Shown here: in pieces, positions 1-64,000 of the stretch
Layout of the letters: each line of letters starts with the position of its first letter
How positions within the stretch are numbered: position 1 is the stretch's first letter
Assembly: GCA_026397955.1 (NCBI GenBank)
Contig: JAPLTV010000059.1
Location: forward strand, 1 to 64,000
DNA length: 64,000 nt
From: Verrucomicrobiota bacterium
GTDB lineage: Bacteria > Verrucomicrobiota > Verrucomicrobiia > Opitutales > UBA953
Direction: 5' to 3'
Notes under the pieces: model-generated
Seen by the model: the letters and a program-made list of their open reading frames with translations, nothing else
Databases searched by the model: none
Told to the model about the DNA's origin: nothing
Position numbers and translations under genes: made by a program

Positions 1-564
1 GGCCTCATCGGCCGCGTGGTCATCACTTATCGCGACGAAGCCCAGCTCGCCAAGCTGAAGGCCCAGCTCGCCGGCCATCTGCCTTCGGTCACCACGGTCG
101 AGTTCGTTCCCGGCGGCGAATCCCGGCAGGACTCAGTGCTCGCTGCGCTCAACACGTGCGAAGGCCATACGGGACTGATTCATATTCACGACGGCGCCCG
201 TCCGCTCGTCTCGCCCGAAGCCATCCGCAAGGTCCGCGACAAGGCCAACGAAACCGGCGCCGCCATCCTCGCCGGACGCGCCGCCGACACGGTGAAGATC
301 GCCAAGGTCGGCTCAGCCTCCGTCGAAACTTCCCCTGATCGCGGCTTGGTCTGGACCGCCGAGACGCCCCAGGTCTTCCGCACCGCCATCGTGCTCAAGG
401 CTTACCGCAAGGTCGCCGAACTACAGCGCAAGGTCACTGACGACAGCTCCGCCGTGGAATTCGTCGGGCAGGACGTGTCCTTGGTCGAGAACCCTGCGGT
501 GAACCTGAAGCTGACCCGTCCGGCGGACTTCGTCCTAGCGGAAGCGATTTTGAAGACGCGCTGA
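1..564 (+). CDS. ispD: 2-C-methyl-D-erythritol 4-phosphate cytidylyltransferase, 5'-truncated
   Basis: IspD transfers CMP from CTP to methylerythritol phosphate in the MEP isoprenoid pathway. The gene enters from the left edge in frame 1, so the N-terminal CTP-binding loop is missing and about 187 codons remain. Visible family motifs are GGESRQDSV, the HDGARP signature, DTVK, TPQVF, TDDSSAVE and the closing NLKLTRPAD. The truncation is the window edge and not a mutation. The next gene is convergent and its stop lies only 4 bp away. Identification is from motifs. Confidence 0.95.
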   Translation, partial: GLIGRVVITYRDEAQLAKLKAQLAGHLPSVTTVEFVPGGESRQDSVLAALNTCEGHTGLIHIHDGARPLVSPEAIRKVRDKANETGAAILAGRAADTVKIAKVGSASVETSPDRGLVWTAETPQVFRTAIVLKAYRKVAELQRKVTDDSSAVEFVGQDVSLVENPAVNLKLTRPADFVLAEAILKTR

Positions 565-568
565 GCGC

Positions 569-1039
569 TCAGTATCCGGCCTGACGGAGCGCGGCGTCCA
601 ACTTCGTCTGGAAGTCGGTGATATCCTGCGGCGTCGGGCGGTAACCCGGCGACCGTGCGGCCATGCCTGGTCGACCCTGATGATCGATATACCAATCGGC
701 CTTCTCGCCATCGGAGAATGTGACGTGACCACTGACCATGGCATGCGGCTGGGCGATCGTATCAACCTCAACGGTCACGACGCCGGCGCCTTGGGCGGTC
801 TCGGCGGGAGCCGTGGCGGCATCGGCAGGAGCGATATCAGCGGCGGCCTCTTCCGGCAGCTTGGGCTCTTCCTTCTCGACCAGAGCGAGGTTAAGGTCAT
901 CCACCAGGAAGCGGACGTCCATGTAAGTCATCGAGACCTCGAGCTCCGTCGAAAGGCGCTCCTGAATCTGCGAAAGCGTGGCGCCTTCGGCCACCCAGGC
1001 GGAAACCTTGGAAATCTGTTCGGGAGTCAGTCGAGCCAT
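569..1039 (-). CDS. conserved hypothetical protein with HTH-like N-terminus
   Basis: A 156-residue cytoplasmic protein with no signal peptide or membrane segment. The first ~50 residues (LTPEQISKVSAWVAEG, then a helix around LSQIQERLS) read like a small helix-turn-helix domain. The middle is an Ala/Glu-rich linker. The last ~70 residues form a compact domain ending in PGYRPTPQDITDFQTKLD with a WYIDHQGRPG motif. It is divergent from menB and convergent with ispD. I do not recognise a characterised family; a DNA- or protein-binding accessory role is only a guess. Confidence 0.75.
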   Translation of the reverse strand: MARLTPEQISKVSAWVAEGATLSQIQERLSTELEVSMTYMDVRFLVDDLNLALVEKEEPKLPEEAAADIAPADAATAPAETAQGAGVVTVEVDTIAQPHAMVSGHVTFSDGEKADWYIDHQGRPGMAARSPGYRPTPQDITDFQTKLDAALRQAGY

Positions 1040-1130
1040 AGGCCGCTAAAGTGTGGGAGCCTCCGCCGATTTTCAAGCGTCTCGTCGCTTATTCGTTGGA
1101 AAAAGCCCCTTCGCCCACCAAGTTAACCCC

Positions 1131-1976
1131 ATGCAGTCCGAGATCAGTTGGCAAAAGCAGGGAGCGTTCACCGACATCGTGTACGAGAAAGCCGATGGCA
1201 TCGCCCGCGTGACCATCAACCGCCCCTCCCGCCGCAACGCCTTCACCCCGGACACGATCGCCGAGATGCTGAAGGCTTTTTCCGATGCGCGCGACGATGC
1301 CTCGATCGGCGTGGTGCTCCTGCGTGGCGCCAACCCGCAGACCGACGGTAAGTTCGCCTTCTGCGCCGGCGGCGACCAGAAGATCCGCGGCGACAAGAAA
1401 GGCGGCTACATGGGTAAGGACGGCGTCCCACGCCTCAACGTCCTCGATCTCCAGCGCCTCATCCGCTCGATGCCCAAGGTCGTCATCGCCCTCGTCGCCG
1501 GCTTCGCCATCGGCGGAGGCCACGTGCTCCACGTCATCTGCGACCTCACCATCGCCGCCGACAACGCGGTCTTCGGTCAGACCGGCCCGACGGTCGGCAG
1601 TTTCGACGGCGGCTTCGGCGCCTCCTACCTCGCCCGCGTCGTCGGCCAGAAGAAGGCCCGCGAGATCTGGTATCTCTGCCGCCAGTACGACGCCAAGCAG
1701 GCCCTCGAGATGGGCCTAGTCAACACCGTCGTCCCCTACGAGCAACTCGACGCCGAAGGCTTGAAGTGGGCGCAGGAGATCCTCACGAAGAGCCCCCTCG
1801 CCATCCGCTGTTTGAAATCGGCCTTCAACGCCGAGCTCGACGGCCAGGCCGGCATTCAAGAACTCTCCGGCAACGCCACCCTGCTTTATTATCTTTCGGA
1901 AGAGGGCGACGAAGGTCGCGCCGCTTGGAACGAGAAGCGTCCTCCCAATTTCCGAAAATTCCCTTGGCTCCCATAA
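1131..1976 (+). CDS. menB: 1,4-dihydroxy-2-naphthoyl-CoA synthase
   Basis: MenB is a crotonase-fold enzyme that closes the second ring of the menaquinone head group from o-succinylbenzoyl-CoA. The 281-residue protein carries the MenB-specific features FCAGGDQ, the oxyanion loop [28 protein letters not shown] and the C-terminal [19 protein letters not shown] block, which separates MenB from other enoyl-CoA hydratases. An ATG at 1053 is in frame, but the family N-terminus matches the ATG at 1131. The next gene probably starts inside its last codons. No other men gene is present here, so the pathway is scattered. Confidence 0.95.
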
Positions 1977-2548
1977 ATCCGATTCGCGTCACCGAACGCG
2001 CGCAAAAACTCGCGACCGAGATCCTCCGCCCTGGCGACATCGCCGTCGACGGCACCGCTGGCAAAGGCCGCGACACCGCCTGTCTGGCCCAGTCGGTCGG
2101 CCCGTCGGGCCACGTGCACGCCTTCGACATCCAGCCGGAAGCCATTGCTTCCACGCGCAACCTGCTCGAAGTCGCCGGCCTACTCGACCGCGTCTCGTTA
2201 CATCTACGCAGCCACGCGGAACTCGCCGACGTCCTGACACCTTCTCAGCGCGGCAAGATCGGCGTGGCCATCTTCAACCTCGGCTACCTACCGGGCGGCG
2301 ACGCCTCCATCATCACACAGCCGGCCTCGACCGACCGCGCGCTCCGCGACGCCTACGATAATCTGCGCCCCGGCGGTCGCCTCATCTGTGTCGCCTACAC
2401 TGGACACCCTGGCGGCACGGAAGAATCCGATATCGTGCTCAAGTTCGCCGAACAACAGGCAACGGCTGGCCTCCACGTCGAGAAGATCGGGTATTATCCG
2501 ACACCGGGGAAGCCCTGGATCCTCGTCGTGAACAAGCCGGCGGCTTGA
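1964..2548 (+). CDS. mnmM: YtqB/MnmM-type tRNA wobble-uridine methyltransferase
   Basis: A class I SAM-dependent methyltransferase of about 194 residues. Motif I is [15 protein letters not shown], followed by the acidic FDIQPEA strand end. The segment [10 protein letters not shown] is the hallmark of the YtqB family, whose Bacillus member MnmM methylates nm5s2U34 in tRNA. No ATG is in the right place: the frame stays open upstream across menB, and I chose TTG at 1964, overlapping the end of menB by 13 bp and giving the usual family length. The family call is firm; the exact substrate is inferred from the family. Confidence 0.72.
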
Positions 2549-2579
2549 AGTCGGAAACATTCCTTCCAACCTATCTAGG

Positions 2580-3479
2580 ATGACCGCCCGACGACGCATC
2601 ATCCTGACCGGGGCCACGGGCCTCATCGGTTCGGCGTTATCCCGACGACTGACCGAGCTCGGCTACGAAGTCATCCCCTTCCGCTCCCGCCATGACGGGT
2701 CCGGCGGCTTTAATCATCTTACGGGTCAGATCGATCGCGCAGCCCTCGAAGGCGCCCATGCCGTGATCCACCTCGCCGGCGAATCGATCGCCCAACGTTG
2801 GTCCGATGCCGCCAAGGAACGCATCATGGCCAGTCGTCGCGATGGCACCCGCCTGCTCGCCGAAGCGATGGCCCATCTGAAGCAGAAACCGGAAGTGTTC
2901 ATCTCCATGTCCGGTATCAACCGCTACGGGCTGCATCGGACCGAGACCATTGAAGAGTCTTCGGCCACCTCGGCCGTGGGCTTCCTGCCTTCCGTGACCG
3001 AAGCGTGGGAAAACGCGACCCTAGCGGCCAGCGAGGGAGGCATCCGTACGGTCTTGTTGCGCACTTCGCTCGTCCTTTCCTCCACCGGTGGCGGCTTGAA
3101 GAAGATGCTCCCCGCCTTCCGTCTCGGACTCGGTGGCCCGATCGGTGGCGGCCGCCAGCGCATGAGCTGGATCGGCCTTCCTGACCTGGTCGAACTCATC
3201 CTCTGGGCGATGGAAAACCCAGCGATCCGCGGGCCGCTCAACGCTGTGGCGCCCCAGCCAGTCACCCAAGCGGAATTCGCCCGCACCCTCGGCTCCGTCC
3301 TCCATCGACCCAGCTTCCTGCCGATGCCCGCCTGGGCCCTCTCCCTGCTCTTCGGACAGATGGGCCGCGAGACCATCCTCAGCGACTTGGCGGCCAGCCC
3401 CGCCATCGCGCTTGGCGGTGGCTTCCGCTTTGCCAAGCCAGACCTCACCTCGGCCCTGCGCCAAGCGATCGGCGAATGA
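2580..3479 (+). CDS. TIGR01777-type NAD(P)-dependent epimerase (YfcH-like)
   Basis: An extended short-chain dehydrogenase of 299 residues. The Rossmann motif GATGLIG is at residues 11-17, HLAGE near 62, and the subfamily blocks AVGFLPSV..AWENA and GGGLKKMLPAFRLGLGGPIGGG..MSWI are all present. The last ~50 residues (PMPAWALSLLFGQMGRETILSD) match the C-terminal domain of the YfcH/SulA-like group. In that subfamily the usual catalytic Tyr-x3-Lys is modified and the substrate is unknown, so only the fold and cofactor type can be assigned. It stands 31 bp after the methyltransferase gene and may be cotranscribed. Confidence 0.88.
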   Translation: MTARRRIILTGATGLIGSALSRRLTELGYEVIPFRSRHDGSGGFNHLTGQIDRAALEGAHAVIHLAGESIAQRWSDAAKERIMASRRDGTRLLAEAMAHLKQKPEVFISMSGINRYGLHRTETIEESSATSAVGFLPSVTEAWENATLAASEGGIRTVLLRTSLVLSSTGGGLKKMLPAFRLGLGGPIGGGRQRMSWIGLPDLVELILWAMENPAIRGPLNAVAPQPVTQAEFARTLGSVLHRPSFLPMPAWALSLLFGQMGRETILSDLAASPAIALGGGFRFAKPDLTSALRQAIGE

Positions 3480-3521
3480 TTTTGGGTTGAAGGAAGCGAG
3501 GCGGAGAGAGATTGTCCGGCC

Positions 3522-4250
3522 ATGGTTCGCGCTGCCTTCGTCTTCATGGTCCTGCTTGTCGCCGGTTGCGATGACGGCAACCGCGCCGACTCCCGCACGC
3601 TCGACGTCGAAGACGAAGATTTTCGCCAGGGTCAGAACTTCTACAAGACCGGCGAAGTCCGCAAGGCCCTCGAGTGCTACCTCAAGGTGATCGACAAGCG
3701 CAAAGGCGCCGCTGAATCCAACCTCGAAGCCGGCCGCATGTACCTCGAACTGCAGGACCCGCTTCCGGCCATCTACCATTTCAACCAGTACATCCGGATG
3801 AAGCCGACATCCGAGCAGTCGAACCTCGTCCGCCAGCTGATCAAGACCGCCGAGAAGCAGTTCATGCAGCAGCTGCCTGGTCGCCCGATGGAGCCCGACG
3901 CCCTCGGCGGCTCCGACCTCAACGCCAAACTCCGCAACCTTCAGGTCGAGAACGAGAAACTGAAACGCGAACTGGCCGATTATAACCGCACCCAGAAAGC
4001 CCTCGTCCTGCCGGCGAAGACCACCAGCGAGAAGACCCCCGACAGCCCCAAGGTGACCGAAGACGGCAAGGCAGCGCGCTTCCGCCAGTACACGGTCGCG
4101 AAAGGCGACACCCTCTCCAGCATCGCCCGCAAGACCTACGGCGAGGCCAATCCGACCCGCATCTCGGCCATCTATAACGCCAACCGCGACAAGATGACGT
4201 CGGTCAACAGCCTGCCGAAGATCGGCACGGTGATCCTCCTCCCGGAGTAA
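3522..4250 (+). CDS. lipoprotein with TPR-like, coiled-coil and LysM domains
   Basis: A 242-residue envelope protein. The start has a lipoprotein signal with lipobox LVAGC (Cys around residue 17). Residues ~30-110 form a TPR-like helical repeat region (FRQGQNFYKTGEVRKALECYLKVI), residues ~130-155 a short coiled coil (LNAKLRNLQVENEKLKRELADY), and the last ~55 residues a LysM domain (YTVAKGDTLSSIARKTYGEANPTRISAIYNANRD). LysM binds peptidoglycan, so the protein probably bridges membrane and murein. The partner of the TPR part is not evident. The recF start follows after 3 bp, suggesting cotranscription. Confidence 0.85.
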   Translation: MVRAAFVFMVLLVAGCDDGNRADSRTLDVEDEDFRQGQNFYKTGEVRKALECYLKVIDKRKGAAESNLEAGRMYLELQDPLPAIYHFNQYIRMKPTSEQSNLVRQLIKTAEKQFMQQLPGRPMEPDALGGSDLNAKLRNLQVENEKLKRELADYNRTQKALVLPAKTTSEKTPDSPKVTEDGKAARFRQYTVAKGDTLSSIARKTYGEANPTRISAIYNANRDKMTSVNSLPKIGTVILLPE

Positions 4251-4253
4251 GCC

Positions 4254-5315
4254 ATGCGCCTGACGCGGATCCGGGCGGCCGATTTCCGCAACCTGACCTT
4301 CGCGGACGTCTCCACGGACGCACCTCGTGTCTTCCTGCTCGGCGATAACGGCCAAGGAAAGACCAACCTCTTGGAAGCCGCCGCCCTGGTGTCTTCGTTT
4401 CGCTCCTTCCGCACGACCGACATCGCTCCGCTCGTCCGTTCGGGCTGCACCGAAGCCCGCCTGCGCCTCGACGTCCGACTTTCCCCGGAGGAAAACGCCG
4501 AGGTCGAGATCCGCCTAGCCAAAGGATCGCGTAAAGCCCTACTCAACGGCACGCCGGTCGCCTCGGTCGCGCAGCACCTCGGGCAGTTCCCGACGATTGT
4601 CTTCTGCTCCGATGACCTTCGCTTGGTCCGCGGCTCGCCCTCGAACCGTCGCCGCTGGCTCGATGCCGCGATCGGCGGCACCGACGCCGCCTACCTCACC
4701 GCAGTCCGCGATTATGGTCGAGCGCTCGATGGACGTAACGCTCTACTGAAAGCCACCGTCCGTTCCGACGAGGAGCTGCGCGCCTTCGAAAAGGCGATGC
4801 TTGCGCCGGCCCAGCTGATCGCCGCGACCCGCGCCCGCATCCTGCCCGAACTCGCCGCGACCTTACGCGACGCCTGCGGACGCGCCGGCTTCCCGGATCA
4901 AGGAGCCGACCTGGTCTACCAACCCGACGTCACGGCCGACCAGCTCGTGGAGATCTGGGCGAAGACACGCGTCGCCGACCTCGCCACGGGCACGACGCTC
5001 CGCGGTCCGCAACGCGACGACTTCGGCATGCTCTTCGCCGGCAAGGATGCGTCGGACTATGCTTCCGAAGGCCAGCAACGCCTCCTCGTCCTCGCCCTCT
5101 GCCTCGCCCGTCTCCAGCGCGACACCCTCCTCGCCCCCACACCGCCGGTCATCCTGGCCGACGATGTCTTGGGCGAACTCGACGATACCCGCCGACGGGC
5201 CTTCTGGAACGAAGTCGGCGAAAAGCATCAGGTTATCGCGACAGGCACCGTTCCCCCGCCCTCCGGCGACTGGCTGACCTACCGGGTGTCCGGAGGCAGC
5301 TACCTCCAAGCCTGA
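4254..5315 (+). CDS. recF: DNA replication and repair protein RecF
   Basis: RecF is an SMC-like ABC ATPase that loads RecA at single-strand gaps. The 353-residue length is normal. Walker A is GDNGQGKTN at residues 30-38, the ABC signature is SEGQQRLLVLALCLA and Walker B is PVILADDVLGELD. The N-terminal LTRIRAADFRNL strand is typical. recF usually sits beside dnaA-dnaN or gyrB; here it lies between a LysM lipoprotein and secG, so the classical oriC-linked order is not kept. Confidence 0.95.
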   Translation: MRLTRIRAADFRNLTFADVSTDAPRVFLLGDNGQGKTNLLEAAALVSSFRSFRTTDIAPLVRSGCTEARLRLDVRLSPEENAEVEIRLAKGSRKALLNGTPVASVAQHLGQFPTIVFCSDDLRLVRGSPSNRRRWLDAAIGGTDAAYLTAVRDYGRALDGRNALLKATVRSDEELRAFEKAMLAPAQLIAATRARILPELAATLRDACGRAGFPDQGADLVYQPDVTADQLVEIWAKTRVADLATGTTLRGPQRDDFGMLFAGKDASDYASEGQQRLLVLALCLARLQRDTLLAPTPPVILADDVLGELDDTRRRAFWNEVGEKHQVIATGTVPPPSGDWLTYRVSGGSYLQA

Positions 5316-5358
5316 TTTTGGCGTTGTTTTATGGGGAATTGACCCCTTGGATGGGGCC

Positions 5359-5814
5359 ATGTCGGACTTCCTTCTCTACGCCTCCGTGGTGGCTCTCTTC
5401 CTGGTCTGTATCCTCGTGGTCCTCGTGATCCTGATGCAACGCCCCAGCGCCAACGCCGGCATGGGCTCGGCCCTCGGTGGCGGCGCCGCTGAAACCGTCT
5501 TCGGTGGCGAATCCGCCAACGTCCTCTCGAAGATGACCACGACCCTCACGGTCATCCTCTTCATCCTCAGCTTCGGCCTCTACCTCGGCTTCGTCGACCG
5601 CGAAAAGACGGCGCCTAAGGCCCTCGACGCCAAGGCCACCGCTCCAGTCGCCGCTCCGGCCGCTCCGGCTGCTCCCGCCGCCGCCCCGTCCGCGCCTAAG
5701 GCCCCGGTCACTACCCCGGCCGCTCCTGCCTCTGCTGCTGCCAAGCCCCAGTCCACCCCGGCTCCTGCCGCGACGACTCCGGCGAAGCCCGCCGCTCCGG
5801 CTCCGGCCAAGTAA
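5359..5814 (+). CDS. secG: preprotein translocase subunit SecG with long Ala/Pro tail
   Basis: SecG is the small two-helix subunit of the SecYEG channel. Residues ~3-23 (FLLYASVVALFLVCILVVLVIL) form TM1, followed by the conserved QRPSANAGMGSALGGGAAETVFG loop and a second TM (TTTLTVILFILSFGLYLGF). The final ~65 residues are a low-complexity Ala/Pro/Lys tail, which makes the protein (151 aa) about twice the minimal SecG. The ATG at 5359 fits the family start better than the in-frame TTG at 5347. Confidence 0.92.
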   Translation: MSDFLLYASVVALFLVCILVVLVILMQRPSANAGMGSALGGGAAETVFGGESANVLSKMTTTLTVILFILSFGLYLGFVDREKTAPKALDAKATAPVAAPAAPAAPAAAPSAPKAPVTTPAAPASAAAKPQSTPAPAATTPAKPAAPAPAK

Positions 5815-5820
5815 GCCTGA

Positions 5821-6657
5821 GTGAGAACCCGACTGCTCAGCCTGTCTGTCCGCTGGGTAGCGTGTCTCATCGCACTCGGTTGCTTCGCGCAATCGCGGGT
5901 CCCTTCCGCCCCCGGGCTGGATCAGCTGACGCCTGAACAAGGCCAGGCCTTCCTCGCGGGCTTCCGCGCCGCCCGCCTGAACAGCGCTCTCTGCCTGCGC
6001 TTCGAGATCGTCCATAAGCCGCGCAAAGGCGAGTCGCTACCCGCGGTCAAAGGCACGCTCTGGGCCGCGACGCAGGGCGAAGCCCAGCTGCTTCGAGGCG
6101 AGATCAACGATGCCCAAGGCAAGCCAGCCTTGGCCTTCCTCACCGTCAAATCCGCGCAAGGCAGCCGCGTGTGGGTCTCGCGCCGTGGCGCCGCCGCGCA
6201 GGAACTCGATGACAAGACTCCGCTCATCCCGCTGGCCGATGGGCTCATCCTGTCCCCCTTCGACCTCCAGCTGCCTTTCACGCATTGGCCCGCCACCGCC
6301 TACCTGACGACGGAGAAACGTCGCCGGCCGGTCCATACCTTCGACGCGCTCAACCAAATCGGTCACGAACCGGCCAAGGTGAATTACGCGATCGACCATG
6401 TCTACGGCGTGCTCATTCAGGCGACCTGCTTCGATGCGAACGGCAAGAAGACCCGCACGCTGCAGGTCGAAGAATTCTCCAAGGTCGACGAGCAGTGGAT
6501 GCTCGCCGCGTGCAGCCTGCTGGACGAGACCACGCGCGACGCCGACCTGCTCCGCATCACCGAAGCCGCGCTCGGCGGAAGCTTCACGCCGCAGATCTTC
6601 GAACCCGCCACGCTCGCGCTTCCAGCCGCCACTCCGGCTAACTTCAAAAAACTGTGA
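5821..6657 (+). CDS. exported LolA-like protein, function unassigned
   Basis: A 278-residue protein with a GTG start 6 bp after secG. Residues 1-24 (RTRLLSLSVRWVACLIALGCFAQS) are a signal peptide. The body looks like the LolA/LolB-type outer-membrane lipoprotein-sorting fold seen in verrucomicrobial proteins: alternating beta strands (LRGEINDAQGKPALAFLTV, VNYAIDHVYGVLIQATCFDANGKKTRTLQVEEFSKVDEQWM). The fold assignment is by eye and moderate. The stop overlaps the next GTG, so translation is probably coupled. Confidence 0.65.
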   Translation: MRTRLLSLSVRWVACLIALGCFAQSRVPSAPGLDQLTPEQGQAFLAGFRAARLNSALCLRFEIVHKPRKGESLPAVKGTLWAATQGEAQLLRGEINDAQGKPALAFLTVKSAQGSRVWVSRRGAAAQELDDKTPLIPLADGLILSPFDLQLPFTHWPATAYLTTEKRRRPVHTFDALNQIGHEPAKVNYAIDHVYGVLIQATCFDANGKKTRTLQVEEFSKVDEQWMLAACSLLDETTRDADLLRITEAALGGSFTPQIFEPATLALPAATPANFKKL

Positions 6658-7415
6658 AGGCCCAAGTCACAGCCGCTAAAGTCGCCCGCTTCTGCGACCT
6701 GCTCACAAATGGTAAAAATATCGCCGACTTCGAAGGTTCCCGCAACGGCCTGCAGCACAAAGGCACGCGCCCCGTGCGAAAGGTCGGCGCGGCCGTCGAC
6801 GCCGGGGCCAAGGTCTTCGTCGAAGCTGCCCGCCGCGGGGTTGATTTCCTGATTGTCCACCACGGGATGTACTGGCGCCCGGTCTCACCCGAACGCGAAG
6901 TCCAAAAGCTCCGCAAGGCCGCGCTGAAGAAGACCGGCCTGTCGCTCTACTCTAGTCACCTGCCGCTCGACGCCCATCCGGCCATCGGCAACAACGCGCT
7001 CATCGCCCAGGATCTCGGCCTCAAGGTCGTCGATTGGTTCGTGGACTACGAAGGCCTGCCCATCGCCTGCATCTGTCGCGGCATCCCGCGCGCCACGCTG
7101 CGCAAACGACTCAAGGTCTCTTACCCGCAGACCTATAAGGGCATCGAGTTTGGATCAGCCAACCCGAAGAAGATTGCGATTCTCAGCGGCAGCGGACGCA
7201 GCGCCCTCGACCACCTCAAGGCCGAAGGGTGCGACACGCTCATCACCGGCGAGCTGCGCGAAGAACACTTCAACGAAGCCCACGAACAGGGCTGGAATCT
7301 CTACCCCTGCGGCCACTACGCCACTGAGACTTGGGGCGTGAAGGCCCTCGCAGCCGCGGTGGCCGCGGAGTTCGGCGTGAAGTGGGAATTCCTCCCCACG
7401 GGCAACCCCCTCTGA
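6654..7415 (+). CDS. NIF3-like dinuclear metal centre protein
   Basis: A 253-residue member of the NIF3/YbgI family, ring-shaped hexamers with a dinuclear metal site whose cellular role is debated. Seen here are the N-terminal AKVARFCDLL, the metal-ligand motif DFLIVHHGMYW, the SSHLPLDAHPAIGNN block carrying further ligands, and the C-terminal LITGELREEHFNEAHEQGWNLYPCGHYATE. It begins with GTG overlapping the preceding stop by 4 bp, and its own TGA shares a base with the next ATG, so it lies within a coupled secG-gluQ run. Confidence 0.9.
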   Translation: MKAQVTAAKVARFCDLLTNGKNIADFEGSRNGLQHKGTRPVRKVGAAVDAGAKVFVEAARRGVDFLIVHHGMYWRPVSPEREVQKLRKAALKKTGLSLYSSHLPLDAHPAIGNNALIAQDLGLKVVDWFVDYEGLPIACICRGIPRATLRKRLKVSYPQTYKGIEFGSANPKKIAILSGSGRSALDHLKAEGCDTLITGELREEHFNEAHEQGWNLYPCGHYATETWGVKALAAAVAAEFGVKWEFLPTGNPL

Positions 7416-8257
7416 TGACCCGCGGACGGCTAGCCCCGACCCCTACGGGCTACCTGCACGTCGGGCACGCCCGTACTTTCGCCCTCGCTGCCGAACGCGC
7501 CGCTGGCGGGACGCTGATCTACCGCACCGAAGATCTCGATGCGGGACGCTGTCGCCCCGAGTTCGCCGCCGCGGCGCTCGAAGACCTACGCTGGCTCGGC
7601 CTGAAGTGGACGGAGGGACCCGACGTCGGCGGCCCCCATGCTTCTTACGTCCAGTCGCAGCGCCTTCCGTGGTTCCGAGAGGTCTGGTCGCTCCTCCAGG
7701 CGACCGGCGCGATCTATCCCTGCGACAAGTCCCGCAAGGATGTCGAACGCAGCCTAACGGCCCCGCACGCCGAGGACGACGCTGAGCCGATCTTCCCGGC
7801 CAGCCTCCGCCCTCCCGTGGGCGCCGGCCGCGAAGCGCGCGAACCTGACCCGACCAACTGGCGCTTCCGCGTGCCCGACGGCGAGACCATCGCCTTCGTC
7901 GACGCCCTCCAAGGGCCACAAGCATTCGTCGCCGGACGCGATTTCGGCGACTTCCTCGTCTGGCGTAAAGACGGCTTCCCCGCCTACGAACTCGCCGTCG
8001 TCGCCGACGACCATGCCATGGGCATCACCGAAGTCGTCCGCGGCGCGGATCTGCTGCTCTCGACCGCCCGTCAGCTCCTACTGTATCGGGCGCTCGGCTG
8101 GACCGCCCCCACCTGGGCGCACGCGCCGCTGATCGTCGACGCCGAGGGCAAGCGGCTTGCCAAGCGCTCCGCCGGACTTTCGATCCGGGAGCTCCGCCAA
8201 AAAGGAAAAACGCCGGAGGAAATCCTCACGGCGCCTTCAAATCAACTGCTGAGCTGA
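7415..8257 (+). CDS. gluQ: glutamyl-Q tRNA(Asp) synthetase
   Basis: GluQ-RS is a shortened glutamyl-tRNA synthetase that attaches Glu to queuosine at position 34 of tRNA(Asp). The 280-residue protein has APTPTGYLHVGHART (HIGH motif), the FRVPDGETIAFVDALQG insert, and AKRSAGLSIRELR in the place of KMSKS. It lacks an anticodon-binding domain, as expected. The zinc-binding region is odd: YPCDKSRKDVERS keeps one Cys where the family usually has CxC, and the later Cys of the site is absent. Its ATG overlaps the NIF3 stop by 1 bp. Confidence 0.9.
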   Translation: MTRGRLAPTPTGYLHVGHARTFALAAERAAGGTLIYRTEDLDAGRCRPEFAAAALEDLRWLGLKWTEGPDVGGPHASYVQSQRLPWFREVWSLLQATGAIYPCDKSRKDVERSLTAPHAEDDAEPIFPASLRPPVGAGREAREPDPTNWRFRVPDGETIAFVDALQGPQAFVAGRDFGDFLVWRKDGFPAYELAVVADDHAMGITEVVRGADLLLSTARQLLLYRALGWTAPTWAHAPLIVDAEGKRLAKRSAGLSIRELRQKGKTPEEILTAPSNQLLS

Positions 8258-8260
8258 GAC

Positions 8261-9097
8261 TTACGCGCCCTTCTTCGAGTCGGCCGCCGCCTTGGGCGCA
8301 GCACCCTTAGGTGCGGAGCCCGGAGCGCTGGTCGCACCGGAGACGATCTTCTCGCGGAAAGCCTTGAAAGGCTTGGCCAGCGTCTCATCGCCTGCAGTGA
8401 GCGCCAACGCTTCGTCGATATACTTAAGCGCCTGTTCCTTGGCCGTCGGGTCGATCATGAGCAGGATGCGGCCTTTATTGAAAGGCATCACTGCTTTACG
8501 CGGTCCGGTGACGTCGGCAAACATCTCGTCAAGGGCGGCCTCCGCGGCCTTGAAGTCCTTGGCGGCGATGGCGTCATTGATCTTCTGGCCAAGCACGCGG
8601 CTTTGGGCCGAACGGTCGGCCGCGGTTTTCTGTTCCTGTTCGAGGGCCGCCTTGCCTTCGGGGGTGTTCTTGAACGAGGCGAGCTTCTCGAGGTATTCCT
8701 TGGCGGTCTGACCACCGAAGCCAACCGTCTTACCGAAGACCTCGCCGGACTTGCCGTCGATCAAGAGCACGGTCGGGAATCCGGTGATGCCGAACTGCTT
8801 CGAGAGCTCCGCATTCTTGGCCTTCAGTTCCGGAGCCTGCGGCGTCTTGCGCGGATAATCCAGTTCGACGAGCACGTACTTGGACGCGACCGCGGTGAAT
8901 TCAGCGGACTCGAAGACATTCTTATGAAGCGCCTTGCAGGGCGGGCACCAGTCGCTGCCCGTGAAGTCGACGAGCACAGGCTTGTTCTCCTTCACAGCCT
9001 GGGCCTTGGCGGCGTCGAGGTCGGTGAGCCAGACAGGCTCGGCGGCGGAAGCGGCGACCGCGGCGAAAACGGCGAGGAGGAATAGGAGGGGTCGCAT
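8261..9097 (-). CDS. exported thioredoxin-fold protein (third of a tandem trio)
   Basis: A 278-residue protein with a signal peptide (residues 1-19), then a DsbD-gamma/thioredoxin-like domain containing DFTGSDWCPPC (Cys51, Cys54) and the cis-Pro motif GFPTVLLID. The C-terminal ~110 residues are helical (LGQKINDAIAAKDFKAAEAALDEMF) and resemble TPR-like repeats, ending in an Ala/Lys-rich tail. It is the last of three minus-strand paralogues and starts 1 bp after the previous stop. A periplasmic thiol-disulfide role is likely; substrates are unknown. Confidence 0.88.
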   Translation of the reverse strand: MRPLLFLLAVFAAVAASAAEPVWLTDLDAAKAQAVKENKPVLVDFTGSDWCPPCKALHKNVFESAEFTAVASKYVLVELDYPRKTPQAPELKAKNAELSKQFGITGFPTVLLIDGKSGEVFGKTVGFGGQTAKEYLEKLASFKNTPEGKAALEQEQKTAADRSAQSRVLGQKINDAIAAKDFKAAEAALDEMFADVTGPRKAVMPFNKGRILLMIDPTAKEQALKYIDEALALTAGDETLAKPFKAFREKIVSGATSAPGSAPKGAAPKAAADSKKGA

Positions 9098-9098
9098 A

Positions 9099-9563
9099 TT
9101 ATTTCTTGGTAGGGGTGGGCGCCTTGACCTTCTTGACGGCGGGGGCGCCGAGCTGCGGGAGATAGGCGGACGGACCGGAATCCGGGGAGTAACCCTCGGC
9201 GCGGTTGAGCACCTTGCCCCCGACGGTCAGGATCAGGACGGTCGGAAATCCGTTCACGCTGTACTTCTTCTGGGCCGCCTGGTTCTTCGTCTTCTCGGCG
9301 GCAGGCTGTTCCTTCCGCTTCGGGAAATCAAGTTCCACGAGGACGAAGTCCTTGGCGAATTTCTCGAACTCAGGGGTATCGAAGACCTCCTTGTGGAGCT
9401 TGATGCAATAACCGCACCAATCACTCCCGGTGAAATCGACCAAGAGTTTCTTGTTCTCCTTGGTGGCGACCTTCTTGGCCTCCTCGAGATCGCTAAGCCA
9501 GGTGAGCTCTGCTCTGACCGTGACAGTCGCGAGTAGAAGAAGGGAGAGGATGAGCTTTTTCAA
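9099..9563 (-). CDS. exported thioredoxin-fold protein (second of trio, short form)
   Basis: The shortest of three tandem paralogues (154 aa): signal peptide (residues 1-18), LTWLSDLEEAKKVA entry, redox motif DFTGSDWCGYC with Cys50 and Cys53, a Lys/Glu-rich stretch, and cis-Pro GFPTVLIL. It has no C-terminal helical domain, unlike its neighbours on either side. It starts 8 bp downstream of the first paralogue, so the three are almost certainly one transcript. The DFTGSDWC block is shared by all three, which points to tandem duplication. Confidence 0.88.
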   Translation of the reverse strand: MKKLILSLLLLATVTVRAELTWLSDLEEAKKVATKENKKLLVDFTGSDWCGYCIKLHKEVFDTPEFEKFAKDFVLVELDFPKRKEQPAAEKTKNQAAQKKYSVNGFPTVLILTVGGKVLNRAEGYSPDSGPSAYLPQLGAPAVKKVKAPTPTKK

Positions 9564-9571
9564 AAGAGGGG

Positions 9572-10366
9572 TTATTTCTTGTCCTTGTCGGCGGCCTGGG
9601 CGGCAGCGACCTGGGCGCGGAACTGCTTCAGTTCGCCGGTAAGGTCGGCGGGGTTGTCCGCGATGACCTCGTCGAGTACCTTGAGTACGGCGGCATGGTC
9701 GCCAGGCTTACAAGCCTGCACGCTACCCACGCGGGCGTTGACCGAAAGGGTGACCTTGGCGGCGCCGGTGACAGCCTTATCCTTGATGAACTTGGCAATC
9801 GCAGCCTCGGCGGCGGCGAGATCCTTCTTCTCGAGATGCGGAGTGATAAGCTTTTCCAGCTCTTCACCGTAGCCGCGCACCAGACCTTCATCCTTCTTTC
9901 CCTGGGCGAACTTGGCCTTTCCTTCGGAGGTGTTGGCCTTTGAAAGCTCGGCGAGATGGGCGAGATACTTGACCGGGCCACCGTCCTGGTAGCCGGTCTG
10001 GGCGAAAGGCACGCCGTTCGCGTCGAGCAGCATGATCGTCGGGAATCCTTCGATACCGAACTTCTCGGAGAGGGCCTTGTTCTTGGCCTTCACCTCGGCG
10101 CTCTGCTTCTTCTTCTGAGGGTAGTCGAGTTCGACGAGGACGAAATCTTTGGTGGCCGCGGCGAACTCCTTCTGGTCGAAGACTTCCTTCTTCAGACGGA
10201 TGCACCAGCCACACCAGTCGCTGCCGGTGAAGTCGACCAAGATGGCCTTCTTCTCCGCCTTGGCGACCTTGATGCCTTCATCGAGGTCGGTCAGCCAGAC
10301 ATCGGCGGCGGAAAGGGAGAGGACGCTCAGGCACAGAGCGACAACGGCGAGGATACGGCGGGGCAT
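9572..10366 (-). CDS. exported thioredoxin-fold protein (first of tandem trio)
   Basis: A 264-residue protein: signal peptide (residues 1-21, ending ALSLSAAD-like), thioredoxin domain with DFTGSDWCGWC (Cys52, Cys55) and GFPTIMLLD, then a C-terminal helical domain of ~110 residues (LEKLITPHLEKKDLAAAEAAIAKFIKDKAV) like that of the third paralogue. It heads the minus-strand trio and faces the divergent CbiX gene, with the promoter presumably in the 64 bp between them. Function beyond thiol-disulfide chemistry cannot be stated. Confidence 0.88.
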   Translation of the reverse strand: MPRRILAVVALCLSVLSLSAADVWLTDLDEGIKVAKAEKKAILVDFTGSDWCGWCIRLKKEVFDQKEFAAATKDFVLVELDYPQKKKQSAEVKAKNKALSEKFGIEGFPTIMLLDANGVPFAQTGYQDGGPVKYLAHLAELSKANTSEGKAKFAQGKKDEGLVRGYGEELEKLITPHLEKKDLAAAEAAIAKFIKDKAVTGAAKVTLSVNARVGSVQACKPGDHAAVLKVLDEVIADNPADLTGELKQFRAQVAAAQAADKDKK

Positions 10367-10430
10367 CCCTCAAGGAAACCCGGCCCACACAACGAGGCAA
10401 CCTGTAATCAGCCAACCCGGCGTTGCCAAT

Positions 10431-11429
10431 ATGAAGATTATCCCTCACTTACCCCTCATGGCCGGCACCCGTATCCTCCTCGTCGATAATGGTTCCTATG
10501 AACCAGCGGCTACTTTGGCCCTGAGGGGGCTGGCCCTGGAAGTCGGCAAACTCATCGGCCAGGAGGTCCATCCGGTCTCGACGATGCACTCGACGAAGAT
10601 CGACCCTGCCCTGCTCGGCGGCATCCCGGCCGTCATCCTCGAAGGCGCCGTCCAACAGGCCAAGGCTGATGGCATCGACGAACTCGTCGTCATCCCCCTC
10701 TTCATCGGCCCCAGCCGCGCGATCACGGAATACCTGCCCAAGGTCTTCGCTGACGCCCAGCCTGGCGCGATGAAGCTCAGCATCCGCGAGCCGCTCTTCG
10801 GCCCCGAGCTGATCAGCATGCTGATCGATAACTTGAAATCGACCGGCTGGACCAAGGGTAGCGGCACGGTCTACCTTTGCGATCACGGCTCCCCCATTCC
10901 TGAAGTGACGCGTTGCCGCAACTTCTTCGCCGTCTCGCTTCGGAATCAACTCGGCCTGAACGCGGACGAATTGATAGCCTGCTCGATGGAGCGACGAGAT
11001 GGTCCGGAATATGACTTCAACAAGCCCTTACTCGAAGACGCGTTACAACAGGCCAAGGGCGAGGCGGTCATCCTGATGCTTTTCCTACTACCCGGCCGTC
11101 ATGCCGGAGGGGACGGCGACGTCGCGACCATCGCGAAGGAACACGCGCCAGCAGGTCTGCAATGGAAGCTCAGCCCGCTGCTCGGCACGCACCCCGTCCT
11201 GCCCGCGCTACTCTTCCGACGACACCTCTACGCCCCGGGATTCAAGTCAGCCAAGATCGCCGTCATCGCGTCAGTGCTCTCGATGGGACTACTGCCCGTC
11301 TTGATCGGCGTCATTGCCCCGAAAAACCTAGGCCTAGGCGATCGACTCATACTCTGGCTCGGCGGAGCGGCCCTGATTTGCGCCACCCTCATCTTTTTTC
11401 TGAAGGCTAAGGCCTGTAAGAAGGCCTGA
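10431..11429 (+). CDS. CbiX/SirB-type sirohydrochlorin chelatase with C-terminal membrane hairpin
   Basis: A 332-residue, two-domain chelatase-like protein expected to insert Fe (or Co) into sirohydrochlorin. In the first half the usual GHGS loop reads LVDNGS (no His) and the second-ligand region (FIGPSRAITEYLP) also lacks His. The second half keeps DHGS (His152) and GRHAGGD (His224), so one active site may remain. Two hydrophobic segments close the protein (residues ~280-300 and ~308-326), suggesting membrane anchoring. The ATG at 10431 fits the family; the frame is open further upstream. Convergent with SUMT and near cysI, so a sirohaem role fits. Confidence 0.78.
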   Translation: MKIIPHLPLMAGTRILLVDNGSYEPAATLALRGLALEVGKLIGQEVHPVSTMHSTKIDPALLGGIPAVILEGAVQQAKADGIDELVVIPLFIGPSRAITEYLPKVFADAQPGAMKLSIREPLFGPELISMLIDNLKSTGWTKGSGTVYLCDHGSPIPEVTRCRNFFAVSLRNQLGLNADELIACSMERRDGPEYDFNKPLLEDALQQAKGEAVILMLFLLPGRHAGGDGDVATIAKEHAPAGLQWKLSPLLGTHPVLPALLFRRHLYAPGFKSAKIAVIASVLSMGLLPVLIGVIAPKNLGLGDRLILWLGGAALICATLIFFLKAKACKKA

Positions 11430-11431
11430 AC

Positions 11432-12199
11432 TCAGGCGAACGCCGCGATGCGGCCCATGAGGCCGGCATGACGGGGCGGAGCGACGACGGCGCCGACGAC
11501 CGCGATGAGCGGCGTGGGCAGAAGAGAGACGTCCACCTTGCCTGAAGCGAGGTCGTTCAAAGTCGTGAGCACGTCCGACGTGCCATCCTGAGAGACCTTC
11601 GAAAGTAAACGAATCGGGAGATCGGCCTGAGCGCCGGCGGCGATGAGTTTAATCGCGACGGACGGCAGCGCCTTTGCACCCATGTAAAGACAGAGCGTGG
11701 CGCCAGTCTCGATGTGTGCCTTCCAATTCTGATCACTGCCATCGGCGCAGTGGCCGGTGAGGAACGTGACGGAGGCGGCCTTGCCGCGATGCGTCAGCGG
11801 GAATGCGGCATCCGCTCCGGCAGCGGTCGCAGCGGTGATACCCGGCACGACTTCGAAAGGAATGCCATGGGCGGCGAGATGATCCATCTCTTCGCCGAGA
11901 CGACCGAAGATGCCAGGGTCGCCACCTTTTAGGCGGACGATGAGACCGCCCTGACGCGCTTCACGCACGATTACGGCGTTGATCTCGTCCTGAGTCATCG
12001 AATGGACTCCGCAGCGCTTACCGACCGGCACGATCTTGGTCGTCGCCGGAATCTCCTCCAAAAGGGCATCCCCCGGCAGGGCATCATGAATGACGACATC
12101 CGCCTGCTTGAGCAGACGCAGGCCCCTCACGGTGATCAGGTCCGGGGCTCCGGGTCCTGCACCGACGAAGGCCACCCGGCCGATGTCACAATTTACCAT
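11432..12199 (-). CDS. cobA: uroporphyrinogen-III C-methyltransferase (SUMT)
   Basis: SUMT methylates uroporphyrinogen III twice with SAM to give precorrin-2, the branch to sirohaem. The 255-residue protein has GAGPGAPDLITVRGLRLL, DALPGDALLEE, KGGDPGIFGRLGEE and the PGITAATAA motif. It is the stand-alone type without the CysG dehydrogenase/chelatase part, so the precorrin-2 oxidation step must be encoded elsewhere. It ends 2 bp from the convergent chelatase gene and is divergent from cysI across 57 AT-rich bases. Confidence 0.94.
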   Translation of the reverse strand: MVNCDIGRVAFVGAGPGAPDLITVRGLRLLKQADVVIHDALPGDALLEEIPATTKIVPVGKRCGVHSMTQDEINAVIVREARQGGLIVRLKGGDPGIFGRLGEEMDHLAAHGIPFEVVPGITAATAAGADAAFPLTHRGKAASVTFLTGHCADGSDQNWKAHIETGATLCLYMGAKALPSVAIKLIAAGAQADLPIRLLSKVSQDGTSDVLTTLNDLASGKVDVSLLPTPLIAVVGAVVAPPRHAGLMGRIAAFA

Positions 12200-12256
12200 T
12201 TATTTAAACTTGACCCTATTGATGTAATCATAAGTCATCTTATCAAGTATTAAATC
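12200..12256. promoter_or_regulatory. AT-rich divergent control region of cobA and cysI with small inverted repeat
   Basis: These 57 bp are strikingly A+T-rich in a GC-rich genome and separate two divergent genes of one pathway. They contain a perfect 5-bp inverted repeat, ATAAG and CTTAT around TCAT (12230-12243), and a TTGACC hexamer at 12210-12215. Shared control by a sulfur regulator is plausible, but I cannot assign the repeat to a known regulator and no clean -10/-35 pair stands out. Confidence 0.45.
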
Positions 12257-14008
12257 ATGGACCCTATCTCCGGCAAGCCTCTAGCTAAGAACGAACTCAT
12301 GAAGGCGGATAAACCCGACCTTTCGGGCAATATTCGCGAAACCCTCGCCAACCCCGAAGCCGATCGCTTCACCGGGGATGACGAGCAGTTCATCAAGTTC
12401 CACGGCATCTACCAGCAGGATGACCGCGACAAGCGCAAGACGGGCAAGGAATACTCCGTCATGGTGCGCACGCGCCAGACCGGTGGCATCGTCCCGGCCG
12501 CCCAGTACATCGTCTACGACGAACTCTCCAGCCGCTTCGCCAACGGCACCCTCCGCATCACTTCCCGCCAGACCTTCCAGTTCCACGGCGTGCTGCAGCA
12601 AGGCATCGGCCCGCTGATCAAGTCGATCAACGATGCGCTCTCCTCCACCCTCGCTACCTGCGGTGACGTGAATCGTAACGTCACGGCTCCGTCCAACCCG
12701 CCCGTCGATACCATCGCCGTGCAGGTCGACGAAGATGCGTTCGCCATCACCCGCGCCCTGCTGCCGACCACCACGGCCTATCACTCCATCTGGGTGGACG
12801 GCGTGCAGGTCGACCTCGGTCTCGGCGACAAGGTCTCCAAGGCCCGCACTACCGTCGACCAGGCCAATCCGTACATGCCCCCGCCCGCCGACACGGACGA
12901 GTCCGGCGCGCCTGCGGATGCGCTCTACGGCAAGACCTACCTGCCGCGTAAGTTCAAGACCGGCTTCGCCATCCCTCCGAACAACGACACCGATATCTTC
13001 ACCAACGACATGGGCTACGTGGCCATCGTCGAGAACGGCAAGCTTATCGGCTACAACCTGCTCGTCGGCGGCGGCCTTGGCACCTCCCACGGCAACAAGG
13101 CCACCTACCCTCGCCTCGCCGACGTCATCGGCTTCATCACCCGCGAACAGGTCATCGCCGTCGGCTCGGCCGTCGTCGCCATCCACCGCGATTGGGGTGA
13201 TCGTACCGACCGCAAGCACGCCCGCATCAAGTACGTCCTGCAGGAAAAGGGCGTCGAATGGTTCCGCGCCGAACTCGGCCAGCGCCTCGGCGCCCCGCTT
13301 CCAGCCGCCAAGCCCTTCCTCTTCCGAGGCCAGGGCGACGCCTTCGGTTGGTTCAAGCAACTCGACGGCAACTGGTTCCTCGGCCTCTTCGTCGAGACCG
13401 GCCGCGTCAAGGACGCCGATAACTACAAGCTGAAGACCGCCCTCCGCAAGATCGCCGAGACGTACGGCCCGACCTTCCGCCTCACCGCCACCCAGAACCT
13501 CATCCTTTCCGACATCAAGGAAGCCGACAAGGCTGCCATCGAGAAGGTGCTGCATGACCATGGTTGCAGCATCGTCTTCAACCCCGGCCTGATCAAGGGA
13601 CGCGGCATGGCCTGCCCGGCTCTCCCGACCTGCGGTCTCGCTCTCGCCGAATCCGAACGCGTCTTCCCGAAGTTCCTCGCGAAGCTCGAAGAAGGCCAGG
13701 CCGCCGCGGGCATCGCCAACGAAGAACTCGTCGTGCGCATGACGGGCTGCCCCAACGGTTGCGCTCGTCCTTACAACGCCGAGATCGGCCTCGTGGGTAA
13801 AGCTCCGGGCAAGTACAACATCATGCTAGGCGGTAACCGCGAGGGCACCCGCCTCGCTCGCCTCTGGAAGGAAGCCGCCCTCGCCGACGAAATCCCGGTG
13901 CTCATCGGCGAACTCTTCAAGCAGTACGCCAAGGAACGCACGACCGGTCAGGCCTTTGGTGATTGGGTCGACCAGGCCCCTGTCTGGCCCGCCGCTCCCG
14001 CCGCCTAA
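12257..14008 (+). CDS. cysI: sulfite reductase haemoprotein subunit
   Basis: Sirohaem and [4Fe-4S] enzyme reducing sulfite to sulfide. The 583-residue length fits CysI. The iron-sulfur/sirohaem ligands are C453-x5-C459 (ACPALPTCGLA) and C498-x3-C502 (GCPNGC). The parachute-like blocks LRITSRQTFQFHG and LVGGGLGTSHGNK are intact. No CysJ flavoprotein gene is adjacent, so the electron donor is unresolved. It begins a plus-strand cluster followed by cysH, cysD and cysNC. Confidence 0.95.
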   Translation: MDPISGKPLAKNELMKADKPDLSGNIRETLANPEADRFTGDDEQFIKFHGIYQQDDRDKRKTGKEYSVMVRTRQTGGIVPAAQYIVYDELSSRFANGTLRITSRQTFQFHGVLQQGIGPLIKSINDALSSTLATCGDVNRNVTAPSNPPVDTIAVQVDEDAFAITRALLPTTTAYHSIWVDGVQVDLGLGDKVSKARTTVDQANPYMPPPADTDESGAPADALYGKTYLPRKFKTGFAIPPNNDTDIFTNDMGYVAIVENGKLIGYNLLVGGGLGTSHGNKATYPRLADVIGFITREQVIAVGSAVVAIHRDWGDRTDRKHARIKYVLQEKGVEWFRAELGQRLGAPLPAAKPFLFRGQGDAFGWFKQLDGNWFLGLFVETGRVKDADNYKLKTALRKIAETYGPTFRLTATQNLILSDIKEADKAAIEKVLHDHGCSIVFNPGLIKGRGMACPALPTCGLALAESERVFPKFLAKLEEGQAAAGIANEELVVRMTGCPNGCARPYNAEIGLVGKAPGKYNIMLGGNREGTRLARLWKEAALADEIPVLIGELFKQYAKERTTGQAFGDWVDQAPVWPAAPAA

Positions 14009-14016
14009 GTCAGTCG

Positions 14017-14739
14017 ATGGCCGACCTCAACCCAGACCGCATCCCGGATCTCGACGCCCGTCTCTCGACGCTGGCGCCGGTGGATCGTCTGCGCTGGGCC
14101 TACGAGACCTTCGGCGCCCGCGCTGGCATCGGTACGAGCTTCCAGCCCGCCGGCATCGTCATCCTGCATCTCGCAAAGACAGCTGGAATTCCGCTCCAGG
14201 CTTTCACGCTCAACACCGGGCTACTCTTCCCTGAGACGCTTGAGTTCAAGGCGAAGCTCGAAGCCCACCTCGGCATCAAGGTCGAGGAAGTGCACCCCGC
14301 GCAGACGGTCGAACAGCAGGCCGCCCAATACGGTGCCGAACTCTGGAAGCGCGACCCTGAGAAGTGCTGCGAACTCCGCAAGGTCGACTCGCTCGGCAAG
14401 AAACTCTTCGACCTCGATCTCTGGATCACCGGTATGCGCCGCGACCAGAGCGCCGAGCGTTCCGTGACGCCGCTCCTCTCGCTGGCCGCCCGTCCCGACA
14501 ACTCCGACGTCTGGAAGCTCAACCCGCTCGTCGACTGGAGCCGCGACCAGGTCTGGGCCTACCTCAAGGAGCACGGCCTGCCGCACAACGTCCTGCACGA
14601 CCGCGGCTATCGCTCGATCGGTTGCTTCCCTTGCACCCTGCCCACCTCCGGTGGCGACGAACGCGGCGGCCGCTGGCCCGGCTTCGAGAAGAAGGAATGC
14701 GGCCTCCACACGCGCACGAAGAAAGGGCTGGGCGGCTAG
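14017..14739 (+). CDS. cysH: adenylyl-sulfate (APS) reductase, iron-sulfur type
   Basis: A thioredoxin-dependent reductase forming sulfite from an activated sulfate nucleotide. The 240-residue protein has the PP-loop region and the four [4Fe-4S] cysteines of the APS-reducing subclass: C117-C118 (EKCCELRK) and C203-x2-C206 (GCFPC). The catalytic Cys228 is in KKECGLH. PAPS-only enzymes lack the CC/CxxC set. ATG 14017, 8 bp after cysI, fits the family; an in-frame ATG at 13963 lies inside cysI. Confidence 0.93.
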   Translation: MADLNPDRIPDLDARLSTLAPVDRLRWAYETFGARAGIGTSFQPAGIVILHLAKTAGIPLQAFTLNTGLLFPETLEFKAKLEAHLGIKVEEVHPAQTVEQQAAQYGAELWKRDPEKCCELRKVDSLGKKLFDLDLWITGMRRDQSAERSVTPLLSLAARPDNSDVWKLNPLVDWSRDQVWAYLKEHGLPHNVLHDRGYRSIGCFPCTLPTSGGDERGGRWPGFEKKECGLHTRTKKGLGG

Positions 14740-14883
14740 CGGTTAGCGGATGGCGGATAGGAAACCCTCCAAAATCCAACCACCCTCCGTCCCTCTAGTC
14801 CCACTGTCATCCCAACCGCCAACCGCTTCCACCTTCACTTTTCCCAACCGCCAACCGCTAACCGCTTCCACCTTCCTTTCAGC
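14738..14883. repeat. intergenic repeats between cysH and cysD
   Basis: The gap holds a perfect 12-bp inverted repeat (AGCGGTTAGCGG at 14738-14749 against its complement at 14855-14866) and two direct copies of a CCCAACCGCCAACCGC-led block (14811-14836 and 14843-14875, the second with an extra AACCGCT). The left arm overlaps the cysH stop codon. A long-range stem of about 105-nt loop is possible in mRNA. No gene is visible in it. Confidence 0.6.
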
Positions 14884-15705
14884 ATGTCCCGCAACGCCCA
14901 AAACGACCACCTCACGCGCCTCGAACAGACGTCGATCCACGTCTTCCGCGAAGCCTTCGCCAACTTCCGCTCCGTCTGCATGCCCTGGTCCATGGGCAAG
15001 GACTCCAACGTCCTCATCTGGCTCGCCCGTAAGGCCTTCTGCGGCAAGATCCCCTTCCCGCTCCTGCACATCGACACGACCTACGAATTCCCGGAGATGT
15101 ATGAGTTCCGCGAGAAGGCCAAGGTCATCCACGGCATCGACCTCATCGTCCGCGTCAACGAGGACGCCATCCGTCGCGGCATCGGCTACGCCACGCACGA
15201 CCCGGTGACCGTCACGCACGAACTCAAGACCGTCCCGTTCAAGGCTGCGATCGATGAATTCAAGTGGGACGCCCTCGTCACCGGCATCCGCCGCGACGAA
15301 GACCCGACCCGCGCCAAGGAGCGCTGGTTCTCCCCTCGCTCCGCCGAAGGCAACTGGGACTACAAGGACCAGCCGCCGGAATTCTGGGGCCAGTTCGCCA
15401 GCTCCGCTCCCGAAGGTGGCCACGTCCGCGTGCAGCCGCTCCTGGAATGGACCGAGCTCGACATTTGGGAATACATCCGCCGCGAGAACATCCCGAACCC
15501 GACCCTCTACTTCGCCCGCGACGGCAAGCGCTTCCGCTCCCTCGGCTGCCATCCAATCACGCACCCGGTCGACAGCCCGGCCAGCAACATCGACGAAGTC
15601 ATCGAGGAACTGAAGTTGACCAAGACCAGCGAACGCGCCGGTCGCGCCCAGGACCACGTCGGTCGCAACTCGATGCAAGAACTCCGCGCCAAGGGCTTCA
15701 TGTGA
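14884..15705 (+). CDS. cysD: sulfate adenylyltransferase small subunit
   Basis: CysD is the PP-loop subunit of ATP sulfurylase and makes APS from sulfate and ATP with the CysN GTPase. The 273-residue protein has the PP-loop [45 protein letters not shown] and [14 protein letters not shown], all family landmarks. The ATG at 14884 gives the usual N-terminus. cysNC follows after 13 bp. Confidence 0.95.
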
Positions 15706-15718
15706 GCCGCCCAACAAG

Positions 15719-17611
15719 ATGAACACCCAATCCCTTTCCCAACCTGTGAGCACCTCCCTTCCCTCCGTCGAAGACCATCGCAAGATGCACGTCGTCGTCG
15801 TCGGCCACGTCGACCACGGCAAGTCCACCTTTGTCGGCCGCCTCCTCAACGACACCGACTCCCTGCCCAACGGCAAAATCGAGCAGGTTCGTAAGAACTG
15901 TGCCATCGAAGGCATGGAGTTCGAATACGCCTTCCTCCTCGACGCCCTGATCGAAGAGCAGGAACAGAACATCACCATCGACACGACGCGCATCTTCTTT
16001 CGCACGAAGCAGCGCGCCTACGCGATCATCGACGCCCCGGGCCACAAGGAGTTCCTCAAGAACATGGTGACTGGTGCCGCCAGCGCCTCCGCCGCCCTCC
16101 TCCTCATCGACGCCAAAGAAGGCGTGATGGAACAGTCCCGCCGCCACGCGTTCCTGCTCTCCCTCCTGGGAGTGAAGCAGCTCGTCGTACTGGTGAACAA
16201 GATGGACCTGGTCGACCACTCCGAGTCCACCTACCAGAAGATTGTCGCCGAATACTCGGCCTTCCTGAAGACGCTCGGTCTGAACGCCGTCCACTTCATC
16301 CCGATCGCCGCCAAGCACGGCGAGAACGTCGTCGACCGCTCCGCCAAGATGGCTTGGTGGAAGGGTCCGACGGTCACCGAAGCCCTCGATAACTTCGCCC
16401 ACGAGGACGACCTCACCGGTCTACCCCTGCGCCTGCCGGTCTCCGACATCTACCGTTTCGACCACCGTCGCATCATCGCGGGTCGCGTCGAAGCCGGCGC
16501 CATCCGTCCCGGCGACGAGCTCATCTTCCAGCCTGGCGGCCGTCGCAGCACGGTCCGCACCTTCGAAGACTGGCCGGGGCCTGATTCCCGTTCGGTGGTC
16601 GGCACGGGCGGCTCCGCCAGCGTGACGCTCTCCGAGCAGATCTTCGTGGAACGTGGACAGGTCGCTTCCCACCCGGCCAACCAGCCCCGTGTCGGCCGCG
16701 AATTCCGCGCCCGCATCTTCTGGCTCGGCAAGGAACCACTCGTCCAGAACAAGACCTACCGCCTGCGACTGCTCACCCAGAACGTGGACGCCGTCATCGC
16801 CAAGATCATAAAGGTGACCGACGCCTCGACGCTCGAATCCAAGGAGGCCGCCAGCGTCCCCCGCGACTCGATTTGCGAAGTGATCGTCCGCGCCACCCGT
16901 AACATCGCTTACGATTTGCACAGCGAGTGCCCCATCACGGGTCGCTTCGCCCTCGAAGAAGGCGGCCGCATCCATGGCGGCGGCATCATCCTCGACGCGG
17001 TCTCTAAATCTGAAGCGCCTTCCGGCAAGGTCACCGCCTCCGAACGCGGCGCACGCGCCGGTCACCCGCCCGCAGTCATCTGGTTCACGGGCCTCTCCGG
17101 CTCGGGCAAGTCGACCATCGCCGAAGCCGTCGAGCGCCGTCTCTTCGATGCCGGCCGCAACGTCATCCGCGTGGATGGCGACGACCTCCGCGTCTCGCTG
17201 AATCGCGATCTCGGATTCTCCTCCGCCGACCGCGCCGAAAGCGTCCGTCGTGCCTCCGCCGTCGCCGGCCTCTTCGCCGGTACCGGCCACATCACGCTCG
17301 TCACCCTCATCGCTCCGTTGGCCGCCGACCGCGCCAAGGCCCGCGCCGCCCTCGCGAACCACACGTTCATCGAGGTCTTCGTCGACGCCCCGCTCGCCGT
17401 CTGCGAATCCCGCGACGTCAAGGGACTCTACGCCAAGGCCCGCCGTGGCGAGATTGCCGAGTTCACCGGCATCTCCTCCCCGTACGAAGCCCCCGAATCC
17501 CCTGAGGTCCATATTAAGACCGACAAGACCTCCCAGGAAGAAGCCGTCGACCTCGTGCTCAGCGCCATCGACAAGGTCCTCCAGGGCAAGGGCGACGACT
17601 GGGAAGTGTAA
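15719..17611 (+). CDS. cysNC: bifunctional sulfate adenylyltransferase GTPase / APS kinase
   Basis: A 630-residue fusion. Residues ~20-430 are the CysN elongation-factor-like GTPase (G1 GHVDHGKST at 29-37, DAPGHKEF G3, NKMD G4, then two beta-barrel domains). Residues ~450-630 are APS kinase (P-loop GLSGSGKS at 458-465, [21 protein letters not shown] and YAKARRGEI). The CysN part drives APS synthesis with CysD; the kinase part makes PAPS. The fusion is known in other bacteria. Confidence 0.95.
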
Positions 17612-17623
17612 GCGACCAAGACT

Positions 17624-17742
17624 AGAGGCCCGGAGGCCCAGAGGCTCGGAGGCTCAGCAAACCTGAGATTCCCAGCCGCTGGGCCTTCCCTTTTTAGGCT
17701 GTCTCATTCTGGGCCACTGGGCCTCCGAGCCTCCGGGCCTCT
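17624..17742. repeat. imperfect long inverted repeat and possible terminator after cysNC
   Basis: A 14-bp perfect inverted repeat (AGAGGCCCGGAGGC at 17624-17637, complement at 17729-17742) flanks further GGAGGCTCGG-type words in both arms. Between them, CCCAG-CCG-CTGGG (17671-17683) is followed by a T-run at 17691-17695, which could terminate the cys transcript. The 176-bp gap to the sulfatase holds no gene. Confidence 0.55.
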
Positions 17743-17787
17743 ATGTGTCCTCTTGTCCTCGTGCCCTCCGGCCTCTAATCCTCGTCT

Positions 17788-19272
17788 ATGCGCCTCCCCA
17801 CCGCCCTCGCCCTCCTCGCCTGCCTGTCCGTCTTCGCGGCCGAGCCTCGTAAGAACGTCCTACTGCTCGTGTCCGATGATTGCGGCACCCGCATGGGCAC
17901 TTACGGCGGCCCAGCGCTCACGCCGAACATCGATGCGCTCGCCCGTGAAGGCGTCCGCTTCGATCGCGCCTACTGCCAATACGCGCTCTGCAACCCGAGC
18001 CGCACGTCCTTCCTCACTGGCCTCCGCCCCGACACCACCGGCGTCTACGATAACGCGAAGGAATTCCGCAAGGTGATCCCGGACATGGTGACGATGCCGC
18101 AGATGTTCAAGAACAACGGCTACACCGTCGGGCGCATCGGTAAGCTCTACCACTACGGCGTACCGAAGGAAATCGGCACCAACGGCCTCGACGACCCGCA
18201 GTCTTGGGAACAGGTCTGGAATCCCCGCGGCCGCGATTGCGACGATGAGGACAAGATCTTCTCGATTGGGGTCGGCGCTGGCACATCGGCCGACAAGGCC
18301 AAGGGCAAGACGGGGCAGATCCTCGTGGGTTCCGGCAACTACGGTGGTACGCTGAGCTGGCTCGCCGCCGAAGGCACCGATGCCGAGCAGACCGACGGCA
18401 AAATCGCCGCGCAGGCCATCTCGTTCCTCCAAGAGAAGCGAGCCAAGCCCTTCTTCCTGGCCGTGGGCTTCTTCCGCCCGCACACGCCTTACGTCTCCCC
18501 GAAGAAGTATTTCGAATCTTACCCCAAGGATAAGGTCGAACTGGTTCCCGACCCCACTGCCGACCGCGCTTCCAAGCCCCAGGTGGCCCTTTCCAACACG
18601 TCCGTGGCCAACTATGGCATGACCGAGGACACGCAGCGTACGGCCAAGCAGGCCTATCTGGCTTCGATGAGCTTCATGGACGCCCAGTTCGGCCTCGTGC
18701 TCGCGGAACTCAAGAAACAGGGCCTCGATAAGAACACCGTCGTCATCTTCATCAGCGACCACGGCTACAACCTCGGCGAACACGGCCTCTGGCAGAAACG
18801 GTCGCTCTACGAGGATTCCGCCCGCGTGCCGTTCATCATCCGCGACCCGGACAGCAAGGCCAACGGACAGTCCACGAAGCGCGTCGCCGAACTGGTCGAC
18901 CTCTACCCTACCGTCGCTGATCTTTGCAGCCTGACGCCCGACAAGCGCGCCCAAGGCAAGAGCCTCCGTGCCCTGCTCGAAGACCCGAACCGTCCGTGGG
19001 CCAACGTCGCCTACACGCAGGTCGACTTCGGTGCCGCCAACCGCGACGCCTCCTTCGCCGGCGGCAAACAAAAGAATGCCCCCGCCCGCAAGGTCGGCCG
19101 TTCGGTCCGCACCGAGCGCTTCCGCTATACCGAATGGAACGGCGGCGAGATGGGCGTAGAACTCTACGACCACGAGAAGGATCCCAAGGAGCTGACCAAC
19201 GTCGCCAAGGACCCCGCCTACACCCAGTTGGTGACGGAACTCAAGGCGACGCTGGCGAGGGGGACGAATTAA
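17788..19272 (+). CDS. secreted sulfatase, iduronate-2-sulfatase-like
   Basis: A 494-residue Cys-type sulfatase with signal peptide (residues 1-18). Metal ligands are visible in LLVSDDCGTRMG and ISDHGYNLGEHGLW. The formylglycine motif is CNPSRTSFLTGLRPDTTGVYD; the wording after the motif matches the iduronate-2-sulfatase/choline-sulfatase branch. A formylglycine-generating enzyme must exist elsewhere. It would release sulfate from sulfated polysaccharides outside the cytoplasm; its place beside the sulfate-assimilation genes may be functional or coincidental. Substrate is not determined. Confidence 0.92.
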   Translation: MRLPTALALLACLSVFAAEPRKNVLLLVSDDCGTRMGTYGGPALTPNIDALAREGVRFDRAYCQYALCNPSRTSFLTGLRPDTTGVYDNAKEFRKVIPDMVTMPQMFKNNGYTVGRIGKLYHYGVPKEIGTNGLDDPQSWEQVWNPRGRDCDDEDKIFSIGVGAGTSADKAKGKTGQILVGSGNYGGTLSWLAAEGTDAEQTDGKIAAQAISFLQEKRAKPFFLAVGFFRPHTPYVSPKKYFESYPKDKVELVPDPTADRASKPQVALSNTSVANYGMTEDTQRTAKQAYLASMSFMDAQFGLVLAELKKQGLDKNTVVIFISDHGYNLGEHGLWQKRSLYEDSARVPFIIRDPDSKANGQSTKRVAELVDLYPTVADLCSLTPDKRAQGKSLRALLEDPNRPWANVAYTQVDFGAANRDASFAGGKQKNAPARKVGRSVRTERFRYTEWNGGEMGVELYDHEKDPKELTNVAKDPAYTQLVTELKATLARGTN

Positions 19273-19274
19273 GA

Positions 19275-19396
19275 GGTAGGGACGTGATTGCCATCACGTC
19301 CGTTCGCGGACGGAGCCAGGACGTCGGTAAAGCCGACTAAGAGAGCATAACGTACCTTTAAAGGCGAACGGCGGCCATGGCAATGGCCGCCCTACC
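19275..19396. repeat. 122-bp GGTAGGG twin-hairpin element, copy A1
   Basis: Starts with GGTAGGG and ends with CCCTACC. The left hairpin is ACGTGAT-TGCC-ATCACGT; the right is CGGCCAT-GGCA-ATGGCCG. Just inside, CCGTTCGC pairs with a distant GCGAACGG, and a GTCGG-TAAAG-CCGAC hairpin sits in the middle. Its partner at 25485 has the same length and ends but a diverged middle. It fills the gap between the sulfatase and azoreductase genes. Confidence 0.85.
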
Positions 19397-19432
19397 CGTT
19401 GACTCCTAGTTCCTAGCGGATACCTTGGGCGG

Positions 19433-20038
19433 ATGAAAGTCCTGCACATCGACGCCTCACCTCGCACGGTACGGTCGGTGACCCGGAAACTTTCCGCCGG
19501 CTTCATCCAGAACCTGCGACTCAAAGTCCCTGGCTTGCAGGTCACCCATCGCGACGTCGGTCACCATCCGCCTCCCTTCATCTCCGACGCCTGGGTCGGC
19601 GCGGCCTTCGCCCCGGCTGACCACGATGACCCGTCGATGAAAGGCATCCTGCACCACTCCGATGCGCTTACGGCCGAGCTGCTCGCCTGCGATACGCTGC
19701 TCATCGCCACGCCGATGCATAACTTTTCCATCCCGGCCTGCCTCAAAGCCTGGATCGATCAAGTCGTGCGCACCGATATGACCTTCAAGCTGACCGAGGA
19801 AGGCGTCGAGCCACTGGTCAAAGGCAAGAAAGCCCTCATCGTCACCTCCCGCGGCGGTTTCGTCGCCGGCACGGACTTTGATTTCCAGGAGCCCTACCTG
19901 CGCAAGATCCTCGGCTTCATCGGCATCACCGACGTCACCTTCGTGCACGCCGAAGGCGTCAACAGCGGCGAGAAGGAACGTGAAGCGGCCATGACCCAGG
20001 CCTCCGCGAAACTCATAGAGCTGGCGAAGGGTTGGTGA
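19433..20038 (+). CDS. azoR: FMN-dependent NADH-azoreductase
   Basis: A 201-residue flavodoxin-fold quinone/azo reductase. Seen are VLHIDASPRTVRSVTRKLS (FMN phosphate loop), TLLIATPMHNFSIPACLKAWIDQVVR and VTSRGGFV near the flavin, then DFQEPYLRKILGFIGITDV. The usual role is two-electron reduction of quinones or azo compounds in the cytosol. It stands alone on the plus strand between repeat elements, so no operon context helps to define its substrate. Confidence 0.9.
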   Translation: MKVLHIDASPRTVRSVTRKLSAGFIQNLRLKVPGLQVTHRDVGHHPPPFISDAWVGAAFAPADHDDPSMKGILHHSDALTAELLACDTLLIATPMHNFSIPACLKAWIDQVVRTDMTFKLTEEGVEPLVKGKKALIVTSRGGFVAGTDFDFQEPYLRKILGFIGITDVTFVHAEGVNSGEKEREAAMTQASAKLIELAKGW

Positions 20039-20058
20039 GGGACGAACCCTCCGCATCG

Positions 20059-20114
20059 GGTAGGGTCGACCATCCTTGGTCGACCGCGGCCGAGCAAGGA
20101 TGCTCGGCCCTACC
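20059..20114. repeat. 56-bp GGTAGGG twin-hairpin element, copy B1
   Basis: GGTAGGG, an 18-nt hairpin (TCGACCA-TCCT-TGGTCGA), CCGCGG, a second 18-nt hairpin (CCGAGCA-AGGA-TGCTCGG), then CCCTACC. The two hairpins carry the same 8-nt core (CATCCTTG) in opposite orientation with different outer stems. Lies between the convergent azoR and oxidoreductase genes, where it could also act as a two-way transcription stop. Confidence 0.85.
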
Positions 20115-20119
20115 TAAAG

Positions 20120-21217
20120 TTAGCTATACTTCAACTCCACCTTCTTGCCGGTCTTAATCGACTCGTAGATACCGTCGATGATGACCATGTCGCGACGGCC
20201 GAGCTCACCGGAGCAGCTCACGGGCTTTTCGTCACGGAACGCGGCGGCGACGCCATCCATATGGCGCTGCTGCTGGCGGAAGATGCCGAAGTCCAGCTTG
20301 CCCTTGGCGGAGGTGGAGATGTTGAGATTGCGGTAGCTGAAGACGGGACGCTCGCCCTTGAACCAGCCCTTCTCGGCTTCGGCCAGGAACTCAGCGCGAT
20401 TGGCGTCATAGCCCGTCCAGACGTCGGCCACGGCGCCGTTGGCGAACTCGAGACGGAACTCCATGGCCTGTTCGACTTCGGTGAAGAATTCCGGCTGGGT
20501 CTTCGGCAGTTCCTTGGCCGTGACCGAGATGGGGTTGGCGTCGGCCGCCATGCAGCAGGCGTGGACCGAATAGATGCCCATATCCAGGAGGGCGCCACCG
20601 CCGGCGAGCTTCTTGTCGATGCGCCAGGCCTTGCGACGAAGCGTGAAGCCGTTGGCGGTCTTGATCTTCATGAACGGGCCGAACTCCTGGGTTTTGGCGA
20701 GGCGGACGAGCTCCTGGTGATACGGGTCGAAGTGGAGGCGATAGCCGATCGCGAGCCGCTTGCCGGCTTTCTTACCCGCGGCGATCATGGTGTCGCATTC
20801 GGCGGCGGACGTGGCCATCGGCTTCTCGCAGATGACGTGCTTGCCGGCACCGAAGGCCGCGATGACGTTCTGGGCGTGGATGCCGGGCGGCGTCACGACG
20901 TAGACGATGTCGATCGCCTTGTTCGCGGCGACCTTGTCCCACTGATCATAAGAGTAGATATTGGCTTCGTCGAAGCCGTGGAGCTTCGCGAGCTTCACGC
21001 CTTTCTCGCGTGTACCCGTGATCGCCGCCACGAGCTTCACGTTCTTGGTCTCCAGCAACGCCGGCGACAGTTCGCCATTCGAGTAACCACCGAGGCCGCA
21101 CAGGGCGAGGCCAAGCGGCTTACCGCTGGCTTCCGCCGCACGCAGCGCTGGAGCGAGGGCATAACCGGCGGCCAAGCCACCAAGGGTACCGAGGAAGGAA
21201 CGGCGAGTAGGGCTCAT
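20120..21217 (-). CDS. Tat-exported Gfo/Idh/MocA-family oxidoreductase
   Basis: A 365-residue NAD(P)-dependent sugar dehydrogenase-like protein. The start TRRSFLGTLGGLAAGYALAP is a twin-arginine signal, so it is exported folded, probably with bound cofactor. The nucleotide motif is LCGLGGYSNG, the family EKP motif is VICEKPMATSAAEC, and YRLHFDPYHQELVRLA leads into the beta-sheet domain. The closest characterised relatives are glucose-fructose-oxidoreductase-like periplasmic enzymes. The substrate is unknown; neighbours suggest carbohydrate breakdown. Confidence 0.9.
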   Translation of the reverse strand: MSPTRRSFLGTLGGLAAGYALAPALRAAEASGKPLGLALCGLGGYSNGELSPALLETKNVKLVAAITGTREKGVKLAKLHGFDEANIYSYDQWDKVAANKAIDIVYVVTPPGIHAQNVIAAFGAGKHVICEKPMATSAAECDTMIAAGKKAGKRLAIGYRLHFDPYHQELVRLAKTQEFGPFMKIKTANGFTLRRKAWRIDKKLAGGGALLDMGIYSVHACCMAADANPISVTAKELPKTQPEFFTEVEQAMEFRLEFANGAVADVWTGYDANRAEFLAEAEKGWFKGERPVFSYRNLNISTSAKGKLDFGIFRQQQRHMDGVAAAFRDEKPVSCSGELGRRDMVIIDGIYESIKTGKKVELKYS

Positions 21218-21264
21218 AGGGGTGACTCCATTCCTAGCCCACCCCGCCCGCCCCGCAAGTGCAA

Positions 21265-21299
21265 GGTAGGGGCAGCACCGCGTGCTGCCCTAGGGTACC
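21265..21299. repeat. GGTAGGG hairpin element, copy B2
   Basis: GGTAGGG followed by a hairpin with stem GGGCAGCAC/GTGCTGCCC and loop CGC, then CTAGGG and TACC. It is the same 31-nt unit as copy B5 at 25448 and is nearly identical, inverted, to copy B3 at 27411. It lies between the two minus-strand genes for the Gfo/Idh protein and the PVC dehydrogenase. Confidence 0.8.
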
Positions 21300-23819
21300 T
21301 CACTTCTCCCCTTTTAAATAAGCCAACAAATCGGCCAACTGCTGCTTGCTCAGCCCGGCCTCGAGACCGGTCGGCATCAGCGAGCCAGGCAAGGATTCGA
21401 GTTTGGCGAGGTCAGTGCGGAGGAGGTTCGCTTCGATGCCTAACGGACCACGCAAAGTGATCGAGGTGGGCGTGTCGCCGACCAAGATTCCGCTAAGGAT
21501 GCGTCCATCCTTGGCCTCGGCGAGATACGCGGTGAAAGCCGGGGCGATCTCGGCGTCAGGGTTCACGATATGGAAGAGGATGTTTTCTTTGGTCTGACGG
21601 CGGATATCGAAGAGGTCCGGTCCAACCGCGTGCCCTTCCCGGTCCAAGCGGTGGCAGCTGGCGCAGACGGCGTTGAAGACAGCCCTGCCTTCCGTCGGCA
21701 CGGGCTTCAGCGCCAAGGCTTGGCTGGCCTGGGCCAAGGCCTCCGGACGCGCCGAGACGGTCAGCAGGCGCTCCGCCAGGGCTTTCACGGCGGGATCCTT
21801 AGCAGCGAGCACCTGACGTCTGCGCACACCGGTAAAGGCGCTGGCGGGCAGGCGTTTGGCCTCCACGGCGGCCAGGACGCCCTTCACGTGGAAAGGAACG
21901 CCCAGCAAGGCGCCCAAGACGGCATCGCGCCGAGCCGGCGTGTATCGCGACCAACCAGCAAGCAGGGAAACCGAAACCTCTTCCTTGGGATAGGCGACCA
22001 CGGCCTTAAGCGCCGCGGTGGCGAGTTCCGGAGCCGCGTCATCCAGGGCCAGCGACAGTAAGGACTGTCCAGAACGCTCCCAAGGCAGACGAGCCATGAG
22101 TTTCACGGCGACGCTGCGCGCTTCGATGTTCTTGGACTGATCCATCGCGGCGACAGGCGATGAATCGAGAAGCGATTGGAACGAAGCAGGCAGGCCCGCC
22201 GGCTTACGGGACGTAAGATACCCAGACAGCAGAGCGAGCCGAATGGCCTCGGGCGTCGCACCCGCGACCTCGAGATCGGAAGGCTTGGTCATCGAGCCCC
22301 CGAGGTAGCCCAAGACCTCCGCCATGCCTGCACCGACCTTGGCGTCCGCTGGCATGGCCGCCAAGAGCGCCTGCAGGAAAGCAGGTTCGCGTCCGCCGAT
22401 ACCGCTGAGGATGCCGTTACGCATCCACTTGTCCTCCGCGTACGACCACGCGGCTTGGGCGAGCTGCTGGGTGCCTGCAGCGGAGGTATCATCGCCTGCC
22501 CGGATGATCTTGGCGAAGACCGAGTCCGACAAAGACGTGAACGCAGCCATGGCGACCGCAGCGCGGTCGGGTTCCTTGCCGGCTCGCACGCGCCAGATAC
22601 GCCCCATGTTCTTACCGGTCTCGAAGTCGGTATGCTTGCGCACTTCTTCCGGTAGGTAATCAGGGTGCTCGATGACCTTGCGATACATGTCCGCGATATA
22701 CAGGGCTCCCTCCGGCCCCTTGGTCAGGAAGACCGGCCGGAACCAGTCGTCGCGTGAGGCAAGGAACTCGCGGTCCGGATAGAGCGGCGAGGCGGCAAAG
22801 GTCGCGCCCGTGGCCGTAAGGCGATCGGCATGGACGAGATTACCCGTGGGGTCGCACGAGAAGACCGACGCCGAGCACTCCGGCGTGAGCAAGGACTTAC
22901 CCTGCCAGACCTTAACCCCACAGGCGGCACTGAACGAACCAGCATGCCCGTCGGCGGTGGTGATGTTCGAACTGATAGGAAAAAGCCGGACGCCGTCATG
23001 TCCGCCGTTGATGCCGTTGAAGGCGTCGCGCGCGTTGCAGTCCTGGACGGTCTCGCTGAACGCCAGGCGCGGATTACGCTTCAGCCATTTCGACTGGAAG
23101 GCGACATGCTGGACCGGCACACGGTTCATGCAGATGAAGCGGTTCCCGAAGACGTCGAAGCTCATCCCATACTGGGACTTCCCGTCGACCAGTTCGACCT
23201 CGAGGGTCTTGGGATGGAAACGGATGTCCGACGTCATCTTCAGCGGCGGACGCTCTGGATGAGAGGGACACGTGACCGTGCCGCCGCTCAATCCCGCGGC
23301 CAGGTAGATCAGGCCGTCCCATGGGCCGATGGTCGGCGCGTTGACGCGCAGCTGCGTGCTACCCGTCGTGGCGAAGCCGGTGAGCAGCACCTTACGCTCG
23401 TCGGCGACGCCATCGCCGTCGTTATCCTTCAGGAAGAGCACATCCGGCGCACAGGTGACGATGAGCCCGCCACCCCAGGGCAGCACGCCGTTGGGGAACG
23501 TCAGTCCATCGGCGAAGACGGTACGCTTATCCATCCGGCCGTCGCCATCGGTGTCCTCAAGCATCGCGATGACGCCCGCAGGCTTCTCCCCTTCCTTCGG
23601 GCCGATCGGGTAGCCGCGATTCTCGGCCACGAACAAGCGGCCCTTGGAATCGAAAGCGATGGCGCACGGCGAGGCCACCAGCGGCTCGGCGGCGACGAGT
23701 TCGACACGCAGGCCTGGGACGACCTCGAAGGCTTTTAACGCTTCATCCGGAGCGAGCGGACTCGGCAGCGGGGCCGCCACCAGCGCGGAGGCGAATAAGA
23801 TGGAGGCGACTCTAATCAT
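21300..23819 (-). CDS. PVC-type membrane dehydrogenase with c-type haem domain
   Basis: An 839-residue secreted protein of the family common in Planctomycetes and Verrucomicrobia. A signal peptide (1-18) is followed by a beta-propeller dehydrogenase-like domain (LFVAENRGYPIG, MLEDTDGDGRMDKRTVFADGLTFPNGV, LFLKDNDGDGVADERKVLLTGF), a HEAT-like helical middle (~430-690), and a C-terminal cytochrome domain with CASCH at residues 719-723 and a candidate axial Met near 815. A role in oxidising sugars or their breakdown products is presumed; no substrate is proven for close relatives that I know. It overlaps the next upstream gene by 4 bp. Confidence 0.92.
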   Translation of the reverse strand: MIRVASILFASALVAAPLPSPLAPDEALKAFEVVPGLRVELVAAEPLVASPCAIAFDSKGRLFVAENRGYPIGPKEGEKPAGVIAMLEDTDGDGRMDKRTVFADGLTFPNGVLPWGGGLIVTCAPDVLFLKDNDGDGVADERKVLLTGFATTGSTQLRVNAPTIGPWDGLIYLAAGLSGGTVTCPSHPERPPLKMTSDIRFHPKTLEVELVDGKSQYGMSFDVFGNRFICMNRVPVQHVAFQSKWLKRNPRLAFSETVQDCNARDAFNGINGGHDGVRLFPISSNITTADGHAGSFSAACGVKVWQGKSLLTPECSASVFSCDPTGNLVHADRLTATGATFAASPLYPDREFLASRDDWFRPVFLTKGPEGALYIADMYRKVIEHPDYLPEEVRKHTDFETGKNMGRIWRVRAGKEPDRAAVAMAAFTSLSDSVFAKIIRAGDDTSAAGTQQLAQAAWSYAEDKWMRNGILSGIGGREPAFLQALLAAMPADAKVGAGMAEVLGYLGGSMTKPSDLEVAGATPEAIRLALLSGYLTSRKPAGLPASFQSLLDSSPVAAMDQSKNIEARSVAVKLMARLPWERSGQSLLSLALDDAAPELATAALKAVVAYPKEEVSVSLLAGWSRYTPARRDAVLGALLGVPFHVKGVLAAVEAKRLPASAFTGVRRRQVLAAKDPAVKALAERLLTVSARPEALAQASQALALKPVPTEGRAVFNAVCASCHRLDREGHAVGPDLFDIRRQTKENILFHIVNPDAEIAPAFTAYLAEAKDGRILSGILVGDTPTSITLRGPLGIEANLLRTDLAKLESLPGSLMPTGLEAGLSKQQLADLLAYLKGEK

Positions 23820-25324
23820 TTCAGCTGCGGGGGTTGGTCACCATAGGCCCAAGGCTTACCGGCTGGTCCATTCGGACGTTCGAGCAGCTTCGCAGGCTTC
23901 ATCTTGGCCGCGAGCTCGAGGCCAACGTTCATGAACTGGGTGCCAGCGGTGATCTCGAGATTACTGTAGCTCGTCAGGCGCGTCTCGTACCCGCCGCCAT
24001 GCGGACCGAAGGCTTCTTCGTCCGGCACATAACCGACGCAGCCGTTCGCGAGCTCGACCGGGAAGGTGATTGGAAAACCGCTGCGCTTCTTGAGCTGGAG
24101 GCCATACGACACGAAATACTCGGCGGGATTGGAGAGACAGACCACCGAGCCGACCTGGATGGCCTGCACCTCGACCTCGACGTCGCTTTTCTTGGCGATG
24201 AGAGCATCGAGCAGGAGCGTTTCCTTGGCCCAAACCCAATCCTTGTGGGCGGGCGGACCCTTGATACGTTCACGGGCTTCGGCAACACGCTCTGGGGCGG
24301 GAATGCGACGATGCACTTCCCAGACCTTGTGATCGGCGGCGAGCGGTACCTCGGCGGTGCGGGTCTGCGACATGCTCAGCAGGACCTTCAAGGCTTCGGC
24401 GCCTACGCGTCCACCGACGAACTGGGACCAGTCGTCGGATGCCGGATTAGCCTTGGGGTCGAGGTTGTTGACCTGGGTCACGTCCCCACAGGCGCCCTGG
24501 AGGAAGACCACGTTGGCGTCCTTGCCGTAATACCCTTGGATGACCTTTTCGGTGTAATGGATCCAGTTCGCTCCGATGCCATCGGAGTTCGCGGTGGCGT
24601 GGCAGGAGAAGTTGACGAGGCAGCCAGCGAGCGTGCCGTCCGGGCGCCAGACACCGATCACGCCGACCTCATCGTCGGTCGGATTAGCGAACTCGACTAC
24701 GTCGGGGTTGTTCTTGCCCGGATGCGAGAAAGTCAGCCCGTTCTTCATCCGCAAACGGCGATTGAAAGCTACCTGGCTCTCATGGCCCACGCCGTAACCG
24801 ACCGTGACCGCGGCCTTGGACTGATCGGCGGCGACGATGGCCTCGACCGTGGCGGCGACGACCTTCTTAAGATAGCCCGCATCGGCACAGGATGATTTCT
24901 TATACGCCAGTTCCTGGATCTCGGCCGAAGCGTGATCGAACTCGCCGGGCAGGATCATCCCAATCGGACCGGAGGAATGGGAATGCGAAGCGCCGATCAT
25001 CACGTCGGTGATACCCGTGGCGGCTTTCACCAGACCTCGGATTTCCTGGACCGTCTCGCGGCGGATCATCAGGGCGTCGATGCCGACGAGCGCCACGCGC
25101 TTCTGGCCATCATCGAAGACGCTCGCACGCACCTTGCACGGGTCGTGGATCTTCTTCGAGTAGACCTTCCCATAGTTGCCCGGGACTTCCATCCCGATGT
25201 CGGGCGTGATGTCGCGATCAGCGAACCCCACGCGGACACCGGGCTTGGCGGGCGGCGCGGCGAAGAGCGTGACGGAAGCCAGGGCCAGCAAGACATGGCG
25301 GAAACCGAGTCGGGGAGAACTCAT
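23816..25324 (-). CDS. secreted neutral-ceramidase-like hydrolase
   Basis: A 502-residue protein with signal peptide (~1-24) and the neutral/alkaline ceramidase N-terminal domain: VGFADRDITPDIGMEVPG, zinc-type HSHSSGP, NFSCHATANS and the LQGACGDVTQVN loop. In true ceramidases the last loop is GDVSPN with the Ser as nucleophile; here it is Thr, so the reaction may differ. Its stop overlaps the dehydrogenase start (ATGA), giving a coupled two-gene operon. Many PVC genomes use this fold for unassigned hydrolysis, and I leave the substrate open. Confidence 0.85.
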   Translation of the reverse strand: MSSPRLGFRHVLLALASVTLFAAPPAKPGVRVGFADRDITPDIGMEVPGNYGKVYSKKIHDPCKVRASVFDDGQKRVALVGIDALMIRRETVQEIRGLVKAATGITDVMIGASHSHSSGPIGMILPGEFDHASAEIQELAYKKSSCADAGYLKKVVAATVEAIVAADQSKAAVTVGYGVGHESQVAFNRRLRMKNGLTFSHPGKNNPDVVEFANPTDDEVGVIGVWRPDGTLAGCLVNFSCHATANSDGIGANWIHYTEKVIQGYYGKDANVVFLQGACGDVTQVNNLDPKANPASDDWSQFVGGRVGAEALKVLLSMSQTRTAEVPLAADHKVWEVHRRIPAPERVAEARERIKGPPAHKDWVWAKETLLLDALIAKKSDVEVEVQAIQVGSVVCLSNPAEYFVSYGLQLKKRSGFPITFPVELANGCVGYVPDEEAFGPHGGGYETRLTSYSNLEITAGTQFMNVGLELAAKMKPAKLLERPNGPAGKPWAYGDQPPQLK

Positions 25325-25372
25325 AGGGGTATGAGCAGATATGTCAGGGAAAGTTCCCGCGACAAGCCCACG

Positions 25373-25430
25373 AGTATGGGGTCAGACCGCTTCTGAAGGA
25401 TATCGGTCAGAAGCGGTCTGACCCCGTACT
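25373..25430. repeat. 24-bp-stem inverted repeat
   Basis: Arms at 25373-25396 and 25407-25430 pair over 24 bp with one mismatch around a 10-nt loop. The arm contains GGGGTCAGACCGCTTCTGA. It belongs to a different sequence type from the GGTAGGG elements that follow. It could be a bidirectional terminator or a mobile palindromic repeat; there is no T-run. Confidence 0.75.
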
Positions 25431-25447
25431 GTATCCTTGCGTCGATG

Positions 25448-25478
25448 GGTAGGGTCGGGACCGCGTCACGACATAGGG
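25448..25478. repeat. GGTAGGG single-hairpin element, copy B5
   Basis: A 31-nt unit: GGTAGGG, TCGGG-ACCGCGT-CACGA hairpin with one stem mismatch, then CATAGGG. The ACCGCGT core and total length equal those of copies B2 and B3, while the stem differs. It precedes copy A2 by 6 bp. Confidence 0.7.
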
Positions 25479-25484
25479 AAACCA

Positions 25485-25606
25485 GGTAGGGACGTGATTA
25501 CCATCACGTCCGTTCGCGGACCGACCTGAAATGCCGTCAAAGACCGCTAAGTCCGTACGACGGGCCTCCCGTGGCGAACGGACGCCATGGCAATGGCGTC
25601 CCTACC
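25485..25606. repeat. 122-bp GGTAGGG twin-hairpin element, copy A2
   Basis: Same ends and exact length as the copy at 19275. Left hairpin ACGTGAT-TACC-ATCACGT, right hairpin ACGCCAT-GGCA-ATGGCGT. Relative to the other copy, the right stem changes on both sides so pairing is kept. The middle ~50 bp are only partly alike. It ends 8 bp before the umuC stop. Confidence 0.85.
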
Positions 25607-25614
25607 TTAAGATC

Positions 25615-26919
25615 TCACTCGTGAAATCTAATCCGCGGCTTGGGGCCGTCTTTCGCCTTCGGTAAACGCTCGGGGTCGGTCAGCGAGGCGCCAGACTGGA
25701 GCTCGGACTTACCCTTCCACTCCCGCTCGAAGCCGGTGCTGGCGAGGCGCACGGCATCTCGTCCGAGCTTATGGTTCAAGGCGTCGACGGCCTTCATGAG
25801 CCGGTCCTTGTTCGGGTCAGCCTCGCCGCCCATGCCGGGCAAGGAGGGCTGCACGACGTCGGCCGGGGTCAGGCCGTGGAGCATCACCCCTGCCCGCTTA
25901 TACATATACCCATCGCGACGCACGCGTGCCAACGCCCTTGAAGCCGCCGCGCAGATCGCCCGGGCATCATCGGTCGGCGGATCGAGCGGCTCCATCTCAT
26001 CGCCGCGATACTGCTCCTGATCGATGCGATGCTGGTTCGTGCGGATGAAGACCACGATCGACGAAGCGACCAAGCCGTCTTCGCGGAGTTTCTCGGCCGC
26101 CCGGGCCGCGTGCGAAGCGATGGCTTCGGACAGCTCATGCGCATCGGTGATCGGACGACCGAAGGAACGAGAGACCAACACGCTCTTCCGCGGGCCGGCG
26201 TCCTCGACGATGTCATGGCAGGAGATGCCGCGTAGTTCGAGGGCGAGACGCTCGCCGACCACGCCCGCGATGCGTCGGACGAAGCCCGGATCGGCCTCCG
26301 CGAGGTCGATCGCCGAAAGGATGCCATGGGAGCGCAGGCGCGACGCTAAGCCGGGGCCAACGCCCCAGACGTCTTCGGCTTCGACGCCGCGCAGGAAGGC
26401 CGTGCGGCCTTCGGTATCGACCGGCACCACGATCACGCCACCGCTCGATTTATCTGCCTTCGCCCGCTCATTGGCCAGCTTGCAGAGCACCTTCGTCGGA
26501 GCCATCCCCAGCGAAATCGGGATGCCCGTGCGCTTCAGGACATCGGCCCGGATACGCAGGCCCAGAGCCCTCGCATCGGTATCAGGCATATCGGGGAAGC
26601 CCAGGAACGCCTCATCGACCGAATACACCTCGAGGTCGCGCGCCTGTTCGCCCAGGGCGGCCATCACGCGTTCGGAGAAATCGCCGTAGACCTCGAAGTT
26701 GGAAGAGAAGATGCGGACGCCATGGGCTTCGCAGGTCCGACGCACTTCAAAATACGGCGCGCCCATCGGGATACCCAGCGCCTTGGCCTCGGACGAACGC
26801 GCGACCACGCAGCCGTCGTTATTCGACAGCACCACGATCGGCACGCCGATCAACGACGGATCCAGCGCGCGCTCGCAGGAAGCGTAGAAGTTATTACAGT
26901 CAGCGAGGGCGCGGAGCAT
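25615..26919 (-). CDS. umuC: UmuC-type Y-family DNA polymerase
   Basis: The catalytic subunit of translesion polymerase V. The 434-residue protein has [12 protein letters not shown] (Asp7) and [10 protein letters not shown] (Asp102, Glu103) as the metal-binding triad, [18 protein letters not shown], the helix-hairpin-helix ([17 protein letters not shown]) and a C-terminal DUF4113-like region ([25 protein letters not shown]). The frame is open further upstream, but ATG 26919 matches the family start exactly. It follows umuD by 4 bp and shares its SOS control. Confidence 0.94.
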
Positions 26920-26923
26920 GGCG

Positions 26924-27355
26924 TCAGCAGCGGCGCACGACGGCGACCACCGTCCCCCAGATACGGCATTCGGGCGTGAAAGGCAACGACCAGCCCGACC
27001 AGCGGGGACTATCGGCCCGCAGACTCCAGGCGCCCGCAGCATCACGCTCCAGGTGCTTCACCGTGAACTCGCCCCCGACCTCCGCGACCACGATCGTGCC
27101 CGCACGCGCCGAGAGCGACTTGTCGACCACGATGAGGTCGTCGGTAAGGATACCCGCGCCCGACATCGAATCGCCGTCGACGCGCAGGAAGAAGGTCGAG
27201 ATCGGATTGCGGACCAGGTGCTCGTTCAGATCGAGGCGACGCTCCATGTGGTCGTCGGCCGGCGACGGGAAGCCCGCGACCGCACGGGAGCCGAGCAACG
27301 GCAAGGCCAACGGCCGCCGGGCTTCGAACTCCTGCAAAGTACGCATGTCCAACAT
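26924..27355 (-). CDS. umuD: UmuD-type LexA-like autoprotease subunit of Pol V
   Basis: UmuD is cleaved on the RecA filament to UmuD', the active partner of UmuC. From ATG 27355 the cleavage site is A27-G28 ([11 protein letters not shown]), nucleophile Ser63 (GDSM) and Lys100 ([10 protein letters not shown]). The spacing of Ser to Lys (37) and of cleavage Gly to Ser (35) equals that of E. coli UmuD. ATG 27373 is unlikely since it lies inside the operator; ATG 27346 is also possible. No clear ribosome-binding site is seen before either. Confidence 0.92.
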
Positions 27356-27377
27356 AAGTGAACGGATGTTCACTTAT
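27354..27377 (-). promoter_or_regulatory. SOS box (LexA operator) of umuDC
   Basis: Perfect 10-bp inverted repeat, ATAAGTGAAC and GTTCACTTAT around GGAT. Its centre GAAC-N4-GTTC is the LexA operator form of Gram-positive bacteria and several other phyla. It overlaps the first bases of umuD from ATG 27355, where LexA would block initiation or early elongation. Confidence 0.85.
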
Positions 27378-27410
27378 CAGGGGAAGGCTTCAAGGAGAAA
27401 GCATCAGGCC

Positions 27411-27439
27411 ATAGGGCAGCACGCGGTGCTGCCCCTACC
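27411..27439. repeat. GGTAGGG hairpin element, copy B3 (inverted)
   Basis: On the minus strand this reads GGTAGGG, then the hairpin GGGCAGCAC-CGC-GTGCTGCCC, then TAT: 28 of 29 nt match copy B2 at 21265. It sits in the 300-bp gene-free gap 27378-27679 with copy B4 and the cysK terminator; nothing else is visible there. Confidence 0.82.
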
Positions 27440-27540
27440 TCCAGGCAAAGCTGCATAACTCAAAGGGAAACCGGATGATTGGCTGGGGCATCTGGCCTGT
27501 CATCGATTCAGTCATCTCCGGCCGCCGAACGGTGGCCGAA

Positions 27541-27594
27541 GGTAGGGGCACGACTACGACGTGCCCTAGGGCGGGGCGTAGCCCCGCCCCTACC
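27541..27594. repeat. 54-bp GGTAGGG twin-hairpin element, copy B4
   Basis: GGTAGGG, hairpin GGCACG-ACTACGA-CGTGCC plus CTAGGG, then hairpin GGGCGGGGC-GTA-GCCCCGCCC and CCTACC. The shared core of the two hairpins is CTACG, read on opposite strands. The first module plus its CTAGGG is again 31 nt. Confidence 0.8.
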
Positions 27595-27625
27595 ATTGCG
27601 TTCACCATACGGCGAACGCCCCCAA

Positions 27626-27657
27626 CAAAAAGGCCTGTGTCTTGCGACACAGGCCTT
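27626..27657 (-). terminator. rho-independent terminator of cysK
   Basis: On the minus strand a 12-bp stem, AAGGCCTGTGTC and GACACAGGCCTT around GCAA, runs into a T-run. It lies 22 bp after the cysK stop. Confidence 0.85.
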
Positions 27658-27679
27658 CGGGACGAGCTGGGACCTCGGC

Positions 27680-28657
27680 TTACGAGGCGGTCAGCGCAGT
27701 GACTTCGGCGCGCACCTTCTCGGCCAGAGCGGTCGAGAGGTAGCGTTCGCTCGGCGAGCAGGCGATCGTGACGATGCGCTTGCCGGCGTATTCGGGACGC
27801 TTGGCCAGCTGGAGAGCGGCCCAGATGTTGGCTCCCGCAGAGATACCGACCGCGAGACCTTCGCGGATGGAGACTTCCTGGGCCATGGCGAAGGCGTCTT
27901 CGTTGGTGACCAGGATGACTTCGTCGATCAGGGAGACGTCGCAGTTCTTCGGGACGAAACCGGCGCCGATACCCTGGATCTTGTGGGGAGCAGGCTGGAC
28001 GGGCTGGCCGGCCATGGTCTGCGTGATGACCGGAGAAGCGGCGGGCTCGACGGCGATGGCGCGGAACTTCGGGTTCTTACCCTTGATCACGGAAGCGATA
28101 CCAGTGATGGTGCCGCCCGTGCCGACGCCGGAGACGATGGCGTCAACCTTGCCTTCGGTGTCGTCCCAGATTTCAACCGCGGTGGTGCGACGATGCACTT
28201 CGGGGTTGGCCGGGTTGTCGAACTGCATCGGCATGAAAGCGTTCGCACCGATCTCGTCGCGGAGCTGCGTCGCACGCTCGATGGCGCCGCGCATACCCTT
28301 CGCACCAGGGGTGAGGACAATCTCGGCGCCGAGGAGGCGGAGGAGGACGCGGCGCTCGATGGACATCGTCTCAGGCATCGTGAGGATGCAGCGGTAACCG
28401 CGGGCGGCGGCAACGAAGGCGAGAGCGATACCGGTGTTGCCGGAGGTCGGCTCAACGATGGTGCCACCCGGCTTCAGCCGACCGTCGCGCTCGGCGGCGT
28501 CGATCATGGCGCGACCGATGCGGTCCTTGACGCTCGAGAGCGGGTTGAAGAATTCAAGTTTCACCAGGACTTCGGCATGAAGACCTTCGGTGACCTTGTT
28601 CAGTCGCACGAGGGGCGTGTGACCGATGGTGTCGAGGACGCTATTGTAGATGGCCAT
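27680..28657 (-). CDS. cysK: cysteine synthase A (O-acetylserine sulfhydrylase)
   Basis: A PLP enzyme joining sulfide to O-acetylserine, the end point of the sulfate pathway encoded at 12-17 kb. The 325-residue protein has SSVKDRIG (PLP lysine), [12 protein letters not shown] (substrate loop), [11 protein letters not shown] (phosphate loop) and VGISAGAN. It is transcribed alone, with its own terminator, about 10 kb from the other cys genes. Cystathionine beta-synthase-type relatives are excluded by length and by the CysK-like C-terminus. Confidence 0.95.
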
Positions 28658-28715
28658 GGGGTTTAATTATGAGTAGTTGAGTAATGATTAATGAATTACA
28701 CCCTGACCCCTTGCA

Positions 28716-28740
28716 ATAAAAAAACCCGAATGACCGGGTT
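28716..28740 (-). terminator. rho-independent terminator of infA
   Basis: On the minus strand, AACCCG and CGGGTT around a 6-nt loop are followed by seven T residues. It starts 9 bp beyond the infA stop codon. Confidence 0.85.
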
Positions 28741-28749
28741 TCTCAGGGA

Positions 28750-29013
28750 TTAGTAGCGGCGCTTGGGCGGCGGGCCCGGGGGGCGCGGAGCCGTATCACG
28801 CAGGCGGAAGATGATTCGAGCGGTCGTCAGGTCCGAAGGGGTCATCTCGACCTTCACGCGGTCGCCGGGGTTGATTCGGATAAAATTCTTACGGAGGCGT
28901 CCGGAGATACGTCCCAGCACCACGTGCTTATTGGGGAGCTCGATCCGGAACATGGTGCCAGGAAGCACTTGCAGGATTTTGCCTTCGAGTTCGATAACGG
29001 GTTCTTCAGCCAT
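28750..29013 (-). CDS. infA: translation initiation factor IF-1
   Basis: IF-1 is the single OB-fold factor that occupies the ribosomal A site during initiation. The 87-residue protein reads [53 protein letters not shown], a complete IF-1 core. It is about 15 residues longer than usual because of a basic, Pro-rich C-terminus ([12 protein letters not shown]). It is a monocistronic minus-strand gene, divergent from tadA. Confidence 0.95.
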
Positions 29014-29118
29014 GCCTTATGGGCGGCAGTGCATCCCGAACCTTCGGGAGAGTCAATCACCGTAGTGAGGCCCTCCTCCCCTCTTGCCACGGGCCCCACA
29101 GGGGCAATCCTGCCCGCC

Positions 29119-29664
29119 ATGGAAGGAGACGCTTCGACCCCCCGCCCCGGGCTGATTTGCCCGTTCGAGAAGATGCGCCCATCGCAGCTGAACCGGGACG
29201 ACGCCTTCTACATGGCCCTGGCCTTCAACCTCGCGGTCGACGCGTGGCGCATCGATGAAGTCCCGATCGGAGCGATCATCGAACGTGGCGGCGAGATCAT
29301 CGCGGCTGCCCATAACGAAGTTGAACGCGCCAATGACCCGACCGCCCACGCCGAGATGCTGGCGATCACCCAAGCCGCCAAGAAGATCGGCGACTGGCGC
29401 CTCAACGAGTGCAACCTTTACGTCACCAAGGAGCCTTGCCCGATGTGCTCTGGTGCGACGATCATGAGCCGGCTCAACCGCGTGGTCTTCGCCTGGGGCG
29501 ACCCGAAGATGGGCTGCATGGGCGGAGCGACCGAGCTCCACAGCCTCCCGAAGCTCAATCACCGCGTTTCAGTGACCTCCGGCGTCCTCGAAGAACCCTG
29601 TCGCGAGATCCTGCAGGCCTATTTCAATATGAAACGCGGCCGCGATTCCTCCGCCCCGGCTTGA
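29119..29664 (+). CDS. tadA: nucleoside deaminase, probable tRNA adenosine(34) deaminase
   Basis: A zinc-dependent deaminase of about 181 residues. The catalytic motif is [11 protein letters not shown] and the zinc pair is [28 protein letters not shown], which fits TadA (A34 to inosine in tRNA-Arg). The C-terminal [13 protein letters not shown] also suits TadA. I chose ATG 29119; ATG 29173 is also possible. A guanine deaminase-like specificity cannot be excluded from sequence alone. Confidence 0.82.
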
Positions 29665-29693
29665 CCCCTGCGGTAAATCATCAACCTGTACCC

Positions 29694-30428
29694 ATGCATC
29701 GACGCGACTTCATCGGCAAAGCTTCCCTCGCCGCCGCCGCGCTGGGCGCCACTTCCCTTTCCGCCCAAACCTCTTCCACCAAAACCATGAGCTACACCCT
29801 CGCCCCCCTGCCCTACGCCCACAACGCCCTCGAGCCGCACATCGACCAAGCGACGATGGAGATCCACCACGGCAAGCACCACAACGCTTACGTCACCAAC
29901 CTGAACCTCAACCTCGCCAAGGAAGCGGGCTTCGCCGCTCCGGCCGACGTCAACGCCCTCATCGCCGACCTCTCCAAGGTTCCTGAGTCCATCCGCACCG
30001 CCGTCCGCAACAACGCCGGTGGCCACGCCAACCACACCTTCTTCTGGAACATCATCTCGCCCAACGGCGGCGGCGAACCCGTCGGCGCTCTCGGCGAAGC
30101 CATCCAGAAGGCTTTCGGCGGACTCGAAGGCGAGAAGGGCCTCAAGGCCGCTTTCAAGGCTGCTGCGACCACCCGCTTCGGTTCCGGTTGGGCTTGGCTC
30201 ATCGTCAAGGCCGACAAGTCCATCGCCGTGACCTCCACGCCGAACCAGGACAGCCCCCTCATGAAGGGCGTCGCCGACGTGAACGGCACCCCGGTGCTCG
30301 CCCTCGACGTCTGGGAACACGCTTACTACCTCAAGTACCAGAACCGCCGCCCCGACTACGTGGACGCCTTCTGGAAGGTCGTCGACTGGAAGAAGGCCAA
30401 CGAGCTCTACACTCAGGCCATCGCCTGA
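29694..30428 (+). CDS. exported Fe/Mn superoxide dismutase
   Basis: A 244-residue SOD preceded by a Tat-like leader ([20 protein letters not shown]), which predicts export. The mature start [18 protein letters not shown] is typical. Metal ligands are in [25 protein letters not shown] and [14 protein letters not shown]. The residues that separate Fe from Mn types are not decisive here, so no sodA/sodB symbol is given. It would remove superoxide in the periplasm. It starts 29 bp after tadA and is followed by its own terminator. Confidence 0.92.
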
Positions 30429-30450
30429 GCGATTCAGTCATATCGGTTTT

Positions 30451-30481
30451 AAGAAGCGGCCCGTCGGCCGCTTCTTTGTTT
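30451..30481 (+). terminator. probable terminator after the SOD gene
   Basis: An 11-bp stem, AAGAAGCGGCC and GGCCGCTTCTT around CGTC, followed by TGTTT. The T-run is short but the stem is perfect and lies 22 bp after the stop. Confidence 0.75.
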
Positions 30482-30520
30482 GGCACCTCCGCCCGGCTGT
30501 GCTGTCCTAGCCTTACCACG

Positions 30521-31393
30521 ATGCGCTTCCTCACGCTCCTTCTCTTGGCATTGGCGACTTCCGCCGGCGCCGCCGAAACCGTCTTACCCCTCTGGTCTGA
30601 AGGCGTCCCGGGCAAGCGCGTGGCGCCCTCGAAGACGGTGCTCGACCGCATCGGCGCGAAAGGCAGCTACGCCGGCCACGAGACCTTCATCAACGAGCCT
30701 TCGATCACGGTCTACCCCGCCGCCAATCCGAACGGCGCCGCGGTCATCGTCTGCCCGGGCGGCGGCTATTGGTTCCTCTCGACTAAGAACGAAGGCACCG
30801 GCGTCTGCGAATGGCTCAATAGCATCGGCGTCACCGGCATCCTGCTCCGCTACCGCACGCCGACGGCGGACGAGACGCTGCCACACGACTATCCGGTCCA
30901 GGACCTGCAGCGTTCGCTCGGACTCGTCCGCGCTCACGCCAAGGAATGGAACATCGACCCGAAGCGCGTCGGCGTGGTCGGCTTCTCCGCCGGCGCCAAC
31001 CTCGTCGGCCACGCCTCTTGGGATCGCACGCCCCGCACCTACGAACAGAAGCCCGGCGTCGACGACCCGCGTGGCCCTGACTTCACGATCTTCGTCTACG
31101 GCGGCGGCTTCCTCGAGAAGGAGGACAAGACCAAGTTTCGCGAAGGCTTCTCCGTCCCCGCCGACGCCCCGCCCTGCTTCTTCGCAGTCGCCCATAACGA
31201 CGGCGCCAACCCGCTCGAAGCGGCGAAGCTCTACATCGAATACAAGCGCCAGAACATCCAGTCCGAGATCCACGTCTACTCCAAGGGCGGCCACGGGTTC
31301 GGCACGCGCCAAACGAAAATGCCAGTCGATGGCTGGACCAAGGCTGCCGGTGAATGGATGGCTTCCGAAGGCTACTTCAACGCCGCCAAATAA
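30521..31393 (+). CDS. secreted alpha/beta-hydrolase esterase (acetyl-xylan-esterase-like)
   Basis: A 290-residue serine esterase with signal peptide (residues 1-17). The oxyanion region is VIVCPGGGYWFLS, the nucleophile motif GFSAGANLVGH, and the other triad members are probably Asp in AVAHNDGANPL and His in KGGHGFG. It matches the BD-FAE/acetylesterase branch acting on plant cell-wall glycans. ATG 30521 fits the signal peptide. It is followed after 4 bp by the beta-helix gene, so the pair probably acts on the same polysaccharide. Confidence 0.9.
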   Translation: MRFLTLLLLALATSAGAAETVLPLWSEGVPGKRVAPSKTVLDRIGAKGSYAGHETFINEPSITVYPAANPNGAAVIVCPGGGYWFLSTKNEGTGVCEWLNSIGVTGILLRYRTPTADETLPHDYPVQDLQRSLGLVRAHAKEWNIDPKRVGVVGFSAGANLVGHASWDRTPRTYEQKPGVDDPRGPDFTIFVYGGGFLEKEDKTKFREGFSVPADAPPCFFAVAHNDGANPLEAAKLYIEYKRQNIQSEIHVYSKGGHGFGTRQTKMPVDGWTKAAGEWMASEGYFNAAK

Positions 31394-31397
31394 GCTA

Positions 31398-32744
31398 ATG
31401 CGATTCCTCCTCGCCCTGCTGGCTTTCACGACGGCCCTCTCCGCCCAGACGCTCGTCGGCGACGGCCAGGCGGACGACACCGCGGCTCTCCAAAAACTCG
31501 TCGACGCCGGTGGTAGCGTCCAACTACCCAAAGGCCGCTATCGCTTGACCAAGACGGTCACGGTCGATCTCACTAAGCTTGGCGCCTCCAGCATCTCTTC
31601 CGATGGCACTGCCACGCTCATCATGGCTGGCCCAGGACCAGCCCTGAGAATCATAGGCACACACGGCGGTACTGCTGACCCGAAATCCTTCAAGCCCGCG
31701 ACCTGGACTCAGCGCACACCAGTCGTGCAAGGGCTCGAAATCATCGGAGCACACGCCGAGGCCGACGGCGTCGAAGCCACCGGCACCATGCAGCTGACCC
31801 TCTCGCGCCTGACCATCCGCGAGTGTCGTCACGGCGTCCACCTCACCGAGCGCAATCGCAACGTCATCGTCTCGGAATGCCATCTCTACCGCAACCGGGG
31901 CGTCGGCTTATTCCTCGATCACGTTAACCAGCATCAGACCAACGTCCTTGGTTGTCATATTAGTTACAATCTCGGCGGCGGCATCGTCGTCATCGGCGGC
32001 GAAGTCCGCAATCTACACATTGGGACCTGCGACATCGAGGCTAACCATGACGAGAAAGGCCCACCCTCGGCTAACATATTTCTCGATTCGACCGGAGGCT
32101 CAATCGCGGAGGTCGCAGTCACCGGCTGCACCATTCAGCACACCCATAAGGCCCCCGGCGCAGCCAACATCCGGATTCTCGGTGCCGGCACGGACCCATC
32201 CCTGCTCCGCCGGGAAGGTCGCGCGACCACCCGCGAAGGCCACGTCACCATCATCGGCAACGTCTTCAGCGACGTCATGGTCAATATCGAGCTCCGTCAG
32301 GTCCGCGGAGTCACTATCTCGGCCAACACTTTCTGGGAAGGCTTCGAGCACGATCTCCTCGTGGAGGATAGCATGAACGTCGTCGTCACCGGTAATAACT
32401 TCGACCGCAACCCGCGCTATCTCGTCAATGGCTTCAACCTCGCCGAACAGAACGGCATCGTCTTCCGCCGCACCGACGACTCCGCCTTCACTGGTAACGT
32501 CGTGAGCGGCGTCCGCCGCCACCCGGCCGCCGTACGCTTCGAAGGCGGCAAGCGCCTGCGCGTGCAGGACAACAGCATCCTCGACTCCGACAGCGAAGGC
32601 ATCGCACTGCGGGACGTCGCCGAAAGCATCGTGACGGGCAATCTCATCCGGGACGCCCGTAAGGATCGCCCAAGCGCCGCGCCCGGCATCAGCGAACAAG
32701 GCTGCGCCGGCAACCTCGTGCAAGGCAACCTGACGGCGAAATAG
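31398..32744 (+). CDS. secreted right-handed beta-helix (pectate-lyase-like) protein
   Basis: A 448-residue protein with signal peptide (1-16). Its entry ADDTAALQKLVDAGGSVQLPKGRYRLTKTV is that of pectate lyase/polygalacturonase-like beta-helix proteins, and the body is a chain of ~22-residue helix turns (NVIVSECHLYRNRGVGLFLDH, GVTISANTFWEGFEHDLLVED, NVVVTGNNFDRNPRYLV). No catalytic set is diagnostic, so lyase, hydrolase or binding roles remain open. Upstream in-frame codons overlap the esterase in another frame and are not coding. Confidence 0.85.
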   Translation: MRFLLALLAFTTALSAQTLVGDGQADDTAALQKLVDAGGSVQLPKGRYRLTKTVTVDLTKLGASSISSDGTATLIMAGPGPALRIIGTHGGTADPKSFKPATWTQRTPVVQGLEIIGAHAEADGVEATGTMQLTLSRLTIRECRHGVHLTERNRNVIVSECHLYRNRGVGLFLDHVNQHQTNVLGCHISYNLGGGIVVIGGEVRNLHIGTCDIEANHDEKGPPSANIFLDSTGGSIAEVAVTGCTIQHTHKAPGAANIRILGAGTDPSLLRREGRATTREGHVTIIGNVFSDVMVNIELRQVRGVTISANTFWEGFEHDLLVEDSMNVVVTGNNFDRNPRYLVNGFNLAEQNGIVFRRTDDSAFTGNVVSGVRRHPAAVRFEGGKRLRVQDNSILDSDSEGIALRDVAESIVTGNLIRDARKDRPSAAPGISEQGCAGNLVQGNLTAK

Positions 32745-32746
32745 GC

Positions 32747-33949
32747 TCAGGCGCCGCCGCGGCGGATCTCGGAACCTTCGAAGCGAATCGAGACGCGCCA
32801 GACCTTCTTGACGCGCGTAATCACCTTGCCGGTGCCGGCGACGATGGTCTCAGGGATCTCGATGCGATGCTGGTCGACCACAGCGTGGAAGCCACGCTCC
32901 GAGAAGATATCGATAAACATCGAGATCGAGAGGGGGTCGTCGAAGACCAAGGTCTCGATATTGACGTGGGCCTGGCCAGAGATAGCGTGGGCCTTGATGA
33001 TCGGCAGGAACTTATCCTGAATCAGCTCGATGACCTGACGGAAGCACTCGGCATTGCGCTCGGCGTAGTCATCGAGGCGGCGGACGAGATCCTGACGGGC
33101 ATGCTGGACAATCTGCGAAGCCAGCGGGATCGGCGAGATAAGGTCATACGTCTCTTCCGACAGCTCGAGGGAGCTCTGGTACTGCAGCTCCTTGATGATG
33201 CGGGCCTGGACCTCGGCGAGGGAGCCCTGCGCATTGATGAAATGGTAGTGGAAGATGTCCCGCAGTGACTGCAACGGCTCGTAGGTACGCTCCTTGAAGA
33301 CGCGGTAACGGTTGCGGGCGGCGTCAGCCGTGAGGTCGGTCTTACGGACTTCGGCGAGCGGACCGCCGTCGCGGGCGGCCTTCTCATTCTGGGCGATGGC
33401 CTCCTGGCCACGCTTGAGCTGACGACGGACGGACTCGTTCTCGTCGACGAACAGGACAAGGATATGGAAATGGGGCTTCGGGAAACGGACGCCCGTCGAG
33501 CCGCGGAACTCCGTACGGAGATCGTTGAGTTTGGTGAAGAGGTGCTTGAGACATTCCACCTGCACCATCGAACGAGGGAAGCCGTCGACGATTGCGCCGC
33601 TGACGTATTCAGGGGCAAGCAGCTTGCGGAAGAGAATCTCCACCACTTCCCGGTCACCCACGAGCATACCGGCGTCGATGCGCTTCTTGGCCTCGGGACT
33701 TGAAAGCAAGTCGCTGACCACGATCGGGTCGGCGGCGTAGTCGCGATACTGGAGGATGAACGCCGTGTTCGTGCCCTTACCGGCACCGGGGGCGCCATTG
33801 AGCCAGAAGATCTCGCGGGGGAAGGCCAGCTTCTCCCGGCCGATTTCGCGTTCCAGACTGGACCAGACCGAATCGAAAATGATTTGGCCATCCTTGACCT
33901 CAAGGTCACTGATGCCGGTGCCGGCGGGTCTGGGCTGAGCGTCGCTCAT
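32747..33949 (-). CDS. adenylate-kinase-like nucleoside monophosphate kinase with large extension
   Basis: A 400-residue protein whose residues ~45-250 match adenylate kinase: P-loop GAPGAGKGT (52-60), IVVSDLLSS, IDAGMLVGD and DGFPRSMVQ (122-127). The LID-like region (QLKRGQEAIAQNE) is short and has no zinc cysteines. A ~45-residue N-terminal and a ~150-residue C-terminal extension (from ~255) have no obvious family. The usual enzyme is ~215 residues, so this may be a fused or regulatory kinase. It is the only NMP kinase in view. Convergent with the beta-helix gene. Confidence 0.8.
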   Translation of the reverse strand: MSDAQPRPAGTGISDLEVKDGQIIFDSVWSSLEREIGREKLAFPREIFWLNGAPGAGKGTNTAFILQYRDYAADPIVVSDLLSSPEAKKRIDAGMLVGDREVVEILFRKLLAPEYVSGAIVDGFPRSMVQVECLKHLFTKLNDLRTEFRGSTGVRFPKPHFHILVLFVDENESVRRQLKRGQEAIAQNEKAARDGGPLAEVRKTDLTADAARNRYRVFKERTYEPLQSLRDIFHYHFINAQGSLAEVQARIIKELQYQSSLELSEETYDLISPIPLASQIVQHARQDLVRRLDDYAERNAECFRQVIELIQDKFLPIIKAHAISGQAHVNIETLVFDDPLSISMFIDIFSERGFHAVVDQHRIEIPETIVAGTGKVITRVKKVWRVSIRFEGSEIRRGGA

Positions 33950-33994
33950 GAAGTTAAGGGTCTAGGAGTAAATCACCTCGAAGAACCTGCGAGG

Positions 33995-34016
33995 TAAAAA
34001 AGCGGCACCGCCGCTT
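33995..34016 (-). terminator. rho-independent terminator of the 34030-34890 gene
   Basis: Minus-strand stem AAGCGGC and GCCGCTT with a 3-nt loop, ending in a run of six T. It lies 14 bp beyond the stop at 34030. Confidence 0.85.
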
Positions 34017-34029
34017 CATTTTCGGGCAA

Positions 34030-34890
34030 TTACTTCTTTCCGCCCTTGGACTGGACGTCATCCGACCCCGGTTTCACCACCGGCAGACCAGGGTCGCTCG
34101 AGCGATTCCGGCGGAACTGATAACGATTAATATCCTGCATCGAAAGCTGGTCGACGGTCTTGGGGTCGGGGTTGAGTTTTCCCTGCCAATTGGATTTCAC
34201 GCCGGTGAACTTGGCGTTGGTCTCGATGCCCATACGCTCCTCCCAATCCTTGACCTCAGCCTTGGTGCCGCTGACGGCCGACTTGATACGATCAACGGAC
34301 TTCACCTCGACGGTATCCTTCGGGCGGACCGGCGCACCAAGCGTATCCTTGAGTTCGATATCAGACTTCTTGCGGCCGATGGTATCGTAACGTCCATGCC
34401 AGGTATCGAGGGTGACGAGGTTATTGCGTGAGTAGACCTGCTCCTTGCCGATAGTCGACATGCTCTTCTCAAAGCGCTGCTCCATGAGTCCGCTGGACTT
34501 GGAAGCCTTCTTCAGGGCTGAATTGAAATCAACGGCGTCATCCACGCTCTTACCGATGCCCTTCCCTTCGATGGTAAACGGGACGGTGCGACCATCGGCG
34601 GTCTTAATGGACTGCTTCGGCACCGGAGCGGGCGCGGGAGCCGCAGAAGAGGAATTGGCGGCGGCAGGAGCGGAGCCCGCCGGGCGCGGAGCCGTGATGG
34701 TGCGAGACTTGGCCGGAGTCCCATCGAGCGGACGGCCCTCGGCATCATAGCGATAGACCTGCGTCCCTTCGACGCCGCCTTCGGCCGTGATCACCACGCC
34801 GGCTTTCATAGCGCCGGGCGGACGCTCCGCCGCCGCCAGCGTCAAAGCCGACAAGGCAAGCAGCACGGGGATGGAGATGCGGGGTCGCAA
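34030..34890 (-). CDS. exported protein of unknown function
   Basis: A 286-residue secreted or periplasmic protein: signal peptide (1-20), a short repeat-like strand pair (GVVITAEGGVEGTQVYRYDAEGRPL), an Ala/Pro-rich linker (~62-90), then ~190 Lys/Asp/Ser-rich residues with no cysteine and no membrane segment (TIEGKGIGKSVDDAVDFNSALKK, GRYDTIGRKKSDIELKDT). I recognise no family. It has its own terminator, so it is a single-gene unit in front of glgP. Confidence 0.75.
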   Translation of the reverse strand: MRPRISIPVLLALSALTLAAAERPPGAMKAGVVITAEGGVEGTQVYRYDAEGRPLDGTPAKSRTITAPRPAGSAPAAANSSSAAPAPAPVPKQSIKTADGRTVPFTIEGKGIGKSVDDAVDFNSALKKASKSSGLMEQRFEKSMSTIGKEQVYSRNNLVTLDTWHGRYDTIGRKKSDIELKDTLGAPVRPKDTVEVKSVDRIKSAVSGTKAEVKDWEERMGIETNAKFTGVKSNWQGKLNPDPKTVDQLSMQDINRYQFRRNRSSDPGLPVVKPGSDDVQSKGGKK

Positions 34891-34934
34891 GGCCGACCAT
34901 CTTGGGGACCTTGGCGACCGACCTCAACCCCTTC

Positions 34935-37475
34935 TTAACGGGGAATAGGGTGGGGTTTGGTCTTCCAGATGAGCTTAGCGTAGTCGCCGATCGAACGATC
35001 GGACGAGAACTTGGCGCAGCGGGCGACATTCCGGATGGCCATGGCGGCCCAGCGGCGACGGTCCAGGAAGGCCTTCTCGGCCTTGGCCTGGGCATCCACG
35101 TAGCTACGGAAGTCAGCCAGGACGAGGTAAGGGTCGCCGCCCTCCACGAGCGAATCAACGACGGGCGAAAGCGCTCCGGCCTGTTCGGGCGTAAAAGTAT
35201 CGGAGCGCAGCCAGTCGAGCAGCGCGGAAAGTTCCGGATCGGCGGCGAGCACCGTGCGCGGGTCATAGCCCTCAGCCCAGAGCTTCTCGACCTCTTCGAC
35301 CTGGAGGCCGAAGATGAAGATATTCTCGTCGCCGACTTCTTCGCCGATCTCGACGTTGGCGCCGTCGAGCGTGCCGATGGTCACCGCGCCGTTGAGGGCG
35401 AGCTTCATGTTGCCCGTGCCGGAGGCTTCCTTGCCGGCGGTGGAGATCTGTTCGGAAAGATCAGCGGCCGGAATGATGCGCTCGGCGAGCGAGACGCGGT
35501 AGTCCGGAAGGAATACGACCTTGAGCAGGCCGCGGACGCGTTCGTCGGAGTTGATGACGGCGCCGACGCGGTTGATCGCGTGGATGATGTGCTTGGCGAG
35601 GGCGTAACCCGGAGCGGCCTTGGCACCGAAGATGCAGACGCGAGGCGTGAAGTGACCATTCGGTTCGTTCAGAATCCGGCGGTAAAGGTGCAGGATATGC
35701 AGCAGGTTGAGGTGCTGGCGCTTGTACTCGTGGAGGCGCTTGATCTGCACGTCGAAGAGCGCGTCGGGCGAGACTTCCACGCCGACGATTTCCTTGATGC
35801 GGGCGGCGAGACGAATCTTGTTCGCGCGCTTGATGGCGAGGAAACGGTCTTGGAATGCGGGGCGATCGGCCAAGGCATCGAGCTTGCGCAGGCGGCCGAG
35901 ATCGGCCTCCCAGCCCTTGCCGGCAACCTCGTCGCATAGGGCGCCGAGCTCAGGATTGCAGCCGCGGACCCAGCGGCGCGGCGTGACGCCGTTGGTGACG
36001 TTGACGAACTTGCCCTTCCAGAGCTCATTGAATCCGGGGAATAGGTTAGCGCGGATGAGGCGGGTATGCAGTTCGGCCACGCCATTGACGTGGTGCGAGC
36101 CGACCACGGCGAGGTGTGCCATGCGGATGCGCTTCGGTAAGCCCTCCTGGACGATCGAAAGCTCTGTCTTACGGGCATCGTCTCCCGGCCAGCGCTTCTC
36201 GACATCCTCGAGGTGGCGGCGGTTGATCTCGTAGATAATCTCGAGGTGGCGCGGCAGCACCTTCTCGAAGAGCGGTACGGACCACGTCTCGAGGGCTTCC
36301 GGCAGCAAGGTGTGATTGGTGTAGCTGAAGACCTGCGTGCAGAGCGCCCAGGCTTCATCCCAATTCAGGCGCTCGACGTCGACCAGCAAGCGCATCAGTT
36401 CGGCGACCGCGATGGACGGGTGCGTGTCATTAAGCTGCACGGCGGCCTTGGCTGGCAGGTTAGTGAAGTCGGCGTTAACGCGGCGATGGCGGCGCAGGAT
36501 GTCCTGCAGCGAACACGACACGAAGAAGATCTGCTGCACGAGACGCAGCTCCTTGCCGCTCTCCGTGCTGTCGTTCGGATAGAGGACCTTGGAGACGATT
36601 TCACTCGAATCGCGCTCATGGACGGCCTCGACGTAGCCGCCGCGGTCGAACGCGCGGAAGTCGAATTCGGACGCGGCCTTGGATTCCCAGAGACGGAGGA
36701 AATTGACGCTGCTGCCCGCGAAGCCGGCGATCGGAATATCCCATGGCATCCCGAGGAGGTTGCGGGTCTCGACGAGTTCGGCGGAATGATTGCCGCGATC
36801 GTCAGTGCTATGCTTGACGCGGCCGTAGAGCGGCACGCTCACGCGATAGTTCGGGCGTCGGATCAGCCAAGGATTGTTATTGGCCAGCCAGTTATCGGCG
36901 ACTTCGACCTGACGGCCCTGCGCGAAGGTCTGGCGGAAGAGGCCGAACTCATAATGGATGCCGTAGCCGACGGCCGGGATGTCCATCGTGGCGAGGGAAT
37001 CGAGGAAGCAGGCGGCGAGGCGCCCCAGACCACCGTTGCCGAGGCCCATGTCGGCTTCTTCGTCAGCGACCGCTTCGAGATCCTGGCCGAGGTCAGCCAA
37101 GGCCGCCGTGGCGACGTCGCGGAGCTGCAGGTTGACCAGGTTATTGGTCAGCACGCGGCCCATCAGATATTCAAGGGAGAGATAGTAGACGCGACGGACG
37201 TTCTTGCTGGCATGCTGGGCCTGCGTGTCGATGTACCGCTCCAGCATCTGGTCGCGGGCCGCCATGCAGGTGGCCATCCACCAGTCATTACGGGTAGCGG
37301 TGACGCGATCGCGGGCGAAAGTGCTCTTCAGGTGACGCAGGATCGCGTCGCGGAAGACGGCGACCGGCGAATCGGCCGCGGGCTTCGCCTTGGCCTTCTT
37401 GGCAGGCTTAGGGGCGGGCTTGCGCGCCTTGACCACCAAGGCGGACTTCTTAGCGGGCTTCTTCTTTTTAGGCAT
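34935..37475 (-). CDS. glgP: glycogen/alpha-glucan phosphorylase
   Basis: It releases glucose-1-phosphate from alpha-1,4-glucans using PLP. The 846-residue protein has the standard blocks [47 protein letters not shown] and [28 protein letters not shown] with PLP Lys691. A ~35-residue Lys/Ala/Pro-rich N-terminal tail ([18 protein letters not shown]) is extra and could bind nucleic acid or the granule. It is the degradative partner of glgA at 47050. Confidence 0.95.
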
Positions 37476-37526
37476 GATCGTCGGTTAGGACAATCGACCA
37501 TAAGCCACAAGCGAGCCAAAACCGCG

Positions 37527-39857
37527 TCAGCCCTGTGCCAGCTCCCGCAACTTGTTCAAATCCAGCTTACCCGTGCCTAAAATCGGGATGACGGGTACTT
37601 TCTTGAACACCTTGGGAATCCACAGGTTAGCGAGCCCTTCGGCCGTGAGCGCCGAGCGGATCGCCTCGGCGTCGACGTCATCGACATGCAGCACCACGAG
37701 TTGCTCGCCCTTGGCCGGATCGGCGGTGCTGCTGACGGCGACCTTGATCTCCGAGGAGTCGGTCAGCTTCATCAGCTTACGCAAAGCGTCCTCGACGGTG
37801 CCATGCGGGACCATTTCTCCGCCGATCTTGGAAAAACGCGACAGGCGGCCCGCCAGATGCAGGAAGCCATCATCGTCCATGCGACCAAGGTCGCCCGTAC
37901 GATACCAGCCATCCGGCGTCATCGCCTTGGCCGACTGCTCGGCATCGAGATAGCCCATGAAGATATTGGCGCCCTTGATCTCCAGCAGACCCACCTGCCC
38001 GCTCGGCAGGACCTCGCCGGTCTCCGGCTCGACGAAGCGGACGGCGACACCAATGACCGGACGGCCGACGGAGCCGCGGACATTACCCAGCCACACGCCG
38101 TCGGGACCTTCGGGGTCGATCCGGTCGGGCACGTTGATGGACAGCACCGGACTGGTCTCGGTGATACCGTATCCTTCCAGTATCGGCGTCTCGAGTTGGG
38201 TGGCGAAAGCATCGACTAGGTCGGCTGGACACTTCTCAGCGCCGACGACGGCCCATTCGAGCGTCGCGAAGTCGGCGGCGGTACCACGACGGAGGTAAGG
38301 GCGAAGGAAGGTCGGCGTGCCGACGACGACCGTGACCTTCTCTTCCTTGATCGCTTTGACCGCGGCGGCGGAATCCAGCGGCGAAGGCAAAGTCACGAGA
38401 CGGGGCGTGCGGGAAAGCGAATACCAAAGCCCGATCGTGAAACCGAAGCTATGGAAGACCGGCAGGCTGCTGAGCAGGATCGCGTCGTCGGGTAGGATGT
38501 CGGCGTCCTCGATCTGACGCAGGTTGGCCAGGATGTTACGGTGCGAGAGACGCACGCCCTTGGGCTGGCCCGAACTGCCACTGGTAAAGAGCAGCGCCGC
38601 CTCGGCGTCGCCGCCGTGCTTCGGCAGACCCATGCAGGCCAGCGTCCAGGAGGTCGGAAGGCAGCGGATCAGGCTGATACGGAAAGCGAGGTCGCGACGT
38701 GAGTGCGCGGTCAGGAAGTCGGCGACATCGAGGACATGGTCACCCCAGGGGAAATCCGGCGACTTCTCGGAGAGCTTGCTGCGGAACGCGCCGGCGGTGA
38801 TGACGAGGTCCACCTCGGCTCGCTGGAGGCAGGAGAGCGCCTGCTCGCGCCCGAGCGAGAAGTTGAGGTTCACCGGGACCTTGTCGGCCAGCACACAACC
38901 GAGGTTGGCCACCGTCGCCGCGACGCCCGGAGGCAGCACGATGGCGACGCGCTTGCACGTGGTGCGGCGCTTGAGTTCACCCGCGAAAGCCCAGCCGAGG
39001 GCGAGCAACGTCGCGCCGGAGAACTCGCGGCGGGCCGACGTACGGTCGACCAAGGCGACGGAGCCGCCCTTCTTCGCCAGACCTTCAGCGACTTCGCGGC
39101 CGAGATGCCCTTCGAGGGATTCGCGCAGGGCGAAGGCCTCCGCGGCGAGCTCCAGCAGGCGCAGACGGGTCTTCGCATGCTCGGTCGCGGGAAACGGCTT
39201 ACCGATCACGACGCCGATGGGACGCGGGAAGTGCTTGGGCATCTTCCAGAAGGACTTGCCGCCGCTGAAGCTCAGGATTGAGCCCCACATGCCGTCGATG
39301 GCGACCGGCAGGATCGGCACGCCGCCGCGCCGGGCGATCAGCTCGAACCCCTTGCGCAGCTGCATCAGCCCGCCGTTCCGGGTGATGCTCCCCTCGGGAA
39401 AGATGCAGACGACTTCGCCGCGGGCAAGCGCTTCGCCCGACTTGATGATGGCCTCCTTGGCCTTCGTCTCGGAGACCGGGATCGTCCCCATGAGTCGGCA
39501 CATGAAGCCGAGGAACTTATGCCGCTCGAAACCTTCCCAAGAAAGGAAGCGTACCGGTCGACGCGACATCACGCCCATCACCAGCACGTCGGCATAGGCC
39601 ACATGGTTCGCGATGAGCAGCACGCCGCCCTGATCCGGGATATTCTCCAGCCCGCGGATACGGATACGGTACCCGCACTTCAGGAGCAGCCAGCACAGGG
39701 TGTGCATGACGCAATAACCCAACGACATCGACGGGTGCCGGCGAGGAGCCCGCCAGGCGAAGGCCACCAGAAAGACTGTCAGAAAGAGGAGGCCGAAAGC
39801 GACGAGCGCCATGACGATCGTCAGCAGGAACCAGCCGAGGGAGTAAAGCAGGGGCAC
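37527..39857 (-). CDS. aas: acyltransferase / acyl-ACP synthetase fusion (Aas-like)
   Basis: A 776-residue, membrane-associated enzyme of phospholipid turnover. N-terminal TM segments (residues ~5-35, ~48-65) lead to a PlsC domain with the acyltransferase motifs IANHVAYAD (H-x4-D) and FPEGSITR. Residues ~270-776 form an AMP-dependent ligase with LLFTSGSSGQPKGV, YGITETSP and GWYRTGDLGRMDDDG. The order matches E. coli Aas, which re-acylates lysophosphatidylethanolamine. The symbol is by domain order and moderate. Divergent from the yej-like operon. Confidence 0.82.
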   Translation of the reverse strand: MPLLYSLGWFLLTIVMALVAFGLLFLTVFLVAFAWRAPRRHPSMSLGYCVMHTLCWLLLKCGYRIRIRGLENIPDQGGVLLIANHVAYADVLVMGVMSRRPVRFLSWEGFERHKFLGFMCRLMGTIPVSETKAKEAIIKSGEALARGEVVCIFPEGSITRNGGLMQLRKGFELIARRGGVPILPVAIDGMWGSILSFSGGKSFWKMPKHFPRPIGVVIGKPFPATEHAKTRLRLLELAAEAFALRESLEGHLGREVAEGLAKKGGSVALVDRTSARREFSGATLLALGWAFAGELKRRTTCKRVAIVLPPGVAATVANLGCVLADKVPVNLNFSLGREQALSCLQRAEVDLVITAGAFRSKLSEKSPDFPWGDHVLDVADFLTAHSRRDLAFRISLIRCLPTSWTLACMGLPKHGGDAEAALLFTSGSSGQPKGVRLSHRNILANLRQIEDADILPDDAILLSSLPVFHSFGFTIGLWYSLSRTPRLVTLPSPLDSAAAVKAIKEEKVTVVVGTPTFLRPYLRRGTAADFATLEWAVVGAEKCPADLVDAFATQLETPILEGYGITETSPVLSINVPDRIDPEGPDGVWLGNVRGSVGRPVIGVAVRFVEPETGEVLPSGQVGLLEIKGANIFMGYLDAEQSAKAMTPDGWYRTGDLGRMDDDGFLHLAGRLSRFSKIGGEMVPHGTVEDALRKLMKLTDSSEIKVAVSSTADPAKGEQLVVLHVDDVDAEAIRSALTAEGLANLWIPKVFKKVPVIPILGTGKLDLNKLRELAQG

Positions 39858-39949
39858 CCAGAGAAAGTGAGGTGTCCGCCGTCGGGTGCAAGCCGAGTCC
39901 TTTCGAGGTTGACCCCTCCCCTCCCCTGAATGCCCTATAGAGACCCGCG

Positions 39950-41182
39950 ATGCGCGACTACGTCCTCAGACGGTTGCTGCTAGTCCCACTGACCTTCGTG
40001 GGCATCACGTTCGTCGCGTTCTGCTTCACCCGTTTCGTCCCCGGGGGGCCGATCGAACAAGCCCTCGCCGAGCGCCAGCAGGCCGACCGCAAGCGGAGCA
40101 CAGCGGCGCGCCCCAGCGGCCCGGCCTCACCCGAAGAGCTCGACAACCTCAAGCGGCGCTATGGCTTCGATCGTTCTCTTCTAGAGGCCTATGCCATCTG
40201 GCTCGGAGCCCTCCCGGGACCGGCAGACTGGGTCACCGTGCGCCTGGACAAGGACGGCAAGGCCGAGGCCGAAGTCGCCGACGACCTCAATTCAGGCAAA
40301 TCCTTCAAGCTCAACATCAGCCAGACTGGAAGCACCTTTACGGCGGCCATGCCAGACGGCAAACCCCGGGCACACTGGTTTGCTACCGCCGCCCCCCTGC
40401 CCGACGACCCCGAGAAAGCGACGCGCGTGCTCGTCTACCGACGCGCCTACGCCGGACTCCTCCAAGCGGAGCTCGGCGACTCCACCGCCAGCGACAAGCC
40501 GGTCTGGGACGAAATCAAGTCACGCCTGCCCATCTCGGCTTGGTTCGGCGGATGGTCTTTGCTGCTCGCCTATGCGATCTCAATCCCGCTCGGCGTCGCC
40601 AAGGCCCTGAAGCGGGACGGCTGGTTCGACCGCACCTCGACCCAAGTGCTCTTTATCCTCTATTCCGTTCCTGGCTTCGTCCTCGCCGTCGCGGGACTCA
40701 ACCTCCTCTGCCACCAGTTGCACTGGTTCCCGTCGAAGGGCTTCGACTGGAGCCAACCGTTCCACAGCACCTTCCTCCCACTGGCCTGCGAGATGGTCGG
40801 CGCCTTCACCGCGCTCACGCTGTTCACCCGCAACGGACTGCTTGATAACCTGACCGCCGACTACGTCCGCACCGCCAAAGCCAAGGGCCTCAGCAACCGT
40901 CGCATCGTCTTCGTCCACGTGCTCCGGAATTCACTAATCCCGATCGCCGCGACCTTCGGCGGTAACCTCGGCTTCTTCCTCACCGGCTCGTTTCTCATCG
41001 AGTTCACGTTCAACATCCCCGGACTCGGCCTGCTCGGCTACGATTCACTCGTCCACCGCGACTACCCCGTCTTCCTCGGCCTCCTCACGCTCTCCAGCCT
41101 GGCGATGCTCCTCGGCAACATCGTCTCCGACCTCTGCGTCGCCGCCGTCGACCCGCGCATCCGGTTCGACAAATCCGCATGA
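39950..41182 (+). CDS. yejB: YejB-type peptide ABC transporter permease
   Basis: A 410-residue inner-membrane permease. TM1 (residues ~8-28) leads into FVPGGPIEQALAERQ, the YejB/DppB signature. The permease core ends with NLGFFLTGSFLIEFTFNIPGLG and the TRNGLLDNLTADYVRTAKAKGLS loop. Between TM1 and TM2 there is an extra periplasmic region (residues ~85-190, WVTVRLDKDGKAEAEVADD and following) of about 45 residues beyond the E. coli protein. First gene of a seven-gene overlapping run; its stop overlaps the next ATG by 4 bp. Confidence 0.88.
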   Translation: MRDYVLRRLLLVPLTFVGITFVAFCFTRFVPGGPIEQALAERQQADRKRSTAARPSGPASPEELDNLKRRYGFDRSLLEAYAIWLGALPGPADWVTVRLDKDGKAEAEVADDLNSGKSFKLNISQTGSTFTAAMPDGKPRAHWFATAAPLPDDPEKATRVLVYRRAYAGLLQAELGDSTASDKPVWDEIKSRLPISAWFGGWSLLLAYAISIPLGVAKALKRDGWFDRTSTQVLFILYSVPGFVLAVAGLNLLCHQLHWFPSKGFDWSQPFHSTFLPLACEMVGAFTALTLFTRNGLLDNLTADYVRTAKAKGLSNRRIVFVHVLRNSLIPIAATFGGNLGFFLTGSFLIEFTFNIPGLGLLGYDSLVHRDYPVFLGLLTLSSLAMLLGNIVSDLCVAAVDPRIRFDKSA

Positions 41183-42471
41183 GCCTCTTCGACCCCATCA
41201 CCCTCCAACGCTTCGAACGTTTCCGTCGCAACCGCCTTGGCTGGTGGTCGCTGCTGACCTTGGGCACGCTTTCCCTCCTCGCCCTGCTCGGACCGCTGCT
41301 GGTCGGTAACCGTCCCCTCGTGCTCAAGGTCGACGGAGCGTATCGCTTCCCGGTCTTCGCCGGTTTCATCTCCGGACGCGAACTCGGCCTCAAGATCGAA
41401 AGTGAGCCCAACTATCGGCTCTTAGCCGAAGAGCTGAAACAGAACGGCCGAGGCTGGCTCGTCATGCCGCCCGTGCCCTTCGCCCCTGGCGAAGTCTGCG
41501 AGGTTATGCCGGCAGCGTCGCGCGACAGCGAGGGGCGCTGGAAAGACCCTCGCGGAATCATCACCGACGGCCGCATCTTCACGCTCAACGCCGACGGTAG
41601 CCGCCGGCAGACTTGGACCGTCATCGACGGGCGCCCGCATGGCGACGCACGCCGCTTCGCCGAAGGCATCGGCGTCGCCCGTGCGAAATTCGCCGACGGC
41701 AAAGTCGCCCAACGCGTGCCCGCCGACGACCGCACCGACTGGGAGCCCAGAGAGGCCCTCCGGACACAGGTACCTTCGCCCTGCCCACCCGGACTAGATG
41801 GGCATTGGCTGGGGACCGACGAATCCGGTCACGACATTCTCGCGCGGCTCTTCGGCGGCTTCCGCCTGCTGCTCCTCTCCGCGCTCATCTACCTGCCTTG
41901 CGCCTATGGAATCGGCCTGGTCCTCGGCGCCGCCATGGGCTACTTCGGCGGCTGGTTCGACATGGTCTCCCAGCGCGCGATGGAAATCTGGTCCAACATC
42001 CCATTCCTCTACGCGATCATCTTCCTCGCCAGCCTGCTCGAGCCCTCGCTGGCCGTCCTCGTGCTCATTCTCGTCGCGTTCTCGTGGATCGGACTTGCCC
42101 AGCAACTCCGCGCCTCGGCTTACCAAGTCTCCGCCCGCGACTACGTCACCGCCTCCCGCGCACTCGGGGCGAGCCATGCGCGGATCATTTGGAGCCACAT
42201 CCTGCCCAACTGCACGACCGTGATCCTGACCACACTGCCCTTCAGCCTGCACGGGCTCGTCTTCTCGCTGTCGGCCCTTGACTATCTCGGCTTCGGGCTG
42301 CCGCCCACGGAGCCTTCGTGGGGCGAGCTCCTCCACCAGGCCAAGGAGAACTGGGCTGCTTGGTGGATCCTTGGCCCGACTTTGTTCTGCCTCGTCGGCA
42401 CCATGGTCATGATCAACTCCATCGGCGAAGCGCTCCAGGATGCTTTCGACGTGCGTCGCACCCAAAAATGA
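41179..42471 (+). CDS. yejE: YejE-type peptide ABC transporter permease
   Basis: A 430-residue permease. TM1 is LGWWSLLTLGTLSLLALLGPLL; the subfamily block HWLGTDESGHDILARLFGGFR begins near residue 207. The usual EAA loop region is DYVTASRALGASHARIIWSHILPN. The periplasmic stretch before the HWLGTD motif is about 150 residues, roughly 90 longer than in E. coli YejE. It pairs with YejB, whose stop it overlaps, and its TGA overlaps the next ATG. Confidence 0.88.
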   Translation: MSLFDPITLQRFERFRRNRLGWWSLLTLGTLSLLALLGPLLVGNRPLVLKVDGAYRFPVFAGFISGRELGLKIESEPNYRLLAEELKQNGRGWLVMPPVPFAPGEVCEVMPAASRDSEGRWKDPRGIITDGRIFTLNADGSRRQTWTVIDGRPHGDARRFAEGIGVARAKFADGKVAQRVPADDRTDWEPREALRTQVPSPCPPGLDGHWLGTDESGHDILARLFGGFRLLLLSALIYLPCAYGIGLVLGAAMGYFGGWFDMVSQRAMEIWSNIPFLYAIIFLASLLEPSLAVLVLILVAFSWIGLAQQLRASAYQVSARDYVTASRALGASHARIIWSHILPNCTTVILTTLPFSLHGLVFSLSALDYLGFGLPPTEPSWGELLHQAKENWAAWWILGPTLFCLVGTMVMINSIGEALQDAFDVRRTQK

Positions 42472-44351
42472 GAACCTTGCTCGCCTTCCTCTTCGTTCTG
42501 ACGAACGCCTCGGCCCAGACCTTCGAGGACCCGAAGGCCGCAGCCTTCTTCGCCGAGCACAAGGACTTCTTCCGTTACGCGACGACGGCCGACCTCCCCA
42601 AGGACCTAGCGTGGCACGATGGCTCGGGGCAGAAGGAGTTCGCCGACCCCCGTGCCGTCCGCGGCGGCACGCTCCGCCAGTTCACGGCTGGCACACCACC
42701 GACGCTCCGCCGCGTCGGCCCGAACGCCAACAATAGTTTCCGCGGCGAGCTTTACGACAACAACGACTTCGGCCTGCTCTCCTCGCACCCCAACACCGAC
42801 GAGCCGATCCCGGCCCTGGCGACAAGCTGGGCGATGTCGGCCGACGGTATGACAGCCTATTTCCGCCTCGACCCGAACGCGAAGTTCACCGACGGACAGC
42901 CGATCACTGCGGACGACTACTTCTACGCCTTCTACTTCCATCGCTCGCCTTGGGCCAAGGCCGACTGGTACGCCGACTTCTACACCCGCGAATGGGGCGG
43001 CATCACGAAATACGACGCGCACACGATCTCCATCAAGGCACCGCGCAAGCGGCCTTACCAGCTCGAGCAGCTCGGCGAGCTCCGCCCGCTGCCGCGTAAC
43101 TTCTTCAAGGACTTCGGCCCGAACTACGAGAAGCTGTATAACGACCGCTTCCAGCCCACCACTGGTCCTTACTTCGTCGGCCCGACCGGCTTACAACGCG
43201 AAAAGTCCGTCACACTCACCCGTGTGCAGGACTGGTGGGGCGACCATCGCAAGTTCACTCGCCACCGCTATAATCCCGACGTCATCGAATACGGCGTCAT
43301 CCGCGAGATCGACAGCGCCTACGCCTCGATGCTCAGCGGGGAGATCGACTTCATGCCAATCATGATGCCGCGCTACTGGTACGGCACCAACGAGAAGAAG
43401 GCCTACCAGAACGGCTACCTCACCAAGGCCCAGTTCTTCAACGACATCCCCCGCCCTCCCTACGGGCTCTACCTGAACACGCAGAAACCGCACCTCTCGG
43501 ACCTCGACGTGCGCGTCGGGCTGCAGCACGCCACCGACTTCCAGCGCGTCATCGACGGCTTCTACCGCGGCGACTACGAACGCCTGAACCAGTTTAGCGA
43601 AGGCCTGGGAAAGTTCACCGACCCGTCCATCCGCCCCCGCCGCTATTCGCCCGAGCTCGCCCGCGCCGCCTTCGCCAAGGCCGGTTTCACCCAAGTCGGC
43701 CCCGACGGCATCCTCATGAACGCCGCGGGCGAGCGGCTATCATTTCGCCTGACCTTCGACACCTCCGATCGCCGCAAGTATCTTGCGACCCTCGTCGAAT
43801 CCGCCCGGCGCTGCGGCGTCGAGTACCGCCCGGAGACGCTCGAACACACGACCATGTACCGCAAGGTCATGGAAAAGAACCACGACATCGTCTTCTGGGC
43901 TTGGTCCGTCTCCGGCCGCATCCCCGCGCTTTGGGAATCGCACCACACCGACAACGCCGTCGAGAAACTGGCGGACGGACGCAAGGTGCCGAAACGCCAG
44001 ACGAACAACATCACCGGTATCGATGACCCGGCGCTCTCCAAGATCATCGACCAGTTCCGCAACGCCACCGAGGAGGATGAGATGATCAAGCTGTCGTTCC
44101 AGATGCAGCACCGCATCCACGACCTCGCCGACTTCATCCCAGGCTTCAAGGTGCCCGGATACCGCATCGCCCACTGGGGTTGGGTCAAGTTCCCGGAGGG
44201 CTTCGATGTCCGCTCGGCCGAAGACCCGGGGCAATACGGCCTCTTCTGGCTCGACCCCAAGCAACGCGAGGTCGACCTCAAGGATTTCCGCGACGGCAAG
44301 GTGCGCGGTGCGCCGAAGACCGTTATCGAAGACCGCTGGCGCGCCGAATGA
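42468..44351 (+). CDS. yejA: YejA-type extracellular peptide-binding protein
   Basis: A 627-residue SBP_bac_5-family solute-binding protein with signal peptide (1-16). Family features are RGGTLRQFTAGTPPTLRRVGPN, YFRLDPNAKFTDGQPITADDYFYAFYFHRSPWA, LNTQKPHLSDLDVRVGLQHATD and the YejA-like C-terminus IPGFKVPGYRIAHWGWVKFPEGF. The ligand should be oligopeptides or peptide-like compounds such as microcin C-type molecules in other species. The ATG shares bases with the yejE stop. Confidence 0.88.
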   Translation: MRTLLAFLFVLTNASAQTFEDPKAAAFFAEHKDFFRYATTADLPKDLAWHDGSGQKEFADPRAVRGGTLRQFTAGTPPTLRRVGPNANNSFRGELYDNNDFGLLSSHPNTDEPIPALATSWAMSADGMTAYFRLDPNAKFTDGQPITADDYFYAFYFHRSPWAKADWYADFYTREWGGITKYDAHTISIKAPRKRPYQLEQLGELRPLPRNFFKDFGPNYEKLYNDRFQPTTGPYFVGPTGLQREKSVTLTRVQDWWGDHRKFTRHRYNPDVIEYGVIREIDSAYASMLSGEIDFMPIMMPRYWYGTNEKKAYQNGYLTKAQFFNDIPRPPYGLYLNTQKPHLSDLDVRVGLQHATDFQRVIDGFYRGDYERLNQFSEGLGKFTDPSIRPRRYSPELARAAFAKAGFTQVGPDGILMNAAGERLSFRLTFDTSDRRKYLATLVESARRCGVEYRPETLEHTTMYRKVMEKNHDIVFWAWSVSGRIPALWESHHTDNAVEKLADGRKVPKRQTNNITGIDDPALSKIIDQFRNATEEDEMIKLSFQMQHRIHDLADFIPGFKVPGYRIAHWGWVKFPEGFDVRSAEDPGQYGLFWLDPKQREVDLKDFRDGKVRGAPKTVIEDRWRAE

Positions 44352-44400
44352 CCACCGTTCTTCCTTTCCCTTCGCCACCCCCCGACCTATGTTGCCGACC

Positions 44401-45246
44401 ATGTCCGCCGAGCCCCTCCTGAAAGTCCAGGATCTCTGCGTCACCTTCCGCACCGGTGACCGTGCGACCGTCGCCGCCCAAGGCGTGAGCTACGAGCTCG
44501 CCGCCGGCGAAGTCCTTGCTGTCGTCGGCGAATCCGGCTCGGGCAAGTCCGTCTCCGCCCTAGCGCTCACCCGCCTCCTGCCGCCCGAGCCCTCCTGCAC
44601 CCTCTCCGGTTCCGTCAAACTGGCCGGCGTCGAACTGCTCGGCCTCCCCGAGGACAAACTCGCCAAGGTCCGCGGTGGCTCGATCGCCTACATCTTCCAG
44701 GAACCCGGCACTTCGCTGAATCCGGTCTACACCATCGGCTTCCAGATCGGCGAAGCCGTCGCCCTGCACCGCCCTGAGGTCAAGGACATCAAGGCTGAGG
44801 TCATCCGCTCCCTCGCCGAAGTCCACATCAACGACCCCGAACGCGTCGCGAACCAATACCCGCACGAACTCTCCGGCGGCATGCAGCAGCGTGCGATGAT
44901 CGCCATGGCCCTCGCATGTAACCCGAAGATCCTCGTGGCCGACGAGCCGACCACCGCGCTCGATGTGACTATTCAAAAGGAAATCATGGACCTCCTCGCC
45001 CGCCTCCGTCGCGAGCGCGGTATGAGCATCGTCCTCATCACCCACAACTTCGGCATCATCGCGAACTTCGCCGACAAGGTGGCGGTGATGTGGAAAGGGA
45101 GTATCGTTGAATCTGGCCCGGTCGAACAGATCATGCGCATTCAGTCGCATCCCTACACCAAGGCCTTGATCGCCTGCATCCCGCGTCTCGGCCAGCGCCG
45201 CCGCCGCCTCACCACCCTGTCCGACGAACTCAAGGTCTCCCGATGA
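44401..45246 (+). CDS. oligopeptide ABC transporter ATPase, first subunit
   Basis: A 281-residue ABC ATPase of the DppD/OppD type. Walker A is VVGESGSGKSVSALALTRLL, the signature LSGGMQQRAMIAMAL and Walker B ILVADEPTTALDVT. The C-terminal LIACIPRLGQRRRRLTTL is typical of the DppD branch that carries an iron-sulfur or peptide-binding tail. An in-frame ATG at 44389 would add four residues. In E. coli yejF both ATPase halves are fused; here they are separate genes. Confidence 0.9.
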   Translation: MSAEPLLKVQDLCVTFRTGDRATVAAQGVSYELAAGEVLAVVGESGSGKSVSALALTRLLPPEPSCTLSGSVKLAGVELLGLPEDKLAKVRGGSIAYIFQEPGTSLNPVYTIGFQIGEAVALHRPEVKDIKAEVIRSLAEVHINDPERVANQYPHELSGGMQQRAMIAMALACNPKILVADEPTTALDVTIQKEIMDLLARLRRERGMSIVLITHNFGIIANFADKVAVMWKGSIVESGPVEQIMRIQSHPYTKALIACIPRLGQRRRRLTTLSDELKVSR

Positions 45247-46034
45247 GCGCCAACCTTCTCGAAGTCAGCGACCTTTCCGTCCACTACCCTGGCCGCGCCG
45301 CCTGGTTCTTCCAAAAAGCCGAACCCAAGAAGGCCGTGGACGGCATCTCCTTCGTCGTGCCGAAAGGAAAGACCGTCGGACTTGTCGGGGAATCCGGCTC
45401 GGGCAAGACGACCACCGGCCGCGCGATCGTGAAGCTCGCGCCGCTGACCGCTGGAAAGATCCTCTACCAAGGCGTGGATATCGGCGTCCTCTCCAACTCC
45501 ACCTTCCTTCCGTGGCGCAAGAAGATCCAGATGATCTTCCAGGATCCGTATAACTCCCTCAACCCACGCGCCGACATCCTGAGCATCCTCTCCGAGCCGC
45601 TCGAAATCCACTTCCCGGAGATGACGCGCGCCGACCGCGAAGCCCGCTGCGCCGAACTCCTCCGCAGCGTTCAGCTCCCCGCCGAACACCTCCGCCGACA
45701 TCCGCATGAATTCTCCGGCGGCCAGCGCCAGCGTATCGGCATCGCGCGTGCCCTCGCCGTACAACCGGAGCTCATCATCTGCGACGAACCCGTCTCGGCG
45801 CTTGATGTCTCCGTCCAGGCCGAAGTCGTGAACCTGCTCCAGGACCTGCAGGAACAGTTCGGGCTCACCTACCTCTTCGTCGCCCACGACCTCGCCGTCG
45901 TCGAACATGTCAGCGACCACATCCTGGTGATGTCCAAGGGCAAAATCGTCGAACAAGGTACGCCAGCCGAAATCCTCGGGAACCCGCAGCACGACTATAC
46001 GAAGACGCTGCTCGCCGCGGTCCCCCGGTTCTGA
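45243..46034 (+). CDS. oligopeptide ABC transporter ATPase, second subunit
   Basis: A 263-residue ABC ATPase of the DppF/OppF type: Walker A LVGESGSGKTTTGRAIVKLAP, signature FSGGQRQRIGIARALAVQPELIICDEPVSALDVSV. The start overlaps the previous stop by 4 bp. Its own stop shares a base with the next ATG (TGATG), so translation of the exosortase probably depends on it. Confidence 0.9.
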   Translation: MSANLLEVSDLSVHYPGRAAWFFQKAEPKKAVDGISFVVPKGKTVGLVGESGSGKTTTGRAIVKLAPLTAGKILYQGVDIGVLSNSTFLPWRKKIQMIFQDPYNSLNPRADILSILSEPLEIHFPEMTRADREARCAELLRSVQLPAEHLRRHPHEFSGGQRQRIGIARALAVQPELIICDEPVSALDVSVQAEVVNLLQDLQEQFGLTYLFVAHDLAVVEHVSDHILVMSKGKIVEQGTPAEILGNPQHDYTKTLLAAVPRF

Positions 46035-47053
46035 TGTCCGCGGAAGCCCAATCGAAGCTCGACGGCACGACGCGTGGCCTTGGCCTGCTGCTCATCGGCA
46101 TGGCCGCGTTCACCACTTGGGACCAATGGGCCATCTGGAGCACCAAGGACGACTATACCTTCGGATACCTCGTACCGTTCTTCTCCGGCTACGTCCTCTG
46201 GGACCGCTGGGAAGACTTCCGCGCCCTGCTCACCGGCGAACGTTCGGACGTGGCGACTCCGACCTCCCGGGGCATGCTCAGCCTCGCCCAGCTGCTGGCG
46301 TTCGCTTCGCTCGCGCTCTTCGGCTTCGGCGCCGCCGCTCGGGCGATCTTCGGCACCGGCATCGGCCCGACGCTCGCCATCTCGTTCGGCCTCACCGGTG
46401 CCGCCCTTACCTTCGCCTTTCTTTCGGTCCGTGGGCCGCAGGACAGCGTCGCGACGACGCACACCCGCTGGCAGGCCGTCGGGTTGCTCTTCTTCCCTGC
46501 CGGCGTCTGGCTGATCTCCGGCCCGTTCCTCTACCTCGTCGACAATCAGATCAAGGGCGAGTTGCTCACGAATGTCACCGAGATCGTCTCCGGCATCCTA
46601 CGCGCCAACGACCACGCCATCCGCGTCAGCGGCAACACGATCATCTTCCCCAACGGCGATGCGGTTGGCGTGGCTGAGGCCTGCTCGGGCATCCGCTCGC
46701 TCTCGGCCTGCATCTTCGCCGGCGCGTTCCTGGGCGCGACCTTCCTCGAAGGCGGCTTCCCGGGGGCGCTGCTCCGTCGCATCGCGCTGATCGGCCTGGC
46801 GGGCCTCACCGCCATCCTGCTCAACATCGGCCGCAACACCTACCTCACCTTCCACGCACTGCACCACGGATCCAAATCGTTGGAACGCGACTTCGCCGGT
46901 ATCGAGCATGGTCAGGTCGGCTTCTCGTCGCTCGGCACCGTCCATGATTTGGCTGGCAATGTCGCCATGGTCGCCGCCTTGATTATCCTCGTGGCCTTCG
47001 TCCCGTTGCTCAACCGACTCGGACGACCCCGCGACAACCGAACTTCCGCATGA
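46034..47053 (+). CDS. exosortase-family transpeptidase
   Basis: A 339-residue polytopic inner-membrane protein of the exosortase/EpsH family, which processes proteins with C-terminal sorting tails (PEP-CTERM and relatives). The catalytic triad is visible as Cys217 (VAEACSGIRSL), Arg267 (LLNIGRNTYL) and His304 (TVHDLAGN). Roughly eight hydrophobic segments surround it. No protein in this window has an obvious PEP-CTERM tail, so its substrates are elsewhere. It lies inside the peptide-transporter/glgA overlapping run, an unusual place. Confidence 0.88.
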   Translation: MSAEAQSKLDGTTRGLGLLLIGMAAFTTWDQWAIWSTKDDYTFGYLVPFFSGYVLWDRWEDFRALLTGERSDVATPTSRGMLSLAQLLAFASLALFGFGAAARAIFGTGIGPTLAISFGLTGAALTFAFLSVRGPQDSVATTHTRWQAVGLLFFPAGVWLISGPFLYLVDNQIKGELLTNVTEIVSGILRANDHAIRVSGNTIIFPNGDAVGVAEACSGIRSLSACIFAGAFLGATFLEGGFPGALLRRIALIGLAGLTAILLNIGRNTYLTFHALHHGSKSLERDFAGIEHGQVGFSSLGTVHDLAGNVAMVAALIILVAFVPLLNRLGRPRDNRTSA

Positions 47054-48474
47054 GAATCCTTTTCGTGACTCCTGAGCTGGCGCCCTGGTCCAAGGCCGGC
47101 GGACTGGGCGACGCCACCGTGGCGCTGGGCAAGGCCTTGGCGGCCATGGGTCACGAAGTCCGCGCGGTGACGCCCCTTTATGGCTCCGTCCCTGGTCGTG
47201 AGAAGATGGGCACGCTCATCGAGTCACTCAAGGTCGGCGTAAACGGCGACGCCCGCAAAGCCGGCTGTCGCATCCGCACCCTGCCGGTCTCGCCAAACTT
47301 CGAGGCCTGGTTTGTGGAGCACGAGGATTTCTATGGAGCCCGGGAAATCTACCCGGCACGCGATGACGCCGGCGAACGCGCCGCCTTCTACGGACGCGCC
47401 GGACTGGATGCCTGCCTGACTACCAGTTGGATTCCCGACGTCATCCATTGCCACGACTGGACCGCTGGCCTCGTCCCCGTCTTGCTCAATACCACGCTCA
47501 AGCAGTCCGCGCTGGGTGGAGCGAAGACCGTTCTCTCGATTCATAACCTGCAGCACCAAGGTCTGTACCCTAAGCGCATCATGGCCTACCTCGGCCTGCC
47601 GCCCTTTCTCTGGAGTCCGCAGGAACTCGAATGCCTCGGCGGCGTCAACTTCCTCAAAGGCGGCATCCTCCACTCCGCCAAGGTCATCACCGTCAGCCCG
47701 ACCTACGCGAAAGAGATCCTCACCCCGGCCTTCGGTTACGGCCTCGACGATGTCGTCCGTCGCCGGGCGAACGACCTGCGCGGAATCCTCAACGGGGTCG
47801 ACCGCGACGAATGGAATCCTGCAGACGACAAACACATCGCCGCCGCGTTCTCGGCCAAGCAGCCGGCGGGCAAGGCCGAATGCAAGACCGCCCTCCTGCG
47901 CGAACTCAACCTCGCCACCGATCGCGACATCCCCCTTGTGGGCGTCGTCTCGCGCCTCTGGGAACAGAAAGGCCTAGATCTCGCCGTCAGCGTTCTGCCG
48001 AAGTTCCTCCGTGAAGGAAAATTTCAGTTCGTCCTCCTTGGTAGCGGCGATGCCTGGCTCGAGAACGAATTCAAGCGACTCGCCGTCGACTTCCCGCAGT
48101 TCTGCGCCGTCCGCATCGGCTACGACAACGGACTGTCTCACCGAATCGAGGCTGGCAGTGATTTCTTCCTGATGCCCAGTCGCTTCGAACCGTGCGGTCT
48201 AAACCAAATGTATTCCATGGCCTACGGCACCCTCCCCATCGTCCGCGCCACCGGAGGCCTGGCTGACACCGTGACCGGCTGGGACGGGAAGAAGAAAGGT
48301 ACCGGGATTATTTTTGAGCACGCTGACCAAGGCGGTATTGAATGGGCCCTGCAACGGGCGTTGGAGCTCTATCAGCAACCCGCGGCCTACAAAGCACTTC
48401 AGAAGAACGCGATGGCGGCGGAGTTCAGTTGGGCCAAGTCGGCCGAAGCCCACCTCGTGTGCTATCTCAGTTAA
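47050..48474 (+). CDS. glgA: glycogen synthase (ADP-glucose type)
   Basis: A 474-residue GT5 glucosyltransferase that elongates glycogen. The N-terminal donor-binding SKAGGLGDATVALGKALA, the HDWTAGLVPVLL region and the C-terminal MPSRFEPCGLNQMYSMAYGTLPIVRATGGLADTV are intact. Its start overlaps the exosortase stop by 4 bp, placing it at the end of the yej-like run. The catabolic phosphorylase is at 34935 on the other strand. Confidence 0.95.
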   Translation: MRILFVTPELAPWSKAGGLGDATVALGKALAAMGHEVRAVTPLYGSVPGREKMGTLIESLKVGVNGDARKAGCRIRTLPVSPNFEAWFVEHEDFYGAREIYPARDDAGERAAFYGRAGLDACLTTSWIPDVIHCHDWTAGLVPVLLNTTLKQSALGGAKTVLSIHNLQHQGLYPKRIMAYLGLPPFLWSPQELECLGGVNFLKGGILHSAKVITVSPTYAKEILTPAFGYGLDDVVRRRANDLRGILNGVDRDEWNPADDKHIAAAFSAKQPAGKAECKTALLRELNLATDRDIPLVGVVSRLWEQKGLDLAVSVLPKFLREGKFQFVLLGSGDAWLENEFKRLAVDFPQFCAVRIGYDNGLSHRIEAGSDFFLMPSRFEPCGLNQMYSMAYGTLPIVRATGGLADTVTGWDGKKKGTGIIFEHADQGGIEWALQRALELYQQPAAYKALQKNAMAAEFSWAKSAEAHLVCYLS

Positions 48475-48498
48475 AACCAGTGACTTAACGCTTAAATT

Positions 48499-48520
48499 GA
48501 AGCATTCTTGGCTTCTTTTT
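48499..48520 (+). terminator. weak terminator after glgA
   Basis: A 5-bp stem (GAAGC, GCTTC) around a 7-nt loop is followed by TTTTT, 25 bp after the glgA stop. The short stem lowers confidence. Confidence 0.5.
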
Positions 48521-48546
48521 AAGCAAACGTTGGGGTTTATTCGGCA

Positions 48547-48568
48547 ATTTCTTCATAAGTGAAGAAAT
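48547..48568. promoter_or_regulatory. AT-rich palindrome upstream of the porin
   Basis: A perfect 9-bp inverted repeat, ATTTCTTCA and TGAAGAAAT around TAAG, sits 42 bp before the porin start. The 135-bp gap 48475-48609 is notably AT-rich and must hold the porin promoter. The repeat could be an operator or a 5'-UTR hairpin; no regulator can be named. Confidence 0.55.
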
Positions 48569-48609
48569 ATATGGCATTTTGGCAAATTTTTAGCACATCG
48601 AACGACGCA

Positions 48610-49239
48610 ATGAAGCACACCTCCATCACCCTCCTCACCCTCACCGCCGCCGCGAGCTTTGCTCAGGCTGCGCCCGCCGCTGCCCCGGCGTTCACCACCT
48701 CGGGCAACGTCGCTATCTCCAGCGACTACGTCTTCCGTGGTCTCTCGCAGACTGCGGGTAAGGCCGCCGTCTCGGCTGGCTACGACGTCTCCCACAGCTC
48801 CGGCCTCTCGGCTGGCATCTGGGCTTCCAACGTCTCCTCTGCCCTCGGCAGCCTCGAGATCGACCTCTACGCCGCTTACGGCTTTAAGGTTGGCGCCGTC
48901 GACGTCTCCGTCGGCTACATCAACTACACCTACAACACCGCCGCTAACGGTGGCGAAGCCAACGTCTCGGCCACCTACGCCGGCCTGCAGCTCAAGGCCT
49001 CCAAGGGCGTCAACGGCACCCTGTCCGACTACTACTACGAAGCTAACTACAGCTACGACGTCGCCGCGATCAAGGGCCTGAACCTCGGCCTCCACTACGG
49101 CAGCGACCGCGCTTCGTCCAACGACGACTACGCCATCGCCCTCAACTACCCCGTGCTCGGCTTCACCGGCACCCTGTCCTTCTCGGACATCCAGAACGGC
49201 GACAGCATCACCGCTGTCTCCCTCAAGAAGACCTTCTAA
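48610..49239 (+). CDS. TorF-family putative porin
   Basis: A 209-residue outer-membrane beta-barrel protein. Signal peptide (1-20, ending AQAAP-like), then SGNVAISSDYVFRGLSQTAGKAAVSAGYD, the N-terminal signature of this family. The body is a run of amphipathic strands rich in Tyr, Ser and Gly, ending in the OmpA-like outer-membrane signal VSLKKTF. An in-frame GTG at 48559 would place 17 codons over the palindrome and before the signal peptide; ATG 48610 is preferred. The cargo is unknown. Confidence 0.88.
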   Translation: MKHTSITLLTLTAAASFAQAAPAAAPAFTTSGNVAISSDYVFRGLSQTAGKAAVSAGYDVSHSSGLSAGIWASNVSSALGSLEIDLYAAYGFKVGAVDVSVGYINYTYNTAANGGEANVSATYAGLQLKASKGVNGTLSDYYYEANYSYDVAAIKGLNLGLHYGSDRASSNDDYAIALNYPVLGFTGTLSFSDIQNGDSITAVSLKKTF

Positions 49240-49263
49240 GGTCTGAGTCGAAACTCATAGCAA

Positions 49264-49302
49264 AAGGGGTGCTTTCCGGGAGGAGAGCACCCCTTCTTCT
49301 TT
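49264..49302 (+). terminator. rho-independent terminator of the porin
   Basis: A 10-bp stem AAGGGGTGCT and AGCACCCCTT with a 12-nt partly pairing loop, followed by CTTCTTT. It lies 24 bp after the stop. Confidence 0.75.
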
Positions 49303-49347
49303 GTTAGGTTGAAAAACGGCCAAGGACGGCAATGTTGCCCTCCCTCC

Positions 49348-50235
49348 ATGATCGAGTCCGCCCGCAAACCTGACTGGCTCCGCGCCAAGCTCCCCAGCGG
49401 CCCGGACTTCCTGGAGACCAAGAAGAACGTCGACCTGCACAAACTGCACACGGTCTGCCAGTCCGCGCAGTGCCCCAACATGGGCGAATGCTGGTCCCGC
49501 GGCAGCGCCACGGTGATGATCCTCGGCAACGTCTGCACGCGCTCCTGCACTTTTTGCGCCGTGCTCTCTGGTCGCCCCAGCGAACTTGACCTCGGCGAAC
49601 CGGCCCGCGTGGCCGAATCCATCGCGCTGATGAACCTCAAGCACGTGGTCATCACCTCCGTCGCCCGCGACGACCTCAAGGACGGCGGCGCTTCCGTCTG
49701 GGCCGCGACCGTCCGCGCCACCCGCCACCGTTGCCCGAATACGACCATCGAAGTCCTCCCGGCCGACTTCCGCGGCGAACAGGTGCACCTCGATACGCTC
49801 CTCGACGCGCGTCCCGACATCCTCAACCACAACCTGGAGACGGTCGAACGCCTCCAGCGACCGATCCGTAAGACCGCCCGCTACGACCGCTCCTTCTGGG
49901 TGCTTACGCACGCCAAGTCCCGCGACTTCATCACCAAGACCGGCATCATGCTCGGCATCGGCGAACAGAAGGAAGAAGTCGCCCAGCTCATCCGCGACAT
50001 CGCCGCGGCCGACGTCGATATCCTGACCATCGGCCAGTATCTCTCTCCCAGCAAGGAACACTCACCCATCGATCGCTGGGTGACGCCCGAAGAGTTCGCC
50101 GAGTGGAAGGCCTTCGCGCTCGCCGCCGGCGTCAAGCACGTCGAATCTGGTCCCTTGGTCCGCTCTTCCTACCGCGCCGACGAACAAGTCGTGAAGTTCA
50201 GCCTGATGGATCGCCGCCAGCGACCCGCCCGCTAA
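49348..50235 (+). CDS. lipA: lipoyl synthase
   Basis: A radical SAM enzyme inserting two sulfurs into octanoyl groups to form lipoyl cofactor. The 295-residue protein has the auxiliary-cluster ligands C-x4-C-x5-C (CQSAQCPNMGEC) and the radical SAM motif C-x3-C-x2-C (CTRSCTFC). GIGEQKEE, TIGQYLSPS and SGPLVRSSYRA are standard. No lipB or lplA is in view. It is followed after 3 bp by the helicase gene. Confidence 0.95.
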   Translation: MIESARKPDWLRAKLPSGPDFLETKKNVDLHKLHTVCQSAQCPNMGECWSRGSATVMILGNVCTRSCTFCAVLSGRPSELDLGEPARVAESIALMNLKHVVITSVARDDLKDGGASVWAATVRATRHRCPNTTIEVLPADFRGEQVHLDTLLDARPDILNHNLETVERLQRPIRKTARYDRSFWVLTHAKSRDFITKTGIMLGIGEQKEEVAQLIRDIAAADVDILTIGQYLSPSKEHSPIDRWVTPEEFAEWKAFALAAGVKHVESGPLVRSSYRADEQVVKFSLMDRRQRPAR

Positions 50236-50238
50236 TCC

Positions 50239-52290
50239 GTGGAAGGCCTGCCTCCCGTCGATTTCCGCGGCGAGCTCAATGACGAGCAGTACGCCGCGGT
50301 GACCTCACCGCGCGGACCCGCGCTCGTGCTGGCCGGCGCCGGCTCCGGCAAGACCCGCACCCTCACGTATCGCGTCGCCTGGCTCCTGCACCAAGGCGCC
50401 ATGCCCTGGGACATCCTGCTGCTGACGTTCACGAATAAGTCCGCCAAGGAGATGCTCGAACGCGTGGAGGATCTCACCGGCGTTCCGCGCGGTCAGTTCT
50501 GGGGTGGCACCTTCCACTCGATCGGCCAGCGCATCCTCCGCCGTAACGCCGCAGTGGCCTCGCGTTCGCCCGACTTCACCATCCTCGACCAGAAGGAATC
50601 GGAACACCTGTTCTCCGAGATCGTGAAGTCGATCGACGGCGCCTTCATCAAGGATAAGACGAACCCGAAGGCGGCCGTGATCCTCGATGCCTACTCGCAC
50701 GCCCGCAACACGCTGCGTCCGCTGCCGGACGTCCTCGCCGAACGCCTCGACTGGATGAAAGGAGGCCCGGAGAAGCTGATGCAGTTCTGCACGAGCTACG
50801 AAGCTGCGAAGAAGGAGCGCAACCTCTGCGACTTCGACGACCTACTGAGCCTTTGGCTCCTCGTGCTCGAGAACGATCCAGCCGCGCTCGCCCATTACCG
50901 CCAGCGCTTCAAGCACATCCTCGTAGACGAGTTCCAGGATACCAACCGCCTACAGAGCCGCATCATCGACCTACTGGCCAGCGAGCACCAGATCATGGCC
51001 GTCGGCGACGACGCGCAGTGCATCTACACTTGGCGTGGCGCCGATTGGGAGAACATCGTGGCCTTCCCGAACCGTCACCCCGGCACGCTGATCCACACGA
51101 TCGACACGAACTACCGCTCGACGCCTGAAATCCTGGCCTTTGCCAACGAGATCCTCAGCCACCGGCCGCGCATCGAAGGTTTCGACCGCCGCCTCAAGGC
51201 CGTCCGCCAACGCGGCCCTCAGCCCACGGTCTTCACCGTCGGCGACACGTCACAGCAGGCGAAGCTCGTGGTTCGCAAGATCATGCAGCTACACCACGAA
51301 GGGCATGCACTGAAGGACATCCACGTGCTCTACCGTGCGCACTACCAGTCGCTCGAGCTGCAGATGGAACTCAATGCGACGGGCGTACCTTTCGTCATCA
51401 CCAGCGGCCACAAGTTCTTCGATCTCGCGCACGTGAAGGACATCCTCGCGCACCTGCGCTTCGTGCACAACCCGCTCGACCAGGTCGCGCTCTCGCGCCT
51501 GCTGTGCTTACTCCCGAAGGTTGGCCCCGTCGCCGCCGAGAAGATCAGCAAGGCCGCCCGCGAAGCCGAGCAGGCCCAAGGACGCGGCATGGTCCGCGCG
51601 CTGCGCGCCGACACCGTCCTCAAACGCGTACCGGAATCGGCTAAGGACGATTTTAAAGACCTCACCATCACGCTCGAGGACATGCTCGAAGGACTGGAAG
51701 CCGCGAAGGCCAAGCCTGGGCCCGCCGGACCGGCGCCCGACCTGTTCGTCGCCGCCTCCGACGCGCATTCAATCAAGTTCGCCCGGACGCCCGCCGAGAC
51801 GGTCCGCGTCTGCATCGAGGGCTGGTACGGCGGCTTCATCAAGACGATCTTCCCCGACTGGAAAGAACGCGAACAGGATCTCCAAGGCCTCATCGGCTTC
51901 GCCTCAAAGTTCGACGACGTCGGCGACCTCGTCGCCCAGGTCGCCCTCCTCAACGGCGAATCTTCCGACAAGAAAGCCGAGCCCGAGGAGGACATGCTCC
52001 GCCTCACCACGATCCACCAATCCAAGGGACTCGAGTTCCCGATCGTCTTCCTCCTCGGGTGCGCCGACGGCCTCCTGCCCCTCACCCGCGCCATCGACGA
52101 GGGCGACGTCGAGGAAGAGCGCCGCTTATTCTACGTCGCCTGCACCCGGGCTGAGAACATGCTGTTCCTTTTCGCCCCCCGCTTTGCGGTCTCTGGCGAA
52201 GGCTACCGCCCGTTGGATCCCTGCCGTTTTCTGGAAGAAATGAGCCCGGATTGTTACGAATTGGCGGATTATGCCCACCGCCGGCTCTGA
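50239..52290 (+). CDS. UvrD/Rep-family ATP-dependent helicase
   Basis: A 683-residue superfamily 1 helicase starting with GTG. Motif I is LAGAGSGKTRTL, II VDEFQDTNRLQ, III VGDDAQCIYTWRGAD, IV-V NYRSTPEILAFAN and TIHQSKGLEFPIVFLLGC, VI ACTRAENMLFLFAP. It is close to PcrA/UvrD or Rep; a Rep-versus-UvrD decision is not safe by eye. The C-terminus lacks the long Tudor-like tail of UvrD. Coupled to lipA, which has no known functional link. Confidence 0.9.
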   Translation: MEGLPPVDFRGELNDEQYAAVTSPRGPALVLAGAGSGKTRTLTYRVAWLLHQGAMPWDILLLTFTNKSAKEMLERVEDLTGVPRGQFWGGTFHSIGQRILRRNAAVASRSPDFTILDQKESEHLFSEIVKSIDGAFIKDKTNPKAAVILDAYSHARNTLRPLPDVLAERLDWMKGGPEKLMQFCTSYEAAKKERNLCDFDDLLSLWLLVLENDPAALAHYRQRFKHILVDEFQDTNRLQSRIIDLLASEHQIMAVGDDAQCIYTWRGADWENIVAFPNRHPGTLIHTIDTNYRSTPEILAFANEILSHRPRIEGFDRRLKAVRQRGPQPTVFTVGDTSQQAKLVVRKIMQLHHEGHALKDIHVLYRAHYQSLELQMELNATGVPFVITSGHKFFDLAHVKDILAHLRFVHNPLDQVALSRLLCLLPKVGPVAAEKISKAAREAEQAQGRGMVRALRADTVLKRVPESAKDDFKDLTITLEDMLEGLEAAKAKPGPAGPAPDLFVAASDAHSIKFARTPAETVRVCIEGWYGGFIKTIFPDWKEREQDLQGLIGFASKFDDVGDLVAQVALLNGESSDKKAEPEEDMLRLTTIHQSKGLEFPIVFLLGCADGLLPLTRAIDEGDVEEERRLFYVACTRAENMLFLFAPRFAVSGEGYRPLDPCRFLEEMSPDCYELADYAHRRL

Positions 52291-52379
52291 GCCCGCTATG
52301 ACAGCCAAACAGGGGTAGGTGCTTGCCTTTGCCTTAGGCGGGCATTTATGACTCACGCAAACTTTTACACGCTATCGCC

Positions 52380-53984
52380 ATGCCCAAGGTACTCGTCGCT
52401 GACAAGATCTCGCCCACCGGAGTCGCCCTCCTCAAAGCCCAGCCGGGCTATGAGGTCGTCGAAGCCTACGGCTCCACCCCCGAGCAGGTCCTCCTCCTCG
52501 TCGCGGACGTGGACGCCATCCTGGTCCGCTCCGAGACCCAGATCACCCGCGAAGTCCTCGCCGCCGCCCATCGTCTCGTCTGCGTCGGCCGTGCGGGCGT
52601 GGGCGTCGATAACATCGACGTCGAAGCCGCCACCGAGCGTGGCGTCATCGTGATGAACACCCCCTCGGGCAACACCGTTGCGACCGCCGAGCTCACCTTC
52701 ACCCACCTCCTCTCCCTGGCTCGCCCGGTACCGGAAGCTGTCCAGTCCATGCGCGAAGGCAAATGGGACCGTAAGACCCTCTCGGGCTCCGAGCTCTTCG
52801 GCAAGACCCTCGGCGTGCTCGGCCTCGGCCGCATCGGCGCCGAAGTCTCCAAGCGCGCCCTCGCGTTCGGCATGAAGGTCCTCGCCTACGACCCTTACCT
52901 CACCGAAGCCCGCGCCAAAGCTCTCGGCGTGTCCATCGCGACCCTCGATGAAGTCTTCGCTCTCTCCGACTACATCACCGTCCACATGCCCCTCATCGAG
53001 AAGGGCAAGCAGGGCGCGACCGAAGGCATGGTCGATGAAGCCGCTTTCGCCAAGATGAAGAAGGGCGTGAAGATCGTGAACTGCGCTCGCGGCGGTATCG
53101 TCGACGAGACAGCCCTCGCCGAAGCCCTGAAGTCCGGCAAGTGCGGCGGCTGCGGTTTCGACGTGTTCGTCGAAGAACCCCTCGCCAAGGACCACCCGCT
53201 CCGCTCCCTTCCGAAGGCCCACCTCTCCCCTCACCTCGGCGCATCCACCGCCGAAGCCCAGGAGAACGTCGGCGTCGAAGTCGCCGAAGCCGCGATCACC
53301 GTCCTCGGCGGCGGCTCGCCCGCCAACGCGGTCAACCTGCCTTCCGTCGACTCCCAGACGCTCGCCGCAATCAAGCCGTTCCTCTCCCTCGCGCAGAAGC
53401 TCGGCGCCATCGCCCGTCAGCTCGCCGCGCCGGGCCGCATCGAATCCCTCCGCCTGACCACCTTCGGCACCGGCTCTGACCAGGGCGCCAACGCCATCGC
53501 CCGCGCGATCCAGCGCGGCTACCTGCGCGGCATCGTCGAAGGCGTCACTGACGTGAACGCCCCTGGCAAGCTCAAGGCCCTCGGCGTTGAGGTCCAGACC
53601 GTCCGCTCTTCCGCGGAAGCTGATTACAAGGAACTCATCCTCGTCGAAGCCGTGCTCGCGGGCGGCAAGTCCGTCTCCGTCGCCGGCACCGTCATCGGCA
53701 AGGCCCAGTCCCCTCGCATTGTGTCGATTAACGGTCGCACCCTCGAGTTCATCCCCGAAGGCAAGCTCCTCCTCATCGAGAACCAAGACCAGCCCGGCAT
53801 CATCGGCGCCCTCGGCAGCCTGCTCGCCAAGGAAAACGTGAACATCGCCAATATGGCCCTCAGCCGCAGCGGAGGCTCCAACGCCCTCGCCGTCTACCAG
53901 CTCGACACGGCTCCCGGCGCCGCGGCCATCGCCGAGATCCTGCGCAATCCTGCGATCGTCAGCGCCAAGCTGATCGAAGCGTAA
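52380..53984 (+). CDS. serA: D-3-phosphoglycerate dehydrogenase (long form)
   Basis: First enzyme of serine biosynthesis. The 534-residue protein has the N-terminal catalytic part, Rossmann motif LGLGRIGAEVSKRALAFGM, NCARGGIVDETAL and LSPHLGASTAEAQENVG (catalytic His). Residues ~320-450 are the allosteric-substrate-binding domain and the last ~75 an ACT domain (LLLIENQDQPGIIGALGSLLAKENVNIA), so serine feedback control is likely. It feeds cysK and the sulfur pathway via serine. Confidence 0.95.
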   Translation: MPKVLVADKISPTGVALLKAQPGYEVVEAYGSTPEQVLLLVADVDAILVRSETQITREVLAAAHRLVCVGRAGVGVDNIDVEAATERGVIVMNTPSGNTVATAELTFTHLLSLARPVPEAVQSMREGKWDRKTLSGSELFGKTLGVLGLGRIGAEVSKRALAFGMKVLAYDPYLTEARAKALGVSIATLDEVFALSDYITVHMPLIEKGKQGATEGMVDEAAFAKMKKGVKIVNCARGGIVDETALAEALKSGKCGGCGFDVFVEEPLAKDHPLRSLPKAHLSPHLGASTAEAQENVGVEVAEAAITVLGGGSPANAVNLPSVDSQTLAAIKPFLSLAQKLGAIARQLAAPGRIESLRLTTFGTGSDQGANAIARAIQRGYLRGIVEGVTDVNAPGKLKALGVEVQTVRSSAEADYKELILVEAVLAGGKSVSVAGTVIGKAQSPRIVSINGRTLEFIPEGKLLLIENQDQPGIIGALGSLLAKENVNIANMALSRSGGSNALAVYQLDTAPGAAAIAEILRNPAIVSAKLIEA

Positions 53985-53987
53985 GCG

Positions 53988-54641
53988 ATGTTCGCAGCCA
54001 TCGGAATTTTCGCGCTGCTCGGCTACCTCATCGGTTCCGTTAATTTCGCCGTGCTCGTGGCGAAGAAGCATGGCGTCGACATCCTAAAGGAAGGCTCCGG
54101 CAACCCCGGCGCCACGAATGTCAAACGCGTGCTCGGCAAGGGCCCGGGAAATCTCGTCTTCGCCCTCGACGCTCTCAAGGGTTTTGTCGGTGCCGGCCTG
54201 CCGACGCTCGTTGGCTATGTCATCGCATCCCAAGGCATCGCCTTGGTCATCGAAGGAGACGCCTTCATCCACGGAGTCGCCGGCTTCGTCGGCACTCTCC
54301 TCGGCCACTGCTTCTCCTGCTTCCTGAAGTTCAAGGGCGGCAAGGGCGTCGCCTCCACCATCGGCGGCCTGCTCGTGCTGCTGCCCGTCCCGATCCTCAT
54401 CGGCGCCGCGATCTGGGGCCTCGTCTTCCTGCTCTCGCGCTACGTCTCCCTGGCTTCGATCGCCCTCGGCGTATCGCTGCCTCTTTCCTGCTGGCTCCTT
54501 CCGCTCGCGACCTCTTTGAAGTTCGGCCCGCCCGAATTCTGGTTCGCCGCGGCGATCGCCGCCTTCAACGTCTGGACGCATCGTTCCAACATCGGTCGCC
54601 TGCTCACCGGCACCGAAAGCCGCTTCATCAAGAAAGCCTGA
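53988..54641 (+). CDS. plsY: acyl-phosphate glycerol-3-phosphate acyltransferase
   Basis: A 217-residue integral membrane enzyme starting phospholipid synthesis. Family motifs are GSVNFAVLVAKKHGVDI, GSGNPGATNVKRVLGKG, KGGKGVASTIGG and ESRFI at the end; at least five hydrophobic segments are visible. It needs PlsX, not present here. Its ATG is 3 bp after serA, suggesting cotranscription. Confidence 0.95.
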   Translation: MFAAIGIFALLGYLIGSVNFAVLVAKKHGVDILKEGSGNPGATNVKRVLGKGPGNLVFALDALKGFVGAGLPTLVGYVIASQGIALVIEGDAFIHGVAGFVGTLLGHCFSCFLKFKGGKGVASTIGGLLVLLPVPILIGAAIWGLVFLLSRYVSLASIALGVSLPLSCWLLPLATSLKFGPPEFWFAAAIAAFNVWTHRSNIGRLLTGTESRFIKKA

Positions 54642-54651
54642 CCTTTTCGCA

Positions 54652-55983
54652 ATGACCGCCCCTCGCACCATCGGCATCGGCATCCTCGGCTTCGGCACCG
54701 TCGGCCAAGGCGTCTGGAAACACCTGCACGAGAAGCAGGCCGACCTCGAATCGCGCCTCGGCGTGAAGCTCGACCTCCGCAAGGCCTCCGTCCGCGACCT
54801 GAAGAAGAAGCGCGCGGTCAAGATCCCGGCTTCGAAGCTGACCAAGAATCCCAACGAGATCATCGACGACCCGAAGGTCCACGTGGTCTGCGAACTGATC
54901 GGCGGCACCACCAAGGCCCGCGAGCTCACCCTGCGCGCCCTGCGCCTCGGCAAAGTCGTCGTCTCCGCCAACAAGGCCCTGCTCTGCGAGCATGGCCCCG
55001 AAATCATGCAGGCCGTCCGCCAGCATGGCGGCCAGTTCCTCTTCGAAGCTAGCGTCGCCGGCGGCATCCCGATCATCAAGGCCATCCGCGAAGGCCTCGT
55101 CGCCAACCGCTTCGAGCTGATCGTCGGTATCCTGAACGGCACCTGTAACCACATCCTCACCCGCATGGGCGAGGATGGCCTCTCGTTCCCCGACGCGCTC
55201 AAGGAAGCCCAGGAACTTGGTTACGCCGAAGCCGACCCGACGCTCGACGTCGACGGTATCGATGCTTTCCACAAGGCCTCGATTCTCGCCTGGCTCGCGC
55301 ACGGCAAGTGGGCGCCGCCCGCCCGCACGCTCGTCGAAGGTATCCGCAAGATTGGCCCGGCCGACATCGACTTCGCCCGCCGCTTCGGTTTCGCGCTCAA
55401 GCACCTCGCCGTCATCCGCCGCGACTTTAAGGCCAACTGGATGACCGTCGGCGTCTATCCTTCCCTCGTCCCTAACCGCGATATCCTCGCGCGCGTCTCC
55501 GGCGTCAACAACGGCATCACCCTCCGCGGTGACGTCGTCGGCGCCACCACGCTCACCGGACGCGGTGCCGGCGGCGATGCCACCGCTTCCGCCGTCATCG
55601 GCGACATCGTCGACGCCATCGCCGCCCTGACCGGCGCGATCCCGCAGGCCCTCTCCCCCGAAGGCCTCGCCGCCCGCGAGAAAGCCGGCCGCGCCCTGCG
55701 CATGGCCTCGATCGACGAAATCGTCTCGCCCTTCTACCTGCGCCTCTCGCTGCTCGACAAGGCCGGCGTCTCCGAAGGCATCTACCGCATCTTCTCGAAG
55801 CACAAGGTGTCCATCGCGCGCGTCATCCAGTACGAGCACCCGAACCAGGGTCGCGGCACGGTGACGCTTTCGACCTACCCCGTCAGCGAACGCAAGATGT
55901 CCGCAGTCTTGACAGAATTGCGCCGCCTCAAGACGGTGCTCGAGGAGCCGGTCGTGCTCCGCATCTTCTCTCCCGAATCCTGA
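54652..55983 (+). CDS. hom: homoserine dehydrogenase
   Basis: Reduces aspartate semialdehyde to homoserine for threonine and methionine. The 443-residue protein has the Rossmann motif ILGFGTVGQGVWKHL, VVSANKALLCEHG, the substrate loop GGIPIIKAIREGL, and GILNGTCNHILTRM..GYAEADPTLDVDGIDAFHKASIL. A C-terminal ACT domain (residues ~350-440) allows threonine control. It precedes lysC by 7 bp, a natural pairing. Confidence 0.95.
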   Translation: MTAPRTIGIGILGFGTVGQGVWKHLHEKQADLESRLGVKLDLRKASVRDLKKKRAVKIPASKLTKNPNEIIDDPKVHVVCELIGGTTKARELTLRALRLGKVVVSANKALLCEHGPEIMQAVRQHGGQFLFEASVAGGIPIIKAIREGLVANRFELIVGILNGTCNHILTRMGEDGLSFPDALKEAQELGYAEADPTLDVDGIDAFHKASILAWLAHGKWAPPARTLVEGIRKIGPADIDFARRFGFALKHLAVIRRDFKANWMTVGVYPSLVPNRDILARVSGVNNGITLRGDVVGATTLTGRGAGGDATASAVIGDIVDAIAALTGAIPQALSPEGLAAREKAGRALRMASIDEIVSPFYLRLSLLDKAGVSEGIYRIFSKHKVSIARVIQYEHPNQGRGTVTLSTYPVSERKMSAVLTELRRLKTVLEEPVVLRIFSPES

Positions 55984-55990
55984 TCTCCCG

Positions 55991-57208
55991 GTGGCTCTCA
56001 TCGTCCAGAAATACGGCGGCACTTCCGTCGGTAACGTCGACCGCATCCAGAACGTCGCGGCCAAGATCAAGGAACAGTGGTCGAAGGGTAACCGCATCGT
56101 CGTGGTCGTCTCCGCCCGCAGCGGCGTGACCAACGACCTCATCGCCCGCGCCAAGGCCCTCTCGAAGCTGCCGGACGAGCGCGAGATGGACGTCCTCATG
56201 GCCGTCGGCGAACAGGAAACCATCGCGCTCACGGTCATGGCCCTCCACGCCATCGGCGTCCCCGCCGTCTCCCGCACGGGTGCCCAGGCTGGCATCCTTA
56301 CGGACGACATCCACACCCGCGCCCGCATTACCCGCATCACCGGCGGCGACCTGCTCGCCCGCCTCGACGAAGGCAAGGTCGTCGTGGTCGCCGGCTTCCA
56401 GGGCTGCACCGACCAAGGCGAAGTCACTACCCTCGGCCGAGGCGGCTCGGACCTCACCGCCATCGCGGTCGCCGCCTCCATCAAGGCCGACCTCTGCCAG
56501 ATCTATACTGACGTCGACGGCGTCTACACCGCCGACCCCCGCATCGTGCTCAACGCGAGCAAGCTGACGGAGATCTCCTATGAGGAGATGCTCGAGCTCG
56601 CCTCCAGTGGCTCCAAAGTCATGCAGTCGCGCTCGGTGGAGTTCGCCCAGAAATATAACGTGCCCTTCGAGGTCCGTTCCTCCTTTAACGACCAACCTGG
56701 TACCATCGTGAAAGCCATCGACAAGACCCTTGAAGACGCGGCCATCGCCGGCGTCGCCCTCGACCGCCTGCAGACCCGCGTCACGGTCAACGACCTGCCG
56801 GACACCCCGCAGGCCCTGTCCGCCCTCTTCGACGACCTCGGCGAAGCCGGACTCAGCGTCGACATGATTATCAAGAACCTGGGCAAGGACGGCAAAGCCA
56901 ACCTGACCTTCTCGGTGACCACCGCCGAATTCTCCCGCGTCGAAGCCGTCGTCGGCCAGACCCTCAAGAAGCTCGGCTCGGGCTCCGTCCGTTCCGCGGG
57001 TGAGATCTCCAAGCTCTCCATCGTGGGCGTCGGCATGATTTCCCACCCTGGCGTCGCCGGCACCCTCTTCAAGGCCCTCGCCTCCGTCGGCATCAACAGC
57101 GAGCTCATCACGACCTCCGAGATCAAGATCTCCGTCGCGCTGGAGCCCGCCAAGGCCGACGCCGCCGTCCGCGCCGTGCACACGGCCTTCGGTCTCGACA
57201 AGGCCTGA
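55991..57208 (+). CDS. lysC: aspartate kinase
   Basis: The first step of the aspartate family. The 405-residue protein starts with GTG (VALIVQKYGGTSVGNVDRI) and has VVVVSARSGVTNDLI, TLGRGGSDLTAIAVA, DVDGVYTADPRIV and two C-terminal ACT domains (residues ~265-405). The sequence is intact and the mature length is the common monofunctional type. It forms a likely operon with hom. Confidence 0.95.
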   Translation: MALIVQKYGGTSVGNVDRIQNVAAKIKEQWSKGNRIVVVVSARSGVTNDLIARAKALSKLPDEREMDVLMAVGEQETIALTVMALHAIGVPAVSRTGAQAGILTDDIHTRARITRITGGDLLARLDEGKVVVVAGFQGCTDQGEVTTLGRGGSDLTAIAVAASIKADLCQIYTDVDGVYTADPRIVLNASKLTEISYEEMLELASSGSKVMQSRSVEFAQKYNVPFEVRSSFNDQPGTIVKAIDKTLEDAAIAGVALDRLQTRVTVNDLPDTPQALSALFDDLGEAGLSVDMIIKNLGKDGKANLTFSVTTAEFSRVEAVVGQTLKKLGSGSVRSAGEISKLSIVGVGMISHPGVAGTLFKALASVGINSELITTSEIKISVALEPAKADAAVRAVHTAFGLDKA

Positions 57209-57258
57209 GCCGGCACTCGCCTCTTGCCCGCCAGCCCGCTCCGACCATAGTCCGGGCG

Positions 57259-60048
57259 ATGCTGCGGTTCACCTTGGCCACCTTCCTCGCCCTCGGCGCC
57301 TTGCTGCCGGGTCAGGTCGTGTCGCAGGACCTCCCACCGAACCTGATCACGTCCAACGCGTCCGTCAGTCCTGGCAATCTGCCCGACCGACGGGCGCTAC
57401 TGGGATTGGCCGACCAAGCCTTGGCCGCGGGACTCTCCTCGACGGCCTCCGGCTTATACGCCCAGTTGCTCGCTGATTCGAAGCTCGGCGACAAGGAGCG
57501 CGAACTCGCCGGCCTCGGCCTTTCCGCCGCCTACATCGAGCGCACGCGCACCGCGGAAGCCAAGGCGACGGTGAAATTCCTGCCGAAGTCAGCCCGCAAG
57601 TCTCTCCGCGAAGGACTGATCGCCCTGCTGGAGAACGACACCGACGGCGCCCGCGCTTTCTCCGCCGAGCTGAACATTACTTCGCTGCCCGCCCACGAGA
57701 TCGCCTGGGGCCATGCGCTCCGCTGGATGGTCGCCGGCGCGGAGAACGACAACCTCAACATCAACCTCGCGCAGGAAGCCATCGCGCGTACGGCCGTCTC
57801 CGAAGAACAACGCCAACGCATCGAAGTCCTCGGCTACCGGGCGATGATCGTCGCCGGCAAGGTGGAGCAGCGGACGGTCTCGGCTTTGCGCGACCTCGCC
57901 GCCGATGCCAAAGGCACGCCGCTCGCCTTCGACTACGCCCGTAACCTCGCGCTAGCGCTCGCCCACCTCAAGGACGCCAAAGGCGCCGCCCAGGCCCTCG
58001 CCGCCGCCGGCACCCTGCCCGCCGCCCGCCAAGCGGAAGCCGACCTCCTGGCCGGCCTGATCCTCGGCGCCGAGACGACGGAAGGTCGCGAACGCCTCAA
58101 GGAAGCCGCGCGCAATCCCGCCAACGTCGCGATCCGCCTCACCGCTCTGCGCGCCTTGGTCGCTGCCGCCGATCCGCGAGCCGAGATGGATCCGGCCAAG
58201 CCGATCGACACAAAGGCCATCGCCAACGAGGTGAACGACTTCCTGCTCCGCCGCAACCCCGGGCAACTCTCCTACTACTGCCCGCGCGACCTTAAGGTGC
58301 TGGATTCAATTCACCTCGCCCGCGCCCAACTGATGCTCTTCGCCGGTAGTCGCGAGAAAGCCCGCCAGGCCGCCGAAGACCTCCTCAAGGACGTCCCGGC
58401 CAGCCCGCTCGTCCGCGAAGCCACCCGCACGCTCGCCATCGCAGCCTGGGGTGATGGCTCCTATCGTCTCGCCGCCACGCATCTCACGACGCTGGCCGAA
58501 AGCAGCGTCGACCCCGAACGTGCTCAGCTCCGCATTGCCGCCGCCGATTGCCTCTTCCTCGCCAAGGATTTCGTCCTCGCCGAAAAAGCCTACGCCGGGC
58601 TGCAGAAGGACGCGGCCGATACCAAGATCTCCGAAGACGCCTTCCACCAGCGTATCCTCAGCCTGCTTGAGACGAGTGACGAGATCAGCGCCTGGAACCG
58701 CACCACGGAAGTAATCGAAGAAGCCGCGCGCTCCAATCGCACCCGGACCAAGGAACCCATCTGGTCGGCGATTTGGAGCCTTGTCGAGGACATGCGCAAG
58801 GCCCACCGACCGGCCGATGCCGAACGCCTGCTGGCCCGTCTCGCCCCGCTCACCCAAGGTGCGCGCGCAGATTACGACCTTCGCTTCACCTGGCAGCGCG
58901 CTCTCCTCGCGATCGCGAACAATCGTCCTGCCGAAGCGAGCCAGCTCGCCGCCGAGATCGACCGCAAGCTCTCGAGCCTCCCCTCCGGCGCCACCCCGGA
59001 TGACCTGAGCAAAGCCGTGCCGGAACTCCGCGGCCACGCCGCGCTCCTGAAGGCACGCACCTCGCTCAACGCCGGCGCCGCCAAAGGCCTCGACGAACTC
59101 GTCGCGCTCCGTCGGCAGTTCGGCAAGGTACCCGCCGCCGCGGCCTCCTACCTCGTCGAAGGCCGTCATCTGGCCTCCGTCGGTCGTAATGCCGAAGCCC
59201 AGGTGCGCTTCGAATCCCTCGCCGAAGAATTCAAGGGCGAGGCGAACCTTGCGGAATTCGCCGCACTCGGACTCTACGAAGCCGCCGAACAGTCCGCGCT
59301 CCAGGCGCCGACCGGCGGCGAGGACAAGCTCACGCAAGCGGTCTTGCTCCTCGAACGCTTCACCGCGACCTACCCGCAGAACGCCTTGATCTTCCGCGTG
59401 TCGCTGCGTCGCGCCGAGATCCTCCGTACGCTCGGCCAGTTCGACAAATCCCTCCTCGTGCTCGAAGGGCTGATTCGCGACAAGCCGACCGACCCTTCCC
59501 GCCCGCAGGCCGAGATGGCCCGTGCCGACTCCCTCTTCGGGATGGCCCAGCAGTGGCGCGACCGCAGCGGGCAGCTTGACCGCCAGCGCGTTTCCCGCGC
59601 GGCCGCCGCCTACGAGCGCATCGCCGAAGCCTGGGCCAAAGATTCGGACGACATGAAGATCGAGGCATGGTATAAATGGGCGCTTACGCTGATCGAACGT
59701 TCCCGGACCGAGACCGGCCTGGACGCGGCGACAACTCGCGGCGAAGCCCGTAAGATCCTGCTCCGCGCCTTGGGGGCCCTGCGCGATGCGACCGCCCGCG
59801 CCGCCGCGGACACCACCGGCAAGCTCTCCTCCGAAGGACGCCTGTGGCTCTCCCGTTCCGTACTGCTCATGGCCGAGACCTGCGAGTTAGACGGCGATCG
59901 CACCGAGGCCGTCGCCGCCTACAAAATCATCGTCAACGTCAACCAGGGCCAGCCTTCTGCTCAGTCACGCCTGCCTGGCCAGTCCACTGCCGAAAGCAAA
60001 CTTGCGACCCTCCGCAATTCATCGTCCAATCCTCCCAAGTCCCAATGA
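57259..60048 (+). CDS. large exported TPR-repeat protein
   Basis: A 929-residue protein with a signal peptide (1-22) and almost wholly alpha-helical repeats of the TPR type from ~45 to ~900 (LLGLADQALAAGLSSTASGLYAQLL, ADCLFLAKDFVLAEKAYAGLQ, AEILRTLGQFDKSLLVLEGLIRDKPTD). No catalytic motif or membrane anchor appears. It overlaps the ExbB-like start by 4 bp, so it is a probable periplasmic partner of that motor; its role cannot be given further. Confidence 0.82.
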   Translation: MLRFTLATFLALGALLPGQVVSQDLPPNLITSNASVSPGNLPDRRALLGLADQALAAGLSSTASGLYAQLLADSKLGDKERELAGLGLSAAYIERTRTAEAKATVKFLPKSARKSLREGLIALLENDTDGARAFSAELNITSLPAHEIAWGHALRWMVAGAENDNLNINLAQEAIARTAVSEEQRQRIEVLGYRAMIVAGKVEQRTVSALRDLAADAKGTPLAFDYARNLALALAHLKDAKGAAQALAAAGTLPAARQAEADLLAGLILGAETTEGRERLKEAARNPANVAIRLTALRALVAAADPRAEMDPAKPIDTKAIANEVNDFLLRRNPGQLSYYCPRDLKVLDSIHLARAQLMLFAGSREKARQAAEDLLKDVPASPLVREATRTLAIAAWGDGSYRLAATHLTTLAESSVDPERAQLRIAAADCLFLAKDFVLAEKAYAGLQKDAADTKISEDAFHQRILSLLETSDEISAWNRTTEVIEEAARSNRTRTKEPIWSAIWSLVEDMRKAHRPADAERLLARLAPLTQGARADYDLRFTWQRALLAIANNRPAEASQLAAEIDRKLSSLPSGATPDDLSKAVPELRGHAALLKARTSLNAGAAKGLDELVALRRQFGKVPAAAASYLVEGRHLASVGRNAEAQVRFESLAEEFKGEANLAEFAALGLYEAAEQSALQAPTGGEDKLTQAVLLLERFTATYPQNALIFRVSLRRAEILRTLGQFDKSLLVLEGLIRDKPTDPSRPQAEMARADSLFGMAQQWRDRSGQLDRQRVSRAAAAYERIAEAWAKDSDDMKIEAWYKWALTLIERSRTETGLDAATTRGEARKILLRALGALRDATARAAADTTGKLSSEGRLWLSRSVLLMAETCELDGDRTEAVAAYKIIVNVNQGQPSAQSRLPGQSTAESKLATLRNSSSNPPKSQ

Positions 60049-60686
60049 GCAGCCGCTTCTCCTTCCCCTTTGACGCCGGCCCCTTCGTCTGGCTGCTGCT
60101 GCTGCTCGCCTTCCTCGCCCTGGTCTTCGTGGTCGAACGCGCGATGTTCCTGCACCGCGGCCTCGTGCTTTCCTCCGACTTCATTGAAGGCGTCCGTAAC
60201 AACCTACGCGCCGGTCGCCCGCTCGAAGCCCTTGCCGCTTGCGAAGAGTCCCCGGGCCCCGTGCCCCGCGTCGTGAAAGCCGCCCTGCTCCGTTCGGCCA
60301 GCGGCGAAGAAGCCATGCGCGCCGCCGCCACCGAGGCCGCCCTCCTCGAACTTCCGGTGCTCGAACGACGCCTCGGCACCATCGCCTCTATCGGCCGCGT
60401 CGCCCCGTTGCTCGGTCTTGCTGGCGCGATCTTCTCCGGTTTCAACCTCGCCTCCGCCCTGCGCGACGGGAGCGTCTACGCCTCCGCCAACGGCCTGCTG
60501 ACCGAAGTCCAGGCGGCCCTCGCCACCGCGGGCTTCGCGATGGTCATCGCCGCCGCCTGCGCGATGGCCCACCACTTCCTCGTCGGCCGCGTCCGTTCGA
60601 TCGTCACGGAGATGGAAATCGCGGCCCACTCGATCATCACCTTCGTGCGCCACGAGCTGCCCGAAGAGAAGCCTCGCCAGAGCTGA
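60045..60686 (+). CDS. ExbB/TolQ/MotA-like motor protein with altered pore residue
   Basis: A 213-residue three-helix membrane protein. TM1 is at ~13-32, TM2 at ~118-138 (APLLGLAGAIFSGFNLA) and TM3 at ~155-175 (ALATAGFAMVIAAACAMA). The family has Thr in the GLxGTV loop of TM2; here it is Ala128. The TM3 Thr (Thr161) is retained. It is cotranslated with the TPR gene before it and precedes the ExbD-like gene by 1 bp. Confidence 0.85.
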   Translation: MSSRFSFPFDAGPFVWLLLLLAFLALVFVVERAMFLHRGLVLSSDFIEGVRNNLRAGRPLEALAACEESPGPVPRVVKAALLRSASGEEAMRAAATEAALLELPVLERRLGTIASIGRVAPLLGLAGAIFSGFNLASALRDGSVYASANGLLTEVQAALATAGFAMVIAAACAMAHHFLVGRVRSIVTEMEIAAHSIITFVRHELPEEKPRQS

Positions 60687-60687
60687 G

Positions 60688-61149
60688 ATGAGGACGCCCC
60701 TCGGAGTCCTGGAAAAAGTCCGCCCCGCCGAACAGGGCTTGGATTTCGTGCCGTTGGCTCTCGCCCTCGTGTGCGCGGCGCTCACCTATGTGCTTTCCGC
60801 TGAGTTCGTCTTCGCCCCGGGCATGTACGTCGGCTTCGACGACCGCGCGGGCGCGGTCTCGCCTACGATGAAGACGCCCAAGCTGGCTACCGGCGACATG
60901 GCACGCACCTCCCTGACGGTGACGCTCGTTTCCGCCCGCGGCAGCAGCGTGTTCGTCGTCGCCGGTCGCGTGGTCACCCGCGACGGCCTCGAGCAGGAAC
61001 TCAGCCGTGTCGCCGCCAAAGGCGGCTCCTCTCGTCCGATCCTGATCAAGGCCGACGCATCCCTTACCATGCAGAGCTTCCTCGACGTCTGCGAACTCGC
61101 CCGCAAGGCCGGCTTCCCCGGCGTCCTGGTCGCGGCCGACGAGCGTTGA
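60688..61149 (+). CDS. ExbD/TolR-like protein lacking the membrane aspartate
   Basis: A 153-residue protein with one N-terminal TM (~19-40, FVPLALALVCAALTYVLSAEF) and a periplasmic domain of ExbD type (SSVFVVAGRVVTRDGLEQEL, ILIKADASLTMQSFLDVCELARKAGF). In ExbD/TolR/MotB the TM carries an essential Asp three residues after a Pro (E. coli ExbD D25). Here that position (after Pro22) is Leu25. An Asp is present three residues before the Pro (Asp19), at the membrane edge. It pairs with the ExbB-like gene. Confidence 0.8.
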   Translation: MRTPLGVLEKVRPAEQGLDFVPLALALVCAALTYVLSAEFVFAPGMYVGFDDRAGAVSPTMKTPKLATGDMARTSLTVTLVSARGSSVFVVAGRVVTRDGLEQELSRVAAKGGSSRPILIKADASLTMQSFLDVCELARKAGFPGVLVAADER

Positions 61150-61194
61150 TTCGCGGTTGCCACGGCCGAGTCGGGTAGAACATTCTCCGGCCAA

Positions 61195-61956
61195 GTGTCC
61201 TCCCCTGCGCCCATCGCCCCCGTCAATCCCGTGCCGCCGCGTCACATCGGCATCATCATGGATGGCAACGGACGCTGGGCCGCCGCCAAAGGCCTCCCCC
61301 GGCTCGAAGGCCATCGCCGCGGGGCCGAACGGCTCATCGAGATCATCGACGCGTGCATCGACGGCGGGATTGGCACACTCACCGTCTTCGCCTTCTCGGC
61401 CGAGAACTGGAAACGTCCGCTCGAGGAAGTCAGCGGCCTCTTCAAGCTCGGCGAGTGGATCCTCCGCGCGCACCTCGCCCGTCTCGAGAAACGCAACGTC
61501 CGCCTCCGCGTGATCGGCGACATCAGCGCCCTCCCTGAATTCGTCCGCGTCCCGCTCGAGGACGTCATCAAGTCCAGCAAGGACAATACGGCCTTCACCC
61601 TAGTCGTCGCGCTCAACTACGGCGCTCGCCAAGAAATCGTCGCCGCCGCGCAGGCGCTCGCCGCCGACGTCGCCGCAGGGAAGCTCGCTCCCTCCGAAGT
61701 CGACTGGTCCGCGGTCGAGACCCGCCTGCAGACGGCCGGCATGCCCGACCCCGACCTCATCATCCGCACATCGGGCGAATTCCGCCTCAGCAATTTCCTG
61801 CTGCTCCAGTCCGCCTATGCCGAGATCGTCTTCGCGTCGGTCTTCTGGCCTGACTTCGATAAAGCCCAGCTCCAACTCGCCCTCGCCGAGTATGCCAAGC
61901 GCGAACGCCGCTTCGGGCAGACGCGCGAACAGATCCAGACTTCTTCCCAAGCATGA
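61195..61956 (+). CDS. uppS: undecaprenyl diphosphate synthase
   Basis: A cis-prenyltransferase making the C55 lipid carrier for the cell wall. The 253-residue protein has HIGIIMDGNGRWA (catalytic Asp23), FAFSAENWKRP, VALNYGARQEIV and PDPDLIIRTSGEFRLSNFLLLQSAYAEIVF. Start is GTG 61195. It overlaps cdsA by 4 bp, a common pairing in envelope lipid operons. Confidence 0.95.
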   Translation: MSSPAPIAPVNPVPPRHIGIIMDGNGRWAAAKGLPRLEGHRRGAERLIEIIDACIDGGIGTLTVFAFSAENWKRPLEEVSGLFKLGEWILRAHLARLEKRNVRLRVIGDISALPEFVRVPLEDVIKSSKDNTAFTLVVALNYGARQEIVAAAQALAADVAAGKLAPSEVDWSAVETRLQTAGMPDPDLIIRTSGEFRLSNFLLLQSAYAEIVFASVFWPDFDKAQLQLALAEYAKRERRFGQTREQIQTSSQA

Positions 61957-62837
61957 AAGACCGCGCCCTCAGCACCATCGGCCTCTGGGTCGTCGTCGGT
62001 CTCGTTATCTGGGTCGGTGGTTTCTTTTCCGTCGCTGAACAAGCCTCCTTCGGCCTACTGGCTTTGATCATCTGCGCCGCGCAGTATGAATTCTACCAGC
62101 TGGTCCGGGCCATTCCCGGCGTCGGTCGGCCCCACCTTTCCGGGATCGTGGCCGGCTTCGCCTTGCATTTCGGCCTTTTCTTCCTCGCCGCCGAAGAAGC
62201 GCGCGCAAACTACCTCCTGACCGGCGGAGCCTTGCTCGTCGGCTTGCACCTCCTCTCCCTCCTGCGCCATCCCGGCGAGGTCCCGACTCTCCTTCGTCGC
62301 TTCCCGACCCTGTACGGCTTCGCTTACCTGCCCTTCATGCTGGCCTCGCTCATCGCCATCGCGCGCATGAAGGACGGCCATCTGCTCACCGCCCAGTCCG
62401 TCGGGCTCTACTACGTCGTCTGGGTCTTCGTCGCCACGAAGTTCACCGACGTCGGCGGACTCCTGATCGGCGTGCCCTTCGGAAAGCATAAGATCGCTCC
62501 GACCATCAGCCCCGCCAAGAGCTGGGAAGGTTGCCTCGGCGGACTCGCCGCTTCCGCCGGCGCTTCGGCCCTCTTCGCCTGGCTGACGCGAGACATCGTC
62601 GGTATCAGTTTCATGGTGCCCTGGAAGGCCGCCGTACTCGCCCTGCCGATCGCAGTACTCAGCATTCCCTCCGACCTGATCGAATCCGTCTTCAAGCGGC
62701 TCGCCGGCGCCAAGGATTCCGGCGCGACGATTCCTGGTATCGGTGGCGCGCTCGACCTTATCGACAGCATGGTACTCACCTCGCCCGTCGCCTTGATCCT
62801 GCTGTCCTACTTCCTCGAGTGGGCCAAGCGCGGCTAA
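61953..62837 (+). CDS. cdsA: phosphatidate cytidylyltransferase
   Basis: Makes CDP-diacylglycerol. The 294-residue polytopic membrane protein ends with the CTP-transferase signature SVFKRLAGAKDSGATIPGIGGALDLIDSM and contains ISPAKSWEGCLGG. About seven hydrophobic segments are visible. It lies between uppS and miaA with overlaps at both ends. Confidence 0.95.
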   Translation: MKDRALSTIGLWVVVGLVIWVGGFFSVAEQASFGLLALIICAAQYEFYQLVRAIPGVGRPHLSGIVAGFALHFGLFFLAAEEARANYLLTGGALLVGLHLLSLLRHPGEVPTLLRRFPTLYGFAYLPFMLASLIAIARMKDGHLLTAQSVGLYYVVWVFVATKFTDVGGLLIGVPFGKHKIAPTISPAKSWEGCLGGLAASAGASALFAWLTRDIVGISFMVPWKAAVLALPIAVLSIPSDLIESVFKRLAGAKDSGATIPGIGGALDLIDSMVLTSPVALILLSYFLEWAKRG

Positions 62838-63727
62838 TGACCGCACCCGCGCCAGCAATCCATGTGCTGACGGGCCCGACCGCCGTCGGGAAGACGGAGA
62901 CCGCGCTGCGTTGGGCCGAACAACACGACGCGGAGATTATCTCCTGCGATTCCGTCTGCGTGTATCGGGGCATGGATATCGGTTCGGCCAAACCCACGCC
63001 GGAAGAACAGCGCCGCGTCCGCCATCACGGCCTCGACCTCGTCGAGCCTTCGGAACGATACTCGGTCTCGCAATATGTCGACATGGCCCGCGAAGCCATC
63101 GCCAGCGCGCACGCCCGCGGCAAACGGATACTCGTCACGGGCGGCAGCGGCTTTTACCTCGCGGCCTTCTTCGGACCAGTCACCGACGAACTCGAGATTC
63201 CGCAGGCTATCACGGATGAGGTCCGCACGCTTCAGCGGCAAGGACTGGGCGCTATGCTCATCCGCCTCCGCGAGGTCGAAGGGCAGAACCTTCCCGACTG
63301 GCTCGATGCCCAAAACCCCATCCGTATCGCCAAGGCCCTCGAACGCCGCCTGGCCTCCGGCCGGACCCTCGACTCCCTGCGCGACGAGTTCCTGACCCGT
63401 CGCGGACCTTTTGCGGACCACCCGGTCACCTGCGAACTCCTCGAACGTCCCGATGATGAGCTGAAGGTCCGGATCGCCTCCCGCACGACCGCCATGCTGC
63501 GTGATGGCATCATTGAGGAGTCCGTACGCCTCTTGGCGCTGAATCTGGACCCCGAACTGACATCCTCACGCGCTGTGGGCTATCGGGCCGTCATGGACTG
63601 GCTGGAGGGCGGGAAACGCGTGGCGGCGAGCGGCTTGGCCGAACGCATCAACCTCGACACTTGGGCCCTGGTCAGGAAACAACGTAAGTGGTTCCGCAGG
63701 TTGGGCTTAGCCAAAGATGCTGAATAA
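62837..63727 (+). CDS. miaA: tRNA dimethylallyltransferase
   Basis: Adds an isopentenyl group to A37 of tRNAs reading UNN. The 296-residue protein has P-loop LTGPTAVGKTETAL (13-20), ISCDSVCVYRGMDIGSAKP, the ILVTGGSGFYL motif and NPIRIAKALERRL. The start codon shares a base with the cdsA stop (TAATG). It uses the same isoprenoid precursor pool as uppS. Confidence 0.95.
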   Translation: MTAPAPAIHVLTGPTAVGKTETALRWAEQHDAEIISCDSVCVYRGMDIGSAKPTPEEQRRVRHHGLDLVEPSERYSVSQYVDMAREAIASAHARGKRILVTGGSGFYLAAFFGPVTDELEIPQAITDEVRTLQRQGLGAMLIRLREVEGQNLPDWLDAQNPIRIAKALERRLASGRTLDSLRDEFLTRRGPFADHPVTCELLERPDDELKVRIASRTTAMLRDGIIEESVRLLALNLDPELTSSRAVGYRAVMDWLEGGKRVAASGLAERINLDTWALVRKQRKWFRRLGLAKDAE

Positions 63728-63753
63728 TCAGCTTTCGGCCTAGTTTTCTTATA

Positions 63754-63787
63754 AAATGACCTACCCTCTGTTAAAAAAGGGTCATTT
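63754..63787. repeat. AT-rich inverted repeat between miaA and the peroxiredoxin gene
   Basis: AAATGACC (63754-63761) pairs with GGTCATTT (63780-63787). The 140-bp gap holds runs of T and probably the promoter of the last gene; as terminator it is imperfect since no T-run follows directly. Confidence 0.5.
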
Positions 63788-63867
63788 ATGGCATTTTGCC
63801 GCCTCCATCCTTGCAAGCCCCTGTTTTTTGACCAATTTCGGCGTCGCACCCCCTACCCACCTAAACC

Positions 63868-64000
63868 ATGCCCCTGAAACTCGGCCAGCCTCTCCCTGAA
63901 ATCTCCCTCAAGCAGAAGACCGACGCCGGCCTGGTCGATGTCAGCCTCCGCCGCAATGTCGGCAAGGGCAAGACCGTCATCCTCTTCGTCCCGCTCGCCT
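63868..64000 (+). CDS. peroxiredoxin (AhpC/TSA family), 3'-truncated
   Basis: Only 44 residues lie in the window: PLKLGQPLPEISLKQKTDAG followed by GKTVILFVPLA. The glycine-spaced entry and the ILF-x-PLA strand match the beginning of AhpC/TSA-type peroxiredoxins, where the peroxidatic Cys follows within ~10 residues beyond the edge. Truncation is the window end. A bacterioferritin-comigratory or alkyl-hydroperoxide type cannot be told apart. Confidence 0.75.
   Translation, partial: MPLKLGQPLPEISLKQKTDAGLVDVSLRRNVGKGKTVILFVPLA

Follow-up and report, generated by a model that had tools for sequence, protein, structure and literature searches.

The window, that is the whole 64-kb stretch of DNA analysed, contains seven REP elements between positions 19275 and 27594, all of which sit between genes according to the ORF listing. 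They amount to 11 hairpins, arranged as four inverted pairs closed by CCCTACC (19275-19396, 20059-20114, 25485-25606 and 27541-27594) and three single hairpins. All seven GGTAGGG elements claimed in a preliminary description of this DNA do exist, four of them as inverted pairs; the element placed at 27411 occupies 27414-27439, with its foot on the minus strand. Each hairpin consists of GGTAG, a 9-bp stem, a loop of 3-4 nt and the return stem. The 9 bp include the GG of the foot, the first two pairs using the last GG of GGTAGGG. The hairpins are the following.

19275 to 19301, plus strand: REP arm with foot GGTAG, stem GGACGTGAT and loop TGCC; family TGCC
19370 to 19396, minus strand: REP arm with stem GGCGGCCAT and loop TGCC; partner of 19275, spacer 68 nt
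20059 to 20085, plus strand: REP arm with stem GGTCGACCA and loop TCCT; family TCCY
20088 to 20114, minus strand: REP arm with stem GGCCGAGCA and loop TCCT; partner of 20059, spacer 2 nt
21265 to 21290, plus strand: single REP with stem GGGCAGCAC and loop CGC; family CGC-h
25448 to 25473, plus strand: single REP with stem GGTCGGGAC, which contains a G.A mismatch, and loop CGC; family CGC-f
25485 to 25511, plus strand: REP arm with stem GGACGTGAT and loop TACC; deviating member of family TGCC
25580 to 25606, minus strand: REP arm with stem GGACGCCAT and loop TGCC; partner of 25485, spacer 68 nt
27414 to 27439, minus strand: single REP with stem GGGCAGCAC and loop CGC; family CGC-h
27541 to 27566, plus strand: REP arm with stem GGGCACGAC and loop TAC; family TAC
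27569 to 27594, minus strand: REP arm with stem GGGCGGGGC and loop TAC; partner of 27541, spacer 2 nt

The 68-nt spacer of the two TGCC pairs (19275 and 25485) starts with GTTCGC and ends with GCGAAC, which form a third stem in the predicted fold, and 19275-19396 is predicted to adopt a cloverleaf-like shape. A G.A mismatch at stem position 6 is kept in CGC-f REPs and in some TAC REPs (25448 in the window, and contigs L065 and L020); it resembles the recognised bulge of E. coli REPs.

The foot is over-represented, with 15 occurrences of GGTAGGG in the window compared to 4.1 expected, and none of 100 shuffles reached 15. In a census of 461 kb of the same genome, a hairpin was present at 122 of 162 GGTAGGG feet. 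Scrambled feet of the same letters yielded only 1 to 5 hairpins each in the same 461 kb (six controls; a seventh, GGGTAGG, was discarded because it overlaps the real foot). The tens of copies anticipated in the preliminary description, with one foot and many cores, are therefore present, and the family is not limited to a few copies. Genome-wide, 54 inverted pairs with 20 to 50 nt between feet were found, and none in the reversed pattern. Such pairs were found in 33 of the 37 genomes of the genus examined, this one included, and are nearly absent outside the genus. With GTAG placed 5′ of a short hairpin, and many intergenic copies, these sequences are REP elements. The 54 pairs are REPINs, in which two inverted REPs form the spreading unit; at orthologous sites, pairs are present or absent as a whole.

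Across this genus of the Opitutae, about 14 loop families were distinguished, all built on the GGTAGGG foot: TGCC, TCCT/TCCC, CCCT, TCC, GCC, TTC/TC and TAC, and further TGC (two stem types), CGC (two), CAC, GAC, GGC and TAT/TTT. This bacterium has at least eight of them. The stems do vary, as had been noticed, not as one freely varying family but as several, to each of which a particular loop and a particular RAYT clade belong. In most REPINs the two arms are characteristic and unlike each other.

RAYT genes adjoin GCC, TAC, TGCC and TGC REPs in this genome, and in the sampled genus a RAYT was found for nearly every loop family. The copies of this genome match the profile NF047646 (REP-associated tyrosine transposase) with E values of 9e-22 and 2e-18, scores that lie just below its curated cut-off, which some congeneric copies pass. 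Their nearest solved structure is 4er8, TnpA-REP bound to a REP hairpin (profile E 2e-16; fold TM 0.76, using a predicted structure with pLDDT 91). The MPDH motif and the catalytic Tyr are invariant; HxH, Tyr and REP_Tyr_transpos, the marks of the Y1 HUH TnpA-REP family, are all found. The closest named relative of one RAYT comes from an uncultured Opitutae bacterium, which places the host most probably within the Opitutae. The genes are flanked by REPs of their own family. One REP lies on each side of the CAC, CGC-h and CGC-f RAYTs, to be compared with IS200/IS605 insertion sequences, in which a transposase gene travels as a unit with the left and right hairpins around it. The earlier reading of the elements as a REP/BIME-RAYT system is right: RAYTs that belong to the expected family are present, with these elements around them.

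Where a loop family recurrently flanks RAYT genes, these belong to a single RAYT clade. On a tree of 42 RAYTs carrying 18 labels, the loop label changes 17 times, which is the minimum, compared to 32.8 with shuffled labels, and all eight loop labels represented by at least two rows form single, well supported groups. Since a RAYT is passed on along with both its loop and its stem type, the tree by itself does not tell which of the two is read. Copy number follows the transposase for the GCC loop: the three genomes in which a GCC RAYT was detected hold 18 to 34 GCC REPs, and the median over 38 others is 1 (one-sided p 0.005). Several genomes carry many REP copies without a detected cognate RAYT, these MAGs being incomplete and breaking at repeats.

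Next to an invariant Lys in helix alpha 3, the following residue aligns with K82 of the E. coli TnpA-REP, which contacts the unpaired bulge base (PMC8266576). In the superclade with N-purine-C loops this residue is Arg, except in GAC RAYTs (His) and TAT/TTT RAYTs (Ala); in the NCC-type superclade it is Gly, Thr, Gln or, once, Arg. The alignment gives only a hint that this residue may be tied to loop preference, as the pattern follows the tree closely.

In sister species, the orthologous intergenic sites either lack the element or hold one of a different family. The site 27411-27594 is empty in two species (G003 and G008) and occupied by other REP families in five: G013 and G016 have a TCCC/TCCT-type pair there, G007 has CAC REPs, G024 a CCCT pair and G012 a pair of a further type. 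The 20059 pair also occurs in G013, G016 and G022, but G007 and G008 lack it, and at the site of the 25485 pair one sister species has a TGCT/TGCT pair. Presence or absence at single sites between relatives, the behaviour of a mobile element, is thus observed. The population structure of these REPs, their association with RAYTs and the polymorphism of their sites are direct observations; the transposition step itself we infer. As a separate observation, the site of the 19275 pair is occupied in three sister species (L214, L215 and L217) by a composite of a CAC REP, a CGC-f-like REP and an inverted CAC REP.

We next consider the hairpins themselves. They had been described as having stems that differ between copies yet stay paired, and this was confirmed: in sets of 19 distinct TGCC hairpins and 22 distinct TCCY/CCCT hairpins, pairing holds in 98% of stem cells, and in both sets none of 500 shuffles gave a covariation score as high. 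The stems drift by compensatory changes. When non-Watson-Crick pairs were counted on the GTAG strand with equal penalties, G.T (33) exceeded A.C (11; p 0.0013), and therefore the strand beginning with GTAG is the one kept foldable. Identical stems (CTGACC- and TTGAGC-) occur with CCCT in both arms or with GCC in both arms, so stem and loop behave as separate modules.

G.T pairs would also be expected if the hairpins acted mainly as RNA, as terminators or mRNA stabilisers, with mobility being secondary. The elements of the window are indeed intergenic, and one starts 2 nt past a stop codon (19272/19275). Against such a role stand the linkage to RAYTs and the polymorphism of sites, and we consider it improbable. 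No poly-T tail is visible after the hairpins of the window, and an Rfam search of the elements gave no match.

The two arms of a pair were then compared. In the window, the loops are identical within the pairs with TGCC, TCCT and TAC, and one base apart in the 25485 pair (TACC/TGCC), so the same core reported for every pair holds for three of the four. Over 113 distinct inverted pairs, loops are identical in 64, compared to 10.7 (maximum 21) when partners were shuffled, and the cores thus match far better than chance. The stems behave otherwise. Differences from arm to arm fall mostly at stem positions 3-7, positions 1-2 being fixed and the closing pairs nearly fixed. Among the 54 pairs with a spacer of at most 15 nt, none repeats the same stem in both arms, and in 53 the stems are unlike at two positions or more. 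No homodimer was found in 91 pairs from many genomes (41 GCC and 50 TGCC pairs), when 8.5 and 14.4 respectively were expected with shuffled arms. More weight should be given to the distinct stem combinations than to these raw counts, because pairs are inherited as units; there are 10 and 11 of them (21 in total), none homodimeric.

The unlike-stem rule relaxes when the spacer is long, and the long-spacer families do not strictly obey it. CAC pairs (spacer 40-48 nt) are homodimers, and TGC pairs (spacer 21-65 nt) are mostly one base pair apart; for both, the predicted fold is a single long hairpin. TGCC pairs (spacer 64-72 nt) still show two to four differences between stems. At the level of families, spacer and stem difference are related with a p of 0.01, which is only indicative, as it was obtained with rounded family values.

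Predicted DNA folding suggests what the rule may achieve. Among short-spacer pairs, two local hairpins were predicted (probability >0.5) in 41 of 49; when either arm was made identical to the other, base-pair probabilities gave two hairpins in 0 of 98. For the 20059 and 27541 pairs, the prediction is two hairpins carried by a short stem in which the feet pair with each other; a homodimer version of either is predicted to form a single hairpin of 25-26 bp.

The lack of homodimers could alternatively be a survival effect, short-spacer palindromes being cut by SbcCD-type nucleases or lost in replication, in which case transposition would be irrelevant. Palindrome toxicity has been proposed for heterodimers (PMC3733652), and the absence of homodimers at spacers of at most 15 nt, with their presence at 40-48 nt, fits it as well. 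Taken alone, however, survival explains neither why loops stay identical while stems change nor the G.T strand bias, which points to the use of one strand. We regard it as possible, though rather unlikely as the whole cause.

Two further candidates concern the matched cores. The first is a kissing contact between the two loops, which on one strand are complementary by construction when matched loops lie on opposite strands. Against it, single-copy loop changes are mostly one-armed (TGCC with a TGCT, TACC, TACT, TGCG or TGC loop), and most pairs of the TCCT/TCCC family carry a loop mismatch; moreover, three-base loops such as TAC would presumably yield little binding energy. It appears very unlikely. 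In the second, template switching or gene conversion between arms copies the core across, which would directly explain matching, and the TGCT/TGCT pair at the 25485 site is the one two-armed loop change found, against the one-armed cases. Copying should nevertheless equalise the stems too, and these remain different, and single-copy loop mutations stay in one arm; this explanation, too, appears very unlikely. Both were rejected as poorly supported.

This system is a REP/REPIN-RAYT system with several families coexisting in an Opitutae genome. Most likely, foot and loop are read by the RAYT, and all that is required of a stem is to pair inside its arm and not with the opposite one. According to the joint explanation that we favour, with a probability of about 0.7, each family would owe its mobility to a RAYT of its own, a single-strand transposase of the Y1 HUH type, for which the 3-4 nt loop and its closing base pair would serve as the address. 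This role of the loop is suggested by the one-to-one match between loops and RAYT clades, and by the published loop recognition of group 3 RAYTs. The lower and middle stem would have only to pair within its own arm, and could drift by compensatory changes. Identical stems on arms within about 15 nt of each other would form one long hairpin in which both loops and both feet are hidden, and only pairs with unlike stems would persist at short spacers for that reason. Unlike stems are a plain rule of the short-spacer pairs, and predicted folding agrees with their separating the two hairpins. The selective cause acting against homodimers may be lost transposition, host removal of perfect palindromes, or both, and host removal may act together with the loss of substrate structure. 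No copying mechanism would be needed for the matched cores, because each arm has to present the loop that belongs to their common RAYT.

REPs, REPINs, RAYTs, several families per genome and stem heterodimers are already known. Di Nocera et al. 2013 (PMC3733652) described GTAG REP families and head-to-head heterodimers, including those of Opitutus terrae; this bacterium, from the same phylum, had thus been recognised earlier as having an abundance of GTAG REPs. Their elements resemble ours in the GTAG foot, the 6-9 bp stem, the 2-4 nt loop and the inverted dimers, as well as in having several families per genome, some dimers with unlike stems and some spacers of 1-2 bp. Variable stems are thus less foreign to ordinary REPs than had been stated, heterodimers being known for other GTAG REPs; the same authors found no obvious explanation for the preference for heterodimers. 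In contrast to their REPs, many RAYT-linked families here share one GGTAGGG foot, and the arms share the loop and differ in stem as a rule which follows spacer length.

The REPINs of Pseudomonas fluorescens SBW25 (Bertels and Rainey 2011, PMC3116915) are likewise inverted doublets that spread, linked to RAYTs, singlets being remnants. Their ends are invariant and predicted to form one hairpin, whereas the short-spacer pairs studied here have unlike stems and two predicted hairpins, and lack the near-identical ends of the SBW25 type; the CAC and TGC long-spacer pairs do fold as one long hairpin in prediction. In other bacteria, recognition by group 3 RAYTs involves the bases of the loop, to which GTAG and stem add their part (PMC8266576). 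The group 3 TnpA-REP of Stenotrophomonas and Marinomonas, with similarly short stems and 3-4 nt loops, require loop bases for cleavage, and one REPtron each was tested there, compared to about 14 natural RAYT-loop pairs in one genus here. The E. coli TnpA-REP acting on y and z REPs (BIME; 4er8) shares the Y1 HUH fold and heterodimeric BIMEs, and its REPs have a mid-stem mismatch as do two families here (CGC-f and TAC). It reads GTAG and the bulge, not the loop (PMC8266576), which counts against loop reading in our case.

Among open-licence papers, no published description of the unlike-stem rule was found. As far as the papers searched show, the following is new: adjacent arms share loop and foot and never the stem, a rule that relaxes with spacer length; loops and RAYTs match one-to-one in about 14 clades with one common foot; and loops are exchanged between stems. 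The genus provides a natural experiment: loops are matched to about 14 RAYT clades, spacer length ranges from 2 to 72 nt, and one finds both the same stems with different loops and the same loops with different stems. It makes testable whether loops are transposase addresses, and whether stem divergence keeps neighbouring hairpins apart. Tentatively, and with somewhat less than even confidence, we propose that the loop is a swappable address, perhaps read via the K82-equivalent residue, and that adjacent arms are selected for unlike stems, giving a twin-hairpin substrate. With a loop code for RAYTs, it would be easier to predict the REPs that a given RAYT is able to move.

Some minor observations were made along the way. 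On contig L019 (1480-2016, minus strand), the open frame of a GCC RAYT runs through the flanking REP hairpins, and part of a REP may be translated within it. A RAYT and REPs of this Opitutae type also lie on contig L135 (CALPIW020000129.1), which is assigned to Polynucleobacter meluiroseus, probably through misbinning. Finally, positions 25372-25425 of the window contain a separate long palindrome, GGGGTCAGACCGCTTCTGA...TCAGAAGCGGTCTGACCCC, which has no relation to the GGTAGGG elements; in G016 and G008 it is conserved at the corresponding site. The GGGGTCAGAC repeats also flank the gene of a larger Y1-type protein on contig L047, and this palindrome may belong to a TIR-associated transposase (TIRYT) system.
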